A stretch of 64,000 nt of DNA from Pararhizobium sp. IMCC21322 (GTDB taxonomy: Bacteria > Pseudomonadota > Alphaproteobacteria > Rhizobiales > GCA-2746425): NCBI RefSeq assembly GCF_030758295.1, contig NZ_CP132335.1, positions 2,890,412-2,954,411 of the forward strand. The letters are read 5' to 3'. The position numbers and the translations under genes were made by a program. Shown one piece after another: positions 1 to 64,000 of this stretch (position 1 is its first letter; each line of letters begins with the position of its first letter). The notes under the pieces are model-generated. The model was not told where the DNA came from. It made no database searches and worked only from the letters and a program-made list of their open reading frames with translations.

Positions 1-79
1 TGATGTCCAGATTAATGCCGTGCAGGGCCGTCCAGCCACCGTATTTCTTGACCAGATCGGAAACGATGACGTCAGCCAT
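1..79 (-). CDS. ABC transporter ATP-binding protein, N-terminal fragment
   Basis: Only the first 26 codons lie in the window; the gene continues past base 1. The peptide opens MADVIVSDLVKKYGGWTALH, the usual first strand of MalK/UgpC-type sugar importer ATPases (a V..L.K.YG...AL pattern ahead of the Walker A motif, which is outside the window). An AGGAGTG Shine-Dalgarno sits 5 bases before the ATG. The start overlaps the last 8 bases of the HAD gene, so it is the next cistron of the same operon. Together with the two permeases and the binding protein it would complete a carbohydrate ABC importer. The sugar-importer assignment rests mainly on this context. Confidence 0.75.
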   Translation of the reverse strand, partial: MADVIVSDLVKKYGGWTALHGINLDI

Positions 80-872
80 TTAACACTCCTAAAGTCGTTT
101 TTGCTGGCACTGGAATGGCCCCGAGATCATCAATGTCGAAATCTGGTTCAACAGAGAATGGCCCGGATTCCTGAACACCTGTTCTTACAAGTATGGTCGG
201 CAATCCTGCGGCATGACCTGCCGCAATATCGGTCATGACCTGGTCACCGACCATAAATGTTGTTCGTGCCGGGGTTCCCAGCAAGTCCAGCGCCATAGTC
301 ACCAGATCGGGCTGTGGTTTGCCAATAATGATCGGTGGCACGCCGGAAGCCGTCTCGATTGCTTTCAGGATCGAGCCCGCACCCGGCTCAAACCCAGTGC
401 CATGGGGAAGCATGTGATCCGGGTTCGTTCCGATGAAGATCGCGCCAGACATCAGCGCGGCCTGTGCCTTGGCAAGCTTTTCGTACGTAAAGTGCCGATC
501 AAGACCGGCCACCACAGCGGACACGTCGCTATCGGCCAGTTCAAACCCTTGAGCGACAACTGCGTCCGACAAGGCACTGGCGCCGATCACCATAACTCGC
601 GCGCCAGCAGGCAGAAGTTCCTTTACGCGCATCGCTGCAACGGCACAGGTCGTCACAATCCGGTCCGGCGTGGTCGGGATGCCAAAACCATTCAGTTTTT
701 CACTGAATTCTCGAGCTGTTTTTGTGGAATTATTAGTGACAAAAGCATAGGGCAGTCCTGCCACATTCCACGCTTGGAAAGCCTTTACCGCACTTGGAAT
801 CGGATCGTCACCGCGGTAGGTGACACCATCCAGGTCACTGATGATACCTGATATTTCTGGCCAGTTTTTCAT
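72..872 (-). CDS. HAD-superfamily (IIA, NagD-like) phosphatase
   Basis: A 266-residue protein with the HAD motifs in order: motif I DLDGVTY with the two Asp at residues 13 and 15, motif II TNNST at 46-50, a conserved Lys in IGKPQPD, and motif III MVGDQVMTD near 208-216. The large cap between motifs II and III fits subclass IIA (NagD, phosphoglycolate and p-nitrophenyl phosphatases). Such enzymes remove phosphate from small sugar or nucleotide phosphates in the cytoplasm. Lying after a ribokinase-like kinase and an SDR dehydrogenase, it probably dephosphorylates an intermediate of the same sugar route, or repairs a by-product. It starts 7 bases after the SDR stop codon. The substrate cannot be predicted. 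Confidence 0.85.
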   Translation of the reverse strand: MKNWPEISGIISDLDGVTYRGDDPIPSAVKAFQAWNVAGLPYAFVTNNSTKTAREFSEKLNGFGIPTTPDRIVTTCAVAAMRVKELLPAGARVMVIGASALSDAVVAQGFELADSDVSAVVAGLDRHFTYEKLAKAQAALMSGAIFIGTNPDHMLPHGTGFEPGAGSILKAIETASGVPPIIIGKPQPDLVTMALDLLGTPARTTFMVGDQVMTDIAAGHAAGLPTILVRTGVQESGPFSVEPDFDIDDLGAIPVPAKTTLGVLNG

Positions 873-879
873 AATGTTC

Positions 880-1638
880 TCAATCGCTCATGACCATGCC
901 GCCATTCACGTGCAAGACCTGACCGGTAATGTACGCTGCGGCATCGGATGCCAGAAAAATCGTGGCGCCAACTATATCGTCAGGTAGGCCAATCCGACCC
1001 AGTGGAATGCGGCCAGCATGACGGGCCGCGGTCTCTTCGGCCGGGCGGCCATGCATCGGCGTATGAATGATACCAGGTGCTATGGCGTTCACAGTCACGT
1101 TCTGCGGCGCGGCCTCATAGGCCAACAATTGCGTGAGATCGTGCACGATCGCCTTTGAATAACAGTAATCGGCGCCACCGGCTTGATAGTTTAACACCGC
1201 ACCTCGCGAGGAAATTGATGAGCCAATATTGAGGATGCGGCCACCATGATCTTTCAGGGAGTCGGCATAGACTGCACGTGTCAGGTTCAACACGGCATCA
1301 GTGTTGACGGCCAAGGTGCGTGTAATCTTGGACCTGTCACCATCGAACAGTCGTTCCGCGGATTTGATACCAGCATTATTGACCAAAACCTCCACCGGTC
1401 CGAACCGCTCCCGGGTGGCTTTGAGCATATCTTCAATGCCCGCCTCATCGGTGACGTCAAGCGCAATACAAAGAACATTGTTTCGCGCCTCCATTGCTGC
1501 ATCAACCCGCGACGGATCCAGATCTGCGGCGACGACATTTGCGCCGGCATCTGCAAAGCCCTTGACCAATGCCATACCGATGCCACCCGACGCACCCGTA
1601 ATCACAACTATTTTTCCTTTGATATTAAAGATACTCAC
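880..1638 (-). CDS. SDR-family NAD(P)-dependent dehydrogenase
   Basis: A 252-residue classical short-chain dehydrogenase. The cofactor motif TGASGGIG is at residues 14-21, an acidic residue follows the second strand (AADLD, suggesting NAD preference), NNAG lies near residue 88, and the catalytic pair is in YCYSK near 157-161. The C-terminus has the usual ITGQVLHVNGGM. It would oxidise an alcohol group of a sugar, polyol or sugar acid. It begins one base after the kinase stop codon, within the ABC importer operon, so the imported compound or its product is the likely substrate. Family assignment is firm; the specific reaction is not. Confidence 0.88.
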   Translation of the reverse strand: MSIFNIKGKIVVITGASGGIGMALVKGFADAGANVVAADLDPSRVDAAMEARNNVLCIALDVTDEAGIEDMLKATRERFGPVEVLVNNAGIKSAERLFDGDRSKITRTLAVNTDAVLNLTRAVYADSLKDHGGRILNIGSSISSRGAVLNYQAGGADYCYSKAIVHDLTQLLAYEAAPQNVTVNAIAPGIIHTPMHGRPAEETAARHAGRIPLGRIGLPDDIVGATIFLASDAAAYITGQVLHVNGGMVMSD

Positions 1639-1639
1639 T

Positions 1640-2563
1640 TCAGGCGGCTCCTTCTTTTGCCAGGAATGCCCTGACCTCTTTTTCGGTTGGCATGGATTGT
1701 TGTGCGCCCTTTCGGGTTACGCTGACGCTCGCTGTTGCGACGGCAAAACTCAGTGCGTCCTCGATAGGCATGTTCCGTGTGATGGCCACCGCAAGCCCGC
1801 TGTTGAAGGCGTCCCCGGCGGCGGTCGTATCAACAACGTCCACCTGATAAGCAGATTGGTGGATGGACTTTTCTGCATCAAGATAGACGACACCCTCTCC
1901 ACCAAGGGTGATTGCCACAGCCTTGATGCCGCGATCATGGAGAAGTTTCGCAGCCTCAAATGCCGTGGTGGGCGAATCGATGGTGATACCCGTCAGCTCT
2001 TCCGCTTCGGTTTCATTCGGTGTCAGGATATCTATGGCTTTGCAATCCGCGTCGGTCAGTTGCGCCCGCACCGGGGCGGGATTGAAGATCAGGAAGCGAT
2101 CAGCCTTCATTTCAAATGCCGCGCGACAGGCTGCGACCGGCAAGCCCATTTCAACAACCATCACCGCAGTTTGAGGAATTCCATCCAGAGCCTTTTTAAC
2201 GTCGTCCGGGCCGAAAAATTCGTTCGCCCCCGCGTCTATGCCAATCATGTTGGAGCCCTCGGAGCTAACAAATATGATTGACCGGCCGGAGGCCACACCC
2301 GGTTTGCGACCGAATTTGCCGGTTTGCACACCACTTGAAGCCATAAACTTGATAAGGGTTTCGGCGGCGTCATCCTCTCCCAAAAGCGTTGCGAAGTGCG
2401 GTGCCGCACCAAGACGGGCAGCTGCAACAGCCTGGTTTGCACCCTTACCGCCACCAAACTCCTCGATGGTGCCCATCAGGCTTTGGCCTACTGTTGGCAA
2501 CGAATGGGAATAGAACACGATGTCCAGATTGGTCGTGCCGAGAAAGATCAATGGACGGTTCAT
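1640..2563 (-). CDS. PfkB-family carbohydrate kinase, ribokinase-like
   Basis: 307 residues with both PfkB signatures: GGGKGANQ at residues 38-45 (substrate-binding di-Gly) and DTTAAGDAF near 245-253, with the catalytic Asp in GD and an anion hole. LTPNETEAEELTG matches the second half of ribokinase-type enzymes. It would phosphorylate an imported sugar or nucleoside with ATP in the cytoplasm. Its ATG overlaps the stop of the upstream permease (ATGA), so the two are translationally coupled and kinase and importer are made together. The start of the protein (FLGTTNLDIVF) is ribokinase-like but the sugar is unknown, so I give no gene symbol. Confidence 0.87.
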   Translation of the reverse strand: MNRPLIFLGTTNLDIVFYSHSLPTVGQSLMGTIEEFGGGKGANQAVAAARLGAAPHFATLLGEDDAAETLIKFMASSGVQTGKFGRKPGVASGRSIIFVSSEGSNMIGIDAGANEFFGPDDVKKALDGIPQTAVMVVEMGLPVAACRAAFEMKADRFLIFNPAPVRAQLTDADCKAIDILTPNETEAEELTGITIDSPTTAFEAAKLLHDRGIKAVAITLGGEGVVYLDAEKSIHQSAYQVDVVDTTAAGDAFNSGLAVAITRNMPIEDALSFAVATASVSVTRKGAQQSMPTEKEVRAFLAKEGAA

Positions 2564-3411
2564 TTCAACGCTCCAAAGGTGAGGCCACGTTCAAGGTGAC
2601 GCTGCCCAAGCAGAATGAGAACGATCGGTACGATCATTGAAATCACGAGACCAGCGGACACGACAGGATAGAAGTTAACGCCGGGATTGAGCAGTTTCAG
2701 AAGCGCCACTGTGACCGGCGCGTTTTTTGCGCTGAGCATCAGACCAAGCGCGAAATTATGCCAGGCCAGCAGGAAGACCAACAACGACGCGCCCACAAGT
2801 CCAGGCTTCAGAAGCGGTATGACCACCTTGAAGATGATCTGCGGTTTTGATGCCCCGCAGATGGCTGCGGCTTCTTCAATCTCGTAAGGGATATCCTCGA
2901 CATAGGACCGAGACAGCCAGATCATCATCGGCAGTGTAATCAGCTGATAGACCCATATCATGCCGATATAACTGTCGTAGAGACCTATTAACTGGAAGAC
3001 CTGAAAGAGCGGTATGACCACAAGAAGCACAGGAGCGAACCGGAAGCCCAGGATGAAGAAGGCCAGATCCTCTTTTGCCCGGAATTCAAAGCGGGCCAGC
3101 GCATAGCCGGCTGGAACCCCGGCGATCAACGACAGGATAACCGCGCCAAAAGCGATGATGACGCTGTTCAGTACCGGCTTGAAGAATTCGACCTTGAGCG
3201 TGCCGTAATTCGTTGCATCCGCATCTGCGAGATCGAACAGAACCTTGTAGTTTTCCATTGTTGGGTCGAACAGAAACACCGGCGGGTATGCATTTACATC
3301 GGCAGCGACTTTGAAGGAATTCATCACGATCCAGATGATCGGGAAGGCGAGAACGGCTACGGTGACAAGCACAAGTGCGTTGAGAACCAATTTGACAACC
3401 AGCTTGTTCAT
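2560..3411 (-). CDS. Sugar ABC transporter permease, MalG/UgpE type
   Basis: A 283-residue inner-membrane permease. I chose the ATG at 3411 (MNKLVVKLVLNALV), which follows the upstream permease stop by two bases; a longer frame to 3486 would run into that gene. About six hydrophobic segments are visible, and the EAA cytoplasmic loop reads EIEEAAAICGASKPQIIFKV, which contacts the ATPase. The position after a MalF-type permease and before a sugar kinase fits the CUT1 family of carbohydrate importers. It pairs with the 3414-4307 protein to form the channel. Confidence 0.9.
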   Translation of the reverse strand: MNKLVVKLVLNALVLVTVAVLAFPIIWIVMNSFKVAADVNAYPPVFLFDPTMENYKVLFDLADADATNYGTLKVEFFKPVLNSVIIAFGAVILSLIAGVPAGYALARFEFRAKEDLAFFILGFRFAPVLLVVIPLFQVFQLIGLYDSYIGMIWVYQLITLPMMIWLSRSYVEDIPYEIEEAAAICGASKPQIIFKVVIPLLKPGLVGASLLVFLLAWHNFALGLMLSAKNAPVTVALLKLLNPGVNFYPVVSAGLVISMIVPIVLILLGQRHLERGLTFGALK

Positions 3412-3413
3412 GG

Positions 3414-4307
3414 TCAACTCACCCGTTTTCTGGTGTATTGCCACAGGCGCACGACTATGATGGCACTGATCAATACCATCAGCCAATTGACGATCATCAT
3501 TGCAGCACCGCGCCCGAAATAGAGGTTCTGGAACGCGGTAAAGTAGGCCGAGACCGACAGCACGTCAGTGGCGTTGCCAGGTCCGCCTTGCGTTGTCCCG
3601 AAGATGATATCGAACTGATTGAGTGAATCGATCAGCCGAAACAGCGAGGCCAGAATGATGTAGGGCAGCACCATTGGCAGCTCGATACGCCAGAAAATAT
3701 CCCACGCCTTTGCGCCATTCATACGTGCGCCTTCGATGATTTCCGGTGAGATGCCCCTGAGCCCAGCAAAGATAATGAGCGCAAAAAACGGCGTAAAGGT
3801 CCACACATCGATGAAGATGACCGCAAACATTGCTGTCTCGGCCTTTGATGTCCACGGGAAGTTTTCTATCCCGATGAAGCTGAGAAAATAGTTCAGAACG
3901 CCCGTCTCGGGGTTCATCATAGTCGACCACATTAACGCAACTGACAAGGGCGGTAGAACAAGCGGTAACAGCATCGCCGGGCGACACCATTTGGCGAGAA
4001 AGACGCCAGAATTGAAGAGTTTGGCTATGGCCAGACCGAGCAGGGCCTCGCAAGCAACTGCGGTGAGAGCGAAGGTAGCTGTCGCCTGAATGGAGTCCCA
4101 GAAGCGACCACGCTTGAACAAGTAGATGTAGTTTTTGAAGCCCTCGAAATCGACCCTGGCGCGGCCAAAGCGAAAATCCGTCAGGGACTGATAAAAGCCC
4201 CAGAAAAATAGCAACATAAATCCGCCAAGAATCAGGATTGCCGGCAATAGAGACACCATCAGAAAGAATTTGGTGTTCCGCGCCTTTTGCTTTGCGTGAG
4301 TAGACAT
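3414..4307 (-). CDS. Sugar ABC transporter permease, MalF/UgpA type
   Basis: A 297-residue membrane protein with an N-terminal helix after a basic start (MSTHAKQKARNTKFF), further hydrophobic segments, and an EAA loop reading EIIEGARMNGAKAWDIFWRI. The long first periplasmic loop before the third segment (SLTDFRFGRARVDFEGFKNY) is typical of MalF/UgpA subunits. The gene lies between the binding-protein gene and the second permease. A stem-loop separates it from the binding-protein gene, a common way to keep more binding protein than permease. Confidence 0.9.
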   Translation of the reverse strand: MSTHAKQKARNTKFFLMVSLLPAILILGGFMLLFFWGFYQSLTDFRFGRARVDFEGFKNYIYLFKRGRFWDSIQATATFALTAVACEALLGLAIAKLFNSGVFLAKWCRPAMLLPLVLPPLSVALMWSTMMNPETGVLNYFLSFIGIENFPWTSKAETAMFAVIFIDVWTFTPFFALIIFAGLRGISPEIIEGARMNGAKAWDIFWRIELPMVLPYIILASLFRLIDSLNQFDIIFGTTQGGPGNATDVLSVSAYFTAFQNLYFGRGAAMMIVNWLMVLISAIIVVRLWQYTRKRVS

Positions 4308-4333
4308 GTCGGCACAAAACTCCTGGGAGAAAG

Positions 4334-4357
4334 ACCGACGGCCCTAGAGCCGTCGGT
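4334..4357 (-). terminator. Stem-loop between binding-protein and permease genes
   Basis: A 9-base-pair perfect inverted repeat (ACCGACGGC/GCCGTCGGT) with a 6-base loop. On the minus strand it is followed by CTTTCTC, a poor T-tract. It lies in the 80-base gap after the binding-protein stop. It is more likely a leaky terminator or mRNA 3'-end stabiliser that sets expression ratios than a full stop. Confidence 0.6.
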
Positions 4358-4387
4358 AAGTTGCGGAAATCCGCGTCTGGGAGGATC

Positions 4388-5737
4388 TCAGTTGAGGTCT
4401 TCGCGAATTTCTTCCGCAAGCTCGGCTAGGCGCTCTTCAATATCAGCACCACCGACCATTTCCTGCATAGCGACAGCCCAGGCATTCATTGCCGTGCCAA
4501 AACCATAGCGTGGAGTGAACAGGAGTGACGTTTTTTCCTGCACCAGGTTGAAATTGTCATAGAAGTTGTTGAACTCCGGCTGGTTTGCGTAGTCGATCCA
4601 CTCCTGGGCTTTCCAGGTTGATGAACGCGGTGGGTTGACCAACTTGCCGTCCGTGGCACCACGGATGTTCATCTCCTTGGATGTTGCCCACTGGATGAAG
4701 TACCATGCGGCATCTTTTTTCTCGGAGGCATTGTTAATTGCCAACGACCAAATCCAGATGTTGGACGCAAATTCCGAGTTGTCTGGAGCTGTTGGCGGTG
4801 GTGCAAAAGCAATTTTGCCCGATGCGTCCGATGCGCCTTTTATGTTGTTCCAGAAGCCGAACATGTTGGCGTCAACGGCCATTGCGGTCTTGCCGGTCGA
4901 AAGGCCGTCGACCACTTGATACCAGTTGTCGTTTGCCCAGCTGTCCGGTGCACAATTCTGGATCATGTCCACATAGTCATTGTGGAAACGGATCGATTCG
5001 GCAGAATCAAGCGCCGTGTCGAAATCATCGCCTGAACCAGTGAAATCACTGACCCCGTAAGACTGCGCGATCGAAATTGGAGCCGTATGGATCGATGACC
5101 AGAAGCGGACACCGCGGACCGCCATCGGGGTGATGTCCGGGTCCGCTGCGCGGATGACCTTACAGGCTTCTGTCAATTCGGGAAGCGTGCCGGGCACTTC
5201 AACGCCCAGTCGTTCCAGGATGTCCGTCCGGTACATCATCTGCATGTTTTCGAAAGCATGCGGAATACCCCAAACCTCGCCATTCGGGTCGGCAATTATC
5301 TTTTCTTCGCTGACATTCCAAGTCCAGGCCTCACGCAATGCCGGGAAGAAGTCTTCGTAGTCATATTCAGGGTTTGTCATCGTCGGGTCGGCGATCATGC
5401 CCTTCAGGGGCGCAAGTTGGCCGCCGGGAGTCACGTCCCAGGCGGGCTGAATGCCGGTGCCGACGACATCCCAATCCGGCGAGCCGGTGGACAACTGGAT
5501 GTTCAGTTTGCCCCAGTAGGTGTCGTCAGGATAAAGCTCTGCATTCACCTTGATTCCGGTCAACTCTTCGAACTCGGGCAGATACGCCACGACAGCATCG
5601 GCATAAGGATGGATATCGTATGCCCATGTGATTTCTGTGCCTTCGAACTTGCGCCAATCAAAGTCTGCGGCGTTTGCCGTCGTACTCATCAGCGCAGCGG
5701 TTAGTAGCGCGATTGTGAGTGTTTTTTGATGTTTCAC
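4388..5737 (-). CDS. Sugar ABC transporter substrate-binding protein, family 1
   Basis: 449 residues beginning with a signal peptide (VKHQKTLTIALLTAALMST...ANA-ADF). I prefer the GTG start at 5737: GGGAG lies about 9 bases upstream, while the longer frame begins at a TTG inside that ribosome-binding region. The body has the pattern of the large (MalE/UgpB) periplasmic binding proteins: ITWAYDIHPYADAV near the start, GIPHAF and ALREAW in the middle, and AAWYFIQWATSKE before the C-terminal lobe. It captures the substrate in the periplasm and delivers it to the permease pair. It is first in the minus-strand operon, 150 bases from the divergent regulator. The ligand is unknown. Confidence 0.88.
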   Translation of the reverse strand: MKHQKTLTIALLTAALMSTTANAADFDWRKFEGTEITWAYDIHPYADAVVAYLPEFEELTGIKVNAELYPDDTYWGKLNIQLSTGSPDWDVVGTGIQPAWDVTPGGQLAPLKGMIADPTMTNPEYDYEDFFPALREAWTWNVSEEKIIADPNGEVWGIPHAFENMQMMYRTDILERLGVEVPGTLPELTEACKVIRAADPDITPMAVRGVRFWSSIHTAPISIAQSYGVSDFTGSGDDFDTALDSAESIRFHNDYVDMIQNCAPDSWANDNWYQVVDGLSTGKTAMAVDANMFGFWNNIKGASDASGKIAFAPPPTAPDNSEFASNIWIWSLAINNASEKKDAAWYFIQWATSKEMNIRGATDGKLVNPPRSSTWKAQEWIDYANQPEFNNFYDNFNLVQEKTSLLFTPRYGFGTAMNAWAVAMQEMVGGADIEERLAELAEEIREDLN

Positions 5738-5887
5738 GGTTTTCTCCCTTTTCAAAATCTAATCTATTGGATTCCTCCATGTAAAATCGTGACACAGCTT
5801 GCCCTTGAATTGTGAGGCTTGTGCGCTAGAATTGGGTAATTTTGGGAAACTAGGAAGGGCCACCCCCATCCAGATTGCAGAGAAACA

Positions 5888-7603
5888 ATGAAAACATTTC
5901 GTTTTCGCGTCGGAGCGGCCGTTGGCTCCGGCATGGCGGCACGCGCTGCCGAGAGCGCGGGTGCGGATTTTATTCTCGCTCTCGGGGCTAGCAAAATGCG
6001 ATCCATGGGCGTGGCTTCGCCTGCGTCGCTGCTGCCCATCTATGATGCGGTCGACTTCACAATTGATTTTGCAATCTCTGAAATTCTGCCGAGAGTGGAT
6101 TTGCCAACATATGTAGGGCTGCCACTTTTTGATCCGCGTCTTCAATGCGATGAATTGGTCTTGCGCCTGAAATCGCTGGGGATACAGGGCCTCACAAATT
6201 TTCCGGCTGTGTTTCACTTCGGCGAACGTGCGCAGATACTGGAACAGCATGGCCTGGGACGCGACCGCGAAATTGAATTCCTCCTGGCCGCTTCAAATGC
6301 GGGGCTGAACACGATTGGCTACGTGCGTAACCGCGCTGAAGCCAATGCTATGGTGGCGGCAGGAATCTCGACGATTTGCATCAATTTCAGCCTCAACCCG
6401 CCAAAACCCGAAGACACCGAAGACATTGACAAGGCCAGTCAACTTGTTCTGGCCGCCAAGGACATCGTGGAGAGCGTCCGAAGACCGAACAGAAACCTGA
6501 CAATCTATCTGGGCGGCGGCCCTATTTTAGGCGGCGCCAGCATGGACAATTTTTGCCGCAATGCGGGCATAGACGGGTTCATCGGGGGGTCGGCGTTGGA
6601 CCGGGCACCGCTTGAAAAATCGCTTTTAAAAAGCGTGGCATCGTTTCGGGAAATCCAGGTGCTGCGAAATCAGGTCGAACAGCTTGAACGCGAACTGAAC
6701 CGCGTCAACAAACAATATGGTCTGGTCTGTCAGTCAATAGCCATGGATACGATGCTGGATCAGGTGGAGACTGCTATCGAATTGGGCACCCACATTGCGA
6801 TTAGAGGTGAAGCGGAAACCGGACGCATGGATGTGGCAGACATGATTGCTCATCGCCTGCGACAAGGATCACGCCGCGAGGTGTGGAAAATTAGCGTCAT
6901 TGAAGGCGCCGGCACCTTAAAGCAGCTCTATGGCAGCGCCCGCGAAAAGGGCAATCGTCGGTTGGTCGGGGTCCTCGAACTCTCGGGTCCACAAACTCCG
7001 ATCATCCTGAAGGACGTTGAACAATTATCTCAAAACGAACAGGAAGATCTCGCGCGATTCCTGGTGCACGGTCAATATTGCCCTGTTGGCGACGAAACAG
7101 CCAAGCACAGCAACGCGAGATTGATCATTCTGCTTGATCCCGAAATAGGCACAGCGCGCGGCAAGCGACCACTTGCACCCTGTCTTTCCGATGCCTTGGC
7201 AGGGCACGAGATTTCGGTTCCGCCACTGCGCGACCGCATCGAGGATATTCCCTTGCTCGCGCAGCAATACGCAGCAAAATTTGGCGTTAAGAACGAGGAC
7301 TTTCCATCGCTGGTAATCCGGACACTGGTTCGGCACAACTGGCCGGGCAATCTCAAGGAGTTTGAAGCGGCAATTCGCTGGCTTGCCGGAGACAAGGCAT
7401 TATCTGCATCAGAAGATGAACTGATCGCGCACATTGGTGGCAATCAGACAACCATCGTGAACAACGGAACCATTTCCCGGCGAGACCGGATCATTCAGGC
7501 GCTTTTACTGAACAATCTCAGCCGAACCAAGACTGCGGAATATTTGGGCATTTCACGCAAGACGCTCTACAATCAAATCAGGAAGCACGACATTCTAAAC
7601 TGA
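5888..7603 (+). CDS. Transcriptional regulator: PEP-hydrolase-like TIM barrel + degenerate AAA+ + Fis HTH
   Basis: 571 residues in three parts. Residues 1-240 match the TIM-barrel family annotated as phosphoenolpyruvate hydrolase / TIM-barrel signal transduction protein (PF09370 as I recall), with NFPAVFHFGE and GGGPILGG, and align with the 9301-10137 protein. Residues 245-280 are a heptad-rich coiled coil. Residues 285-500 keep the outline of a sigma-54 activator AAA+ domain (PPLRDRIEDIPLL at 445-457, HNWPGNLKEFE at 483-493), but the Walker A site reads GEAETGR (no Lys), the Walker B Asp-Glu is absent (GVLELS) and there is no GAFTGA loop. Residues 531-568 are a Fis-type HTH. It probably binds DNA without ATP-driven activation of sigma-54. 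It sits divergent from the importer operon and tail-to-tail with the operon holding its stand-alone TIM-barrel relative, so it probably controls one or both. Confidence 0.85.
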   Translation: MKTFRFRVGAAVGSGMAARAAESAGADFILALGASKMRSMGVASPASLLPIYDAVDFTIDFAISEILPRVDLPTYVGLPLFDPRLQCDELVLRLKSLGIQGLTNFPAVFHFGERAQILEQHGLGRDREIEFLLAASNAGLNTIGYVRNRAEANAMVAAGISTICINFSLNPPKPEDTEDIDKASQLVLAAKDIVESVRRPNRNLTIYLGGGPILGGASMDNFCRNAGIDGFIGGSALDRAPLEKSLLKSVASFREIQVLRNQVEQLERELNRVNKQYGLVCQSIAMDTMLDQVETAIELGTHIAIRGEAETGRMDVADMIAHRLRQGSRREVWKISVIEGAGTLKQLYGSAREKGNRRLVGVLELSGPQTPIILKDVEQLSQNEQEDLARFLVHGQYCPVGDETAKHSNARLIILLDPEIGTARGKRPLAPCLSDALAGHEISVPPLRDRIEDIPLLAQQYAAKFGVKNEDFPSLVIRTLVRHNWPGNLKEFEAAIRWLAGDKALSASEDELIAHIGGNQTTIVNNGTISRRDRIIQALLLNNLSRTKTAEYLGISRKTLYNQIRKHDILN

Positions 7604-7615
7604 TTGCGCATTGGC

Positions 7616-9304
7616 CTATGTGGGAGTTTTTGTGGCGTGTTCCACTGCCAGATAGGCCGCTACAATGGCCGGACCAATTGTAATTCCCGCACCTGGATAG
7701 ACTCCAGCCATCATGGATGTCGCATCACTGCCGCAGGCATATAGTCCAGGAACTGCTTGTCCATCCTCTTTAAGAACCCGCGCCTGCGCGTCAGTTGAAA
7801 TACCAACCGAAGTGCCCAGCGTACCCGGGACAATCTGCAACGCAATGAAGGGGCCGTTCTTGATCGGGCCGAGGGTGGGGTTCTTCAGCCCAAGGCTGGC
7901 ATCGCCCAACGTCCGGTTAAACACCGATTCGCCCCGATTAAATTCAGGATCGCGGCCAATCTTTACGTTCTGATTGTGCTGTGCAACCGTGTCGGTAAGC
8001 GCCTGCGAATCGATGTCGATCTCGCGGGCCAGATCACCAAGCGTCTGTCCTTTTCGGATATATCCGCGCCGAATATGGCTGTCGAGGCTGGGCGTCCATG
8101 GCCAAGGCAGGATATCGCCCATGCCGCGCTTTTTCACAAAAGCTTCCTCACAGATGAAGAAGAACCGTTTGTCCTCGGGATAACCGTTCTCAAAAAGACC
8201 GATACAGATATCATGATAGGGGTTTGATTCATTGACAAATCTTTTACCATCGGGCGCCACGGCGATAACGCCCGGACGTCCCCGATCCAGCCAACCATAA
8301 GGAACGATCGCTGTGCTGCCATCCTTGTTTTTAAGGCGCGACACCGGCGTCCAGAATCCAGGGCTCGCGACATCCGCGTCCACCGAAGCACCAATCGATC
8401 GCGCTGCATTGATACCATCGCCCTGGACCTCAGGGGCGCAGAGCGTGACATCATGCGAATGCTTGCCACCGATCTCTTTGCGCAGCGCTGCATTTGCGGC
8501 AAAGCCGCCTGTTGCAAGAATAACGGCATCCTTTGCCGTGACCCGCAGCTCTTCGCCATTGTGGGACATCAGCGCGCCGGTTACCCGGCCATCTTCGACG
8601 ACCAGGGCGGCCATTGGACATTCGGTTACAAGCTCTACGCCGAGTTTCCGCAGAGAAATAAGCGCTGCTGCCAAAAACGCGTTCCCGCCGCTGAGTTCAG
8701 TCCCGCGTGCATATTTCAACCGGTCCATGGCAAACCGTCCGACGCGCTTGATCACATGTCTGATCGCGGTCATGGACTTAAACGGATTTAGGAAGTGCTT
8801 GATCTCGCTTGACGTGATCATCATGCCACCTAGCACGACCCGAATTGGATCGCCGATCAAATCGAAATCTTTGCCAAGAAGCCGCCCGTCATAGGGCAGG
8901 GGGCTTAACGAACGGCCCTTCTCGACACCACCTTCGCGACTGGAGTGGTAGTCTGGCGTGCCTGCCAACACGAATTTGATCTCTGAATTCTGCTCGATCT
9001 CGCGCACGGCTTCCGGGCCGCGCTCAAGAAAGGTGTCGATTTTCTTCTCGTCATAATAATTGCCAAGCTCGCCACGCAGATATGTACGGGCTTTTTCCAG
9101 ACTGTCCGCGATTCCAGCCGCTTTCGCCTGGTGCGAACAGGGCACCCAGATCATCGCGTTTGACAACGCTGTCGTGCCGCCAATCTTGGCAGCCTTTTCG
9201 CATAGCATCACGGACTTGCCTGCGGATGCTCCATAAATTGCAGCGCTTACCCCGGCAGCCCCGGAGCCGATGACGAGAATATCCACGTTCCTGGTATTGG
9301 TCAC
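7616..9304 (-). CDS. FAD-binding dehydrogenase, fumarate reductase / ketosteroid dehydrogenase-like
   Basis: 562 residues starting at a GTG whose bases overlap the preceding stop codon (GTGA). The Rossmann motif GSGAAG is at residues 13-18, followed by GGTTALSNA, the substrate-domain segment typical of the flavoprotein family that includes fumarate reductase and 3-ketosteroid-delta-1-dehydrogenase. A second FAD motif ends the protein (GLYACGSDATSMMAGVYPGAGITIG). It likely introduces or reduces a C=C bond next to a carbonyl. There is no signal peptide or haem motif, so it is cytoplasmic. It is the last gene of the operon that begins with the Tm-1-like protein. It stops 13 bases from the convergent regulator stop. 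The substrate is unknown. Confidence 0.85.
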   Translation of the reverse strand: MTNTRNVDILVIGSGAAGVSAAIYGASAGKSVMLCEKAAKIGGTTALSNAMIWVPCSHQAKAAGIADSLEKARTYLRGELGNYYDEKKIDTFLERGPEAVREIEQNSEIKFVLAGTPDYHSSREGGVEKGRSLSPLPYDGRLLGKDFDLIGDPIRVVLGGMMITSSEIKHFLNPFKSMTAIRHVIKRVGRFAMDRLKYARGTELSGGNAFLAAALISLRKLGVELVTECPMAALVVEDGRVTGALMSHNGEELRVTAKDAVILATGGFAANAALRKEIGGKHSHDVTLCAPEVQGDGINAARSIGASVDADVASPGFWTPVSRLKNKDGSTAIVPYGWLDRGRPGVIAVAPDGKRFVNESNPYHDICIGLFENGYPEDKRFFFICEEAFVKKRGMGDILPWPWTPSLDSHIRRGYIRKGQTLGDLAREIDIDSQALTDTVAQHNQNVKIGRDPEFNRGESVFNRTLGDASLGLKNPTLGPIKNGPFIALQIVPGTLGTSVGISTDAQARVLKEDGQAVPGLYACGSDATSMMAGVYPGAGITIGPAIVAAYLAVEHATKTPT

Positions 9305-10137
9305 GTTTCTTTTCCTCTTGGAAATGGGATGGCTTTGAATTCTTCGGCAATCGATTTTACGGCGCGCTCAATCGGAATACGCTCGATTGACGAGGCTCCC
9401 ACAAAGCCCACGCATCGGGTTTCCTCGTAGACCCGACGTGTGTCTTGGGGTTCGGCTATCTTGCCGCCATGACACAGAAAAAGAGGTGAATAACCTGCGT
9501 CTGCCACAGCATCGGTCATATCCGCAATCTTGCGGATCTCTTCATCCAATTTGGTGCTGGTCTCATGTCCGACCAGCCCGCCACCGGTTGCGCCGATATG
9601 AGGGACAAGGCAGTCGACGCCTTTTCCCGACATGTCCAGCGCGTCCTGTACGGTGGCGACATAAGCCATGGTAAAGAGGTCGCGTTCACGGGCGCGCTCG
9701 ATCAGTTCCACTTCGCGGTTCCAGCCAAGTCCCACCTTGCCGCGGCGCTCTCGCCACGTCTCACCCATAGTCGAGATTGTAGGGTAGTTGATAATGCCCG
9801 AGAAGCCTGCGGCTTCGAAATCGTCAAGCACTTGTTCAAGGTCCATCCGTGTCGGATCCCAGGCCTCAACTCCGCCGATGACGGGCGTATCTGAGACTAC
9901 ATTGCGGATTTCCGAGGCCATTTCGATCGTGTTGGCATTGGAATCGCCGATCCGGCTGGTTGGCAACCCCATCAGGCGTGACCGGCCCGTGCTATATACA
10001 ATCAGCACATCAGCACCGCCCAAGGCAGCACATTTGGCGACCAGGCCACAACTCGTGCCAGCACACAGAATGGGACGGCGAGCATCGATTTCGGTCTTCA
10101 GACGTTCGAGCACTTCGTGTCGTGAGAAGTTTTTCAT
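9301..10137 (-). CDS. Phosphoenolpyruvate hydrolase-family TIM-barrel protein (PF09370-like)
   Basis: 278 residues; the start at 10137 overlaps the upstream Tm-1-like stop (ATGA), and its own stop overlaps the next GTG, so three genes are tightly coupled. Family landmarks are GTSCGLVAKCAALGGADVL near 27-45, IINYPTIST, LVPHIGATGGGLVGH and LFLCHGGKIAEPQDTR. Members are annotated as PEP hydrolase-like from distant similarity to the PEP mutase / isocitrate lyase group, but the true reaction is not settled. In plants the same two domains are fused in tomato Tm-1: a UPF0261 half followed by a TIM-barrel half. Here they are separate adjacent genes. The regulator at 5888-7603 carries a copy of this domain, which suggests enzyme and sensor recognise the same small molecule. 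Confidence 0.87.
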   Translation of the reverse strand: MKNFSRHEVLERLKTEIDARRPILCAGTSCGLVAKCAALGGADVLIVYSTGRSRLMGLPTSRIGDSNANTIEMASEIRNVVSDTPVIGGVEAWDPTRMDLEQVLDDFEAAGFSGIINYPTISTMGETWRERRGKVGLGWNREVELIERARERDLFTMAYVATVQDALDMSGKGVDCLVPHIGATGGGLVGHETSTKLDEEIRKIADMTDAVADAGYSPLFLCHGGKIAEPQDTRRVYEETRCVGFVGASSIERIPIERAVKSIAEEFKAIPFPRGKET

Positions 10138-11342
10138 GTTGCTACTTTTAATTGGTCGATCATCCAGTCGGCGCAAAGGTCCGCGAATGCCGGATCATTG
10201 ATGTGGTAGTCGGTTTCTGTGAATGCGATATCGTGGTGGAGCGTTGCTTTCATTTCGTCCCGCCATGCGATGTTGGCAACGGGATCATGGAACGGATTGC
10301 CCGGCTTGTCGTAATCAGACACGCCCAGTCCCGGCCAGAACACAGCGACGGGTCCTGAGGCCTTGTTCAAACGCGCGGCAGTCATACGTCCGATCTCCGC
10401 AGTGTCTTTTGGGGTGGTGCGCACCAGCGTTGTCATGGGTGTGTGGCGATAGGTAACACGATCCGCAAATCGGTCAGGGACGGTTTCAGGCGCTCCGAAG
10501 TTTGCCATGTCGGTTGCACCCGGAGCAATCGCCTGCGGAATGCCCAGCCGCCCCGCTGCCGTGAGCCGTGCCTCGCCAGCGCTGGAGGTGCCACCCAACA
10601 GATGATCCGCCAGTTCTGTTGTTGTCAGGTCAATGACACCGTCAAAGGAACCCTTCTCGATCAGCGACTCCATCGTCCGACCACCAGCGCCATTTGCCGG
10701 AAAAACGATAGCTGTGATCCCGGCTTTTTCCAGTCGCGTCTTGACCGACTGAACTGCAGATGTAGTGACACCGAAGGCCGTAATTGCAACCATTGGTCCA
10801 TCTTTTTCTGCAACGGGTGTCCAGTTCAGACCCGAGGCCGCTGCAATAGCGTTGTCCAATACGGCTCGGGTAAATTGATTGAGGCCGAAGAGATCGACCA
10901 GCGTCGGCATCAGGATCGTGTCTGACGTGGTCGCAATTTCAGCCAGCAAGGGTGGCCGGCCGCTCGTCACCAGAACTTTTGGAAAACCGAAAGGCAAGTC
11001 GCGCGTGATTTGATTGAAAACGCCGGCCCCTTTGCCGCCGGCAACGCCGACAATGGCGCTGATTTCATCGTTTGATACCAGTTCAGTGATAATGCCCCTT
11101 GCGCTTTCAGCCATAGCTGAAAGCGCTTCAGCCGGCCCCTGCAGCAGGGCGTCGCTGCACACCCGTGCGGCGATCTGATCGCGGCTTATTTCGCCTGCAA
11201 AGTCTGGCTCGCCTGCTGTTCCAACATCAATCACACAAACCTCGCGACCGCGGTCTTGAAGGCCGTCCCTAAGATAGCTCGCCTCGGGTCCTTTGGAATC
11301 CAGGGTCGCAACGATTGCAATCTTTCGGGCGTCAGTTTTCAT
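10134..11342 (-). CDS. Tm-1-like ATP-binding protein (UPF0261)
   Basis: 402 residues from the ATG at 11342 (MKTDARKIAIVATLDSKG). The family pattern is clear: ATLDSKGPEASYLRDGL at the start, GVAGGKGAGVFNQITRDLPFG near 125, ATTSDTILMPTLVDLFGLN, and FGVTTSAV followed by FPANGAGGRTMESLI. It is the bacterial counterpart of the N-terminal half of tomato Tm-1, where this domain binds a viral replicase; the bacterial function is unknown. It is the first gene of a minus-strand operon with the TIM-barrel protein and a flavoprotein. A divergent truncated TIM-barrel gene starts 105 bases upstream, and that gap must hold its promoter. Confidence 0.88.
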   Translation of the reverse strand: MKTDARKIAIVATLDSKGPEASYLRDGLQDRGREVCVIDVGTAGEPDFAGEISRDQIAARVCSDALLQGPAEALSAMAESARGIITELVSNDEISAIVGVAGGKGAGVFNQITRDLPFGFPKVLVTSGRPPLLAEIATTSDTILMPTLVDLFGLNQFTRAVLDNAIAAASGLNWTPVAEKDGPMVAITAFGVTTSAVQSVKTRLEKAGITAIVFPANGAGGRTMESLIEKGSFDGVIDLTTTELADHLLGGTSSAGEARLTAAGRLGIPQAIAPGATDMANFGAPETVPDRFADRVTYRHTPMTTLVRTTPKDTAEIGRMTAARLNKASGPVAVFWPGLGVSDYDKPGNPFHDPVANIAWRDEMKATLHHDIAFTETDYHINDPAFADLCADWMIDQLKVAT

Positions 11343-11446
11343 ATGGCTGCTTTGATTCCATTGTTTTGACCAATATCTCAGGTTGCTGGTCCACAATCTA
11401 CGCAGGATCGTTGCGTCAATGTGTAACTTTGGGTAAGGATCAGCCT

Positions 11447-11962
11447 ATGGACGGTTTTTTTGCATGCATAACCAAAGACCCGTTTGCGGAGGTGACGCAG
11501 CAGAACGCGATTTCAATTTATGCTCCGGCCTTGCAAGGCTACTCGCGTGAAATTGCACTTGCAGCTGCAATGCTTCCTCTGGGTAATCTGAACGCGGTCA
11601 CATCAGAACGGATTGCATCGCTTGCCGATCAGGCCCCAAAGTCAGCTTATTGCGGAATCTTTGCACTGGACCCTTTCGTGCAATGGAAGGACTTTTTGGC
11701 ACGGATAAAATTGGCCGGATTTCGAGGTGTCTGCAATTTCCCAACGCTGCCGGAATTTGGGCCAGAAGAAGAACAGGCGCTGGCAGCTTCCGGATTTTCC
11801 TTCGAGCACGAACTGGAAGTGCTTGCCAGATTTGCCGAAGAAGGAATGGATATCGCTGTGGTTTGCCCGACCCAAGAGGCCTTTGGTCTTGCGCGAGTAA
11901 AATTTCAAGGACGGGAGGTGCCACTTTGCTTATCAAAGAATGTAAATTTCAATGGCGTCTGA
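11447..11962 (+). pseudogene. Truncated PEP-hydrolase-like TIM-barrel domain (third copy)
   Basis: 171 codons from ATG 11447, with AAGGATC a few bases upstream. The peptide aligns along its whole length with the first 170 residues of the regulator TIM barrel: CGIFALDPFVQWKDFL against GLPLFDPRLQCDEL, GFRGVCNFPTLPEFG against GIQGLTNFPAVFHFG, then FEHELEVLARFAEEGMDIAVV. It stops after VNFNGV, where the family has about 100 more residues including the glycine-rich phosphate loop. Several family residues are also altered. It is therefore probably a 3'-truncated, decaying paralogue. I cannot exclude that the short product is still made, because the start and ribosome site look usable. Its end lies 30 bases from the broken end of a convergent VOC gene. 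Confidence 0.65.
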
Positions 11963-11992
11963 GCATTACGTGCCAGCCTCAGGATGCCGCCA

Positions 11993-12281
11993 CTAGCCGA
12001 TACGATGTGTTTCGAGATGGGTAATGAATTTGGCCATTCCCTCGGCCCGGAATGAGATGTGCTCTAACCGAAGGCTCTCACTGTCCTCATGCACCATGGG
12101 AGCCGGATCTGCCTCAATCAAATGAAGAACACGGACTTCACCCAGGGTAAAGCCAAGCTCCGCGGACCGGAAATTCTGGGCGCGAGCCGGATCGCAGCCC
12201 AAGAACCTCTTCGTACCAAGTGACCATATCGTCCAAATGGACCTTACGGATATTGACGTGATCCAAGGCGAAGAGGGGCAT
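11993..12281 (-). pseudogene. VOC (glyoxalase-like) protein, frameshifted and 3'-truncated
   Basis: From ATG 12281, behind a GAGGAGA ribosome site, the frame reads MPLFALDHVNIRKVHLDD followed by MVTWYEEVLGLRSGSRPEF and GAWLYPG, then stops. The next frame continues without a break as LGEVRVLHLIEADP, then SLRLEHISFRAEGMAKFITH. This is one VOC domain split by a single extra base in the run TACCCTGGG (about 12143-12148); TACCTGGG would restore GAWLYLGE. The second part ends at HRIG and a TAG, about 30 residues short of a typical VOC protein. So there are two lesions: a +1 frameshift and loss of the end. The original function (metal-dependent lyase, isomerase or dioxygenase) cannot be told. Confidence 0.75.
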
Positions 12282-12299
12282 TGTTTTGTCTCCTCAGAT

Positions 12300-12582
12300 A
12301 CATGCATTGCTGCGGTGGAAGCTGGTGGCAGAATCCGCTGTGGCGAAAATCGGCCACCGGAACTGGCGCACCACAAAACCGGCAAAGTGGCTCCCATCCG
12401 TCGCTGGGACTGAAGATCAGCAGCTTGTCCGCCGGGATCGTTTTACGGACCTTGGCGTTGTTTGCTCGGTATGCGGCAATCGCGGTTTCTCGATCCAAGC
12501 CAGTATCGCCGCCCTGACCAGGGATCCTGTCGAAAAAGATAGAAGAAATTATGCAGACAATCACGAGGATCGTGATCCGCAA
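12300..12582 (-). pseudogene. Sulfotransferase-family C-terminal fragment
   Basis: A frame whose middle reads DRETAIAAYRANNAKVRKTI, then PADKLLIFSPSDGWEPLCRF and CGAPVP. This is the C-terminal signature of the bacterial sulfotransferase-like P-loop family (PF17784 type: Y..HN..V....P...LL.....GWEPLC.FLG.PVP). The N-terminal P-loop half is missing and the first 25 residues of the open frame (MRITILVIVCIISS) do not match the family. It is therefore a remnant, not a small membrane gene. It lies next to other broken genes. Family recognition is from memory of the motif, so moderately sure. Confidence 0.55.
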
Positions 12583-12654
12583 CGCGCCACCCTCAGCACT
12601 TCAAATCATGGCGTTTTCAGCGGGCAGGTCACTATCGACAACCTGTTCGGCACA

Positions 12655-12715
12655 AGGGTGTAACCTATGTCTTAGGTACAATCCGTTACCTATGTCTCCG
12701 GGTCGGACAATGGGA
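12655..12715. mobile_element. Possible insertion-sequence end remnant
   Basis: The ten bases ACCTATGTCT occur twice 25 bases apart (in taacctatgtcttaggtac and ttacctatgtctccgggtc). The second copy, running into cgggtcggaca, resembles terminal repeats of IS481-like elements as I remember them. No transposase reading frame is present. If correct, it marks an old insertion and deletion at the border between the two catabolic islands. Confidence 0.25.
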
Positions 12716-12719
12716 AAAA

Positions 12720-12795
12720 TGGTGCCGATTATGGGATTCGAACCGGCGACCCCATCATTACGAATGAAGTGCCCTACCAACTGAGCTAAAGCGGC
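12720..12795 (-). tRNA. tRNA-Thr(CGU), structurally degraded
   Basis: A 76-base tRNA-shaped sequence ending in CCA, with GCTCAGTTGGTA in the D arm, anticodon loop TTCGTAA (anticodon CGU, threonine) and TTCGAAT in the T arm. The stems are damaged: the acceptor has a C-T mismatch at pair 5-68, the anticodon stem has T-T at 28-42, and the T stem has C-C and C-A. An intact tRNA would pair at these places. It is likely a pseudo-tRNA. Loss is tolerable if a tRNA-Thr(UGU) elsewhere reads ACG by wobble. It sits in the decay zone beside broken protein genes. Confidence 0.7.
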
Positions 12796-12880
12796 TCTTT
12801 ATAAAAAGTCATTTTTTCCCGTCCTCTGTTGTTAACAAAAAGCCCCGCATTTCAACTCAATTATGCTGGGTCACTTAATG

Positions 12881-14281
12881 CTAACAACCTGTCGTAGGCA
12901 GGTTTGAATACGAGCTGGTTTGCTCCAATGAGTGCAGATCTATAACACCGGCATTGATGGCCAACTGCAATCGTTCCTGCTCTTGTCGGTACAAGCCGGG
13001 TTGGTTGTTCTGATAAAAACTGCGGTGGACATCATCAATGCCGGTTTTGCCATCACCATAAAAATGGCCGTTGCGTTCCACGTGGGTGCATCCGATCAGG
13101 GAGGCTAGAGCCAGATCCTGCTGCAAAGCCAATCCCGGTTGTGTGGACAGGTCTTCAGCGGACATGAAATAGCGCTCAGCGCCTTCCTCTGCGTTCCATT
13201 TGGTCACACGCGCACGGTTCAAAAGAGCGCGGTAGACCCCTTTGCAGGACTTTGAAGAAATACCGCGATAGCCAAGGGCACGCGCTTGTACGAAGGCGTC
13301 GATGCTGTTGTCTGACTCATCAATCTCGATGGGTACGCGTGCGCCAAGTTCTCCGAGTGGTCTGGAAAGGGCTTCGCTTCTTGCGATGGGCTGCTCGATC
13401 ATGTGGGTGGAAGCGACCAGCCGCGAAAGCCGCTTGTCGGCCAGCATGGCCGAGTGAAACGTGGCAAAGGCCTCGCCATCTTGATATTGCTCATTGCCAT
13501 CAAGGGTGCATAGATAGGGCTCTTCGCCTCGGTCGAGCAAACTGGCAATGCGCACCAATTGCTCAAGATCCTTTGTTTGATCGCCGCCAACCTTGATCTT
13601 GAACGCTTTCAGGCCCCAGGCCTTTATGGCCGCTTCCAGGCTTTCCGGAAGGCCATCATCAACCCGTGTTGCAGAATCGATATCGCTTTCAAAGATCGCA
13701 TCAACCAGACCAACCGTGTGCCTGGCGATGATTGAGGCTTGTGGGGCGAGGCGCGCCAGGAATGCGCCAAAATCAAATGCTGCAAGATCAGGAGCCGTCG
13801 CCGAGGTCAAGCCGACAGCATTGGACCGCACAAGCTTGGAGAACGAGGTATCCAGTGCAATACACAATGCGCCGATGATCGCCTTGTCAAGGATCGCATT
13901 GCCAAAACCTGCCACCAAGCCGTTGAGGTTTTCCTGAGCACAAGCCTTATGGTGCCCTGGATCGTGCCGGGCGTGCAGACCAAAGGCTGTGAGAGGGGTA
14001 TCGGTGGACAGGTAAGCCTGCCTGGCAAGTTCAACAGCACGCAAAAGCTGCTCGACATTATCTTCGTTCGAAAGTTCAGGCGACTTGTCGAACCATTTTG
14101 GGGCAAGCAGTTCTGCTGCGTGACCGGTTGCCTGCCGTCCATCTTCCAACTGTATGAGCACACTCACACGCGCTTCGCGTGCCTCGCGCAGTGTCACTAC
14201 GCCGTAGCGAAACGGCAGTCGCAATCCGACAGGGCGGGTGGTCACGCGAACATCCATCACACGCAGCTTGGGAGTCATCAT
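12881..14281 (-). CDS. Enolase-superfamily (mandelate racemase-like) protein
   Basis: 466 residues with the layout of a two-domain enolase-superfamily enzyme: an alpha+beta capping part (VTTRPVGLRLPFRYG), then a barrel with KAFKIKVGG, an acidic strand end LDGNEQY, EQPI, and EIDESD. KSCKG near residue 345 may supply a base. These positions would hold Mg2+ and abstract a proton alpha to a carboxylate. The protein is longer than usual (about 360-400), with an extra stretch around 100-150 and a long tail. It is the last gene of the minus-strand catabolic operon, after a strong stem-loop. The substrate is probably an acid sugar or similar carboxylate; the exact subgroup is unclear. Confidence 0.7.
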   Translation of the reverse strand: MMTPKLRVMDVRVTTRPVGLRLPFRYGVVTLREAREARVSVLIQLEDGRQATGHAAELLAPKWFDKSPELSNEDNVEQLLRAVELARQAYLSTDTPLTAFGLHARHDPGHHKACAQENLNGLVAGFGNAILDKAIIGALCIALDTSFSKLVRSNAVGLTSATAPDLAAFDFGAFLARLAPQASIIARHTVGLVDAIFESDIDSATRVDDGLPESLEAAIKAWGLKAFKIKVGGDQTKDLEQLVRIASLLDRGEEPYLCTLDGNEQYQDGEAFATFHSAMLADKRLSRLVASTHMIEQPIARSEALSRPLGELGARVPIEIDESDNSIDAFVQARALGYRGISSKSCKGVYRALLNRARVTKWNAEEGAERYFMSAEDLSTQPGLALQQDLALASLIGCTHVERNGHFYGDGKTGIDDVHRSFYQNNQPGLYRQEQERLQLAINAGVIDLHSLEQTSSYSNLPTTGC

Positions 14282-14291
14282 TGCCTCATAT

Positions 14292-14326
14292 AAAAAGTCC
14301 CCGGCGCCACAGTGAGCGCCGGGGAC
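14292..14326 (-). terminator. GC-rich stem-loop with T-tract before the enolase-superfamily gene
   Basis: On the minus strand GTCCCCGGCGC and its complement form an 11-pair GC-rich stem, followed by TTTTTATATG. It lies 24 bases after the binding-protein stop and just ahead of the next gene. As a strong intrinsic terminator within an operon it should sharply reduce expression of the downstream gene, or protect the upstream binding-protein mRNA. Confidence 0.8.
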
Positions 14327-14349
14327 GGGTAAGGTTCAGGATTGCTGGC

Positions 14350-15330
14350 TTACATGCCGGGGTAAGCAATGCTCTCGTCAATGAAGTCATTGGTGAATTT
14401 CGTTGTCGCGTCGAATTCACCAAGATCATAGGCTTCACGCACTACGGTATAATCGGCTTTGATGCGGTCCATATTCCAGGATCCAAGCGGCAGATCATTG
14501 CCGACGCCGGGCATGACACGGGCTGCATATTCCAGCTGACGGGCCGCATCGCTCTGGCGCATGGAGACTGCTGAAGACAGTGCCTGGGAACAGGGATCGG
14601 GGGTTTCCAGGCAGAAAGCGAACGCCCGCTGCGTGGTTTGTACAAAATTGCGCACGGCTTCCTCTTTCCCTTTGATCACGCTGTCAGCCACATAGTATGC
14701 CAGCGAATAGGTGTTCATGCCGTGATCGCGTAGCAGTGCAAAACCCAGATCATCTCCGAAAATGTCTTCATAAATGAAGTGTACCGAGTAAAAATGCGTT
14801 GTCACATCCACAGCGCCGGACTGAAGAGCTGCCACTTTGCCGGTTGGTTGAAGGTTCACCCAGTTCACACTTTCGGGATCAACACCCAGCGCACGGGCAG
14901 CAGGCACCCACATCTGGCGGGTGGCGTCAAAGGCAGGCGCGCCGATGGAACGGCCGGCAATGTCTTTGATGGTTTCGATACCCGAAGAACGGCGCCAGTA
15001 AAGGCCCGCAGCGTTGTCATTGTAAGCAACCATGACCCCGGTAAACTTAGAACCGCGTGCAAGGAACTGTAGCGCTGTTGGCGTATCAATGATCGCAATC
15101 TCTGTCTGGCCGACATCCAGCGCGGTGGCGGCAGCGCCTGAGCCCGAGCCTTGGCGCACTGTCAGTTCAACACCGGCTTCATCATACCAACCTTCCTGCA
15201 AGGCGTAGTAGATTGGGGCATGGTCGCCGCCTGCCGTCCAGTTCAGTTGCAAGTTCAGCTCTTCAGCTGATGCCAGACCGGTGGAGCCAATCAGGGCTGC
15301 ACCTATCACACTAAGCATAGTCTTTTTCAT
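14350..15330 (-). CDS. ABC transporter substrate-binding protein, SsuA/ThiY (NMT1) type
   Basis: 326 residues with a clear signal peptide (MKKTMLSVIGAALIGSTGLASA). The mature part opens LNLQLNWTAGGDHAPIYYAL followed by QEGWYDEAGVELTV, the pattern of NMT1/THI5-like and SsuA binding proteins, then GSGSGAAATALDVGQTEIAI. This class binds aromatic or heterocyclic carboxylates, sulfonates, taurine or pyrimidine precursors in the periplasm. It is partnered with the ATPase and permease upstream in the same operon. The neighbouring acyl-CoA enzymes suggest a carboxylate ligand, but this is inference. Confidence 0.88.
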   Translation of the reverse strand: MKKTMLSVIGAALIGSTGLASAEELNLQLNWTAGGDHAPIYYALQEGWYDEAGVELTVRQGSGSGAAATALDVGQTEIAIIDTPTALQFLARGSKFTGVMVAYNDNAAGLYWRRSSGIETIKDIAGRSIGAPAFDATRQMWVPAARALGVDPESVNWVNLQPTGKVAALQSGAVDVTTHFYSVHFIYEDIFGDDLGFALLRDHGMNTYSLAYYVADSVIKGKEEAVRNFVQTTQRAFAFCLETPDPCSQALSSAVSMRQSDAARQLEYAARVMPGVGNDLPLGSWNMDRIKADYTVVREAYDLGEFDATTKFTNDFIDESIAYPGM

Positions 15331-15368
15331 CGTTTTCTCCCTAGAGAATGGGCGCCGCCCGTCATGCG

Positions 15369-16145
15369 TTATTGCATGCCAAGCAGTTGGTAGATGCGCC
15401 GCGTGTATTCGCCGAATTTTTCGGTCGTTTTGACATCAAGCGTGCGAGGTTCAGGCAGCTCAATGTCCATATGTGCAGCCATTCGGGCCGGACTTGAGGT
15501 CATCACAGCCACTTGCGATCCAAGGAAAACCGCTTCCTGGATGCCGTGGGTGACGAAGAGGATGGTCTTGCGGCTTTCTTTCCAGATCCGCAGCAGTTCA
15601 AGGTTCATACGTTCGCGCGTCAGGGCGTCAAGCGCACCGAACGGCTCGTCCATCAAGATAAGCTTGGGATCGTGGATAAGAGCGCGGGCAATGGAGGCGC
15701 GTTGCTGCATGCCACCGGAGAGGTGTTGCGGATAGGCATTAGCGAAATCACCAATTCCAACCATGTCGAGCAGATATTTAGCCCGCTCTCGGCTTTCCTT
15801 ACGGGGCAGGCCGAGTATCTCAGCTGGCAGCAACACATTGTCTGTGATCGTGCGCCATTTCAGCAGCAGCGCCTTTTGAAAAACCATGCCGATGTCGCGG
15901 CCTGGCGTGAAGGGCGAGTCTGTATTGCCAATCTCAACCGTTCCTCCGCTTGCTTCATGCAGTTCGGCCAGAATGGACAGCACGGTGGACTTGCCGCAAC
16001 CAGATGGTCCAACGATGGAAACAAGTTCGCCCTCGCGCACGTTCAGCGTCACATCGCTGACTGCCAGAAAGTCCTGCTTGCCAACGGTGTAGGTCTTGCT
16101 CACGCCATCAAGACGCACGAATGGGGCTTCAGTTGTGTCGCTCAT
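15369..16145 (-). CDS. ABC transporter ATP-binding protein, SsuB/TauB type
   Basis: 258 residues with Walker A GPSGCGKST near 44-52, Q-loop MVFQKALLLKWRT, signature LSGGMQQRASIARAL, Walker B LILMDEPFGALD and the H-loop in FVTHGIQEAVFL. The tail after SSPARMAAHMDIELPEPR is typical of nitrate/sulfonate/taurine importer ATPases. It overlaps the permease stop by 4 bases, so the pair is coupled. It powers import with the 16142-16897 permease and the NMT1-type binding protein. Confidence 0.92.
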   Translation of the reverse strand: MSDTTEAPFVRLDGVSKTYTVGKQDFLAVSDVTLNVREGELVSIVGPSGCGKSTVLSILAELHEASGGTVEIGNTDSPFTPGRDIGMVFQKALLLKWRTITDNVLLPAEILGLPRKESRERAKYLLDMVGIGDFANAYPQHLSGGMQQRASIARALIHDPKLILMDEPFGALDALTRERMNLELLRIWKESRKTILFVTHGIQEAVFLGSQVAVMTSSPARMAAHMDIELPEPRTLDVKTTEKFGEYTRRIYQLLGMQ

Positions 16146-16897
16146 GTCGTGATCCCCTTGCGGGTGATAAAGAAATATTCCAGCAGCAGGACCATGCCGT
16201 AAAGCGCCACGCCGATGAGCGTGATGAAGACGAGGGCCATCATCATGGCAGACGTGTTAAGCGCGTTCTGCTGGGCAAGCAGGAAGTAGCCAAGGCCACG
16301 TTCCGAAGCGATGAACTCACCCACAATGGCACCGGCCACAGCCAGAACCGCAGCTACTTTCATGCCGGAAAACAGGTAGGGCAGCGAGCCGGGCAGAAGG
16401 ATCTTGATGAAGATCTGCCAGCGGTTAGCCTTGATGGATTTCACCAGGTTCAAGAGCTCGGGCTCCACCTCGATGAGGCCGCGATGGGTGGTGAGGACAA
16501 TGGGGAAGAAACAGATGGTGAATGCGATGATCATATTGGGCACCAGACCGAAGCCGAGCCATACAATGAATAATGGAGCCATCGCCACCTTGGGCACCAT
16601 GTTGATGGTGACCAGCAGCGGCATCACGCCGGAGTTGAGCGCCGGAACCCAGACAAACAGCACGGCAAGCGTGACGCCAACGATGACAGCGAGAAAGTAG
16701 CCGCCAAAAATCTCAAGCGTTGTCGCCCAGATGTGCGTTCCCCAATTGTAGGACGGCTCCCACAATTCACGTATGGTCTCCAGTGGCGAGGGTAGAATAT
16801 AGCTCGGCAGGTCGGTGACCATGGTGGCAAACTGCCAGAGCGCGATGAACGCGATATGGGCACCGATGGCGTAACCGTAGTTTTTCCAGGAGCTCAA
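16142..16897 (-). CDS. ABC transporter permease, SsuC/TauC type
   Basis: 251 residues with about six hydrophobic segments and the BPD permease EAA loop (EFIASERGLGYFLLAQQN). LPGSLPYLFSGMKVAAVLA precedes it, as in SsuC-like subunits. It forms a homodimeric channel in the inner membrane. It begins 3 bases after the epimerase-like gene stop and ends overlapping the ATPase start. Confidence 0.9.
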   Translation of the reverse strand: MSSWKNYGYAIGAHIAFIALWQFATMVTDLPSYILPSPLETIRELWEPSYNWGTHIWATTLEIFGGYFLAVIVGVTLAVLFVWVPALNSGVMPLLVTINMVPKVAMAPLFIVWLGFGLVPNMIIAFTICFFPIVLTTHRGLIEVEPELLNLVKSIKANRWQIFIKILLPGSLPYLFSGMKVAAVLAVAGAIVGEFIASERGLGYFLLAQQNALNTSAMMMALVFITLIGVALYGMVLLLEYFFITRKGITT

Positions 16898-16900
16898 TGG

Positions 16901-17947
16901 TCAGAACTCCCCTGAGCGTACATTGAATTTGGATGGCTTGCCGTGGATCGGATTGTCGTTTTTGACCCAGTCCGCAACCCACTTGATCATGGCATCCATT
17001 GGCACGACGGGGTTGCCGAACATGCCATTGGCCTTGTCGCAGTTCACCATCAGACAGGTGTCCTGTTCCTGCTCCTCAAAGACAGGTTCAACGCCGAAAG
17101 CCTCGCCAAAACGATGCGCCAGATAGCGGATGGACACTGTCTCCGGCCCACCGACATTGATCGGGCTGGCAGGCGTCTCACAATGATTCAGCATGCGCAG
17201 GAACTGTGCATTCGCATCGCCCTGCCACATGATGTCTGCATGGCTGGTGGCCACGGGTACCGGCTGGCCAGCTTTCACCCAGGCCGCCACCTCCTGCATC
17301 ACGCCGTAACGGGGATCGATGGCATAAACGAAGCGCATGATCCGCCCTGGTGTGTTGTGAAGTCTGGAGAAATATTGAAAGGTGCGCTCGCGCCCGACCA
17401 CAGAGTTGGCGTATTCACCAGGACGTGCCAGTGGCGGGCTGCTTTCAGTGACACCGCCATGTAGTGGGTTCGACCATGGATAGACGTGGATGGTGGAAAA
17501 GGAGACGATACGTGAATCTTTGAACGCCTCTGCAGTGATCTGCGGGGCAAGTGTGTTCATCGCCCACAGAAAGTCTTCCCGACCGCTGGAGTCGAATTTC
17601 AGGCCCGCCATGTAGATGACGTTCTTCACCTTTGGCAGCGCGTTGACGGCATCCCGGTCCAGCAGGTCGCAGGCAATCGTCTCAATGCCCCAAGCATTGA
17701 GACGCTCCTGCACGCCGGCCTCGGAAAATCTGGAAACACCGATCACACGCTTGTCGGGTGCGGCCTTCTTGGCCATGCGTGCCATGGTTACGCCGATCTT
17801 ACCGCCCACGCCAAGAATGATAATATCACCATCCAATGCATTCAGATCGTCGATGACGCCTTGGGTCGGGATCGACATAAAGTCTTCCAGATGGTCCACA
17901 TCACGAAAGGCTTCGGGGAAGATGGCGGGTGTAAGAATTTCAGTCAT
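16901..17947 (-). CDS. NAD-dependent epimerase/dehydratase-like protein, atypical active site
   Basis: 348 residues. The Rossmann motif is ILGVGGKIGVTMARMAKKA near residues 43-61, NVIYMAGLKFDSSG follows, and the substrate region has STIHVYPWSNPLHGG. Where extended SDRs have YxxxK, this protein has YANSVVGRE, so the catalytic Lys is replaced. The C-terminal part (INVGGPETVSIRYLAHRFGEAFG) is typical for the family. It probably binds NAD(P) and a sugar-like or carboxylate ligand, but classical proton transfer would need another residue. It lies between the DapA-like gene and the importer genes. Confidence 0.78.
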   Translation of the reverse strand: MTEILTPAIFPEAFRDVDHLEDFMSIPTQGVIDDLNALDGDIIILGVGGKIGVTMARMAKKAAPDKRVIGVSRFSEAGVQERLNAWGIETIACDLLDRDAVNALPKVKNVIYMAGLKFDSSGREDFLWAMNTLAPQITAEAFKDSRIVSFSTIHVYPWSNPLHGGVTESSPPLARPGEYANSVVGRERTFQYFSRLHNTPGRIMRFVYAIDPRYGVMQEVAAWVKAGQPVPVATSHADIMWQGDANAQFLRMLNHCETPASPINVGGPETVSIRYLAHRFGEAFGVEPVFEEQEQDTCLMVNCDKANGMFGNPVVPMDAMIKWVADWVKNDNPIHGKPSKFNVRSGEF

Positions 17948-17983
17948 TACATGTCCTTGAAAAATTGCATCCTTAAGCGTTGC

Positions 17984-19045
17984 TTAGCTCAGCCAGCGTT
18001 CGAGATTGGCGGCGACAAATGCATTGTCGTTCATTTCGGGATAATGTCGGATCACCCGGTCGATTTGCTCGGCTTGGCCGGGGCTCATTATTTCGTTGGA
18101 ATCAAGACACCAAGTGCCTTCCACCAGCCCCTGACGGCGCAACACTTCAAGGCAGCCAGGGATACAGCCTTTCAGTTCATTGAGTGCATCGTAGATTGCA
18201 AGGTTACAGTCGGTAACCATGGAATCCAGCGCTAGCAAATCTTCTGGAATATCGGCTCCGTCGGGCAGGGCATGAATGCGTTCCAGCATTTCAACCGCAG
18301 GCTTTACCCACACACTCCAGTGACCAAGCAAACCGCCGCGGATGCGAACACGTTTTTCACGCGAACCGTCTGCATTGCGAACCACGAAGGGTTGCAGCAG
18401 GTCGAGCACGATGTGGTCATCATTACCGGTGTAAAGCGTGACCCGATCACCTGCACCTGCATCCTCCACCGCGCGGACGATTTCCAGGGTTCGGTAGCGA
18501 TCAAACGGCGCCATCTTTATGGCAATGATATTCTCGATTTGTGCGAATGCGAGCCAGAAATCGTAGGAAAGGTGAAAGCCGCCAACTTCTGGAAGGAGGG
18601 CGAATCCTATCACTGGCATTTCGCTTGCGATGGTGCGGCAATGCTCCAGAATATCGTCCTCGGACACGCCTTTCAGAAAGGCAAGATTGAGCAGGACTGC
18701 GTGGTAGCCAAGAGAGCGGGCTGTACGTGTCTCTTGCAGCGCCTGCGCCGTTTTGCCGGTGACGCCAGCCACCAGTACCCTGTCCTCGCCACCCCAGTTT
18801 TTTGTGGTTTCGGCAGCCAGCTCAAGCACGGGCGCATAAAGGCCAACATTGCGAATGGCAAATTGCGTGGTGTGCACGCCAACGGCTATGCCACCGGCGC
18901 CTGCGTCCATGTAGTAGCGCGTGACGGCACGCTGGCGCACCCGGTCCAATTGCCGATCAGAGTTCAACACCAACGGGTGAGCAGGCAGACAGGCGCCTTT
19001 GCGCAGGGTCGCCATGACAGGTGATGGAATGTCCGTGGCGTTCAT
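17984..19045 (-). CDS. DapA-family (dihydrodipicolinate synthase-like) lyase/aldolase
   Basis: 353 residues. The barrel region carries the Schiff-base Lys in IAIKMAPFDRYRTLE near residue 175, preceded by YHAVLLNLAFLKGVSEDD and AGVTGKTAQALQETRTARSLG (in place of the usual GTTGE and DA motifs). AGAGGIAVGVHTTQFA is the strand-2 segment. The family cleaves or forms C-C bonds with pyruvate or similar keto acids. It is longer than DapA (about 290) and diverges at the first motif, so lysine synthesis is unlikely. It overlaps the CoA-transferase stop by 4 bases, within the catabolic operon. Confidence 0.8.
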   Translation of the reverse strand: MNATDIPSPVMATLRKGACLPAHPLVLNSDRQLDRVRQRAVTRYYMDAGAGGIAVGVHTTQFAIRNVGLYAPVLELAAETTKNWGGEDRVLVAGVTGKTAQALQETRTARSLGYHAVLLNLAFLKGVSEDDILEHCRTIASEMPVIGFALLPEVGGFHLSYDFWLAFAQIENIIAIKMAPFDRYRTLEIVRAVEDAGAGDRVTLYTGNDDHIVLDLLQPFVVRNADGSREKRVRIRGGLLGHWSVWVKPAVEMLERIHALPDGADIPEDLLALDSMVTDCNLAIYDALNELKGCIPGCLEVLRRQGLVEGTWCLDSNEIMSPGQAEQIDRVIRHYPEMNDNAFVAANLERWLS

Positions 19046-20658
19046 GCGTTGGCCTGCTTCCTGGTTTGTGCTTCAAGCGGAATAAAGTGTGCGCCGTCCA
19101 TTAATGGCAGTGGGTTGGCGATACGCACCGGCGCAAAGTCCATCAGATCGAGCACATCTTTTTGCAGATCGATGCCCGGTGCAATTTCCATCAACTCCAG
19201 ACCATCCGGGGCAATACGGAAAACCGCCCGTTCTGTTATGATCATGGCGTTCTGGCCGCGCTGCACAACACCCTCCTGCGCCCGATAGGTGATGGAGGTG
19301 GCTTTTTGCACAAACTTTTTTACCTTGCCCTCGGCAAGGATAACCAGGCGGCCATCGACCACATCGCAGCGCAAGCCACCGGTGGTAAAAGTACCAGCAA
19401 AGATAAGCCGTTCTGCATTTTGGGCTATGTCGATGAAGCCACCTGCGCCGGGATTGGCTGACCCGAACTTTGAAACATTCACAATGCCCTGCGCGTCGAA
19501 TTCTGCGAAAGACAATGCAGTGAAAGGGCAAAGCCCGCCATCAATGGCATCAAACTGAGTTACGCCATCCAAAATCGCATCAGGGTTCAGATTTGCCGAA
19601 AATTGCCAGCCGGGCATGACGATGCCGCCATAAGCACCATGTTCAGTGGTGCCAGGGTAATCCGCCAATTGTCCATTTTCGAAAAGACCCTGTTCAGCCA
19701 TGACCAGCGGCACATCTGTAGCCGCGCCAAAGCCGAAGATGCCAAGTTCGTGTTTGCGCACTTCAGGGGCAATGCGGTTGGCTATGATCCTGTCCGTGGA
19801 AAAGGGGGGTGCTTTCAGCGTGCTAATATCCACACGGTGACCGGAGAAATAGGCCGGCTCGTAAGGCACATCTGTGGTCATCATCATGTCCGGATCGACA
19901 ACGACCTCATCGACATAAACGCCGGGAAGGCGGACCTGGGTTGCTGTGCGATCAGCGTTGCCTACCACGCGGCGAACCTGTGCGATCACCTTGCCACCCG
20001 AAGCTTTGGCTGCGAGCGCAAGCGCGATGTTGGCGGTCAGCAACGGCTCGTCTTCCCAGGAAAGATTGCCATGCTCATCTGCCGAAGAGGCGCGCAGGAT
20101 CGCCACATCAACCGGCCAAGTGGGGTAGTAGAGCAGTTCTTCCTCATCAATGGAGATGATTCGGATCAAATCATCCTGTGCCCTGGCCGTGAACTTGCCA
20201 CCGCCATGGCGCGGGTCAGCATAAGTGCCCAGCCCTACGCGGGTAATATAGCCGGGGCTTTTGCGGGCCACCTCACGCAGCCAGTGCATGCTGGCACCGA
20301 TGGGCCAGGAATAGGCTTCGATCTTGTTTTCCCTGATCAACCGCATCAGTTCCGGGCGCTTGCCTGTCTTCGGATCAACCGGGTTGATGTAAGAGCCGGA
20401 CACGATGCGTTTCATCAAGCCCTCTTGGGCCACATGATCCATGCCTTTGATACCCATGGCATCGCCCGTGCCGCAGGGGAAATAGAAGGTTAGATCCCGT
20501 GGGCTTTGGGTTTGCCGATAACGCTGCCCGAGCGCGCCAAGTACGCTGTCGGGCGTGACCCAGCCGATAACGCCAGCGCTGGCAACCGTGCTGCCGGGCA
20601 TGATGCTGGATACGGCCTGGCTGGCAGAGACGATCTTGCGAGGGGCGGATCTGGTCAT
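19042..20658 (-). CDS. Acyl-CoA:acetate/3-ketoacid CoA-transferase, fused alpha-beta (YdiF-like)
   Basis: 538 residues from the ATG at 20658, which overlaps the hydratase stop (ATGA). The first half (SSIMPGSTVASAGVIGWVTPD, then FYFPCGTGDAMGIKGMDHVA) and the second half (LGIFGFGAATDVPLVMAEQG, TEHGAYGGIVMPG with the likely catalytic Glu) correspond to the alpha and beta subunits of family I CoA-transferases joined in one chain. It swaps CoA between an acyl-CoA and a free acid, activating the pathway acid without ATP. A longer relative is encoded at 28003-29937. Confidence 0.87.
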   Translation of the reverse strand: MTRSAPRKIVSASQAVSSIMPGSTVASAGVIGWVTPDSVLGALGQRYRQTQSPRDLTFYFPCGTGDAMGIKGMDHVAQEGLMKRIVSGSYINPVDPKTGKRPELMRLIRENKIEAYSWPIGASMHWLREVARKSPGYITRVGLGTYADPRHGGGKFTARAQDDLIRIISIDEEELLYYPTWPVDVAILRASSADEHGNLSWEDEPLLTANIALALAAKASGGKVIAQVRRVVGNADRTATQVRLPGVYVDEVVVDPDMMMTTDVPYEPAYFSGHRVDISTLKAPPFSTDRIIANRIAPEVRKHELGIFGFGAATDVPLVMAEQGLFENGQLADYPGTTEHGAYGGIVMPGWQFSANLNPDAILDGVTQFDAIDGGLCPFTALSFAEFDAQGIVNVSKFGSANPGAGGFIDIAQNAERLIFAGTFTTGGLRCDVVDGRLVILAEGKVKKFVQKATSITYRAQEGVVQRGQNAMIITERAVFRIAPDGLELMEIAPGIDLQKDVLDLMDFAPVRIANPLPLMDGAHFIPLEAQTRKQANA

Positions 20659-21407
20659 GATGGCACCGCGAATCTGGCAAGCATCGCTTTGGCTTCCTCG
20701 CCTTCGCAATCACTGGCAAACAGGCGCGAGGCTTCTGTGTCCAACTGCTCTGACGATCCGGCGATTGCTGCCTCGAAAAAACGTTTGGTTGAGCGAACAG
20801 CGACAGTGGGCAGGGCGGCGAACCTCTGGGCCATGGAACAGGCCTTTTCCAGCACCTCGCCATCGGCGGCGATGGCGTCAGCTACGCCAAGGCGCAATGC
20901 TTCTGTGCCATCCATATTTTCGGTGCCCCAAGTGATCAGGCGAGCTTTGACCGGGCCTGTACGTGCAATCAATGTCTGCAAACCCCATGGCGGTAACCAG
21001 CCATTATTCACCTCTGGCATTGCCCATTTGGTGCCGGTGCCGGTGACCACGACATCGCAGGAGGTGGCCAGAATGAATCCGCCACCCAGCGCATAGCCTT
21101 CGACAGCAGCAATAATCGGTACCGGCAGGTAAGCCATCTGACGGGCAATACGCGCGGTCAGGTCTTCATGGGCGCACATATCAGCAATGCTCAAGCCACC
21201 AAGCTCTTTCAGGTCGCTGCCGGCACAGAAAGCAGGTGGCGCGCCAGTCAGAACGATAGCGCGACAATCCTCATCTACCGCCAAATCGTGCAGCGCGGCC
21301 TGAAGCTCAGTGATGCTTTGTGTACCCAGTGCGTTGCGGCGCTGTGGCTTGTTCATAGTGACAATAGCAAAGCCATCGGGTCGTTCGATCAGGATTTGTT
21401 CGCTCAT
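20655..21407 (-). CDS. Enoyl-CoA hydratase/isomerase family protein
   Basis: 250 residues from the ATG at 21407, which overlaps the flavoprotein stop (ATGA). Crotonase landmarks are MNKPQRRNALGTQSITEL near the start, AGSDLKELGG (first oxyanion-hole strand) and AVEGYALGGGFILATSCDVV. The usual first catalytic Glu region reads PEVNNGWLPPWG, so that Glu is absent or moved; the enzyme may be an isomerase, hydrolase or lyase of the superfamily rather than a hydratase. It acts on a CoA thioester made by the neighbouring CoA-transferase. Confidence 0.85.
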   Translation of the reverse strand: MSEQILIERPDGFAIVTMNKPQRRNALGTQSITELQAALHDLAVDEDCRAIVLTGAPPAFCAGSDLKELGGLSIADMCAHEDLTARIARQMAYLPVPIIAAVEGYALGGGFILATSCDVVVTGTGTKWAMPEVNNGWLPPWGLQTLIARTGPVKARLITWGTENMDGTEALRLGVADAIAADGEVLEKACSMAQRFAALPTVAVRSTKRFFEAAIAGSSEQLDTEASRLFASDCEGEEAKAMLARFAVPS

Positions 21408-22747
21408 CCGTTCAGCCTCGCGCCGTCGCGGTTGAGTACATCGCGCAAATCTGCCCCGTTGATCTCTCGCGGTGCAAGATTCTCGCGCACGGCAATGCTG
21501 GCGGCATGACCGATAGCCTGTCCGTAGCTGAAGCATTGGGCCGTCACGCGGGCCGAGGCCACCGCTTCATGTTCAGCGGACAGGCACCGCCCAGCTGCCA
21601 ACAATCCTTCTCCTCGCTCGGGCACGAAACAGCCATAAGGAATTTCGTAAACATCATTCAGCAGCCACTCGACCTTGGGACGCTCTCCAGAATGCAGCTC
21701 AATCGGCCAAGGCGAGCGGGCAATGCCACCGGAAAATTTTTGTCCTGCCAGAATATCGGCATTGCGAAGGGTTTGCACGCCATCAATCTGACGCGTCTGC
21801 CGCACGCCAACCTGCACGGCCATATCATTGAGGAAGGAGTTCTCACAACCAGTGAGGGTGTCGGCGAAGAAACGGGCATACTCGCGTGCCTGCTTTCGGC
21901 CCTCGATCTCTGCCTCGGCAAAGTCGCGCCAGTTCAGCGGGTTCAATTCGCGACCATCTGCGCCAATGATGCGGGTGCAGTTGCACAGTAATTCGCCTGG
22001 ACGTGTTGTCGGGAATAACCAGATTTTGGCACGCGGCAAACAGTAGGTTCCGGCTTTATTGGCCGCCACTATCTTTTCAGAAACCGAAGGCGGCATGATC
22101 GTATCATCGCCATAAGTGGCCAGAAACGCTGGAACGTCTACGCCCATCAGGCGGAAGATCATGGTGGGGTTTTGCACCCGGCCATTATCACCAATGGTGT
22201 TGGGTAGGCCTGCCATTGCAATCAGATCAGCATCGCCGGATGCGTCTACCGTCAGCTTGGCGCGCACGCGTAAGGGGCCCTGCTTGGTCCAAAGCTCCAC
22301 ACCCTCTATTCGTTCACCGCCCTCGTTGAGAACGCGTGTTGCGACGGCATGATAGATCGTCGTGATATTGGAATCGGCCAGAAACGCATCTGCGGTTTCC
22401 CGCCAAACGATCGGATCATGTACGCGGGTAAAGGTTTTTCCATAACGTACCGGATCAGCCAGTCCGCCACGCGCTTCAAGCGCTTTGGTGAACTCGTCGG
22501 TGAAACCGAACACTGCCTGAACAGGACCGCTGCTGGGATCGTCAGAAGCTTCGTACAAGCCGCATACGGTGCCGGAGTGCCCTGCAACAGCGCCGCCGCC
22601 GCAAAATCCGTGGCGCTCTACCAGTACAACTTTCATGCCGTTGCGCGCCGCAGCCACTGCTGTCGCGACGCCTGCCGCGCCACCACCAACAATGACGATA
22701 TCACAATACAGATCCGGTTGCGTGCGGGCATCTGTGGCAATGATCAT
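21404..22747 (-). CDS. FAD-dependent oxidoreductase (FAD_oxidored family)
   Basis: 447 residues with an N-terminal Rossmann motif IVGGGAAGVATAVAAARNG at 19-37, then LVERHGFCGGGAVAG, typical of the PF12831-type flavoproteins that sit in many catabolic operons. LTVDASGDADLIAMAGLP is the second conserved block and GEGLLAAGRCLSAEHEAVA the FAD-binding C-terminal block. It is first in the minus-strand operon, starting 107 bases from the divergent GntR gene. It probably oxidises the imported substrate or an early product; the reaction is unknown. Confidence 0.85.
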   Translation of the reverse strand: MIIATDARTQPDLYCDIVIVGGGAAGVATAVAAARNGMKVVLVERHGFCGGGAVAGHSGTVCGLYEASDDPSSGPVQAVFGFTDEFTKALEARGGLADPVRYGKTFTRVHDPIVWRETADAFLADSNITTIYHAVATRVLNEGGERIEGVELWTKQGPLRVRAKLTVDASGDADLIAMAGLPNTIGDNGRVQNPTMIFRLMGVDVPAFLATYGDDTIMPPSVSEKIVAANKAGTYCLPRAKIWLFPTTRPGELLCNCTRIIGADGRELNPLNWRDFAEAEIEGRKQAREYARFFADTLTGCENSFLNDMAVQVGVRQTRQIDGVQTLRNADILAGQKFSGGIARSPWPIELHSGERPKVEWLLNDVYEIPYGCFVPERGEGLLAAGRCLSAEHEAVASARVTAQCFSYGQAIGHAASIAVRENLAPREINGADLRDVLNRDGARLNG

Positions 22748-22768
22748 GAAATATTCCTCTGATATGCG

Positions 22769-22782
22769 CCTGATATATCAGG
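22769..22782. promoter_or_regulatory. Perfect palindrome, candidate GntR operator
   Basis: CCTGATATATCAGG is a perfect 14-base palindrome, 22 bases upstream of the flavoprotein ATG and 73 bases upstream of the GntR start. A half-similar GATATGCG precedes it. Regulators of the FCD subgroup bind short palindromes of this size in the divergent gap, so it probably autoregulates and controls the operon. Confidence 0.6.
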
Positions 22783-22854
22783 TCTTGTTCTCATGCATAT
22801 CTGTTGATTATCTGAGAGTCAATCAGTAAAGCTGCACGCCAAGGAGTGTGCGAA

Positions 22855-23550
22855 ATGACTATGGTGCTGGATACGACAGGTGAGGGTGCTGCTTCATCTT
22901 CTGAGGAAGCGTATGCGAAAATTCAAAACCTGATCGTGGTCGGCGAGTTGCAAGCCTACTCGCTGATTTCGGAGTCCGATCTGACTCGGAGGACGGGATG
23001 CGGACGCACGCCGGTGCGTGATGCACTGCAGCGCCTGAAGTTTGAAGGCTTTGTGGATGTGTTGCCCCGACGGGGCATTCTGGTCACACCCATCGATATT
23101 AATCATCAACTGGAGCTGCTGGAAACGCGCCGTCCGCTCGAAGAACTGATGGTGTCACTAGCTGCGGAGCGGGCCACCGATGATCAGCGCGCGCGAATGT
23201 GCCAGTTGGCCGATAAACTTGAGGCGGCGATTTCGCATAAGGACCGTCAAGCCTATTTGGCTATCAACCGGGCGATCCATGTTCTGGAAGCCGAGGCGGC
23301 ACATAATCGTTATCTGTTGCGACAGATGGAAACCATCCATTCGCTCTCGCGACGCTTCTGGTATTCGTTCATTGCCGACACCGACAGTTTTTCCAACGCC
23401 GCTGAACACCACGCCGCGACCCTGCGTTCGATTGCAGATGGTGATCCGGAAGCGGCCAGGAGCGCCTGTCACGCCTTATTGAATTTGCTGGAGACAGTTT
23501 CACGGCGTGCGATAGAGGTGCGTGTACACGGGGCCATCGAGAAAATCTAA
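22855..23550 (+). CDS. GntR-family transcriptional regulator, FCD subfamily
   Basis: 231 residues from the ATG at 22855, chosen because AAGGAG ends 8 bases before it; a GTG at 22846 overlaps that site. The N-terminal winged helix (AYSLISESDLTRRTGCGRTP followed by VRDALQRLKFEGFVDVLPRR) is GntR-like. The C-terminal helical domain (LLETRRPLEELMVSLAAERA, then AINRAIHVLEAEAAHN and ALLNLLETVSRRAIE) has the Asp/His metal-site spacing of FCD effector domains. It is divergent from the catabolic operon and most likely represses it until a carboxylate ligand binds. Confidence 0.9.
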   Translation: MTMVLDTTGEGAASSSEEAYAKIQNLIVVGELQAYSLISESDLTRRTGCGRTPVRDALQRLKFEGFVDVLPRRGILVTPIDINHQLELLETRRPLEELMVSLAAERATDDQRARMCQLADKLEAAISHKDRQAYLAINRAIHVLEAEAAHNRYLLRQMETIHSLSRRFWYSFIADTDSFSNAAEHHAATLRSIADGDPEAARSACHALLNLLETVSRRAIEVRVHGAIEKI

Positions 23551-23886
23551 CTTGAGCCTTTCGTGTGGTGTTTAAATGTTCTTTTTTTATCGATGTTAAG
23601 AACAATAAATACCGTCTGACGCCATACCCCTAAAGCTCAGTCATTTAAGTTTCGCATCACAGAGTATCGTGTGGGTTTGAAGCCACCCTACTGTCCATGA
23701 CAATTGGTATGAAACCTGATCATCAATCTTGGCACATTGCTGTTGATTTGGGCAAAAGTACAAATTTGACGTGCTTCAAAGGCCGAATTAGTGCGGCCCA
23801 GTGCAATGCTTTATGTGGGGTAATTTGTGGGGTGATCGCTAGATCTGTTGAAAGAACTATATAAAGCAGATGTATAGCGAGAAAAA
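23551..23886. other. Intergenic, no gene recognised
   Basis: 336 bases between the GntR gene and tRNA-Ser. It is AT-richer than its surroundings. The stretch near 23812-23842 contains GTGGGGTAATTTGTGGGGT, a near-direct repeat. Such sequence beside a tRNA 3' end can mark an integration site, but I see no integrase fragment or second tRNA-end copy in the window. Confidence 0.4.
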
Positions 23887-23976
23887 TGGCGGATGGGGTG
23901 GGATTCGAACCCACGGTACGCTTTCACGCACGCCGGTTTTCAAGACCGGTGCCTTCAACCGCTCGGCCACCCATCC
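23887..23976 (-). tRNA. tRNA-Ser(UGA)
   Basis: 90 bases including an encoded CCA. The acceptor GGATGGG pairs fully with CCCATCC; the anticodon arm is CCGGTCTTGAAAACCGG with anticodon TGA (serine, UCA). A long variable arm (GCGTGCGTGAAAGCGTACC) and TTCGAAT T-loop confirm a class II tRNA. All stems pair, unlike the degraded tRNA-Thr at 12720. Confidence 0.95.
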
Positions 23977-24133
23977 GGCTCGTTTGCGGTACGAGGACCC
24001 CTATCTCGCAATCTGCAATGAAATGCAAGAAGAAGTGTAGGTCTTCGGCAAATGATGTGATGAAAAAACAAATCCGACCGGAAATGTGCTGCGTATTCCG
24101 TGCAGTTCAGTTCGACAAAGGGATTTGATAAAC

Positions 24134-24544
24134 ATGGTTCGGGAATTCTTCATTCGCTTCTTCATGATGACAGCTCTGGCGGTTACCGCCGTATCATTTC
24201 CGGCGCATGAGGCTGAGGCGCGACAGGAATTATCGGGGAGCCAGATCAAATCCATGATCACGGGAAAACGTATTTTTTTGAAAGTTCCTTTTGGCGGTGA
24301 ATTTCCACTGCGTTATGCGTCGAACGGAACGGTGTTTGGCGATGGTACAGCTCTGGGGCTAGGGAAGCGCATGGCACCCAAAGAGGCAGGGCGCTGGTGG
24401 GTGAGGAACGGCCAGCTCTGCCAGCAGTGGAAAACATGGTATAAAGGGCAGGTCGCCTGCTTTCGGCTTTTTCAGCTTGATGGCAACGAGCTTTACTGGC
24501 AGCGCAATGATGGTCGCTCGGGCAATGCGCGCATTTCAAACTGA
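24134..24544 (+). CDS. Small secreted protein, unknown
   Basis: 136 residues from ATG 24134. A signal peptide is clear (FFIRFFMMTALAVTAVSFPAHEAEA). The mature part has a short patterned domain: ELSGSQIKSMITGKRIFLKV, GGEFPLRYASNGTVFGDGTA, and a Trp/Cys-rich end, WWVRNGQLCQQWKTW followed by QVACFRLFQLDGNELYWQRN. Two Cys could form a disulfide in the periplasm. The shape (sequential beta strands with G-K-R and W-C motifs) recalls small DUF995-like rhizobial proteins, but I cannot confirm the family. It stands alone between tRNA-Ser and rlpA. Confidence 0.7.
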   Translation: MVREFFIRFFMMTALAVTAVSFPAHEAEARQELSGSQIKSMITGKRIFLKVPFGGEFPLRYASNGTVFGDGTALGLGKRMAPKEAGRWWVRNGQLCQQWKTWYKGQVACFRLFQLDGNELYWQRNDGRSGNARISN

Positions 24545-24725
24545 TGCCAATTGTCATGTGAGGACAGCGACTTAGTGGGTGGGGATATTCACCCTTCGTT
24601 AACCAGGTTGGATTCAATTTAACGAAAATTTTGCTTCAATTTGAATGTTCGCTCGCATTGCGGCAAATTTTCATGCTTAAAGAATGTTACCAATGAGAGG
24701 GCATTTTTTGCAAACTTCACGGATC

Positions 24726-25433
24726 ATGATGTGTGTAACGCGCTACAGCAAATTTGCTGCAGCAGGAGCGCTTGCCTTGGCTTTGGCCGCTTGCAGCAGC
24801 AGCAACAGCCGCATTGATCCCAAATATGGTGTGGCTGCCAGCCCGCGTGTCTCAAAAGCAGCCTACATCCCTTCCGGCGGCGGACGTTATCAGGTTGGCA
24901 AACCCTACAAAATTGCCGGCAAATGGTACAAGCCGAAAGAAGTCAAACGTTACGAGAGAACAGGTGTGGCCTCCTGGTATGGCGATGCATTTCACGGTCG
25001 CAAAACCGCGAATGGTGAAATCTACAATATGAACGCCTATAGCGCGGCGCATCCCACGCTGCCATTGCCAAGCTATGTGCGTGTTACGAATCTGGCCAAC
25101 CGCAACTCAGTTGTGGTGCGTGTAAATGACCGTGGTCCGTTTGCACGTAATCGTCTCATCGACCTGTCCAAACGTGCTGCCGGCGCACTGGATTTCAGGC
25201 GGCAGGGCGTTGCCAAGGTTCATGTAAGTTACCTTGGCAGGGCACCTGTAGATGGTGGCGACGCCAAGTTCCTGGAAGCATCTGTCCACATAAAAGGTCG
25301 TGGACGTCCCGGTATTCAACGCATCGCGGGTGATTTGCCTGCGGACACAACGCCTTTGGCTTACGGCGCTGCCGCACAAATATATTCTGGCCCGTTCAAC
25401 GATCTGAAAAACCCAACCGCTTCTGGCGAATAG
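24726..25433 (+). CDS. rlpA: RlpA-like septal ring lytic transglycosylase (lipoprotein)
   Basis: 235 residues if begun at MMCVTRYSK (24726); a start at 24693 would add 11. The lipobox ALAAC follows a hydrophobic stretch, giving an outer-membrane lipoprotein. The double-psi beta-barrel is shown by GVASWYGDAFHGRKTANGE, AAHPTLPLPSYVRVTNLANR and VVRVNDRGPFARNRLIDLS, which holds the catalytic Asp of the family. There is no C-terminal SPOR domain, unlike E. coli RlpA. It trims peptidoglycan glycan strands, probably at division. The next gene is another wall enzyme. Confidence 0.88.
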   Translation: MMCVTRYSKFAAAGALALALAACSSSNSRIDPKYGVAASPRVSKAAYIPSGGGRYQVGKPYKIAGKWYKPKEVKRYERTGVASWYGDAFHGRKTANGEIYNMNAYSAAHPTLPLPSYVRVTNLANRNSVVVRVNDRGPFARNRLIDLSKRAAGALDFRRQGVAKVHVSYLGRAPVDGGDAKFLEASVHIKGRGRPGIQRIAGDLPADTTPLAYGAAAQIYSGPFNDLKNPTASGE

Positions 25434-25538
25434 TTCTGCATTTATCATCTTCGTGTTTTGCACCGAAGATTGCAGATTTTTGACCTGTTGAGCGTCATCG
25501 CTCTTGTCATGATTCACCAGCCGATGCATCTTGGCGCC

Positions 25539-26702
25539 ATGCATCAGATTTCAAGCCTTTCCAAATCCATTCTGGCAGCCATTTTCTGGCTCACATTGTT
25601 GAGTGTGCCAGCTTCAGCTCAACTATATCAAAGCCGCGCACAGCAGGCCATTTTGATCGACATGGAAACGGGCAGCATTCTGTTTCAACAGGACGCTGAG
25701 CGCGCAGCACCGCCCGCCTCACTTACCAAGACAATGACAACCGCCATCGTATTCGATGCCCTGAAGAGGGGCGAAGTTACAATGGAAACAGAATTTGAGG
25801 TCAGCGAGCATGCCTGGCGAACCGGCGGCGCACCAGCGCGTGGCTCCACAATGTTTGCAGCTCTTGGGTCCAATATATCCGTGGCAGACCTGCTGCGCGG
25901 CCTGATCATTCAGTCGGGAAATGATTCAGCGATCATTCTTGCCGAAGGCCTGTCCGGATCAGAAGACGATTTTGCAAAGCGCATGAATGAGTTTGGCAAG
26001 ACATTGGGCTTGCAGGATTCCAATTTTGCAAACCCAAGCGGATTGCCACATCCAGACCAGCGTGTTTCGCCGCGCGATTTTGTTCGCATTGCGCGATATA
26101 TTATCGAGGAACACCCTGAATATTACAAAATCTTTGCCGAACGGGATTTTCTGTGGAACGGCATTCGCCAAAGCAACCGCAACCCGTTGCTCTCGGCCCC
26201 CATTGGTGCAGACGGCTTGAAGACCGGCTTCAGTCAGGAAGCGGGTTATGGCCTGATCGGATCGGCAGTTCAGGATGGCCGGCGCCTGATCGCTGTGCTC
26301 ATGGGCTTGAGAAAAGAATCTGACAGGGCGCTTGATGGCAGGCGATTGCTTGAGTGGGGCTTCACGGCCTTTGACGCTGTGGAAGTGTTTCCAGCTGGCA
26401 TGGAAGTTGGACGTGTTCGTGTCTATGGCGGCAGCGAGGGGCGTGTGGGCGCACAGACAAAGGAACCGGTTGTTGCCTTGATGCCAAAACAAAGCCGCGA
26501 CGCACTGGAAGGTCGCATCGTTTATACCGGACCGATCTCTGTCCCGATCACGCAAGGTGACAAGATCGCTGATTTGCATGTCTATAGCGGTAATCGGCTG
26601 GTTGTTGTGTCGCCACTATATGCCGCCGAAACGATGGAAGCTGCAGGCGTTGTGGGGCGTGCTATTGGCGGCGTCGGTGAATTCCTCTTCGGATGGCTTT
26701 GA
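25539..26702 (+). CDS. dacF: D-alanyl-D-alanine carboxypeptidase (PBP5/6 type, S11)
   Basis: 387 residues from ATG 25539, which gives a proper signal peptide (SILAAIFWLTLLSVPASA). The three penicillin-binding motifs are present: SLTK (nucleophile Ser) about 50 residues in, SGN in IIQSGNDSAII, and KTG in LKTGFSQEAGYG. A C-terminal beta domain (EVFPAGMEVGRVRVYGGSEG) and an end helix (GVVGRAIGGVGEFLFGWL) for membrane attachment follow. It removes terminal D-Ala from wall pentapeptides in the periplasm. It ends one base before the tmk start, a rhizobial arrangement; the choice of dacF over dacA is by habit of that context. Confidence 0.9.
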   Translation: MHQISSLSKSILAAIFWLTLLSVPASAQLYQSRAQQAILIDMETGSILFQQDAERAAPPASLTKTMTTAIVFDALKRGEVTMETEFEVSEHAWRTGGAPARGSTMFAALGSNISVADLLRGLIIQSGNDSAIILAEGLSGSEDDFAKRMNEFGKTLGLQDSNFANPSGLPHPDQRVSPRDFVRIARYIIEEHPEYYKIFAERDFLWNGIRQSNRNPLLSAPIGADGLKTGFSQEAGYGLIGSAVQDGRRLIAVLMGLRKESDRALDGRRLLEWGFTAFDAVEVFPAGMEVGRVRVYGGSEGRVGAQTKEPVVALMPKQSRDALEGRIVYTGPISVPITQGDKIADLHVYSGNRLVVVSPLYAAETMEAAGVVGRAIGGVGEFLFGWL

Positions 26703-26703
26703 T

Positions 26704-27369
26704 ATGAAAAACCGTGTGCCCAAGGAACCTGGACATTTCATCACTTTTGAGGGTGGTGAAGGCAGCGGGAAATCGACGCAAATCAAGCTGCTGGCGGATC
26801 ATCTGCGCAAAGCGGATTTTGATGTGTTGGAGACACGAGAGCCGGGCGGCTCTCCAAATGCCGAGGCCATCCGTCAATATCTGCTCAGCGGAATGGCAGA
26901 GGGCAAAGGTCCACGCGCGGAAGCGATGCTGTTCACAGCGGCCCGCATGGACCATGTGGAAAACACCATCAAACCCGCTTTGAACGCCGGGACCTGGGTT
27001 CTGTGTGATCGGTTTATGGATTCTACCCGAGTCTATCAGGGCATGGATCTGGATACTGAGACCGTTGATCTTCTGGAAAAGATTGCGGTTGAGAAGACCC
27101 GTCCGGATATGACAATCCTTCTGGACCTTCCAGCGAAGCAGGGACTGCAACGCGCGTTGTCTCGTGACCCTGATGGCATAAAGGATCGTTTTGAGAAAGA
27201 GGACGAGGCGCTGCATGAAGAGCGCCGTCAGGCTTTTCTGCGACTGGCACAATCTGAGCCGAAACGGATAGCGATCATAGACGCCTCCAAACCAGAGCAT
27301 ATCGTCGATTCACAGGTTTGGAAGGCATGCCGGAGACGGTTCGGCATCAGAACGCCAATGGGCGTTTAG
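26704..27369 (+). CDS. tmk: Thymidylate kinase
   Basis: 221 residues from ATG 26704. The P-loop is EGGEGSGKSTQ, the dTMP-binding region ETREPGGSPNAEAIR, and the DRx motif lies in LCDRFMDSTRVYQG. The LID is DPDGIKDRFEKEDEALHEER. It phosphorylates dTMP to dTDP for DNA synthesis. It follows the carboxypeptidase gene with one base between. In many relatives holB comes next; here the following gene is an unrelated GFA gene on the other strand, so the usual run is broken. Confidence 0.95.
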   Translation: MKNRVPKEPGHFITFEGGEGSGKSTQIKLLADHLRKADFDVLETREPGGSPNAEAIRQYLLSGMAEGKGPRAEAMLFTAARMDHVENTIKPALNAGTWVLCDRFMDSTRVYQGMDLDTETVDLLEKIAVEKTRPDMTILLDLPAKQGLQRALSRDPDGIKDRFEKEDEALHEERRQAFLRLAQSEPKRIAIIDASKPEHIVDSQVWKACRRRFGIRTPMGV

Positions 27370-27390
27370 CACCCGTATTTCATATCAAAT

Positions 27391-27798
27391 TCAGCCGGGT
27401 AATTTTGCATATAGCGGCAAATCAGGGTCCATCCTTGTTGATGGAATGGCACTGTCATTGAATAAATTGGCGCCTGGCTTCACAACATCAGTCTGATCGA
27501 CATGTCCTGCACGAACACCAATCCCGCCAGGACGTACAGAGTTCTTTGTGAACATCTGAGATCCGCATGTGCCGCAAAACAGTTTGGTCAGGTCACTGCC
27601 GCGATCCGATTTGTGATGATAGCTCTGCAAATCCCCGGTAATTGTCAGTTCATCTTCCATCATGAACAGCAAAGTCCCATAGGCAGCGCCGGTGATCTTG
27701 CGGCAGTCGGTGCAATGGCAATTCATCGTCATCTTAACGGTGACGTCACCAGAGTAGGAAACGGATCCGCACAGGCATGAGCCACTGATTTTTGTCAT
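27391..27798 (-). CDS. GFA/CENP-V family zinc protein
   Basis: 135 residues with the Cys pattern of the glutathione-dependent formaldehyde-activating (GFA) fold: CLCGSVSYS at the start, NCHCTDCRKITGA near 27-39, and FCGTCGSQMFT near 93-103. These Cys bind a structural and a second zinc. Most members have unknown substrates, and formaldehyde activation is shown for only a few. It is a single-gene unit, convergent with tmk. Confidence 0.88.
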   Translation of the reverse strand: MTKISGSCLCGSVSYSGDVTVKMTMNCHCTDCRKITGAAYGTLLFMMEDELTITGDLQSYHHKSDRGSDLTKLFCGTCGSQMFTKNSVRPGGIGVRAGHVDQTDVVKPGANLFNDSAIPSTRMDPDLPLYAKLPG

Positions 27799-28002
27799 GG
27801 AATTTTCCTCGTGAACTTCAATTCTGCTCGGAAATAGTCAGACTCCACCAAACCCTGTCAACCCAATTGGGTAAACATCACGCAATCTTGTCTTCCATCG
27901 CCCGTTAATAATTCCGCCGTGCAGGGGTTTTGACCTGTGCCATGATCCCTGCGACATTGCGACAAAGCAAGACTGTCCAACATCTGCATTATGGAGACGC
28001 CC

Positions 28003-29937
28003 TTGGCAAATAAGATTGTGTCTGTTGAGGCGGCTACCAGCCTGATTGCAAACGGCGACACCATAACCACCTCCGGCTTTGTGGGTATTGGCGTACCCGA
28101 ATATCTTCTGAAGGGCGTTGAAGAGAGATTTCTGCAAAGTGCTGAACCCAAAGATCTGACCCTGTTCTTTGCCGCAGGGCAGGGTGATGGCAAGGAACGT
28201 GGGCTGAATCATCTTGGCCATGATGGCCTGTTGCGTCGGGTTGTCGGTGGCCATTGGGGTCTCATTCCCAAAGTAGCCAAGCTGGCGGTTGAAGGTAAAA
28301 TCGAGGCCTATAATCTGCCTCAGGGTGTCATCAGCCATCTTTTCAGGGACATTGCTGCCGGAAAGCCCGGAACCGTGTCTCGTGTCGGTCTTGAAACCTT
28401 TGTTGATCCACGTTCACAGGGCGGCAAAATCAACGCTGAAACAACAGAGGATCTCGTCACGACGATTGAGATCGGCGGAGAGGATTATCTGTTTTACAAG
28501 GCGTTCCCGATAAATGTGGCCCTGCTGCGCGGAACAACGGCCGATCCTGCTGGCAATATTACGATGGAACGCGAAGCGCTCGTCATCGACAATCTGGCGC
28601 AAGCCATGGCAGTCAAAAACTCCAATGGCATCGTCATTGTGCAGGTGGAACGAACAGTCGCGTACGGCTCGCTCAGTCCCAGAGACGTCGAGATACCGGG
28701 TGCACTGGTCGATGCTGTTGTGCTCGCACCTGCAGCCGATCACATGCAGACCTTTGCGACTGCTTACTCACATGCTTATGCAGGCAGGTTTCGTGTCGAG
28801 GCGGATGCAATCCCGCCGATGCCCCTTAAAGCGCGCAAGATTATTGCAAGACGTGCGGCTTTCGAATTGCCGGTCAACGGGGTTGTGAACCTTGGGATTG
28901 GCATGCCGGAAGGCGTCGCTTCTGTCGCTTCGGAGGAAAAACTGCTCAGCCATGTGACCCTGACTGCGGAGCCGGGAGTGGTCGGTGGCCAGCCGGCATC
29001 GGGGCTTGATTTTGGGGCCGCCATCAACACCGATTCCATCATCAATCAGGCCCAGCAATTTGACTTTTATGATGGTGGCGGGCTCGACCTTGCTGTTCTG
29101 GGCATGGCAGAAATCGACGCGACCGGTTCTGTCAATGTCTCGCGTTTCGGACCAAGGCTTGCCGGCGCAGGTGGCTTTATCAATATCAGCCAGAATGCGC
29201 GGTCCGTTGTTTACACCGGAACCTTCACCTCCGGCGGTGCCCGGATGTCGGTTGAAGATGGAACGCTGACCATCCAGTCAGAAGGCCACATTCGCAAATT
29301 TGTAAAGCACGTTGAACAGGTCACATTTGCCGGGCCGCGGGCGGCTCGTATGCAACAACCGGTCCTTTATGTAACCGAACGCTGCGTATTCCAACTGACA
29401 CGCGATGGACTGGAACTGATGGAAATCGCGCCTGGCATTGATGTGCACCGCGATATTCTTGCGCTGATGGATTTTGAGCCAATTATGACAGAGGTCACGA
29501 AAATGGATGAGCGCATTTTCAGGTCCGCGCCAATGGACCTGCGGGTCGATCTGTTGCATCTGGATTTGAAGGATCGCATGGCGCTTGATGCAACCAAGGG
29601 GCAGCTATTCATCAATTTGGAAAAAATGCGCATCCGCAATTTGCATGATGTAACGCTGATTCGCGAGCGGGTGGAAGAAATCTGCGCCGGCTTGGGCGCG
29701 CGCGTAGACGCAATCGTGAACTATGATGGAACGTTCATAGAACCCGACATTGAAAACGACTATGCTGCAATGGTGAAGGAGTTGGAGGATCGGTTTTACA
29801 GCACGGTGACGCGCTATTCAGGATCGGCATTCATGCGCCTTAAACTTGGCACGGTCTTCCAGCGGGATACGGCACCTCACATTTTTGAAACCGCAGATGA
29901 AGCAAGGCGATTTCTGGCGCAGATGAAAGACAGCTGA
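28003..29937 (+). CDS. Acyl-CoA:acetate/3-ketoacid CoA-transferase with extra C-terminal region
   Basis: About 644 residues. I prefer the TTG at 28003 (GGAG 6 bases upstream) over ATG 27991, which has no ribosome site and contains that GGAG; the ATG form would be 648. The first 520 residues match the fused alpha-beta CoA-transferase at 19042-20658 (GLNHLGHDGLLRRVVGGHWG, GIGMPEGVASVA, TAEPGVVGGQ with the probable catalytic Glu). Residues beyond about 525 (FRSAPMDLRVDLLHLDLKDR through RIRNLHDVTLIRERVEEICA to DTAPHIFETADEARRFL) are an added region absent from the first paralogue. It probably activates short acids. It is a single-gene unit. Confidence 0.85.
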   Translation: MANKIVSVEAATSLIANGDTITTSGFVGIGVPEYLLKGVEERFLQSAEPKDLTLFFAAGQGDGKERGLNHLGHDGLLRRVVGGHWGLIPKVAKLAVEGKIEAYNLPQGVISHLFRDIAAGKPGTVSRVGLETFVDPRSQGGKINAETTEDLVTTIEIGGEDYLFYKAFPINVALLRGTTADPAGNITMEREALVIDNLAQAMAVKNSNGIVIVQVERTVAYGSLSPRDVEIPGALVDAVVLAPAADHMQTFATAYSHAYAGRFRVEADAIPPMPLKARKIIARRAAFELPVNGVVNLGIGMPEGVASVASEEKLLSHVTLTAEPGVVGGQPASGLDFGAAINTDSIINQAQQFDFYDGGGLDLAVLGMAEIDATGSVNVSRFGPRLAGAGGFINISQNARSVVYTGTFTSGGARMSVEDGTLTIQSEGHIRKFVKHVEQVTFAGPRAARMQQPVLYVTERCVFQLTRDGLELMEIAPGIDVHRDILALMDFEPIMTEVTKMDERIFRSAPMDLRVDLLHLDLKDRMALDATKGQLFINLEKMRIRNLHDVTLIRERVEEICAGLGARVDAIVNYDGTFIEPDIENDYAAMVKELEDRFYSTVTRYSGSAFMRLKLGTVFQRDTAPHIFETADEARRFLAQMKDS

Positions 29938-29948
29938 GGCGTCCTTCA

Positions 29949-30743
29949 CTACGCGGGGACAGGCGTGCCGTCCCACGCAAAGACCTGCCCACTGTGCTCT
30001 GCAGTCAGTCTGGACAAGGTTTGAACCAGATAGTTCGCTGACTGTTCGGCTGAAAATAATTTGCCATCCGGGACATTGGCTTGAAACGGTTTTGACAGCT
30101 TTGTGTCCACGGTACCTGGATGCAGTCCCACACAAATCGCTTCTGGCCGGGTTCTCGAAAGCTCGATTGATGCGGTTTTCAGGATCTGGTTCAAGGCAGA
30201 TTTGGAAGCGCGGTAGCTGTACCAGCCTCCCAGTTGATTGTCGGAAATGCTCCCGACACGGGCAGATAATGCGGCAAAAATGGTGCGCCCGGATTTTGGC
30301 AAGAGCGGCAGAAAATGCTTTGCAGCGAGGGCTGGAGCAACCGTATTTGCAGCGAAAATTTCCTGCATGGAGTGGGCAGTTACGCTGCGCAAGGATTTCT
30401 CAGGTCCCGTGCCTTGCGACGTATGCAAGGACCCAACGGCGACGAGAATCAGGCGGATGGGAGCGAACTTATTTTGCTGCAGACTACCTTTGATGGTCGC
30501 AACGGTTTCAGCCAACTGTTCTTCATTCAATGCATCTGCAGTTAATGAGGTAACAGCTGGGTATTCGGATGGCTGTTTCTTACGATTGATCGCAAAGACA
30601 TGCCCTGATGCATCCACTGTGTTCGCGGCGACCGCTTTGATGGCTTCTTCAAGAAGCGCATTGCCGATGCCCCCACTTGTTCCCACAAGAATTGCGCTGA
30701 AGGGCGCGTCAAAGCCGAACATTTGCGAATCCATATCAACCAT
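29949..30743 (-). CDS. SDR-family protein, CsgA/C-factor-like
   Basis: 264 residues. The cofactor motif is VGTSGGIGNALLEEA near 19-33, and the catalytic site is YSYRASKSALNQIL with YxxxK. The mid-region (SLTADALNEEQLAETVATIK, then PIRLILVAVGSLHTS, ALSARVGSISDNQLGGWYSY) and the tail (PGTVDTKLSKPFQANVPDGK) match the small SDRs related to C-factor/CsgA and sepiapterin reductase-like proteins. Its substrate is unknown. The start may be ATG 30743 or 30734. Upstream on the same strand are a terminator and the 26-codon ORF. Confidence 0.85.
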   Translation of the reverse strand: MVDMDSQMFGFDAPFSAILVGTSGGIGNALLEEAIKAVAANTVDASGHVFAINRKKQPSEYPAVTSLTADALNEEQLAETVATIKGSLQQNKFAPIRLILVAVGSLHTSQGTGPEKSLRSVTAHSMQEIFAANTVAPALAAKHFLPLLPKSGRTIFAALSARVGSISDNQLGGWYSYRASKSALNQILKTASIELSRTRPEAICVGLHPGTVDTKLSKPFQANVPDGKLFSAEQSANYLVQTLSRLTAEHSGQVFAWDGTPVPA

Positions 30744-30883
30744 TCTGACGGCTCCGTCTTCAATCTGCGTTTCGTTTTGTCGTTCGCCAAAGAATTAGAG
30801 CAGTCAGGCCGGAAAACCAGCGTGCTTGCACGCGAATTCGATACATTCGAAGAGCAGGCCACACATGTGGGGTTCAAAGACAT

Positions 30884-30915
30884 AAAAAAAAGAGGCCACC
30901 GAAGTGACCTCTTTT
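30884..30915 (-). terminator. Intrinsic terminator with UUCG tetraloop
   Basis: On the minus strand AAAAGAGGTCAC and GTGGCCTCTTTT form a 12-pair stem (one G-T pair) closed by C(TTCG)G, the exceptionally stable tetraloop, and the run of eight T follows. On the plus strand the same place has a C-A mismatch, so it works best on the minus strand, ending the 26-codon ORF transcript 40 bases after its stop. Confidence 0.88.
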
Positions 30916-30954
30916 CGTGAGATACAGGCAGGCTACAAGAGCCTTGACTGTGTT

Positions 30955-31035
30955 CTAGCGCGCTGCCAGAGGTTGCTCCGACACCATTCCGTTCAACACG
31001 GGACTCTTGGCCTGCATAAGATCTTCACTCAACAT
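30955..31035 (-). CDS. 26-residue ORF with very strong Shine-Dalgarno, unknown
   Basis: ATG at 31035 to TAG at 30955. The peptide begins MLSEDLMQAK, has SPVLNGMVSE in the middle and ends QPLAAR; it is neither hydrophobic nor rich in any one residue. The ribosome site is unusually long (see next entry) and the terminator lies 40 bases beyond the stop. Order in the direction of transcription is ORF, terminator, 140 bases, then the SDR gene. It may encode a peptide on its own small mRNA, or be a leader whose translation controls read-through into the SDR gene. No known family is recognised. Confidence 0.6.
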   Translation of the reverse strand: MLSEDLMQAKSPVLNGMVSEQPLAAR

Positions 31036-31037
31036 CA

Positions 31038-31051
31038 GATCACCTCCTTTC
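31038..31051 (-). promoter_or_regulatory. Extended Shine-Dalgarno, 14-base match to the 16S 3' end
   Basis: GAAAGGAGGTGATC on the minus strand is complementary to the whole of the GATCACCTCCTTTC tail of bacterial 16S rRNA. AGGAGG ends 7 bases before the ATG at 31035, ideal spacing. Typical sites in this window match 4 to 6 bases. Such a long match suggests selection for high translation, or for holding the ribosome. Confidence 0.8.
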
Positions 31052-31272
31052 AATTGTTAATGATGATGGGAAGCTAGCACAGCTTCCAAAATTCCAAAGG
31101 ATTTTTTCAATCAACAGCCAAAATTCTTGAAAATTTACCTCATTCGGTAAGGCTCATTGGTAATGCCTCTTTAATTCGCCGGGTGCATACCGTACATACG
31201 GCTCAACAACGAACAACAGCGCCTCGCGAATCCCATCTTGAAGGCGGCTCATGAAAAATTATAGGAATTGCA

Positions 31273-31923
31273 ATGTACGATCCGGTTAGCCAGGCGCAGA
31301 ACATGCTGATCCCCATGGTGGTCGAGCAGACCAATCGTGGAGAGCGCTCTTACGATATTTTCTCTCGCTTGCTGAAAGAGCGCATCATCTTCATCACCGG
31401 TCCGGTTGAAGATGGCATGTCGACCTTGGCCTGTGCCCAGCTTCTTTATCTGGAAGCGGACAATCCGAAAAAAGAAATTGCGCTCTACATCAACTCACCT
31501 GGTGGTGTGGTGACGTCAGGCCTGGCCATTTATGATACGATCCAGTTCATCAAACCGGCTGTATCTACCCTGTGCATCGGGCAGGCAGCATCCATGGGCT
31601 CGTTGCTTCTGGCAGCCGGCGAGAAAGGCATGCGTTTCTCCCTGCCGAACGCTCGCATCATGGTGCATCAGCCCTCTGGCGGATTTCAGGGACAGGCATC
31701 CGACATCGCCCGCCATGCAGATGACATCGTCAAACTGAAGCGGCGTTTGAATGACATCTACGTCAAGCATACCGGTCAGGATTATGACATGGTCGAGAAA
31801 ACACTGGACCGCGATCATTTCATGACTGCTGAAGAAGCCAAAACCTTTGGTCTGATTGACAGTGTGGTAGAAAACCGCTCTGAGCCCGATGACGGCAAGG
31901 GTAAAGGTAAAAAATCTGATTAA
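31273..31923 (+). CDS. clpP: ATP-dependent Clp protease proteolytic subunit
   Basis: 216 residues. The catalytic Ser is in [15 protein letters not shown] near 104, the His in IMVHQPSGG near 128, and the Asp in [31 protein letters not shown] and [13 protein letters not shown] are typical. ClpP makes the 14-subunit chamber that degrades substrates unfolded by ClpX (next gene) or ClpA. The C-terminal tail is Lys/Gly-rich. A weak AGGA lies ahead of the ATG. Confidence 0.97.
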
Positions 31924-32145
31924 GATCGAAAATGCAGCAAAAATAAACAGAATCCAACGGCGAAACCGGGATCAATATCAATCCTTTGTATCTTCGTGGT
32001 TGGATTCGTTAGTGTTTTTGTGGCAAAAACTTTCGTCAATGGCTCTGATGAGGCATTTGGTGGTTTTCAGCGCTTTACTATCGCTCCGACCATCGTATGC
32101 TTGGAAAACTGCGGGGCCAAACCTATGAGTGTGAAGGTAGACTAA

Positions 32146-33441
32146 ATGAGCAAGATTTCCGGCGGAACTGGTAGCAGCAGTGGCAGCGGTTCGGACGCAA
32201 AGAATACGCTCTATTGTTCGTTCTGTGGCAAAAGCCAGCACGAAGTCCGCAAACTGATTGCCGGGCCGACCGTGTTCATTTGCGATGAATGCGTAGAATT
32301 GTGCATGGACATCATCCGCGAGGAAAGCAAGACATCGCTTGTAAAATCCAGCGATGGCGTGCCGTCACCTCAGGAAATTTGCACAGTCCTTGATGATTAT
32401 GTGATCGGTCAGTTCCACGCCAAAAAAGTATTGTCGGTTGCTGTCCACAATCACTACAAGCGCCTGCATCACGCAGCCAAGAATGCTGATGTTGAACTGG
32501 CGAAGTCGAACATATTGCTGATTGGTCCAACGGGCTGTGGTAAAACACTCCTGGCGCAGACTCTGGCGCGCATTCTGGATGTGCCCTTTACCATGGCTGA
32601 CGCGACAACCCTGACTGAAGCGGGTTATGTCGGTGAAGATGTGGAAAACATCATCCTGAAACTTCTTCAGTCGGCAGACTATAATGTGGAACGCGCACAG
32701 CGCGGCATCGTCTATATCGATGAGGTCGACAAGATTACCCGCAAGTCTGACAATCCTTCTATCACCCGGGACGTATCGGGCGAGGGCGTACAACAGGCGT
32801 TGCTGAAGATTATGGAAGGCACGGTTGCAAGTGTGCCGCCCCAGGGTGGCCGCAAGCATCCGCAGCAGGAATTCCTGCAAGTCGATACAACCAATATCCT
32901 GTTTATTTGCGGTGGCGCATTTGCTGGCCTGGACAAGATTATTGCGGATCGTGGTGACACCACATCCATCGGTTTCAGTGCAGCTGTCGCTGGCCCGGAT
33001 GAACGCACCGCGGGTGAACTGTTCCAAAGTGTCGAGCCGGAAGATCTTTTGAAGTTTGGACTTATTCCTGAGTTTGTAGGTCGTTTGCCGGTACTGGCAA
33101 CATTGACCGATCTCGATGAGGAAGCTCTGGTCCGGATTCTTTCTGAGCCGAAGAACGCGCTTGTGAAGCAATATCAGCGCTTGTTTGATATGGAAGAAGT
33201 CAATCTGACCTTCCATGAAGAAGCACTGAAGTCGATTTCACGCAGGGCGATCGATCGCAAGACCGGTGCGCGTGGTTTGCGCTCAATTCTTGAGTCCATT
33301 CTGCTTGAGACGATGTTCGATCTGCCGGGGCTGGAAGGCGTCGAGGAAGTCGTGATTTCCGCAGACGTTGTGGATGGTGATGCCCGTCCGCTCTATATTT
33401 ATGCCGAACGCAAACAGGAAGATGCTGGAGCCTCTGCCTGA
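32146..33441 (+). CDS. clpX: ATP-dependent Clp protease ATP-binding subunit ClpX
   Basis: 431 residues. An N-terminal C4 zinc finger (YCSFCGK ... ICDECVELC) at residues 23-52 recognises substrates and adaptors. The AAA+ part has Walker A GPTGCGKT near 125, Walker B YIDEVDKI, the pore loop GYVGEDVEN and sensor region [10 protein letters not shown]. It unfolds tagged proteins and feeds them to ClpP. In alphaproteobacteria ClpXP degrades cell-cycle regulators. It lies 222 bases after clpP; this gap has no other gene and may hold a second promoter. Confidence 0.97.
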
Positions 33442-33547
33442 TCAAAGGCGGCTTTTTCCGGGAAGCTGATGCGACGCAGGCCATCTGCCTGCGCGCAACA
33501 GATCATATGTTTGATCCGTTCCACCAGTGAATAACACACATTCACAC

Positions 33548-33577
33548 CTTGAATTGGCTGTGCGAACACGCCATTTC
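33548..33577 (+). promoter_or_regulatory. Candidate heat-shock (RpoH) promoter upstream of lon
   Basis: CTTGAA at 33548 and CCATTTC at 33571 are separated by 17 bases, close to the alphaproteobacterial RpoH pattern (CTTG-N17/18-CYTATNT). It is about 180 bases upstream of lon, in the 314-base clpX-lon gap, which otherwise shows no gene. Lon is a classical heat-shock gene. The -10 half fits only in part. Confidence 0.4.
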
Positions 33578-33755
33578 TTTAACTATCCGTGCTATTCTTT
33601 TCTCTAATACGATTCTGAAATGGCATAAGGTTGTGGGTGCTTTGCCCAGACCAAAACCATATCTGGTCCGTTGCAGCGAGCGAAAGCCGGCATGATCAGT
33701 TCCTATCTGCCTCTTTGAGGGGACTGGAGCTGAGGCTAACAAAAAGGAAAATACT

Positions 33756-36185
33756 ATGAGTGCAGATATAAGCACCACCTCAAATGACGCGGTCTACCCG
33801 GTCCTTCCGTTGAGAGATATTGTGGTTTTCCCGCATATGATTGTGCCGCTCTTTGTGGGTCGCGAAAAGTCAATCAGCGCTCTGGAAGAAGTCATGAAGA
33901 ATGACAAGCAGATCATGCTTGTCACGCAAAAAGACTCCAATGACAGCGATCCCAAGCCCGAAGACATCTATGAAATCGGTACGCTCGCGACTGTGCTGCA
34001 GCTGCTGAAACTTCCAGATGGAACTGTGAAGGTTTTGGTGGAAGGTGCCAGCCGCGCCCGCGTGACCCAATTTACAGATCGCGATGATTATTTTGAGGCT
34101 CATGCCGAGATGATTCCCGAGGAATTTGGCAATGAGGTTGAAGTTGAAGCGCTCTCACGCTCGGTTGTGTCCGAGTTTGAGAACTATGTGAAGCTGAACA
34201 AGAAAATCTCGCCCGAAGTTCTGGCAGCTGTTGCCAATATCGAAGATTTTTCAAAGCTCGCTGATACAATTGCATCCCATCTGGTTATCAAGATACCTGA
34301 AAAGCAATCACTGCTTGGTGTCGTATCGGTCGGAGAGCGGATTGAAGCCATTCTGGCTCTGATGGAAAGCGAAGTTTCGGTTCTTCAGGTCGAGAAGCGC
34401 ATTCGCTCGCGCGTCAAGCGGCAGATGGAAAAGACCCAGCGCGAATATTACCTGAATGAGCAAATGAAGGCGATTCAGAAGGAACTGGGTGATTCTGAAG
34501 ACGGTAAGGACGAGCTTGCCGAGCTGGAAGCAAAGATTGCCAAGACCAAATTCTCCAAGGAAGCCCGTGAAAAGGCTGAAGCGGAAATGAAAAAACTGCG
34601 TCAGATGAGCCCGATGTCTGCCGAGGCGACCGTCGTGCGCAACTATCTCGACTGGCTGCTTGGTATTCCATGGGGCAAGAAATCCAAGGTCAAGATCGAC
34701 CTGCAGAAAGCGCAGGAGGTTTTGGACAAGGATCATTTCGGCCTTGAGAAAGTCAAAGAGCGGATCATCGAATATCTTGCGGTGCAAAGCCGGTCCAACA
34801 AGCTGAAAGGTCCGATCCTTTGCCTTGTGGGTCCTCCCGGCGTTGGCAAGACTTCACTTGGCAAATCCATAGCCAAATCCACCGGCCGTGAGTTTGTTCG
34901 CATGTCTCTGGGTGGTGTCCGCGATGAAGCCGAGATTCGCGGCCATCGAAGGACCTATATCGGGTCAATGCCCGGCAAAGTGATTCAGTCGATGAAGAAA
35001 GCAAAGAGATCCAACCCGCTGTTCTTGCTCGATGAGATCGACAAGATGGGCATGGATTTCCGTGGCGATCCGTCATCAGCGCTGTTGGAAGTTCTGGATC
35101 CGGAGCAAAACAACAGTTTTGCGGATCACTATCTGGAAGTGGATTATGATCTTTCCAACGTGATGTTTGTGACGACATCCAATACTTTGAATATTCCTGG
35201 CCCCCTGATGGACAGGATGGAGATCATCCGCCTTGCAGGTTACACGGAAGACGAAAAACTGGAGATCGCCAAACGACATCTTTTGGGTAAGGCGGTCAAG
35301 AATCACGGTCTGCGCGACGGTGAATTCGAGATAAAGGACGATGCCCTTCTGGACGTCGTGCGTTTGTACACGAAGGAAGCCGGAGTTCGTAATCTGGAAC
35401 GTGAATTGTCAAAACTGGCCCGGAAAGCTGTCACGCGACTGCTGACCGATTCCAGTCAGACCAAGATCGTGGTTACGCTGGAAAACCTTGAAGACTTCCT
35501 GGGCGTCCAGAAGTACCGCTTTGGCCAGGCAGAAGGTGAAGACCAGGTTGGTGTTGTCACCGGTTTGGCATGGACTGAAGTGGGCGGAGAATTGCTGACC
35601 ATTGAAGGTGTCATGATGCCGGGTAAAGGCAAAATGACAGTGACAGGAAATCTGCGGGATGTGATGAAAGAATCCATCTCTGCCGCAGCGTCCTATGTTC
35701 GGTCACGGTCAGTGGATTTCGGCTTTAAGCCTCCGATGTTTGATAAACGGGATATTCACGTTCACGTACCTGAAGGTGCCACGCCTAAGGATGGTCCTTC
35801 TGCCGGTATCGCCATGGCAACAGCGATTGTTTCCATCATCACAGGAATTCCTGTGCGCAAGGACATCGCCATGACGGGTGAGGTGACCCTTCGTGGGCGT
35901 GCATTGCCGATTGGCGGACTTAAGGAGAAACTGCTGGCAGCGTTGCGCGGTGGTATCAAGACGGTCTTGATCCCTGAAGAGAATGCCAAAGATCTGGCCG
36001 AAATTCCGAGCAATGTGACCGACGGCATGGAGATCATTCCGGTCTCTCACATGGATGAAGTGCTCAAACATGCGCTTGTAGAAGCTCCTGTGGCGATTGA
36101 ATGGTCGCCGGAAGAGTTCGATAAAGCACCTTCTGCACCCACCTCAAGTGAGTCGGAATCAAGTAGCGTTATGGTTGCACACTGA
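33756..36185 (+). CDS. lon: ATP-dependent protease La
   Basis: 809 residues: N-terminal substrate domain ([20 protein letters not shown]), a coiled-coil helical bundle rich in Glu/Lys near 190-290, AAA+ domain with Walker [13 protein letters not shown] near 355, Walker [11 protein letters not shown], and a C-terminal Ser-Lys protease domain with [14 protein letters not shown] (catalytic Ser). The family length is about 800. It is a soluble hexamer that degrades damaged and specific regulatory proteins. An acidic/Ser-rich tail closes the protein. A strong terminator follows. Confidence 0.97.
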
Positions 36186-36226
36186 CATAATAGTAACAAT
36201 TCAGGCGTGTTTTCGCCCCCAACATC

Positions 36227-36258
36227 AACCCGGTCGGCCTTGCTGACCGGGTTTTTTT
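36227..36258 (+). terminator. Intrinsic terminator after lon
   Basis: AACCCGGTC and GACCGGGTT form a 9-pair stem around a 9-base loop, followed directly by seven T. It lies about 40 bases after the lon stop. Confidence 0.88.
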
Positions 36259-36392
36259 CATTTTTGCGCGGAAAAACCCCGTTTCCTGCCGTTTTGCCCT
36301 TGCCTTTCAGGTCAAGAATGAAGACTTTCTGCGAACGGAGACCAAGGGAGAATCAATGATCTCTCTGCTCCTGACATCAAAAGGAGTTCATG

Positions 36393-36668
36393 ATGAACAA
36401 GAACGAACTTATTGCTGCTGTTGCAGAAAAATCCGGCCAGACAAAAGCAGATGCCGGAACTGCGGTAGAAGCAACATTCGAAGCAATCAGCGATGCTCTG
36501 TCCGGTGGTGACGAAGTGCGCCTGATTGGATTTGGTAATTTCTCCGTAGCGCACCGTGCTGCCACAGATGGCCGCAACCCGCGCACCGGTGAGACAATCA
36601 AAATTCCAGCATCCAAGTCACCAAAATTCAAGGCCGGCAAGGGCCTTAAGGATGCTGTAAACAAGTAA
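36393..36668 (+). CDS. hup: DNA-binding protein HU
   Basis: 91 residues from the second of two tandem ATGs (36393), with AAGGAG 7 bases before. The peptide MNKNELIAAVAEKSGQTKAD and the DNA-arm region GFGNFSVAHRAATDGRNPRT, then GETIKIPASKSPKFKAGKGL, are typical for HU. It bends and compacts DNA as a dimer. It follows lon, as in many relatives, with its own terminator after it. Confidence 0.96.
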   Translation: MNKNELIAAVAEKSGQTKADAGTAVEATFEAISDALSGGDEVRLIGFGNFSVAHRAATDGRNPRTGETIKIPASKSPKFKAGKGLKDAVNK

Positions 36669-36696
36669 TTGCTTGTTTCAATATCGTAACAAATTG

Positions 36697-36734
36697 AACC
36701 GCCGTGGCATGGTGACATGCCAGGCGGTTTTTTT
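36697..36734 (+). terminator. Intrinsic terminator after hup
   Basis: AACCGCC, then GGCATG, pair with CATGCC and GGCGGTT around a GTGA loop, followed by seven T. It is 28 bases after the HU stop. Confidence 0.9.
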
Positions 36735-36882
36735 GTATGTCGTGTGATTTGGCCTCAGGAATCCGGTTTCGGTCTTCCACAAATTCAAGTCTCAGCATGA
36801 AGCTTGATAAATTACCCGAAAATTACGCAAATTCATCTTGTCATGCGCGTTGTTTCGGGCTACCACCCGCACGCTAAGCGGC

Positions 36883-36958
<76 letters not shown>

Positions 36959-37078
36959 TCGCTTGGCAAACAGACAGGTGGCTACCTGTTGTTGGAAACC
37001 GCATTCGGCTCTTGACGAAAATGGTTCACCAGCGTAAGTCAGCCACCACTCATGCAGGAGAGTTGTCCTGCCACCCGC

Positions 37079-37155
37079 GGGGGTGTAGCTCAGTTGGTTA
37101 GAGTGCCGGCCTGTCACGCCGGAGGTCGCGAGTTCGAGTCTCGTCACTCCCGCCA
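37079..37155 (+). tRNA. tRNA-Asp(GUC)
   Basis: 77 bases with encoded CCA. Acceptor GGGGGTG pairs with CACTCCC (one G-T pair), the anticodon arm is CCGGCCTGTCACGCCGG with anticodon GTC, and the T arm GCGAGTTCGAGTCTCGT pairs. It is 120 bases after tRNA-Val, the usual rhizobial pair upstream of complex I. Confidence 0.95.
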
Positions 37156-37221
37156 TTTTCATTAGTCCAACCAGATTGGATGCTATGAAAATTGGATTTA
37201 AGATTTTTCCCTATTGTAGTT

Positions 37222-37842
37222 ATGCGCAACGTGCACGAAGACTTGCACGCAGATACTGTTAAGGTCGGGAGTGAAGTTTCGAGTGTGGAAAATCCTGTGT
37301 CCGAATCAACATTGACGCCTGAAGCCTGCCTTAAGCGCATCGCTCAACAAGACCGCGCTGCGTTCGAAACCCTTTATAACCTGATCTCCTCGAAACTTTT
37401 GGGCGTTGTATTGCGTATCATACCCCAGAGAAGTTTGGCGGAGGATGTCTTGCACGACACATTTCTGAAAATCTGGCGAGCAGCGCATCAATTCGACCCG
37501 GGTCGCGCATCTGCGATGAGTTGGGCAGCTACGATTGCCAGAAACGCAGCCATCGACCATAAGCGACGGCGCAAGGAAGTCGATCTGCCTGATGATGTGT
37601 TGAATTTCCAAATGGAAAAAGACGCGCACAGCAATCAACCACGTGGCGATGAGGCCACAAGTCTGACTTTGCAGCACTGCCTGAAAGAATTGGAAGAGAC
37701 ACAGCGCCAATGCGTTGTTCTGGCTTATTGTCAGGGCCTGTCACGTGAAGAGCTTTCAGAACAACTGGATGCTCCGGTTAACACCGTCAAGACATGGATA
37801 CGTCGGGGCCTTTTGTCATTGCGGGAGTGCATTTCGCAATGA
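37222..37842 (+). CDS. ECF-family RNA polymerase sigma factor
   Basis: 206 residues if begun at MRNVHEDL (37222); an ATG at 37192 would add ten. Sigma-2 is visible at AFETLYNLISSKLLGVVLRI, then RSLAEDVLHDTFLKIWRAAH (region 2.3/2.4), and sigma-4 at RQCVVLAYCQGLSREELSEQ, then LDAPVNTVKTWIRRGLLSLR. It redirects RNA polymerase to stress genes. Its stop overlaps the anti-sigma start (ATGA), so the two are coupled and the factor is held inactive until a signal. The signal is unknown. Confidence 0.93.
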   Translation: MRNVHEDLHADTVKVGSEVSSVENPVSESTLTPEACLKRIAQQDRAAFETLYNLISSKLLGVVLRIIPQRSLAEDVLHDTFLKIWRAAHQFDPGRASAMSWAATIARNAAIDHKRRRKEVDLPDDVLNFQMEKDAHSNQPRGDEATSLTLQHCLKELEETQRQCVVLAYCQGLSREELSEQLDAPVNTVKTWIRRGLLSLRECISQ

Positions 37843-38600
37843 CCGACAACACCACAGAAGAGTTTCACGAAGATTTGCGGGCTGTCGCAGGTGAATATGT
37901 GCTGGACACACTGTCAGTGCGCGAGAGAACAGCCTTTGAGGCACTGCTGGCAAAAGATGTATCTCTGATGTCACTGGTGGAGGAGTGGAAGCACATCCTG
38001 GCACCTGTTCTGGAATCAGCACCGGAGGAACAACCTGATCAGTCGGTCTGGTTGCGGGTCAATGAAAGCCTTGAGCAGACCACATCTCAGCAAAAATCTG
38101 ATTCAGATCAGACTGTCGTGAGTCTGGATAAGTTTCGCAGATCACGTAATCGCTGGCGCGGCCTGAGTGCGGGACTGGTGTCCCTGGCTGCTGGACTGGC
38201 GGCTTTTGTTGTGATTGATGGCTCGCTTTTGCAACCACCATCAGTGGTGCCTGATCGCCTGGCTGTTTTGACCACGGACACTGCTGGAATGCAGTTCATC
38301 GCTACTGTCGACCCGGCGCGTCAGGGCATTCATATCCGTCCCCTGAATCAGAGCGGGCAGAGGAATCCTTTTGCTGAAGGTCCACTGGAGCTTTGGGTAC
38401 AGGCGGGAGATGCGCTTAATTACCTTGGCAATGTTACATCCGCTTCCTGGCAATGGCTCAATTATGCCGATATCCTGAAGACTGAAGATTTTGATCAGGC
38501 CGTGCTTTTGCTGACACGCTCACTGGAGCCAGGCACCATAGCTCCATCTGCGCCGGGTGAGATCGTATTTCAGGGACAAATCAGCAGCCGAGCAAAATAA
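37839..38600 (+). CDS. Anti-sigma factor, RskA-like
   Basis: 253 residues. The N-terminal part (EDLRAVAGEYVLDTLSVRER) is the cytosolic sigma-binding zone with the AxEYVLG-like segment of the RskA family. One hydrophobic segment near 105-125 (GLSAGLVSLAAGLAAFVVI) anchors it in the membrane, and the C-terminal part is periplasmic and shaped like the RskA domain (ELWVQAGDALNYLGNV). Unlike ChrR-type factors it has no zinc HxxxCxxC motif. It overlaps the sigma gene by 4 bases. Confidence 0.88.
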   Translation: MTDNTTEEFHEDLRAVAGEYVLDTLSVRERTAFEALLAKDVSLMSLVEEWKHILAPVLESAPEEQPDQSVWLRVNESLEQTTSQQKSDSDQTVVSLDKFRRSRNRWRGLSAGLVSLAAGLAAFVVIDGSLLQPPSVVPDRLAVLTTDTAGMQFIATVDPARQGIHIRPLNQSGQRNPFAEGPLELWVQAGDALNYLGNVTSASWQWLNYADILKTEDFDQAVLLLTRSLEPGTIAPSAPGEIVFQGQISSRAK

Positions 38601-38672
38601 GGTGTGATCTCACATTTCGGCGGTCCTTCGGATGCGGTCCATCGGATTCGATCCTTCGGATTCAGCCACAAA

Positions 38673-38705
38673 AAAAAGGCTGCCTGTAAACAAGGCAGCC
38701 TTTTT
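38673..38705. terminator. Bidirectional intrinsic terminator
   Basis: AAAAAGGCTGCCT and AGGCAGCCTTTTT form a 13-pair stem with a 7-base loop; A-rich before and T-rich after, so it works on both strands. It serves the convergent anti-sigma and cupredoxin genes. Confidence 0.9.
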
Positions 38706-38723
38706 CGGACTGTTGGTCAATTG

Positions 38724-39041
38724 TTACTGGACGACAATCGTCCCCTTCATACCCCGATGAATTTTACAGAAAAAAGCAAATGTACCAGCACTGTCAAACG
38801 CAATGGTCTCAGATTTGCCCTTGCGCAAGGTCGCTGTTGTAAAAGACCCGTCTGCGGCCGTTGCTGTGTGCGGCGCACCATCGCGATTGGTGAATGTGAT
38901 GGTATCTCCGACCGAGACAGTGATGGTAGCAGGGCTGAAGGCCATTCCTTTAATATCGGCTTTGATGTCGGCAGCCTGAGCTATACCGGCAAGACAGATA
39001 GCGGCGCCTGCAGTGAGGAATGTTTTGAAGAACTTGGTCAT
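38724..39041 (-). CDS. Small periplasmic cupredoxin (plastocyanin/amicyanin-like)
   Basis: 105 residues from ATG 39041. A signal peptide (FFKTFLTAGAAICLAGIAQA) leads to an about 80-residue copper fold: GMAFSPATITVSVGDTITF, then PHTATAADG (first His ligand), and FFCKIHRGMKG with the Cys, His and Met of a type 1 copper site. It carries electrons in the periplasm, or binds copper. It lies opposite the sigma/anti-sigma pair and shares their terminator; the promoter is in the gap to nuoA. Confidence 0.9.
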   Translation of the reverse strand: MTKFFKTFLTAGAAICLAGIAQAADIKADIKGMAFSPATITVSVGDTITFTNRDGAPHTATAADGSFTTATLRKGKSETIAFDSAGTFAFFCKIHRGMKGTIVVQ

Positions 39042-39436
39042 ATTGTTTGATCCTGTTTGTATGGGTGAAAGCCAGACGGTAGCCGTTGCGCTTTCTGGGA
39101 GGTGATACGCCACCACGCTTTAAAAAGTTTCAGACGCATGAAAACTATTTACGACAAGGCCCATTTTCGTCGTTGTTTTTGCGAATTTGGTGAGATTTAG
39201 GCACTCTGATGCGGTTTGGGGCTTGCACGAAAACATGGCCTTGGGTAAGCCTCGGACCTGAAATGGCTGCCAGAGTTTTTTGTGCGTCCTGCACAATGGA
39301 AAAGCATGTGAACTGATGCTAGCGTTGAGCGTATTCAATCAACTTGTCGCGGTCGGCAAGCGATTTGCCGCAGTGCAGCGCACTACGGCACATGTAAAGT
39401 GTGCTAAGTAATACGAAACTGAACGGATTTTGATCA
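39042..39436. other. Divergent gap between cupredoxin and nuoA
   Basis: 395 bases with no gene I can support. It must hold the promoters of the cupredoxin gene (minus) and the complex I operon (plus). I see no clear -35/-10 pair or palindrome; the stretch 39270-39430 is AT-rich and lies nearest nuoA. Confidence 0.5.
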
Positions 39437-39802
39437 ATGGAACCCTTATTGAGCCAGTATCTTCCGATTGTTATTTTTATCGGAATCGCACTGTTCATAG
39501 GCTTGGCTCTGCTCGTTGCGCCGTTCATTGTCGCTTACAAGGCACCTGACAGCGAAAAACTGTCCGCCTATGAATGTGGTTTCAACGCCTTTGATGACGC
39601 CCGGATGAAGTTTGATGTCCGGTTCTATCTGGTGGCAATCCTGTTCATCATCTTTGATCTGGAAGTGGCATTCCTGTTTCCATGGGCTGTCGCCTTTGGT
39701 GAGATCGGTCTCTATGGCTATGTCTCGATGATGATTTTCCTCGGAATTTTGACCATTGGCTTCATTTATGAGTGGAAAAAAGGGGCGCTGGAATGGGATT
39801 AA
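39437..39802 (+). CDS. nuoA: NADH-quinone oxidoreductase subunit A
   Basis: 121 residues with three transmembrane segments and the conserved loop [20 protein letters not shown], followed by [20 protein letters not shown]. NuoA belongs to the membrane arm of complex I, near the quinone site. It is the first of the operon of 14 nuo genes (39437-54780), 35 to 50 bases or less apart. Confidence 0.97.
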
Positions 39803-39821
39803 TGAAAGCGGGATCTGACAG

Positions 39822-40403
39822 ATGAGCGTGAATGAGCAACATTCGACACTGATTGCACCTGCTCCCAAGGGTATCATTGACCCCAATACCGGTGAGCCTA
39901 TTGGCAGCCAGGATGCATTCTTTACCGATATAAACGCGGAACTCGCTGACAAGGGTTTCATTGTCGCGGCCACTGATGATCTGATCACCTGGGCGCGCAC
40001 CGGCTCGCTGATGTGGATGACATTCGGTTTGGCTTGTTGCGCTGTGGAAATGATGCAGATGTCTATGCCGCGCTATGATGCGGAACGCTTTGGCGTTGCA
40101 CCGCGCGCGTCTCCGCGTCAGTCGGATGTGATGATTGTGGCTGGCACGCTGACCAACAAAATGGCACCGGCGCTGCGCAAGGTTTACGATCAGATGCCCG
40201 AGCCGAGATATGTGATTTCCATGGGCTCCTGTGCCAATGGCGGCGGCTATTACCATTATTCCTATTCAGTTGTGCGGGGATGCGACCGTGTGGTGCCTGT
40301 GGATATTTATGTCCCAGGATGTCCACCAACCGCAGAAGCGCTTCTGTACGGAATATTGCTGCTACAAAAGAAAATACGCCGCACTGGCACCATAGAACGT
40401 TGA
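39822..40403 (+). CDS. nuoB: NADH-quinone oxidoreductase subunit B
   Basis: 193 residues with the four Cys of the N2 [4Fe-4S] cluster: two in [11 protein letters not shown], one in [20 protein letters not shown], one in [14 protein letters not shown]. This is the last Fe-S cluster, which passes electrons to quinone. It follows nuoA by 19 bases. Confidence 0.97.
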
Positions 40404-40460
40404 TGATTCCATTCAGTCCGGACTATTACGACCGGGTTGGAGCAGATAGAGCTTGAATAT

Positions 40461-41081
40461 ATGGGCTTAGACATAGCAGAAAACGAAGCCACCCTTAAAG
40501 ATTTGGCAGAGCATATTGCTGACAATTTGGGTGCCTCTGTGCTCGAAAGTACGCAGTCGTTTGGCGAATTGACGCTGACAGTTGTCCGCGCTGACATTGA
40601 AAGTGTCTTGCGGTTCCTGCGCGATAATACATCAACCAAATTTCTCAGTTTTGTTGATCTGTGCGGTGCTGACTACCCAGCACGTGAAGAGCGTTTTGAA
40701 GTCGTCTACCATCTGCTCAGCCCTCAGCATAACACCCGAATCCGCGTGAAGCTCAGCACAACAGAAGACGATCCGGTGCCGAGTGTTGTCAGCATTTTTC
40801 CAGCTGCCGACTGGTGCGAGCGCGAAGCTTATGATCTTTACGGTATCCTGTTTTCCGGCCATCCGGATCTGCGCCGCCTGTTGACAGATTATGGCTTTGA
40901 AGGACATCCGCTGCGCAAGGATTTCCCACTCACCGGCTTTGTGGAAGTACGTTACGACGATGAGCGCAAACGCGTTGTCTACGAGCCTGTTGAACTACCA
41001 CAGGAATTCCGCAACTTTGATTTCCTCTCGCCATGGGAAGGCACTGAATATGTGCTGCCCGGCGATGAAAAAGCGAATTAA
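40461..41081 (+). CDS. nuoC: NADH-quinone oxidoreductase subunit C
   Basis: 206 residues from ATG 40461 ([20 protein letters not shown]); an upstream TTG at 40437 would add eight. The 30 kDa-subunit signature is [20 protein letters not shown], then [20 protein letters not shown] and [20 protein letters not shown]. It belongs to the connecting module of the hydrophilic arm. It is a separate gene from nuoD, as in alphaproteobacteria. Confidence 0.96.
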
Positions 41082-41092
41082 GGGGCAGACCG

Positions 41093-42283
41093 ATGAGTGA
41101 AGCACAAGTTCGCAATTTCAACATCAATTTCGGCCCACAGCATCCGGCGGCTCACGGCGTTTTGCGCCTTGTTCTGGAACTGGATGGCGAAGTCGTGGAG
41201 CGGGTAGATCCGCATATCGGACTGCTGCATCGCGGCACTGAAAAGCTGATTGAGCACAAGACATATCTCCAGGCCATTCCGTATTTCGATCGGCTGGATT
41301 ACGTGGCTCCGATGAATCAGGAGCACGCCTTTGCGCTGGCTATTGAACGGCTGGCTGGAATTGAAGTGCCAAAACGTGGTCAGTTGATTCGCGTTCTGTA
41401 TTCGGAAATCGGCAGAATTCTGTCTCATTTGCTGAATGTGACGACGCAGGCCATGGATGTTGGTGCGCTGACGCCGCCTCTTTGGGGCTTTGAAGAACGC
41501 GAAAAGCTGATGGTCTTTTATGAGCGTGCCTGTGGCGCAAGGCTGCATGCTGCTTACTTCCGGCCCGGCGGTGTTCATCAGGATCTCCCGGAAGATCTGA
41601 TCGATGATATTGCGGATTTCTGCGACCCGTTCCTGCATGTCTGTGATGACATCGATCAGCTACTGACAAACAACCGTATTTTCAAGCAGCGCAATGTGGA
41701 TATCGCAGTCGTCGATCTTGACGATGCCTGGCGCTGGGGCTTTTCCGGCGTCATGGTGCGCGGTTCCGGTGCTGCCTGGGATTTGCGCAAATCCCAACCT
41801 TATGAATGCTACGACGAGATGGAATTTGATATTCCCATCGGGAAAAATGGTGATTGTTATGATCGCTATCTCATCCGGATGGAAGAAATGCGCCAATCTG
41901 TCAGCATCATGAAACAGTGCATTCAGAAGCTGAAATCTGCGGAAGGGCGCGGGCCCATCTCCTCGCTGGATGGTAAAATGGTGCCGCCGAAACGCAGTGA
42001 AATGAAACGCTCAATGGAAGCGCTCATTCATCATTTCAAGCTGTACACCGAAGGCTACAAAGTGCCTGCCGGTGAGGTTTATGCCGCTGTGGAAGCTCCG
42101 AAAGGCGAGTTTGGCGTCTATCTGGTTTCAGATGGCTCCAACAAACCGTATCGTTGCAAGATTAAAGCACCGGGCTTTGCCCATTTGCAGGCAATGGATG
42201 ACATCTGCAGAGGCCACATGCTGGCTGATGTGTCTGCCGTCATCGGATCCCTGGATATCGTATTTGGTGAGGTAGACCGGTAA
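41093..42283 (+). CDS. nuoD: NADH-quinone oxidoreductase subunit D
   Basis: 396 residues, 49 kDa subunit. [20 protein letters not shown] and the N-terminal loop line the quinone pocket with its conserved His; [34 protein letters not shown] and [19 protein letters not shown] at the end are typical. It is descended from hydrogenase large subunits without the Ni ligands. The stop overlaps the nuoE start. Confidence 0.97.
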
Positions 42284-43515
42284 TGTCAGTCCGTCGTCTT
42301 CATTCAGAACAACCTGATACCTTTGTCTTTACACAAGACAATCAGGATTGGGCTGAAGGTCAGATTTCTAAGTTTCCGGAAGGCCGGGAAGCATCTGCGG
42401 TCATTCCATTGTTGTGGCGTGCTCAGGAACAGCATGAAGGCTGGTTGACAGAACCTGCCATTCGTAAGGTCGGCGAAATGCTGGATATGCCTTATATCCG
42501 CGTTCTTGAAGTTGCGACATTCTACACAATGTTTCAGCTTCAGCCTGTTGGAAAGAAAGCGCATATTCAGGTTTGCGGGACAACACCCTGCATGTTGCGC
42601 GGAGCTGGAGACATCAAGGCGGTGTGTCAGAAACGCATAGCCGCGCACGCTCATGAAATTTCCGAAGACGGTAATTTTTCCTGGGAAGAAGTTGAATGCC
42701 TTGGGGCCTGCGTAAATGCGCCCATGGTTCAGATCTGGAAAGATACTTACGAAGACCTGACCGTCGAAACGTTTGAAGCCATGCTGGATGCCATTTCAGA
42801 TGGTAAGGAAATTACTCCTGGACCGCAAAACGGCAGGCATTTCTCGGTGCCATTCAGCGGTCGCACCAGTCTTGACGAATCCTCTCAGGAATATGGGCCG
42901 GAGGGCGGCGTACCGTTCGCCCATCTCGTCGATGGCGCAACAGTGGCCTCTTATACGGACGCCGGCGTCTCGATAAATGGCGGTCCGCAACCGGATGCGG
43001 CTTCAACCAAAGCAAAATCCGCTGCTGCCTCAAAGCCGAAATCTACTAAAAAGGCTGCGACAAAAAAAGCATCGGCCAAGAAATCGACCGGGACAGAGGA
43101 TGAGCCAAAGGCGGAAGCGACAGCCGTTCCCAAGGACACCACCATTCGTCCGACCGACGTCAAAGACGGCGCAGACGCTGAAAAAACAACCGCTAAAAAA
43201 ACCACAACTGCCAAAAAAGCCACACCCGCCAAGAAGCCAGACGCGCCGGAAACATCTGTCTCCGCAGTCAAGAAGCCTGCCGCTCTGGACAAAGCACGCA
43301 GCGGTGGCGCTGATGATCTGAAACGCATCAAGGGTGTTGGTCCAAAGATTGAGGGCATCCTGAACAGTCTGGGCATCTTCCATTTTGACCAGATTGCGGC
43401 CTGGGATCAGGCCAACAAGGACTGGGTGGACGATCATCTCAGTTTCAAAGGACGCGTCGACCGTGAAGACTGGATTCCACAGGCCGAAGCTCTTGCCAAT
43501 GAAAGTAAAGGATAA
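42283..43515 (+). CDS. nuoE: NADH-quinone oxidoreductase subunit E with long C-terminal extension
   Basis: 410 residues against about 160-240 in most bacteria. Residues 1-180 are the 24 kDa subunit: the [2Fe-2S] cluster Cys lie in [13 protein letters not shown] and CLGACVNAP. Residues 240-345 are a low-complexity Lys/Ala/Thr linker ([12 protein letters not shown]). The last 65 residues ([20 protein letters not shown], then [20 protein letters not shown]) form a helix-hairpin-helix-like domain of the kind found after ribosomal L21-type proteins and in other alphaproteobacterial NuoE. The extension may bind the complex or a nucleic acid; its role is unknown. Confidence 0.93.
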
Positions 43516-43520
43516 GCGGT

Positions 43521-44822
43521 ATGCTGCAGGATAAAGACCGCATATTCACCAATATATATGGCTTCCATGATTGGGGCCTGAAGGGCGCTCTCGCGCGCGG
43601 CCAATGGGATGGCACCAAGGGTTTCATCGACAAAGGTCGTGACTGGGTTATTGAGCAGGTCAAAGCCTCGGGCCTGCGTGGTCGAGGTGGCGCTGGTTTT
43701 CCGACCGGTCTGAAATGGTCTTTCATGCCAAAGGAAAGCGACGGTCGCCCGTCCTATCTGGTCATTAACGCTGACGAATCAGAGCCGGGCACATGCAAAG
43801 ACCGCGAGATCATGCGGCATGACCCGCATCATTTGATTGAAGGCTGTCTGATTGCCGGTTTCGCCATGAACGCCAATGCCTGTTACATCTATATTCGCGG
43901 CGAATATATTCGCGAACGCGAGCGGCTGCAGGCAGCGATTGATCAGGCCTATGACGCCAATCTCATTGGAAAAAACAATGTTCATGGCTGGGATTATGAT
44001 ATTTATCTGTCTCATGGTGCCGGCGCATATATTTGCGGTGAAGAAACAGCATTACTGGAAAGCCTGGAGGGCAAAAAAGGCCAGCCGCGCCTGAAACCGC
44101 CATTTCCGGCCAATGTGGGTCTCTATGGATGCCCGACCACTGTGAACAATGTGGAATCAGTGGCCGTTGTTCCTGAAATTCTGCGCCGTGGCGCGGGTTG
44201 GTTCTCTGCTCTGGGCAAGCCGAACAACACGGGTACGAAACTGTTTTGCATTTCCGGCCACGTTGAACAGCCTTGTACAGTTGAAGAGGAAATGGGCGTT
44301 CCATTCCGTGAACTGATCGAAAAACATTGCGGCGGCGTTCGCGGTGGATGGGACAATCTTTTGGCAGTGATTCCCGGCGGATCATCCGTGCCTTGCCTGA
44401 CAGCCGAAATGTGTACTGACTTGTCGATGGATTTTGACAGTTTGAAAGAACTTCGGTCCGGTCTGGGAACTGCGGCTGTGATCGTTATGGATAAATCGAC
44501 CGATATTATCCGAGCCATTGCCCGTATCTCATACTTCTATAAACACGAGAGTTGTGGTCAGTGTACACCTTGCCGCGAAGGCACAGGTTGGATGTGGCGC
44601 GTACTGGAACGTATGGCTCGTGGCGAAGCGCAAAAACGCGAAATTGACATGTTGTTTGAAGTCACAAAGCAGGTCGAAGGCCACACAATTTGTGCCTTGG
44701 GTGATGCTGCCGCCTGGCCGGTTCAGGGACTGATTCGCAATTTCCGACACGTGATCGAGGAGCGGATCGATCAATATTCGGCCAAACCCAATGACGCGCC
44801 AATTATGGAAGCTGCGGAGTAA
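43521..44822 (+). CDS. nuoF: NADH-quinone oxidoreductase subunit F
   Basis: 433 residues, 51 kDa subunit. The FMN/NADH glycine-rich site is [20 protein letters not shown] near 50-69 and the [4Fe-4S] cluster (N3) is [17 protein letters not shown], with a fourth Cys in [12 protein letters not shown]. It is where NADH is oxidised. It starts 5 bases after nuoE. Confidence 0.97.
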
Positions 44823-44826
44823 GATA

Positions 44827-45135
44827 ATGGCTCACAAAATGCATCAGGTGACGGGTAAATTGAGTGTCAGCCAGTCTGTCATTTCAAAGTCGACTTTTGA
44901 TGATGTGAACATGTCCAAAACAAGCTTCCGAAATGCGAATTTGTCAAAAGCGCTGATCGAAGGCGTGAACATGGCAAATACGGCGTTTAGCGACGTGAAC
45001 CTGTCCGGGGTTCAATTTAAAAATGTGAATATGAGCAATGTTGCAATCAAAAATGCAAACCTTGCTGGAATGAAGATTAACGGCGTGGCCGTTAGCGATC
45101 TTTTTGCGGCTTATACAGCCGCGCAGAATGCTTAG
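44827..45135 (+). CDS. Pentapeptide-repeat protein between nuoF and nuoG
   Basis: 102 residues from ATG 44827, five bases after the nuoF stop. Residues 21-90 are about 13 five-residue units of the A(N/D)LXX type: DDVNMSKTSFRNANLSK, then ANTAFSDVNLSGVQFKNVNM and SNVAIKNANLAGM, predicting a short right-handed beta-helix. There is no signal peptide or membrane segment. nuoG starts nine bases downstream, so it is made with the complex I hydrophilic arm. It might be an assembly factor or accessory subunit; this is inference from position. Confidence 0.88.
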   Translation: MAHKMHQVTGKLSVSQSVISKSTFDDVNMSKTSFRNANLSKALIEGVNMANTAFSDVNLSGVQFKNVNMSNVAIKNANLAGMKINGVAVSDLFAAYTAAQNA

Positions 45136-45144
45136 GTGAATCAG

Positions 45145-47241
45145 ATGACGAAGATCATCGTTGACGGAACCGAAATTGAAGTGCCAGCAGGATACACGCT
45201 GCTTCAGGCTGCAGAAGAAGCTGGTGCTGAAGTGCCGCGCTTTTGCTACCATGATCGGTTATCGGTAGCAGGCAATTGCCGCATGTGCCTTGTGGAAGTG
45301 AAGGGCGGACCGCCCAAACCTGCCGCGTCTTGTGCCATGTCTGTGCGTGATTTGCGCCCGGGTCCCAATGGTGAACCGCCTGAAATATTTACAAAAACGC
45401 CAATGGTCAAAAAGGCCCGTGAAGGCGTTATGGAATTTTTGCTGATCAACCATCCGCTCGATTGCCCGATCTGCGATCAGGGCGGCGAATGTGATCTTCA
45501 GGATCAGGCTATGGCCTATGGCGTGGACAGTTCACGGTTTTCCGAGAATAAGCGCGCGGTTGAAGACAAATATATCGGGCCTCTGGTCAAAACCATCATG
45601 ACCCGATGCATTCACTGTACCCGCTGCGTTCGTTTCTCCACGGAGGTTGCTGGTGTCACAGATTTGGGCATGACCGGACGCGGCGAAGATGCCGAGATTA
45701 CAACATACCTTGAAAGCGCGATGACATCGGAATTGCAGGGCAACGTCATTGATCTGTGTCCTGTTGGTGCGCTGACTTCCAAGCCTTACGCCTTCAAGGC
45801 ACGTCCCTGGGAATTGACCAAGACCGAAGGCGTGGATGTCATGGATGCCGTGGGCTCGGCCATTCGCATTGACACACGCGGTCGCGAAGTCATGCGCATC
45901 ATGCCGCGCCTCAATGAAGCGGTGAATGAAGAATGGATTTCCGACAAGACCAGGTTCATCTGGGATGGTCTCGGTTCCCAGCGCCTGGATCGCCCTTATA
46001 TTCGCGAATCAGGAAAATTACGCGCTTCATCCTGGCAGGAGGCTTTTGATCTGATTGCTGAACGCGTCAAAGCCAATACGCCCGAACATGTCGGGGCAAT
46101 TGGCGGAGATCTGGCCAGTGTGGAAGATCTTTATGCGTTGAAAACGCTGATGAAATCCATCGGATCGCCCAATTATGACTGCCGACAAGATGGCACAGTG
46201 CTGGACCCGAAGGACGGGCGTGCAAGCTATCTGTTCAATACCAGCATAGAGGGCATCGAGGATGCCGATGCGCTGCTGATTATTGGTTCCAATCCACGCC
46301 ATGAGGCTGCCGTGCTGAACGCACGTATTCGCAAACGCTGGCGCATGAGCGAGTTCCCGATTGCACTCATCGGTGAGCAGAATGATCTGACCTATGATTA
46401 CGAATATCTGGGGGCCGGTCCGGACAGCCTGAAAAGCCTTTCAGACAGCAAGTCTGGCTTTGGAAAAATATTGCGTGAAGCCGAGCGACCAATGATCCTC
46501 ATTGGTCAGGGTGCTTTGACACGCAAGGACAGTGCCGGAATTTTGGGCGCCATCGCGAAACTGGCCGTTGATACCGGCGTTGTTACCGAGGGCTGGAACG
46601 GCTTTAGCGTCTTGCACACTGCAGCTGCGCGGGTTGGCGGTCTGGATATTGGGTTTGTTCCGGAAGATGGCGGTCTGAAAACGGCTGAAATGCTGTCGGC
46701 TGCAGGAAAAGGTGATTTGCTGACCCTGTTCCTTGCAGGCGCGGATGAGATTGATCTGGACGCATTGGGGTCCGCCTTTGTGGTATATGTGGGCACACAT
46801 GGTGACAAGGCAGCGCATCGCGCCGACGTTATCCTGCCTGCTGCGACCTATACGGAAAAGTCTGGAACCTATGTGAATACCGAGGGACGGGTGCAATATA
46901 CACCGCGCGCAGCTTTCCCGCCGGGTGATGCCCGCGAGGACTGGGCTATTTATCGCGCTTTGTCTGATGTGCTTGGCTCACCGATTGCCTTCAACTCCCT
47001 TGACCAGCTTCGTGCGCAGCTTTACAGCGAATTCAGCCATTTGGCCGCAATTGATCAAGTGGCACTTCAGGAAAGTGGGCAGATAGAAAAGCTCACAAAG
47101 AAAACCGGCTCGATCAAATCAGATGCATTTGTCAGTCCGGTTACAGATTTCTACCTGACAAACCCGATTGCGCGTGCATCAAAGGTCATGGCGGAATGTT
47201 CACAACTGGCCCTCGGTCAGCATGTTGAAGCGGCAGAATAG
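45145..47241 (+). CDS. nuoG: NADH-quinone oxidoreductase subunit G
   Basis: 698 residues from ATG 45145 (AGG 6 bases upstream); a GTG at 45136 would add three. The N-terminal [2Fe-2S] and [4Fe-4S] sites are FCYHDRLSVAGNCRMCLVEV, then HPLDCPICDQGGECDLQD (with a His ligand) and TRCIHCTRCVRFSTEV with DLCPVGALTSKP. The rest is the molybdopterin-oxidoreductase-like domain without cofactor, in place of the N7 cluster. It forwards electrons along the Fe-S chain. Confidence 0.96.
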   Translation: MTKIIVDGTEIEVPAGYTLLQAAEEAGAEVPRFCYHDRLSVAGNCRMCLVEVKGGPPKPAASCAMSVRDLRPGPNGEPPEIFTKTPMVKKAREGVMEFLLINHPLDCPICDQGGECDLQDQAMAYGVDSSRFSENKRAVEDKYIGPLVKTIMTRCIHCTRCVRFSTEVAGVTDLGMTGRGEDAEITTYLESAMTSELQGNVIDLCPVGALTSKPYAFKARPWELTKTEGVDVMDAVGSAIRIDTRGREVMRIMPRLNEAVNEEWISDKTRFIWDGLGSQRLDRPYIRESGKLRASSWQEAFDLIAERVKANTPEHVGAIGGDLASVEDLYALKTLMKSIGSPNYDCRQDGTVLDPKDGRASYLFNTSIEGIEDADALLIIGSNPRHEAAVLNARIRKRWRMSEFPIALIGEQNDLTYDYEYLGAGPDSLKSLSDSKSGFGKILREAERPMILIGQGALTRKDSAGILGAIAKLAVDTGVVTEGWNGFSVLHTAAARVGGLDIGFVPEDGGLKTAEMLSAAGKGDLLTLFLAGADEIDLDALGSAFVVYVGTHGDKAAHRADVILPAATYTEKSGTYVNTEGRVQYTPRAAFPPGDAREDWAIYRALSDVLGSPIAFNSLDQLRAQLYSEFSHLAAIDQVALQESGQIEKLTKKTGSIKSDAFVSPVTDFYLTNPIARASKVMAECSQLALGQHVEAAE

Positions 47242-47253
47242 GGCAGGCGGCTG

Positions 47254-48303
47254 ATGAATTCCTTCTTCGACACATATGTAGTGCCAACGGCGATCATGGT
47301 TGGCCAAAGCCTGCTTTTGCTGGTCTCGCTGCTGCTGGTTATTGCGTATCTGCTCTATGCTGACCGTAAGATCTGGGCAGCGGTTCAGCTTCGTCGCGGG
47401 CCCAATGTGGTTGGGCCATGGGGACTTCTGCAATCCTTTGCCGATCTTTTGAAGTTTGTTCTCAAAGAACCGGTTATTCCAGCTAGTGCCAATAAGGCCG
47501 TGTTCCTGCTGGCGCCTTTGGTAGCCGTTACCCTGGCGCTGACCTCATGGGCTGTTGTGCCAGTGAATGCCGGATGGGTGATCGCAAACATCAATGTTGG
47601 CATCCTGTTTGTATTCGCCATCTCCTCGCTGGAGGTTTATGGCGTGATCATGGGTGGTTGGGCCTCGAACTCCAAATATGCATTTTTGGGCGCTTTGCGA
47701 TCCGCCGCACAGATGATTTCCTATGAGGTTTCAATCGGCTTCGTCATCATTACCGTATTGCTCTGTGTCGGATCATTGAACCTGACCGATGTGGTTGAAG
47801 CGCAGAGAACCGGGCTTGCCACCATGCTGGGGGTCGACTCACTTCTGATCCTGAACTGGTTCTGGTTGCCGCTGTTCCCGATGTTTGTGATCTTCTTCAT
47901 CTCGGCTTTGGCGGAAACCAACCGACCACCATTTGATCTGCCTGAGGCTGAGTCTGAACTTGTGGCCGGCTTTATGGTGGAATACGGCTCCACCCCATAC
48001 ATGATGTTTATGCTTGGCGAATATGCAGCCATCACATTGATGTGCGCCATGGGCACGATCCTGTTTATGGGCGGATGGCTGCCACCGTTTGACTTTGCTC
48101 CGTTTACCTGGGTCCCGGGCATTGTCTGGTTCATGCTGAAGCTGTGCTTCATGTTCTTCATGTTTGCCATGGTCAAAGCCTTTGTGCCGCGCTATCGCTA
48201 CGATCAGTTGATGCGTCTTGGCTGGAAGGTATTCTTGCCAATCTCGTTAGCGTCTGTGGCCATAGTGGCTGGCGTATTGCAGGTGATGGGATGGGCACCA
48301 TGA
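47254..48303 (+). CDS. nuoH: NADH-quinone oxidoreductase subunit H
   Basis: 349 residues with about eight transmembrane segments. [36 protein letters not shown] and [20 protein letters not shown] are the conserved loops that form the quinone chamber with NuoB and NuoD. It anchors the hydrophilic arm to the membrane arm. Confidence 0.97.
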
Positions 48304-48342
48304 TTGTATTGAAATTGCGGATGAAAAAGCGAGGAATTCCTC

Positions 48343-48831
48343 ATGCGGCTTGATCAGGCAGCAAAATCCCTGTTGTTGAAGGAATTCGTCTCGGCGTTTT
48401 TCCTGTCGGTGCGCTATATGTTCAAACCGCGCCCGACCATCAACTATCCATTTGAAAAAGGTCCTGTCAGCCCACGTTTTCGCGGGGAGCACGCCTTGCG
48501 ACGCTATCCCAATGGCGAAGAGCGCTGCATTGCCTGCAAACTGTGCGAAGCCATCTGTCCGGCACAGGCCATTACCATTGAGGCCGGTCCGCGGCGCAAT
48601 GACGGCACACGCCGAACCACACGCTATGACATCGATATGGTCAAATGTATCTATTGCGGCATGTGCCAGGAGGCCTGTCCCGTGGATGCCATCGTGGAAG
48701 GGCCGAATTTCGAATTTGCGACGGAAACGCGTGAAGAACTGTATTACGACAAGAACAAACTTCTGGAAAACGGATCACGCTGGGAACGCGAAATCGCTGA
48801 CAATATTGCAGCCGATGCCGCCTATCGCTAA
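48343..48831 (+). CDS. nuoI: NADH-quinone oxidoreductase subunit I
   Basis: 162 residues with two 8Fe ferredoxin-type motifs: [16 protein letters not shown] and [16 protein letters not shown], binding clusters N6a and N6b. The N-terminal amphipathic helix ([20 protein letters not shown]) sits on the membrane. The longer start of some homologues is absent here. Confidence 0.97.
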
Positions 48832-48885
48832 ACAGCGCATAACGACTATGAACCTTGGTGCCAAAGGCGCCGCTCGGGGCTAAAT

Positions 48886-49500
48886 ATGATACTGACGAGC
48901 CTTTTCTTTTATCTCTTCGCTGGCGTCACGGTGGCGTCTGCCTTTATGGTGATTTCTTCGCGCAATCCGGTGCATTCCGTATTGTTCCTAATTCTGGCGT
49001 TCGTCAATTCTGCGGCCTTGTTTTTGATGCTTGGCGCAGAATTCCTCGCGATGATTTTGATCGTGGTTTATGTGGGCGCGGTCGCGGTCTTGTTCCTCTT
49101 CGTTGTGATGATGCTGGATGTGGACTTTGCCGAGTTGCGTCAGGGCTTTCTGCAATATCTTCCGGTCGGCGCAATCATTGGCCTGATCTTGTTGGTTGAA
49201 CTGATTCTGGTTGTTGGTACCTATGTTATCGCGCCGGAAATGACGGCAAGCCCGATTGTTCCCATTCCAGACCCACTGGTCATTTCGAACACCGAGGCTC
49301 TGGGGCTGCTGATCTATACAAAATACATCTATTTCTTCCAGGCCGCAGGCATGCTGCTTCTGGTTGCCATGATTGGCGCCATTGTGCTGACGCTGCGCCA
49401 CAAGGAAGGCGTTAAGCGACAAAACATTTCGGAACAGGTTGCCCGGCGACCTGAAACGTCAATCGAAGTGCGTAAAGTGGAATCAGGAAAAGGGATCTAG
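48886..49500 (+). CDS. nuoJ: NADH-quinone oxidoreductase subunit J
   Basis: 204 residues with five transmembrane segments. [20 protein letters not shown], then [20 protein letters not shown] with the conserved Glu and the pi-bulge [13 protein letters not shown], are typical. The tail from about 170 is charged and cytosolic. It is part of the E-channel region. Confidence 0.95.
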
Positions 49501-49543
49501 GGCGGCAGCCTTTGGTCTCACACGGAAAGTATTAGGTTCTCTA

Positions 49544-49852
49544 ATGGAAATCGGCCTTTCACATTATCTGACAGTGGCAGCCATACTGTTCACTATCGGC
49601 GTATTGGGAATCTTCCTCAACAGGAAGAATGTCATCGTTATTCTAATGTCGGTGGAATTGATCCTGCTGGCCGTCAATCTCAACTTTGTAGCTTTCTCGT
49701 CTTTTCTGGGAGACATGGTAGGGCAGGTCTTTGCCTTGTTTGTGCTGACCGTTGCCGCTGCTGAGGCAGCCATCGGTCTGGCCATTCTGGTCGTCTTCTT
49801 CCGCAACCGCGGCTCCATCGCCGTGGAAGACGTCAACATGATGAAAGGCTGA
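49544..49852 (+). CDS. nuoK: NADH-quinone oxidoreductase subunit K
   Basis: 102 residues from ATG 49544 (a longer frame back to 49439 overlaps nuoJ). Three transmembrane segments, with conserved Glu in [20 protein letters not shown] and [20 protein letters not shown]. The two Glu are part of the proton path. Confidence 0.96.
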
Positions 49853-49858
49853 TCAGAC

Positions 49859-51796
49859 ATGTATTCAGCCATCGTATTCCTTCCGCTGATCGGCTTCCTC
49901 ATCGCGGGGCTGTTTGGTAACAGGCTCGGCGCACGCAATGTGGAATATCTCACATCCGGCCTGGTTGTCATTTCCGCCTTGCTCTCCTGGATTGCTTTTT
50001 TCTATGTGGGCATTGGCCAGGGCGAGACGCAGACCGTGCAGATCATGTCATGGATTGAGTCCGGAACGCTCTCGGCAAACTGGGCCCTGCGTATTGATAC
50101 GCTCACAGTGGTCATGCTGGTCGTTGTCAATTCGGTCTCGGCGCTCGTGCATATTTATTCCATAGGATACATGCATGAAGATCCGCATCGCGCGCGGTTC
50201 TTTGGGTATTTGTCGCTGTTTACCTTTGCCATGTTGTCACTGGTGACCGCTGACAATCTTCTGCAGATGTTCTTCGGCTGGGAAGGTGTTGGTCTGGCGT
50301 CCTATCTGCTGATTGGCTTCTGGTACCAAAAACCGGCTGCCAATGCGGCTGCTATGAAAGCGTTCATCGTCAACCGCGTTGGTGATTTTGGTTTCCTGCT
50401 CGGCATCTTTGCCCTGTTCTGGATGACCGGAACCATCAATCTGGATGCTATCTTCGCCAACGCCGCCTCACTGGAAGGACAAACCATCCAGTTTGCTGGT
50501 ATGGAACTGGACGCACTGACAACCATTTGTCTGCTGCTGTTCATGGGCGCGATGGGCAAGTCGGCGCAATTCCTGCTGCACACCTGGCTGCCAGATGCGA
50601 TGGAAGGTCCGACACCTGTGTCAGCCCTCATTCACGCTGCAACCATGGTAACAGCAGGGGTGTTCCTGGTGGCGCGCATGTCACCGGTGTTTGAATACGC
50701 GCCAGACGCCTTGTTGGTTGTCACCTATGTTGGTGCGATAACCGCCTTCTTTGCAGCCACTGTCGGGCTGGTTCAGACCGATATCAAACGCGTCATCGCC
50801 TATTCAACATGTTCCCAATTGGGCTACATGTTTGTGGCCTTGGGGGTTGGTGCATATTCAGCTGGCATGTTCCATCTGTTTACCCACGCCTTCTTCAAAG
50901 CGCTGCTGTTCCTCGGCGCAGGTTCGGTCATCCACGCTGTCCACCACGAGCAGGACATGCGCAAAATGGGTGGGCTGCGGAAACACATTCCGCTGACTTA
51001 TGGCATGATGATCATTGGCACGATTGCGCTTACAGGGTTCCCGTTCACGGCTGGATATTATTCCAAGGATGCGATTATTGAATCAGCCTACGCCTTTGGC
51101 GGACAGGCTGGCGGCTTCGCCTACATCATGACCGTTGTGGCAGCCATCTTCACGAGCTTCTATTCGTGGCGGCTGATCTTCCTGACCTTCCACGGCAAGG
51201 CCCGCGCCTCCGCCGATGTCATGGCACATGTCCATGAGTCACCAAAGATCATGACCGTACCGTTGATTTTACTGGCCATCGGTGCCCTGTTTGCCGGCGT
51301 CTTCTTCTCGGGATCGTTCATCGGACATAACTTCGATGAGTTCTGGCGTGAATCGCTGTTCTTCGGCGAAGGCAACACCATCATGGAAGACTTCCACAAT
51401 GTGCCCGGCTGGGTTGTCTGGTCGCCATTCTTTGCAATGGTGCTTGGATTTGTGGTGTCGTTCTACTTCTACATTCTGTCCCCGGATACGCCACGGCGTC
51501 TTGCTGAGGAACACGGCATTTTATACCGGTTCCTTTTGAACAAATGGTATTTCGACGAAATCTACAATGTGATTTTTGTCCGTCCTGCCAAATGGATCGG
51601 TTACTTCCTTTGGAAAAAAGGCGATGGCTGGTTCATCGATGGGCTGGGTCCAAACGGGATTGCTGCCCGCGTGTCCGACGTAACTCAAAGAGTTGTTAAA
51701 TTGCAAAGTGGCTATCTGTATCACTACGCGTTCGCAATGATGATTGGCGTGGCCGCGCTCATCACCTGGATGACCTTTAGCGGAGGGGCAAACTGA
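49859..51796 (+). CDS. nuoL: NADH-quinone oxidoreductase subunit L
   Basis: 645 residues, antiporter-like proton-pumping subunit with about 16 segments. [20 protein letters not shown], then [20 protein letters not shown] and [20 protein letters not shown] are conserved, with the Lys/Glu/His of the half-channels. The long C-terminal lateral helix is seen after [20 protein letters not shown]. The stop shares a base with the nuoM start. Confidence 0.97.
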
Positions 51797-53313
51797 TGAG
51801 CAGTTGGCCAATTCTTTCAACCGTCACCTTCCTGCCACTGGTTGGTGCATTGTTGATCCTGCTGGTTCGTGGTGATGATGATATTGCCCGACGCAATATC
51901 CGCAATGTTGCCCTTTGGACCACCATTGTAACGTTTGTCGTATCGCTGTTCATCTGGATCGGGTTTGACACACAAGTTGCCGGTTTCCAGATGGTGGAAG
52001 ATGCAGCACTGGCTGACGGCATCTTCAATTACAAAATGGGCGTTGACGGCATTTCCATGCTGTTTGTCATTTTGACCACATTGCTGATGCCGCTCTGTAT
52101 TCTGGCAAGCTGGACTTCAATCGACAAGCGGTTGAAGGAATACATGATCGCGTTTCTGGTGTTGGAAACACTGATGATCGGCGTGTTCTGCGCGCTGGAT
52201 CTGGTGTTGTTCTACATCTTCTTTGAAGCTGGTCTCATCCCGATGTTCCTGATCATCGGCGTATGGGGCGGCGCTCGCAGGGTTTATGCGTCGTTCAAAT
52301 TCTTCCTCTACACTCTGCTTGGCTCAGTTCTGATGCTGATCGCCATTATGGCCATGTACTGGGAAGCCGGAACAACCGATATTCCCACATTGCTGGCCTT
52401 CCAGTTCCCCGCCGGTATGCAAACCTGGCTGTGGCTGGCCTTCTTTGCCAGTTTCGCTGTGAAAATGCCCATGTGGCCCGTTCACACCTGGTTGCCTGAT
52501 GCGCATGTGGAGGCACCGACGGCAGGGTCTGTCATTTTGGCAGGTATTCTGCTGAAAATGGGTGGTTACGGGTTCTTGCGGTTCTCACTGCCCATGTTCC
52601 CATTGGCCTCGGATGATTTTGCGCCGTTGGTTTATGCACTGTCCGTTATTGCCATTATCTACACCTCGCTTGTGGCGCTGATGCAGGAAGACATAAAGAA
52701 GCTGATTGCCTATTCATCCGTTGCGCATATGGGCTTTGTAACCATCGGTATTTTCACCATGACCACACAGGGCGTGCAGGGGGGTATCTTCCAGATGCTG
52801 TCTCACGGCTTGATATCGGGCGCGCTGTTTCTGTGTGTTGGCGTAATTTATGACCGCATGCACACCCGTGAAATTGCGGCCTATGGTGGGTTGGTCAACC
52901 GTATGCCATTTTATGCCGTTGTCTTTTTGATCTTCACTATGGCCAATGTCGGCTTGCCAGGCACCAGCGGCTTCGTCGGCGAATTTCTTGTGCTGATGGG
53001 CATCTTCAAGGTGAACACCTGGGTGGCGATCTTCGCTGCAACGGGCGTCATATTGTCGGCTGCCTACGCGCTCTGGCTGTTCCGTCGGGTCGTCTTCGGG
53101 CAACTCAACAAGGAAAGCCTGAAGTCTATTCTGGACATGAGCATGCGCGAGAAAATCATTGTGGTGCCATTGTTGCTGCTCACCATCCTGTTTGGTTTCT
53201 ATCCGATGCCGATACTCGATGTGACGGCAGCATCAGTAGACAACCTCATTGCCAATTATCAGGCCGCATTGGCCGCAGCCGGTGATTTGGCTGAAACCGC
53301 AACTGCCCATTAG
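51796..53313 (+). CDS. nuoM: NADH-quinone oxidoreductase subunit M
   Basis: 505 residues, antiporter-like. [40 protein letters not shown] and [20 protein letters not shown] are conserved, with the KxxxE pair of the proton path. About 14 segments. Confidence 0.97.
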
Positions 53314-53337
53314 AATTGTAAGGTTGGACGAACGAGC

Positions 53338-54780
53338 ATGATACAGGACTTGACCTACATTTCAGATCTTGGGCCCGCATTGCCTGAAATCCTTCTGGCC
53401 ATTTCAGCAATGGTTCTGTTGATGATGGGGGCGTTTGGCGGCAATCGCATGACGCCTATTATCACCGGAATTTCCGTTGCTGTTTTGATTGTTGCGGCAG
53501 TCATGCTGGTTTGGGTCGTTCCAATGGGTGAAACGTTTGGTGGCGCATTTGTGCTGGATCCGTTTGCGCGCTTCATGAAGGTGGTGACGCTGTTTGGCTC
53601 TGCGGTGGCAATTGCCATGTCCGTTGGTTTTGCCCGAGCCGAGCGCTTCGAGACTTTCGAATATCCCATTTTGATCCTGCTCGCGACGCTGGGCATGCTG
53701 ATGATGATTTCAGCGACTGATATGTTGGCGCTGTATCTGGGCCTCGAATTGCAGTCTCTGGCGCTTTATGTAATCGCAGCCATCAACAGGGATTCCGTCC
53801 GCTCAACGGAAGCAGGGCTCAAATATTTTGTGCTGGGTGCTCTGTCCTCCGGCATGCTGCTATACGGCATCTCGCTGGTTTACGGCTTTACCGGACACAC
53901 CGATTTTGCAGGCATAGCGGCTGTCATCGGTGAAGGTGAGCGCAACATTGGCTTCATCTTCGGAATGGTGTTCGTGTTGTCGGGCCTCGCGTTCAAGATC
54001 TCCGCAGTGCCGTTTCATATGTGGACGCCGGACGTTTACGAGGGCGCACCAACGCCCGTAACCGCCTTCTTCGCTGCAGCGCCCAAAATTGCGGCCATGG
54101 CGATGTTTATTCGCGTAACCTATGGCGCGTTCCAAACAGCCACATTCGACTGGCAACAAGTGGTTGTGTTCATTTCCATTGCCTCCATGGCTCTTGGCGC
54201 GTTCGCCGCCATTGGACAACGCAACATCAAACGGCTGATGGCCTATTCCTCCATTGGCCATATGGGCTTTGCATTGGTAGGAGTTGCTGCCGGAACTGAG
54301 GCAGGCGTCAAAGGCGTGATCATCTATCTCGCTATCTATCTGATCACGACATTGGGCGCCTTTGCCTGCATTTTGGCCATGCGTCGCAAGGACGGCATGG
54401 TGGAAGACATTGACGAACTGTCCGGCCTTTCAAAAACTAACCCGATGATGGCGTTCCTTCTGGCAATGATCATGTTCTCGCTGGCCGGTATTCCGCCTCT
54501 GGCTGGTTTCTTTGCAAAATATTATGTGTTCGTCGCTGCCGTTGAATCAGGTCTGTATGCCCTGGCAATTTTGGGCGTTCTGGCCAGTGTGGTCGGCGCT
54601 TACTATTATCTGCGCATCGTCAAGATCATGTATTTCGACGACGCAGTGGACGCCTTTGAACCAATGCCAACGGAATTGCGTTTGGTTCTGGGTGGGTCTG
54701 GTATCTTTGTCCTGGTCTTTATTGTTTTCAACGGTTTGTTGGCGGGGGCCGCTACTACGGCTGCCCAGACATTCTTTTAA
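53338..54780 (+). CDS. nuoN: NADH-quinone oxidoreductase subunit N
   Basis: 480 residues, third antiporter-like subunit. [40 protein letters not shown] and [20 protein letters not shown] are the landmarks. It completes the 14-gene set; birA begins 7 bases after its stop. Confidence 0.97.
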
Positions 54781-54786
54781 AATTCA

Positions 54787-55560
54787 ATGACGCTGTCCGC
54801 GGTCATAGAGCGTCAACATTTTTCAAGCGTCGGGTCGACCAATGACCTGGCGCTTGATGCGTTTCGTGACGGTCGCATTGATCCGCTTTGGATAACGGCT
54901 GACGAACAATTGGATGGCAAAGGACGACGAGGCCGCAATTGGGTGTCTCCACCCGGTAATTTCTATGGCTCTCTCTTGCTGGTAGATCCAGCACCCTCTG
55001 AAGCGTTGCCGCAACTGGCTTTTGTGATATCGCTGGCATTGCACAAGGCGTTGTCTCGCGCGCTTCCACCAGACGTGCAAAGGCAGCTAACGGTCAAGTG
55101 GCCGAATGATCTGTTGTATGATCGCAAGAAAATCGCCGGCATATTGATGGAAGCCACCCATTTGGCAGGACGTACCGGCATTGTCATCGGCTGCGGTATC
55201 AATTGCACCACCAGCCCCGTAAAGGCACCGTATCCGGTAACCAATTTTATTGCCGAAGGGCAGGTGATCTCTGCTGAGGCAGTTTTTGACCTGTTTAGCG
55301 CACAGGTTGCAACCGTGCTGTCTGACTGGCAGGCGGGTCATAATTTTTCCTCCATCCGGGAAGCCTGGCTTCAACGCGCCAGCGGCGTTGGCGAAGATAT
55401 TACAGTTCGCTTGAACGATCGTGAACTCGAAGGACGTTTTACCGGGCTTGATGCAAAAGGCCGCCTCTTGCTTTCGCACCCCGAAAACGGCACAAGCGTC
55501 ATCTCTGCGGGGGACGTATTCATGTTGCCGCTGTCAGATCAGGCGCCAGAAGGACACTAA
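54787..55560 (+). CDS. birA: Biotin--[acetyl-CoA-carboxylase] ligase
   Basis: 257 residues. The catalytic site GKGRRGRNWVSPPGNFYGSL (GRGRxGR) and VKWPNDLLYDRKKIAGILME (the biotin and lysine-positioning loop) identify a biotin ligase. There is no N-terminal HTH, so it only attaches biotin to carboxylases and does not repress the bio genes. It follows nuoN closely; the rnj start abuts its stop codon. Confidence 0.94.
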   Translation: MTLSAVIERQHFSSVGSTNDLALDAFRDGRIDPLWITADEQLDGKGRRGRNWVSPPGNFYGSLLLVDPAPSEALPQLAFVISLALHKALSRALPPDVQRQLTVKWPNDLLYDRKKIAGILMEATHLAGRTGIVIGCGINCTTSPVKAPYPVTNFIAEGQVISAEAVFDLFSAQVATVLSDWQAGHNFSSIREAWLQRASGVGEDITVRLNDRELEGRFTGLDAKGRLLLSHPENGTSVISAGDVFMLPLSDQAPEGH

Positions 55561-57228
55561 ATGAGCGAACAAAACCAATTCGTATTCCTGCCACTGGGTG
55601 GGGTTGGCGAAATCGGCATGAATCTGGGCATGTATGGCTTCGGACCGGTTGATAAGAAATCCTGGATTGTTGTCGATTTCGGACTTGGATTTGCAAGGGA
55701 AACACAACCTGGCGTCGATCTGATATTTCCGGACATACGTTTTCTGGAGTCCGAGAAAAACAACGTCCTTGGTATAATTCTGACCCATGCCCATGAAGAC
55801 CATTATGGTGGGCTTGTGGATTTGTGGGAACGTGTTGGCGCGCCCGTATATGCAACGCCCTTCACGGCAGCCATGCTGGAAGCAAAGCTTGATGGAGCGC
55901 CGTGGGCCGGAAAAATTCCGATCAACACAATCAGCCAGACCGAACGTTGGAACCTGGGGCCATTTGATCTGGAAATGGTGCCTGTTTCCCATTCCATACC
56001 TGAACCAAATGCTCTTGCAATTCGCACTCCGCTCGGACTAGCCCTTCACACAGGTGACTGGAAAATCGATCCGACGCCTGTCGTTGGAGAAGCAATGGAC
56101 GTGGATCGTCTGAAAGAGATTGGTGAAGAGGGTGTTCTCGCGCTCATCTGCGATTCGACCAACGCCGTGCGTGATGGGATCAGCCCCAGCGAGGCAGACA
56201 TTGCAGCCGGCCTTTACGACTTCATCAAGGATGCGCCGAACCGGGTTGCTGTAACCTCTTTTGCGTCAAATGTGGCGCGCATGCGGACCGTTGCCGAAGT
56301 TGCCGAAAAAGCCGGACGTGATGTCATTCTGGTCGGACGCGCCATGCAACGCGTGTCAATCATCGCCAGAGAGCTGGGTTTTTTTGATGGGATCAAACCG
56401 TTTTTATCTGAAGATGATTTTGGTTATCTGCCCCGGAACAAGGTGCTGGTGATGTGCACAGGCAGCCAGGGTGAAGATCGCGCAGCACTTGCGCGCATTG
56501 CCAATGGCAGCCACCGCAACATCAAGCTGGTGTCCGGAGACCGTGTCATCTTCTCGTCCCGCACGATTCCAGGAAACGAAGTCCCCGTAAATACGGTCAT
56601 TAACAGCCTGTGCGATCAGGGTATGGAAGTCATCACCGATCGTGATGGCCTTGTTCATGTTTCCGGCCATCCACGCCGGGGTGAGCTGGTTCAGATGTAT
56701 GATTGGATGAAGCCCGAGATTGCAGTGCCTGTTCACGGAGAACCGCTTCATCTGTCCGCCCATGCCAAGTTGGCATCAGAGCAGGGCGTCAAGAATGTCG
56801 TGCAAATTCGAAATGGCGCATTGGTCAAACTGGCACCGGGCAAACCGGGCATCATTGATAATATGCAGGCTGGCCGACTCCACAAGGATGGCAAGCTCAT
56901 AACCGAGCCGGAAACCGGCGGTGTGGGTGAACGTCGCAAGCTTTCTTTTGCCGGTGTGGTATCAGTGTCTCTGGTGATGTCTCGTCAGGGTGAAATTCTG
57001 GATGAACCAGCAGCCGATTTGTATGGTCTCCCGGATTTCGATAGTAAGGGCGCGGATTTTGAAGATATTATTCTGGATGCCATTGATGGTGTGCTCGACA
57101 GCATGCCTGCGAAACGCCGCAAAAACTCTGGTCAACTTGAGGAATCTGTACGCCGGGCCATTCGTGGTGAAGTGCAGCATGTCTGGGGCAAAAAGCCCGT
57201 TTGCCAGGTTCGCGTACATATCGTTTGA
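55561..57228 (+). CDS. rnj: Ribonuclease J
   Basis: 555 residues. The beta-lactamase/beta-CASP fold has the metal-binding HAHEDHYGGLVD near 76, DTGDWKIDPTP (HTGD motif) and the C-terminal GHPRRGELVQMYDWMKPEIA, then PVHGEPLHLSAHAKLA. RNase J is a 5'-3' exonuclease and endonuclease for mRNA decay and rRNA maturation, and is used in alphaproteobacteria beside RNase E. It abuts birA with no space. Confidence 0.95.
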   Translation: MSEQNQFVFLPLGGVGEIGMNLGMYGFGPVDKKSWIVVDFGLGFARETQPGVDLIFPDIRFLESEKNNVLGIILTHAHEDHYGGLVDLWERVGAPVYATPFTAAMLEAKLDGAPWAGKIPINTISQTERWNLGPFDLEMVPVSHSIPEPNALAIRTPLGLALHTGDWKIDPTPVVGEAMDVDRLKEIGEEGVLALICDSTNAVRDGISPSEADIAAGLYDFIKDAPNRVAVTSFASNVARMRTVAEVAEKAGRDVILVGRAMQRVSIIARELGFFDGIKPFLSEDDFGYLPRNKVLVMCTGSQGEDRAALARIANGSHRNIKLVSGDRVIFSSRTIPGNEVPVNTVINSLCDQGMEVITDRDGLVHVSGHPRRGELVQMYDWMKPEIAVPVHGEPLHLSAHAKLASEQGVKNVVQIRNGALVKLAPGKPGIIDNMQAGRLHKDGKLITEPETGGVGERRKLSFAGVVSVSLVMSRQGEILDEPAADLYGLPDFDSKGADFEDIILDAIDGVLDSMPAKRRKNSGQLEESVRRAIRGEVQHVWGKKPVCQVRVHIV

Positions 57229-57247
57229 CTCTTGAGGAGCAGACCCG

Positions 57248-57652
57248 ATGCTGGACCGCTTGAACCATGTCGCCATTGCTGTACCCGATCTGCAAAGTGC
57301 CTCGCACCAGTACAAAACGACACTGGGAGCGACCATCTCTGAGCCCATCGAAATCCCCGACCAGGGGGTAACGGTGGTTTTCATAGAACTGCCAAACACC
57401 AAGATTGAACTGCTCGAACCATTGGGTGAGAAATCCCCAATCGCCGGGTTCCTGGAGAAAAATCCATCGGGTGGCATTCACCACCTCTGCTACGAGGTGG
57501 ATGATATTCTGAAGGCCCGCGACAAATTGCAGGCAGACGGCGTGCGTGTTCTGGGTGATGGTGAGCCGAAAATTGGAGCTCATGGAAAACCGGTGCTGTT
57601 TCTGCACCCGAAGGATTTTCAGGGTACGCTCATTGAATTGGAAGAGGTTTAG
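57248..57652 (+). CDS. mce: Methylmalonyl-CoA epimerase
   Basis: 134 residues, VOC fold. It opens MLDRLNHVAIAVPDLQSASH, with the metal His in NHVAIAVPDL, and has GGIHHLCYEVDDILKARDKL and IGAHGKPVLFLHPKDFQGTL, followed by IELEEV, typical for the enzyme. It turns (2S)- to (2R)-methylmalonyl-CoA in propionate use. It is a usual rhizobial neighbour of rnj and proS. Confidence 0.93.
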   Translation: MLDRLNHVAIAVPDLQSASHQYKTTLGATISEPIEIPDQGVTVVFIELPNTKIELLEPLGEKSPIAGFLEKNPSGGIHHLCYEVDDILKARDKLQADGVRVLGDGEPKIGAHGKPVLFLHPKDFQGTLIELEEV

Positions 57653-57655
57653 AAC

Positions 57656-57919
57656 ATGTCTTTTGCAAGTGGTCTTGCAATCTATTTCATCATCTGGTGG
57701 CTGGTGCTGTTTGTGACGCTTCCATTTGGTGTTCGCTCCCAACATGAGGGCGAGGATATGGCGCTTGGAACGGATCGGGGAGCCCCGATAAAAGCGAGCA
57801 TTGGCAAAAAGGCCATCGCCACCACGCTTATTTCTTTGGCCGTGTTTGGCGCGTTTTACTATGCCCGTGTTGTTGTTGGCTTTGGATTGGACGACATTCC
57901 TTTTCTGCCAACCTTTTAG
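57656..57919 (+). CDS. DUF1467 family small membrane protein
   Basis: 87 residues with two membrane segments (LAIYFIIWWLVLFVTLPFGV and AIATTLISLAVFGAFYYARV) joined by a short polar loop (RSQHEGEDMALGTDRGAP). DUF1467 proteins always lie near mce and proS in alphaproteobacteria; the function is unknown. It starts 3 bases after the mce stop, so coupled. Confidence 0.88.
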   Translation: MSFASGLAIYFIIWWLVLFVTLPFGVRSQHEGEDMALGTDRGAPIKASIGKKAIATTLISLAVFGAFYYARVVVGFGLDDIPFLPTF

Positions 57920-58004
57920 CTACCTCCACCACGACAGGCCAAATGTAGAGTGTGTGTTGAAAACACTATCTCACTGTTCTTAATATCAATTTTTGAAAAA
58001 AACA

Positions 58005-58038
58005 TAAAAAAAGAGCGGAGGATAAACCTCCGCTCTTT
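58005..58038. terminator. Hairpin terminator, strong T-run on the minus strand
   Basis: AAAGAGCGGAGG and CCTCCGCTCTTT make a 12-pair stem with a 5-base loop. On the plus strand TTTCC follows (end of the DUF1467 transcript); on the minus strand a run of seven T follows, stronger. That implies a possible minus-strand transcript from the 58040-58360 region. Confidence 0.8.
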
Positions 58039-58146
58039 CCAGTTCCGCGTTCCTGTTTCCAATCCGAATTGAATAGACTTCGTTTCGAATATGCGCTGGA
58101 AAAACCGCGCAACGGAAACACTCCCTCCCAAGACTAAGACCGCGAA

Positions 58147-58171
58147 AGAAGGCAGCTATGCGCCGCCTTCT
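58147..58171 (-). terminator. Second hairpin in the DUF1467-proS gap
   Basis: AGAAGGC and GCCTTCT enclose an imperfect stem, GC-rich in the middle, with TTC following on the minus strand. It lies 10 bases beyond the stop of the small ORF below. Confidence 0.45.
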
Positions 58172-58179
58172 GAGATAAA

Positions 58180-58338
58180 CTAGCGTCGAAAATTCGGTTT
58201 GTCACCATATTGTGACCGCTGAAGTGCTTTTTTTTGCCGGAGCAGGTTGAAGAGACCGCGATAAAGATCATGCAGGTTGTTTCCAACAAAAGGCTTGTGT
58301 TTTTCCCTGCCATACGGTTTCTCTCTCGTTGATAACAA
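58180..58338 (-). CDS. Candidate 52-residue basic ORF in the gap before proS
   Basis: Open frame on the minus strand from a possible TTG at 58338 to TAG at 58180; no ATG and no clear ribosome site. The peptide looks protein-like: [20 protein letters not shown], then [18 protein letters not shown] ending NFRR, strongly basic with helix-like spacing. Two hairpins follow on the same strand. The gap 57920-58362 has no other gene but holds several inverted repeats (also GTCAC-N6-GTGAC at 58201), so it could instead be a structured RNA. Low confidence. Confidence 0.25.
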
Positions 58339-58362
58339 ACGATAGTTACAAACGGATTCTCG

Positions 58363-59691
58363 ATGCGTCTTTCCCGTTACTTCCTGCCGATTCTAAAAGA
58401 AACGCCGAAAGAGGCGGAAATCGTCTCACACCGTCTGATGTTGCGCGCCGGAATGATCCGACAGCAATCCGCCGGGATTTATTCATGGCTGCCATTTGGG
58501 CATGCCGTTTTGAAAAAAGTCGATCAGATTGTACGTGAAGAACAGAATCGTGCCGGCGCGGTTGAATTGTTGATGCCAACTATTCAGCCCGCAGATTTAT
58601 GGCGTGAAAGCGGGCGCTATGATGATTACGGCAAGGAAATGCTGCGCATCACAGATCGACATGGCAGGGACATGTTGTTTGGCCCGACCAATGAAGAAAT
58701 GATCGCCGACATTTTTCGCGGGTCTGTAAAGTCCTACAAGGACCTGCCTTTGAATCTCTACCACATTCAATGGAAATTCCGAGACGAGGTGCGTCCCCGC
58801 TTTGGCGTGATGCGCGGTCGGGAATTTCTGATGAAGGACGCCTATTCGTTTGACCTGACCAAGGAAGATGCGCGCAAATCCTACAACCGCATGTTTGTGG
58901 CCTATCTGCGAACCTATCAGCGCCTTGGTCTGACTGCGATCCCGATGAAAGCGGACTCTGGGCCAATTGGCGGCGACATGACCCATGAATTCATTGTTTT
59001 GGCTGATACTGGCGAAAGCGAAGTGTATTGCCATCGTGATTTCCTGGACTTGCCTGTGCCGGGTGAAGATGTCGATTTCGATGGCGACTTGTCCCCATGG
59101 GTGGACAAATACACCGCTCAATATGCCGCCACCGAAGAAATGCACGATGAGGCAGCTTTTGCACAAATTCCGGAACAGGACCGGGTTTCGGCAAGGGGTA
59201 TTGAAGTTGGTCATATTTTCTATTTCGGCACCAAATATTCAGACCCCATGAATGCCCGTGTTGCCGGACCGGACGGTGTAGATGTACCTGTCCATATGGG
59301 ATCTTATGGCATTGGCGTGTCTCGCCTTGTGGGCGCGATTATCGAAGCAAGCCATGATGAAAACGGAATTATCTGGCCTGAAGCGGTCGCGCCTTTCCAG
59401 ATTGGTTTGATCAGTTTGAAAGCTGGACACGAAGCCACAGACGCTGCTTGCGATGAGCTGTATGCGCGCCTTACTAAGGCCGGAATGTCCGTGCTTTACG
59501 ATGATCGTGATATGCGCGCTGGCGGCAAGTTTGCGTCCATGGATTTGATCGGATTGCCTTGGCAATTGATCATTGGACCCAAGGGTGTCGAAAGTGGAGA
59601 AATTGAATTGAAGAATCGTCGTACCGGAGAGCGGGAAAGCCTGACACCGGATGCAGCCTTCAACAAGCTACAGGCCACGTTGGCTTCGTAA
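58363..59691 (+). CDS. proS: Prolyl-tRNA synthetase, short alphaproteobacterial type
   Basis: 442 residues, well short of the 570 of E. coli, because the editing INS domain is missing between motifs 2 and 3. Class II motifs: [20 protein letters not shown], then [40 protein letters not shown] (motif 2) and [20 protein letters not shown] (motif 3). It charges tRNA-Pro. Editing of Ala-tRNA-Pro must be done by another protein. Confidence 0.96.
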
Positions 59692-59711
59692 CAGCCCCAT
59701 CAAGAGATTCT

Positions 59712-61004
59712 ATGACTGAACTGGCTCCAGATTTTGCAGATGCGCCTAACGGCACAAAACCATTCTCGCGGTTTGAGTGGATGTTGGCGGGTCGTTACTT
59801 GCGGGCGCGGCGCAAGGAAGCGTCCATTTCTGCAATCGCAGGCTTTTCATTTGCCGGCATCATGCTGGGGGTGGCGGCGCTTATTATCGTGATGGCCGTG
59901 ATGAACGGATTTCGCACCGAACTGCTCGGCAAGATTTTGGGCATTAATGGGCACATGATTATTGAACCGATCGACGGCCCGTTAAATGATTTTGATGATG
60001 TCACGGCACGCTTGTCGAAGCTGGAATCTGTACGGGCTGCCATTCCAATCGTCGAAGGGCAGGTACTTGCCTCAGCGCGGGAAAACAGCAGGGGCGTCCT
60101 TGTACGCGGGATTCAGGAAGCAGACTTTCAAAAATTGCCAGCCGTTCTCAACAATGTGCTTCAGGGGACTTTGACAGGATTTGATGATGGCGGTGGCCTG
60201 GCCGTCGGGTCACGACTTGCAGCCAATCTGGGTCTTCAGTTGGGGGACCGGATGACGCTTGTCTCTCCCAGAGGCGCCGTGACGCCAATGGGCGTCGCGC
60301 CTCGGGTGAAGGCCTATCCGATCACAGCCATTTTCCAACTTGGCATGTCGGAATATGATTCAACCTATGTGTTCATGCAGCAGGCCGAAGCACAGCTCTA
60401 TTTCAACAAGAATGACACAGTGTCCTTTATAGAGGTCTATCTGCAGGATCCGGATAATGTGGGCATTATGCGCGGCCCCATAACGGAAGCCGCTGAACGG
60501 CCTGTCTTCATCACCGATTGGCAACAACGCAACGCTACGTTCTTTTCGGCTCTTCAGGTGGAACGGAATGTGATGTTCATCATTCTTACTCTGATCGTTT
60601 TGGTCGCGGCACTGAACATCATTTCCGGGTTGATTATGCTGGTAAAGGACAAGGGCCGGGACATTGCTGTCCTGCGCACAATGGGCGCCACCCGTGGTGC
60701 GATCATGCGAATCTTTTTCATCACCGGCGCTGCCATCGGTATGTTCGGAACATTGGCCGGTTTTGTGCTGGGAACAGTGGTTTGCCTCAACATCGAAAAC
60801 ATCCGGCAGTTCTTGTCACGCCTGACGGAAACCGAATTGTTTTCACCGGAACTGTATTTCCTGAGCCGCTTGCCTGCGGACATGGATCCATCGGAGGTTG
60901 CTACAGTGGTCTTAATGGCACTGGTATTGTCATTTCTGGCAACATTGTATCCGGCATGGCGTGCTGCACGCCTCGACCCGGTGGACGCGCTTCGTTATGA
61001 ATAA
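59712..61004 (+). CDS. lolC: Lipoprotein-releasing ABC transporter permease LolC/LolE
   Basis: 430 residues. The N-terminal segment ([20 protein letters not shown], then [20 protein letters not shown]), a large periplasmic domain, and three C-terminal segments with [20 protein letters not shown] identify the MacB/FtsX-type fold. It extracts lipoproteins from the inner membrane for LolA. A single LolC serves both roles in alphaproteobacteria. Its end overlaps lolD by 8 bases. Confidence 0.93.
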
Positions 61005-61692
61005 TGGCGTCGCAGTACAACCAGCCATGAAACTGACTGGTATTGAGAAAACCTACGGGCATGGCGATGCAACCCTCACCGTATTGAAGGATGCAAACCT
61101 CGACCTTGCTGCCGGTGAAATGGTTGCATTGGTGGCGCCCTCAGGCACCGGTAAATCAACCTTGCTCCACATCGCAGGGCTTCTTGAAAAGCCAACAAGC
61201 GGCGAAGTTTACGTGGGAGGCGCTGCCTGTCACAAGCTTGATGACAAGGCTCTGACGCGTATGAGGCGCACCGAGATTGGGATCGTCTATCAGTTTCATC
61301 ATCTGCTGCCCGAATTCACGGCAGTTGAGAATATTGCAATGCCGATGATGATTCGTGGCTTGGACAGGGCAGAAGCGCAAAAAAGGGCATTCACGCTGCT
61401 TCAGTACCTTCATATTGACCATCGAAGCAAACACCGGCCCGCAGAGTTGTCGGGCGGTGAGCAGCAGCGTGTTGCCATTGCCAGGGCTGTTGCCAACAGC
61501 CCACGCATATTGCTTGCAGATGAGCCGACTGGAAATCTCGACCCGAAAACCTCTGACTATGTATTTGACGCTCTGTCGCAGCTTGTTAAAGAGTCCGGGT
61601 TATCCGCTTTGGTAGCCACGCACAATCTGGATCTGGCCGCCCGCATGGACAGAAAGATTACCATTCAAGATCAACGGATCGTTGCCCATTAA
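60997..61692 (+). CDS. lolD: Lipoprotein-releasing ABC transporter ATPase LolD
   Basis: 231 residues from ATG 60997, inside the end of lolC. Walker [21 protein letters not shown], signature [20 protein letters not shown], Walker [16 protein letters not shown] and the H-loop VATHNLD are all present. It powers LolC. Confidence 0.95.
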
Positions 61693-61741
61693 AGCAATTT
61701 TAACTGTAAATATTCCCTGTTTGTTCTTTTTCTTGAAAAGA

Positions 61742-61756
61742 GAACAAAAGTAGAAC
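61742..61756 (+). promoter_or_regulatory. LexA (SOS) box
   Basis: GAACAAAAGTAGAAC is GAAC-N7-GAAC, the exact alphaproteobacterial LexA motif (GTTC-N7-GTTC on the other strand). It lies 33 bases before the small ORF start and just after a TTGAAA (61733) that could be its -35 element, so LexA would block polymerase binding. The -10 region is weak. Confidence 0.8.
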
Positions 61757-61788
61757 AATGTAAGGCTCAAGCCACACAGGAGCCTACA

Positions 61789-61890
61789 ATGTTCTATCAA
61801 TTTCGTGACATAACCGCATTCGTAACACTGATCATGTTCTCCTTTTTTGTCGCCTTTCTGGGCGACTGGGCTGTGATTTCCGGATTTTAG
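61789..61890 (+). CDS. 33-residue SOS-regulated membrane peptide, SidA-like by features
   Basis: ATG 61789 to TAG 61888-61890, with AGGAG 6 bases before the ATG. The peptide starts MFYQFRDI; residues 9-26 (TAFVTLIMFSFFVAFLGD) are one hydrophobic segment, and it ends ISGF. A perfect LexA box sits just upstream. Caulobacter SidA is a 29-residue, single-segment inner-membrane peptide that stops division in the SOS response; the size, topology and control match, but I have no alignment. After its TAG the same frame stays open for 33 codons with an Asp/Pro/Asn repeat. Confidence 0.7.
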   Translation: MFYQFRDITAFVTLIMFSFFVAFLGDWAVISGF

Positions 61891-62035
61891 GATCCTCCAT
61901 TTGATCCAGACAATCCGGCTAATCCAGACAATAATGGGTGCAGCAGAGATGTGGAAACAACAGCTTCCCGCTGGACCACAATACCTGCATGAGCGACAAT
62001 AGCAGAAGAACAGGTTTCAAACTGCGAGTCGCTTC

Positions 62036-64000
62036 ATGGCAGATCCGGGCTTTATCCACCTTCGTGTACATTCGGCCTATTCGCTGCTTGAGGGCGCATT
62101 GCAAATTGGAAAGTTGCTGGAGCTTACCAAAGCTGATGCTATGCCGGCTGTTGCTATAACGGACACCGGCAATCTGTTCGGCGCGCTAGAGTTTTCCGAC
62201 AAAGCCCAATCCAAGGGCATCCAGCCAATCATCGGCTGTCAGATGGCAATCGATTTTGCGGACATTGAAATTGATCCGCGATCAAGAGATGGTCGGAACC
62301 GGCCGGATGTTGCCTATGGCAATGTCGTGTTGCTTGCAATGAACGAAACCGGTTTCCTCAACCTTTCAAAGCTTGTCAGCCGCAGCTTTCTGGAAACGGA
62401 TGCGTCGACCCGTTCCCACACCTCACTTGAACTTCTGACTGAATTGAATGACGGACTGATTTGCCTGTCCGGTGGGCTGGAAGGGGCAATTGATCAATTG
62501 ATCGCGGATCGGGACGACGTCCGCGCCGCATCAAGATTGAACACATTAGCCAAAATGTTCGGTGACCGATTCTATATTGAAATACAGCGTCATGAACATC
62601 CTGCTGAAAGGTACACTGAGCGTTTTCTGGTGAACTACGCCTATGAGCATGACATTGCACTGGTTGCCACCAATGAGGTCTTCTTTCCTGATCAGAGCGA
62701 CTTTGAAGCTCATGATGCGCTGATTTCCATCGCGCAGGGGCGCATGGTTGCAGAAGATGATCGACGGAAGCTGACAGCACACCATTACTTCAAGAGCCGC
62801 GCGGAAATGCGGGATCTGTTTGCAGACATTCCCGAGGCTTTGGAAAACACGGTCGAGATTGCCCAAAGATGTCAATTTCGTCCGGACAAGCATGATCCGA
62901 TCCTGCCGAATTTCACAGGTGAGGGGAGCGAACCAACAGCTGAGAGCGAAGACACGGCGCAACTGCTTGAGCGGGAAGCAGCGGAGTTGCGGCAGCAGGC
63001 TCTGGATGGACTGGAGCAACGGCTTGGCCAGTTGGGGCTGGCACCGGGCGTTGATCGGGAAACCTACGATAAGCGTCTGGCCTTCGAGTTGGATGTGATC
63101 GTTGGTATGAAGTATCCCGGCTATTTTCTCATCGTTGCCGACTTCATCAAATGGGCCAAGTTGAATGATGTGCCAGTTGGCCCAGGCCGTGGCTCTGGTG
63201 CCGGGTCTTTGGTGGCCTGGTCACTGACCATTACGGACATTGATCCGCTTCGCTTTTCCCTTCTGTTCGAACGGTTTCTGAACCCCGATCGCGTATCCAT
63301 GCCCGATTTCGATATCGATTTCTGTCAGGAGAAGCGCGACAAGGTTATCCGCTATGTCCAGCGCCGCTACGGTGCGGCGCAGGTGGCTCAAATCATCACA
63401 TTTGGAACTCTGCAGGCCAGAGCCGTTCTGCGGGACGTGGGCCGTGTTCTGCAAATGCCATATGGGCAGGTGGATCGTCTCTGCAAAATGGTGCCCTCGA
63501 CACCAGCCAATCCTATGACGCTGCAAGAGGCGATTGATACTGAGCCTCGCCTCAAGGAAGCCGGTGAAGAGGAGGAGGTGGTCGCACGTCTGTTTTCCAT
63601 GGCGACGCGCCTGGAAGGGCTCTACCGCCACGCTTCAACACATGCTGCTGGCATTGTCATTGGTGACCGTCCGCTGGAACAGCTGGTGCCCCTGTATCGC
63701 GATCCGCGATCTGACATGCCGGTTACTCAATACAATATGAAGTGGGTGGAGCAGGCGGGCCTGGTCAAATTCGATTTTCTGGGGCTCAAAACGCTGACGA
63801 TCCTGGAGCGCGCCATCGGTCTTATCGCTCGACGTGGAATTGATGTTGATCTGAGCACTGTTCCATTGGAAGACAAAAAAACATACGAGATGCTGGCACG
63901 CGGCGAAACGGCTGGCGTCTTTCAATTGGAAAGTCAGGGCATGCGCCGTGCTTTGGCGGGCATGAAGCCGGATAGATTTGAAGACATCATTGCGCTTGTG
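62036..64000 (+). CDS. dnaE: DNA polymerase III alpha subunit, N-terminal 655 codons
   Basis: Runs off the window end. It opens MADPGFIHLRVHSAYSLLEG, the PHP domain start of replicative DnaE. Motifs later are MKYPGYFLIVADFIKWAKLN, GPGRGSGAGSLVAW, and PDFDIDFCQEKRDKVIRYVQ with the catalytic Asp pair. It polymerises both leading and lagging strands. It is more like DnaE1 than the SOS-type DnaE2 (full PHP, no imuAB next to it). An in-frame stop near 61999 and weak ribosome site leave 62036 as the only ATG. Confidence 0.95.
   Translation, partial: MADPGFIHLRVHSAYSLLEGALQIGKLLELTKADAMPAVAITDTGNLFGALEFSDKAQSKGIQPIIGCQMAIDFADIEIDPRSRDGRNRPDVAYGNVVLLAMNETGFLNLSKLVSRSFLETDASTRSHTSLELLTELNDGLICLSGGLEGAIDQLIADRDDVRAASRLNTLAKMFGDRFYIEIQRHEHPAERYTERFLVNYAYEHDIALVATNEVFFPDQSDFEAHDALISIAQGRMVAEDDRRKLTAHHYFKSRAEMRDLFADIPEALENTVEIAQRCQFRPDKHDPILPNFTGEGSEPTAESEDTAQLLEREAAELRQQALDGLEQRLGQLGLAPGVDRETYDKRLAFELDVIVGMKYPGYFLIVADFIKWAKLNDVPVGPGRGSGAGSLVAWSLTITDIDPLRFSLLFERFLNPDRVSMPDFDIDFCQEKRDKVIRYVQRRYGAAQVAQIITFGTLQARAVLRDVGRVLQMPYGQVDRLCKMVPSTPANPMTLQEAIDTEPRLKEAGEEEEVVARLFSMATRLEGLYRHASTHAAGIVIGDRPLEQLVPLYRDPRSDMPVTQYNMKWVEQAGLVKFDFLGLKTLTILERAIGLIARRGIDVDLSTVPLEDKKTYEMLARGETAGVFQLESQGMRRALAGMKPDRFEDIIALV

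Follow-up and report, generated by a model that had tools for sequence, protein, structure and literature searches.

In the SOS response, RecA triggers the cleavage of LexA after DNA damage. The closest described relative of the gene analysed here is sidA of Caulobacter crescentus (CCNA_02004; PMC11034885), whose product is reported as an inner-membrane peptide of 29 residues that acts on FtsW (PMC4211646) and blocks late division through FtsW, with FtsN (PMC4211646, PMC13396833). LexA is described as controlling sidA in Caulobacter, and loss of lexA as leading to filamentation through sidA (PMC12700426). The DidA protein of Caulobacter is likewise a small membrane division inhibitor that acts after DNA damage, at the FtsW/I/N step; as presented in PMC4211646, it differs in being SOS-independent, controlled by DriD and bound to FtsN. 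In Gram-positive bacteria YneA, ChiZ, DivS and SosA are likewise SOS-induced small membrane proteins that stop division, and YneA is reported to act on FtsW (PMC13396833). PMC4211646 describes yneA, divS, chiZ and sidA as having no relation to sulA, and also states that sulA is not widely conserved beyond the gammaproteobacteria. In the literature searched (titles, starts of abstracts and passages, with the founding paper, Modell et al. 2011, outside this coverage) we found no SidA described outside Caulobacter and no answer to how Hyphomicrobiales, rhizobia included, halt division after DNA damage.

A LexA box and a 33-codon frame before dnaE

The window, that is the whole stretch of 64,000 nucleotides that was analysed, comes from the 5.25-Mb, single-contig genome of Pararhizobium sp. 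IMCC21322. The features of interest lie near its end:

60961-61692, + strand: lolD, ABC transporter ATPase, the upstream neighbour (longest ORF)
61733-61738, + strand: likely -35 element TTGAAA, matching the TTG signal of the relatives' aligned boxes, with the LexA box inside the spacer that follows it
61742-61756, + strand: LexA box GAACAAAAGTAGAAC, an exact GAAC-N7-GAAC match
61778-61782, + strand: ribosome-binding site AGGAG, six bases 5′ of the ATG at 61789
61789-61890, + strand: 33-residue peptide with one predicted membrane helix, assigned to the SidA family in the broad sense (conserved frame, pN/pS 0.19, profile link to SidA)
62036-64000, running off the window, + strand: dnaE, DNA polymerase III alpha (TIGR00594 above cut-off, 1205.8 bits)

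The name lolD is what we take the ORF at 60961-61692 to be from its translation; the true start of this gene is probably the ATG at 61027. Between the end of the lolD ORF (61692) and the start of dnaE (62036) lies the frame of 33 codons, translated as MFYQFRDITAFVTLIMFSFFVAFLGDWAVISGF. The peptide has one hydrophobic stretch, at residues 8-24, with a best 17-residue Kyte-Doolittle mean of 2.49, and so has the predicted make-up of a very short single-pass membrane peptide. The original prediction for this DNA, made from the letters alone, had claimed a perfect GAAC-N7-GAAC site, a good ribosome site and one transmembrane segment in 33 codons; the first two were found exactly as described, and the single hydrophobic stretch agrees with the third.

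Conservation in the family of the window genome

The peptide and the exact box are kept in all five genomes of the window's family, the window's own included. Loss of the frame in relatives, named in the original prediction as an outcome that would speak against it, is thus not what we observed. In the other four genomes (G001-G004), all with the exact box, the peptide has identities of 94, 82, 70 and 39% to that of the window; near relatives of the window genome include 'Rhizobiales bacterium IMCC20636' (CP018226) and a 'Hyphomicrobiales bacterium' MAG. The residues kept in the family follow the pattern RD--A----F. For the four closest family genomes pN is 0.112 and pS 0.585, a ratio of 0.19 that indicates purifying selection, and in five other compared groups of relatives the ratio runs from 0 to 0.30. 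So strong a restraint on nonsynonymous change is what a translated gene would show.

A genome of the window's genus carries a second weak relative, MTFLFALVKELCAMAALILFCRALFLWAGLV (L331, G003:C4:12213-12290; E 0.001), without an exact LexA box. It may be a chance match or a paralogue.

Distribution in the order and the class

The first 140 residues of DnaE were searched against 294 genomes of the order, 285 of which matched. We took 130 loci, namely the top 30 DnaE matches plus 100 chosen for spread among the matches listed, a sample that leans to nearer relatives. Members were found with a profile built from the peptides behind boxes and then iterated; the profiles behind the count given next, and behind the Caulobacteraceae count given below, were trained partly on the same loci. 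Independent tests are provided by a five-row model of the window family, by model A2 (a 47-row hyphomicrobial alignment) run on the class, and by cross-searches between SidA-only and order models.

A recognizable family member stands before dnaE in 100 of the 130 loci, from 22 of 34 families; the remaining 30 loci, and 12 of the 34 families, showed no member at the dnaE-upstream place. An exact box occurs in 91 of the 100 members, within 250 bases before the conserved core (median 22 bases). A scan of this kind, for a LexA box with a small ORF upstream of dnaE, had been proposed with the original prediction. The common pattern of the peptides is near M-x(2-4)-[RK]-[DE]-x-x-A-[LF]-x-[ST]-L-x-x-F...W. 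A lolD match lies upstream of dnaE, on the dnaE strand, in 63 of the 130 loci.

Searches with the models extend these counts. Model A2 matches 150 of 294 order genomes at E ≤0.01, a figure that is partly in-sample. With the five-row window-family model, run on 297 order genomes, at least six of the 15 best matches outside the family (G276, G014, G117, G243, G253 and G155) lie ∼120-470 bases before dnaE, and most of the other nine are without a listed dnaE place. Beyond the order, a search of 385 class genomes with A2 at E 0.1 gave matches in 32 out-of-order genomes. Among the 27 of these that were examined, dnaE follows the match directly in ten, and in an eleventh, at a contig end, lolD immediately precedes it; an exact box is present in 10 of these 11 loci. 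The other 16 show no dnaE or lolD match within the DNA examined and are probably chance matches.

A mobile origin was also considered and set aside: tblastn with one member from G103 found no match in plasmid records, and tblastn with one member from G243 found none in phage records.

In nine loci of family f11 (L049, L050, L053, L056, L078, L083, L086, L088 and L097) the core, e.g. IVRDVAALGALVLFGTML, ends a longer stop-to-stop frame of 102-204 codons. The long frames resemble one another in their N-terminal part, and eight of the nine loci have the exact box ∼200-245 bases ahead of the core, a greater distance than elsewhere. It is possible that the f11 form is a larger variant.

The LexA box and its predicted promoter

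The box taken alone is weak evidence, because the bare GAACN7GAAC pattern is common in the genome (164 sites versus 152 for a reversed control pattern). The window has seven sites versus 2.15 expected, and two of 100 shuffles had seven or more. So common a pattern is what would favour a chance ORF lying beside a chance LexA-like site; this explanation is refuted by the conservation counts (frame and box kept in 5/5 family genomes, members in 100/130 order loci, a dominance of synonymous changes), and we give it practically no weight. Three observations place the box together with the frame above chance. Both are kept in the five family genomes. Box density in the 130 order loci is 1.37/kb in the 700 bases before dnaE versus 0.052/kb elsewhere in the loci, a 26-fold difference. 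Finally, only one gene of the window genome matches the LexA DNA-binding domain, and ∼90 bases ahead of that domain stands a box of similar build, GAACAAGACAAGAAC.

Two overlapping exact GAACN7GAAC sites at 29718-29743 of the window lie inside a long coding frame (27991-29937), and on account of this position are probably not another SOS promoter.

The majority letters over 91 boxes of relatives are GAACAAAAaaaGAACAT. When these boxes are aligned on GAAC, the strongest upstream signal is TTG at -9 to -7 (72, 60 and 56 of 91), and downstream there are A, T and T at +15, +16 and +19, with T at +19 in 66 of 91. Judged from this alignment, the LexA box of the relatives is located within the 17-base spacer of a sigma-70-like promoter. 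The counterpart of the -10 element in the window, CAATGT (61756-61761), is weak, and a consensus promoter scan of the window locus did not list a promoter at the box. LexA control of the window peptide is thus a prediction from an exact, conserved box inside the spacer of a promoter-like pair.

SidA at the dnaE locus of Caulobacter

Caulobacteraceae were located via PopZ, using a query sequence that proved 100% identical in one Caulobacter genome (G750). We selected 70 loci (30 best and 40 picked) of the 142 genomes with a match, out of 149 searched. A SidA-like ORF precedes dnaE in 67 of the 70 loci, a count that is partly in-sample, and 47 of the 67 ORFs have an exact box within 150 bases. 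There is a lolD match in 28 of the 70 loci; one Caulobacter locus (L241) has none in the 1294 bases examined upstream. In G750 an ORF of 29 codons stands behind the box GAACATCTTGTGAAC and before dnaE (CC1926 in the older Caulobacter numbering; PMC1839093). The NCBIfam model NF033228, 'cell division inhibitor SidA', matches this ORF over 29/29 positions with 72.4 bits, the cut-off being 35. This match identifies the Caulobacter ORF that stands between the LexA box and dnaE as SidA, and the belief voiced in the original prediction, that sidA lies near dnaE in Caulobacter, was correct.

Relationship of the window peptide to SidA

The window peptide resembles SidA of C. crescentus in its place before dnaE, its LexA box, its length of ∼30 residues and its single predicted helix. 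SidA and the window group share an N-terminal pattern near M-x(2-4)-[RK]-[DE]-x2-[AS]-[LF]-x-[ST]-[LV]-x2-F, and lolD adjoins in part of both groups, the order and the Caulobacteraceae. The two differ in length (33 versus 29 residues) and in sequence: the FVWMM core of SidA is replaced in the window family, the C-terminus of which is GDWA or SDWA, and the window sequence is too diverged for NF033228.

Indeed, searches of NCBIfam and Pfam with the window peptide and two other members of its family gave no match up to E 10, so that the window peptide falls outside curated SidA membership (NF033228, an equivalog model with the cut-off of 35 bits). YneA, ChiZ, DivS and SosA were not among the family-model matches of the peptides either. 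NF033228 matches one of 47 hyphomicrobial members (E 0.067), compared with 23 of 24 from the Caulobacteraceae (E ≤10).

In direct profile comparison the window family and SidA show weak similarity (6.7%). Set against the rest of the order, the window family reaches 92.6% (E 4.4e-7), and the order set against the SidA of Caulobacteraceae reaches 95.2% (E 2.6e-8, score 31.4); as controls for this last score, 200 column-permuted alignments did not exceed 16.7, and reversing the SidA alignment gave 7.8. Because the direct comparison of the window family is weak, its homology to SidA runs through intermediates, and through these only. Cross-searches agree in both directions. A SidA-only model has matches in 23 of the 130 order loci, where the best match is a known family member in 23 of 23 cases (the model misses 77 of the 100 order members), and the best 40 matches of the hyphomicrobial model on Caulobacteraceae loci are all the SidA ORF.

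Common descent of the window peptide and SidA is the best reading of these comparisons, because the profile match is joined by agreement in locus, promoter design, length and N-terminal pattern; the place before dnaE is common to the window, 67/70 Caulobacteraceae loci and 100/130 order loci. An alignment with SidA, suggested in the original prediction as a check, gives weak similarity when made directly and a clear match by way of the order. The likeness to SidA that the prediction had asserted holds for a family of one-helix, LexA-boxed peptides of ∼30 residues with a profile link to SidA; it does not extend to the curated model or to close direct similarity.

The same gross anatomy, a LexA box and one short helix, is found in SOS-induced membrane toxins of the TisB/DinQ sort, DinQ being a published SOS single-helix peptide (PMC3567139). 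A toxin of this sort would depolarize the inner membrane, and the divisome would not be its target. The profile homology and the locus common to SidA argue against such a role for the window peptide, and we consider it unlikely.

Relocated copies and the expression of dnaE

Another role for the ORF would be that of a leader peptide or uORF tuning the expression of dnaE, which the LexA box would then serve. The peptide is usually just 5′ of dnaE, and no terminator-like site was found within 61600-62100. Moreover, dnaE has been counted among the SOS-regulated genes of Caulobacter, and a comparative study recovered it in alphaproteobacteria (PMC3323433). A study by ribosome profiling and proteogenomics reports a novel small ORF, sORF25, in the 5′-UTR of Sinorhizobium meliloti dnaE1, at a place that corresponds to that of the window peptide; its authors suggest a possible uORF role, and the words SidA and SOS are absent from its main text (PMC10117765). 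Given the corresponding place, sORF25 is probably the same gene as the window peptide.

Eight copies of the peptide are found away from dnaE, in seven genomes of family f24 (L313-L319) and in G046 (L328), each with a LexA box right before the peptide. For one of the f24 genomes, G264, the place of dnaE is not listed; no dnaE occurs within the 2.2 kb read. In four of the eight (L314, L318, L319 and L328) lolD is still the upstream neighbour, within ∼300 bases. The order lolD-peptide-dnaE thus seems to have been broken between peptide and dnaE in f24 and G046. The dnaE-leader explanation is weakened, because these copies keep LexA boxes directly in front of them at places where dnaE is not the neighbour. 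It also fits poorly with the gap from the stop codon to dnaE, which varies from 20 to 631 bases among the 100 members, with protein-level selection on the hydrophobic helix, and with homology to SidA, a known trans-acting inhibitor. Taken together, we hold a leader function to be unlikely. We suggest that the reports of a LexA-regulated dnaE and the finding of sORF25 are two views of the peptide gene.

Four genomes of family f44 (G086, G174, G255 and G272; L321-L327) each have two peptide copies, which begin MIIRD[VI]LALGSL. Seven copies were read, three of them before dnaE (L323, L324 and L327) and four elsewhere; in all seven, the 300 bases around the core lack an exact LexA box. Possibly, these are paralogues under another control.

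A link to EcpR1, an sRNA connected with cell elongation in S. meliloti, was rejected: EcpR1 is placed between divK-pleD and rpmG (PMC4414408).

Proposed function

We are fairly confident that the ORF represents sidA in this hyphomicrobial and encodes a putative LexA-repressed SOS inhibitor of late division that would act on FtsW/FtsN. The gene, its box, the conservation of frame and box, the homology to SidA through intermediates and the shared locus were obtained directly; from them we infer induction, topology, target and division arrest. Cleavage of LexA would lift repression of the promoter that has the box across its -35/-10 spacer, and the 33-residue single-helix peptide would be made. 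The peptide would insert into the inner membrane N-in/C-out, with its basic N-terminus inside, as in Caulobacter SidA. Its helix may then bind the late divisome at FtsW, with FtsN, and by holding FtsW/FtsI/FtsN inactive would stop constriction until repair.

Implications

The comparisons support the conclusion that the SidA kind of peptide reaches far beyond the Caulobacteraceae and beyond the curated model NF033228. They suggest that a tiny, hardly annotated checkpoint protein is present in much of the Alphaproteobacteria. Since the locus is fixed and easily found, and the peptide is one that the curated SidA model does not catch, the proposal can be tested in many species at once. The kept residues RD--A----F provide a natural mutational scan for positions that may bind FtsW. 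In Alphaproteobacteria, the LexA site upstream of dnaE may need to be reinterpreted as belonging to the promoter of the peptide gene. On balance we favour the view that SidA is not peculiar to Caulobacter: retained as a peptide of ∼25-50 residues encoded at the lolD-dnaE junction, it would be the ancestral checkpoint on division in the SOS response for a large part of the Alphaproteobacteria. The LexA site that has been attributed to dnaE would be the sidA promoter, and it would be through SidA that rhizobia-like bacteria stop dividing after DNA damage.
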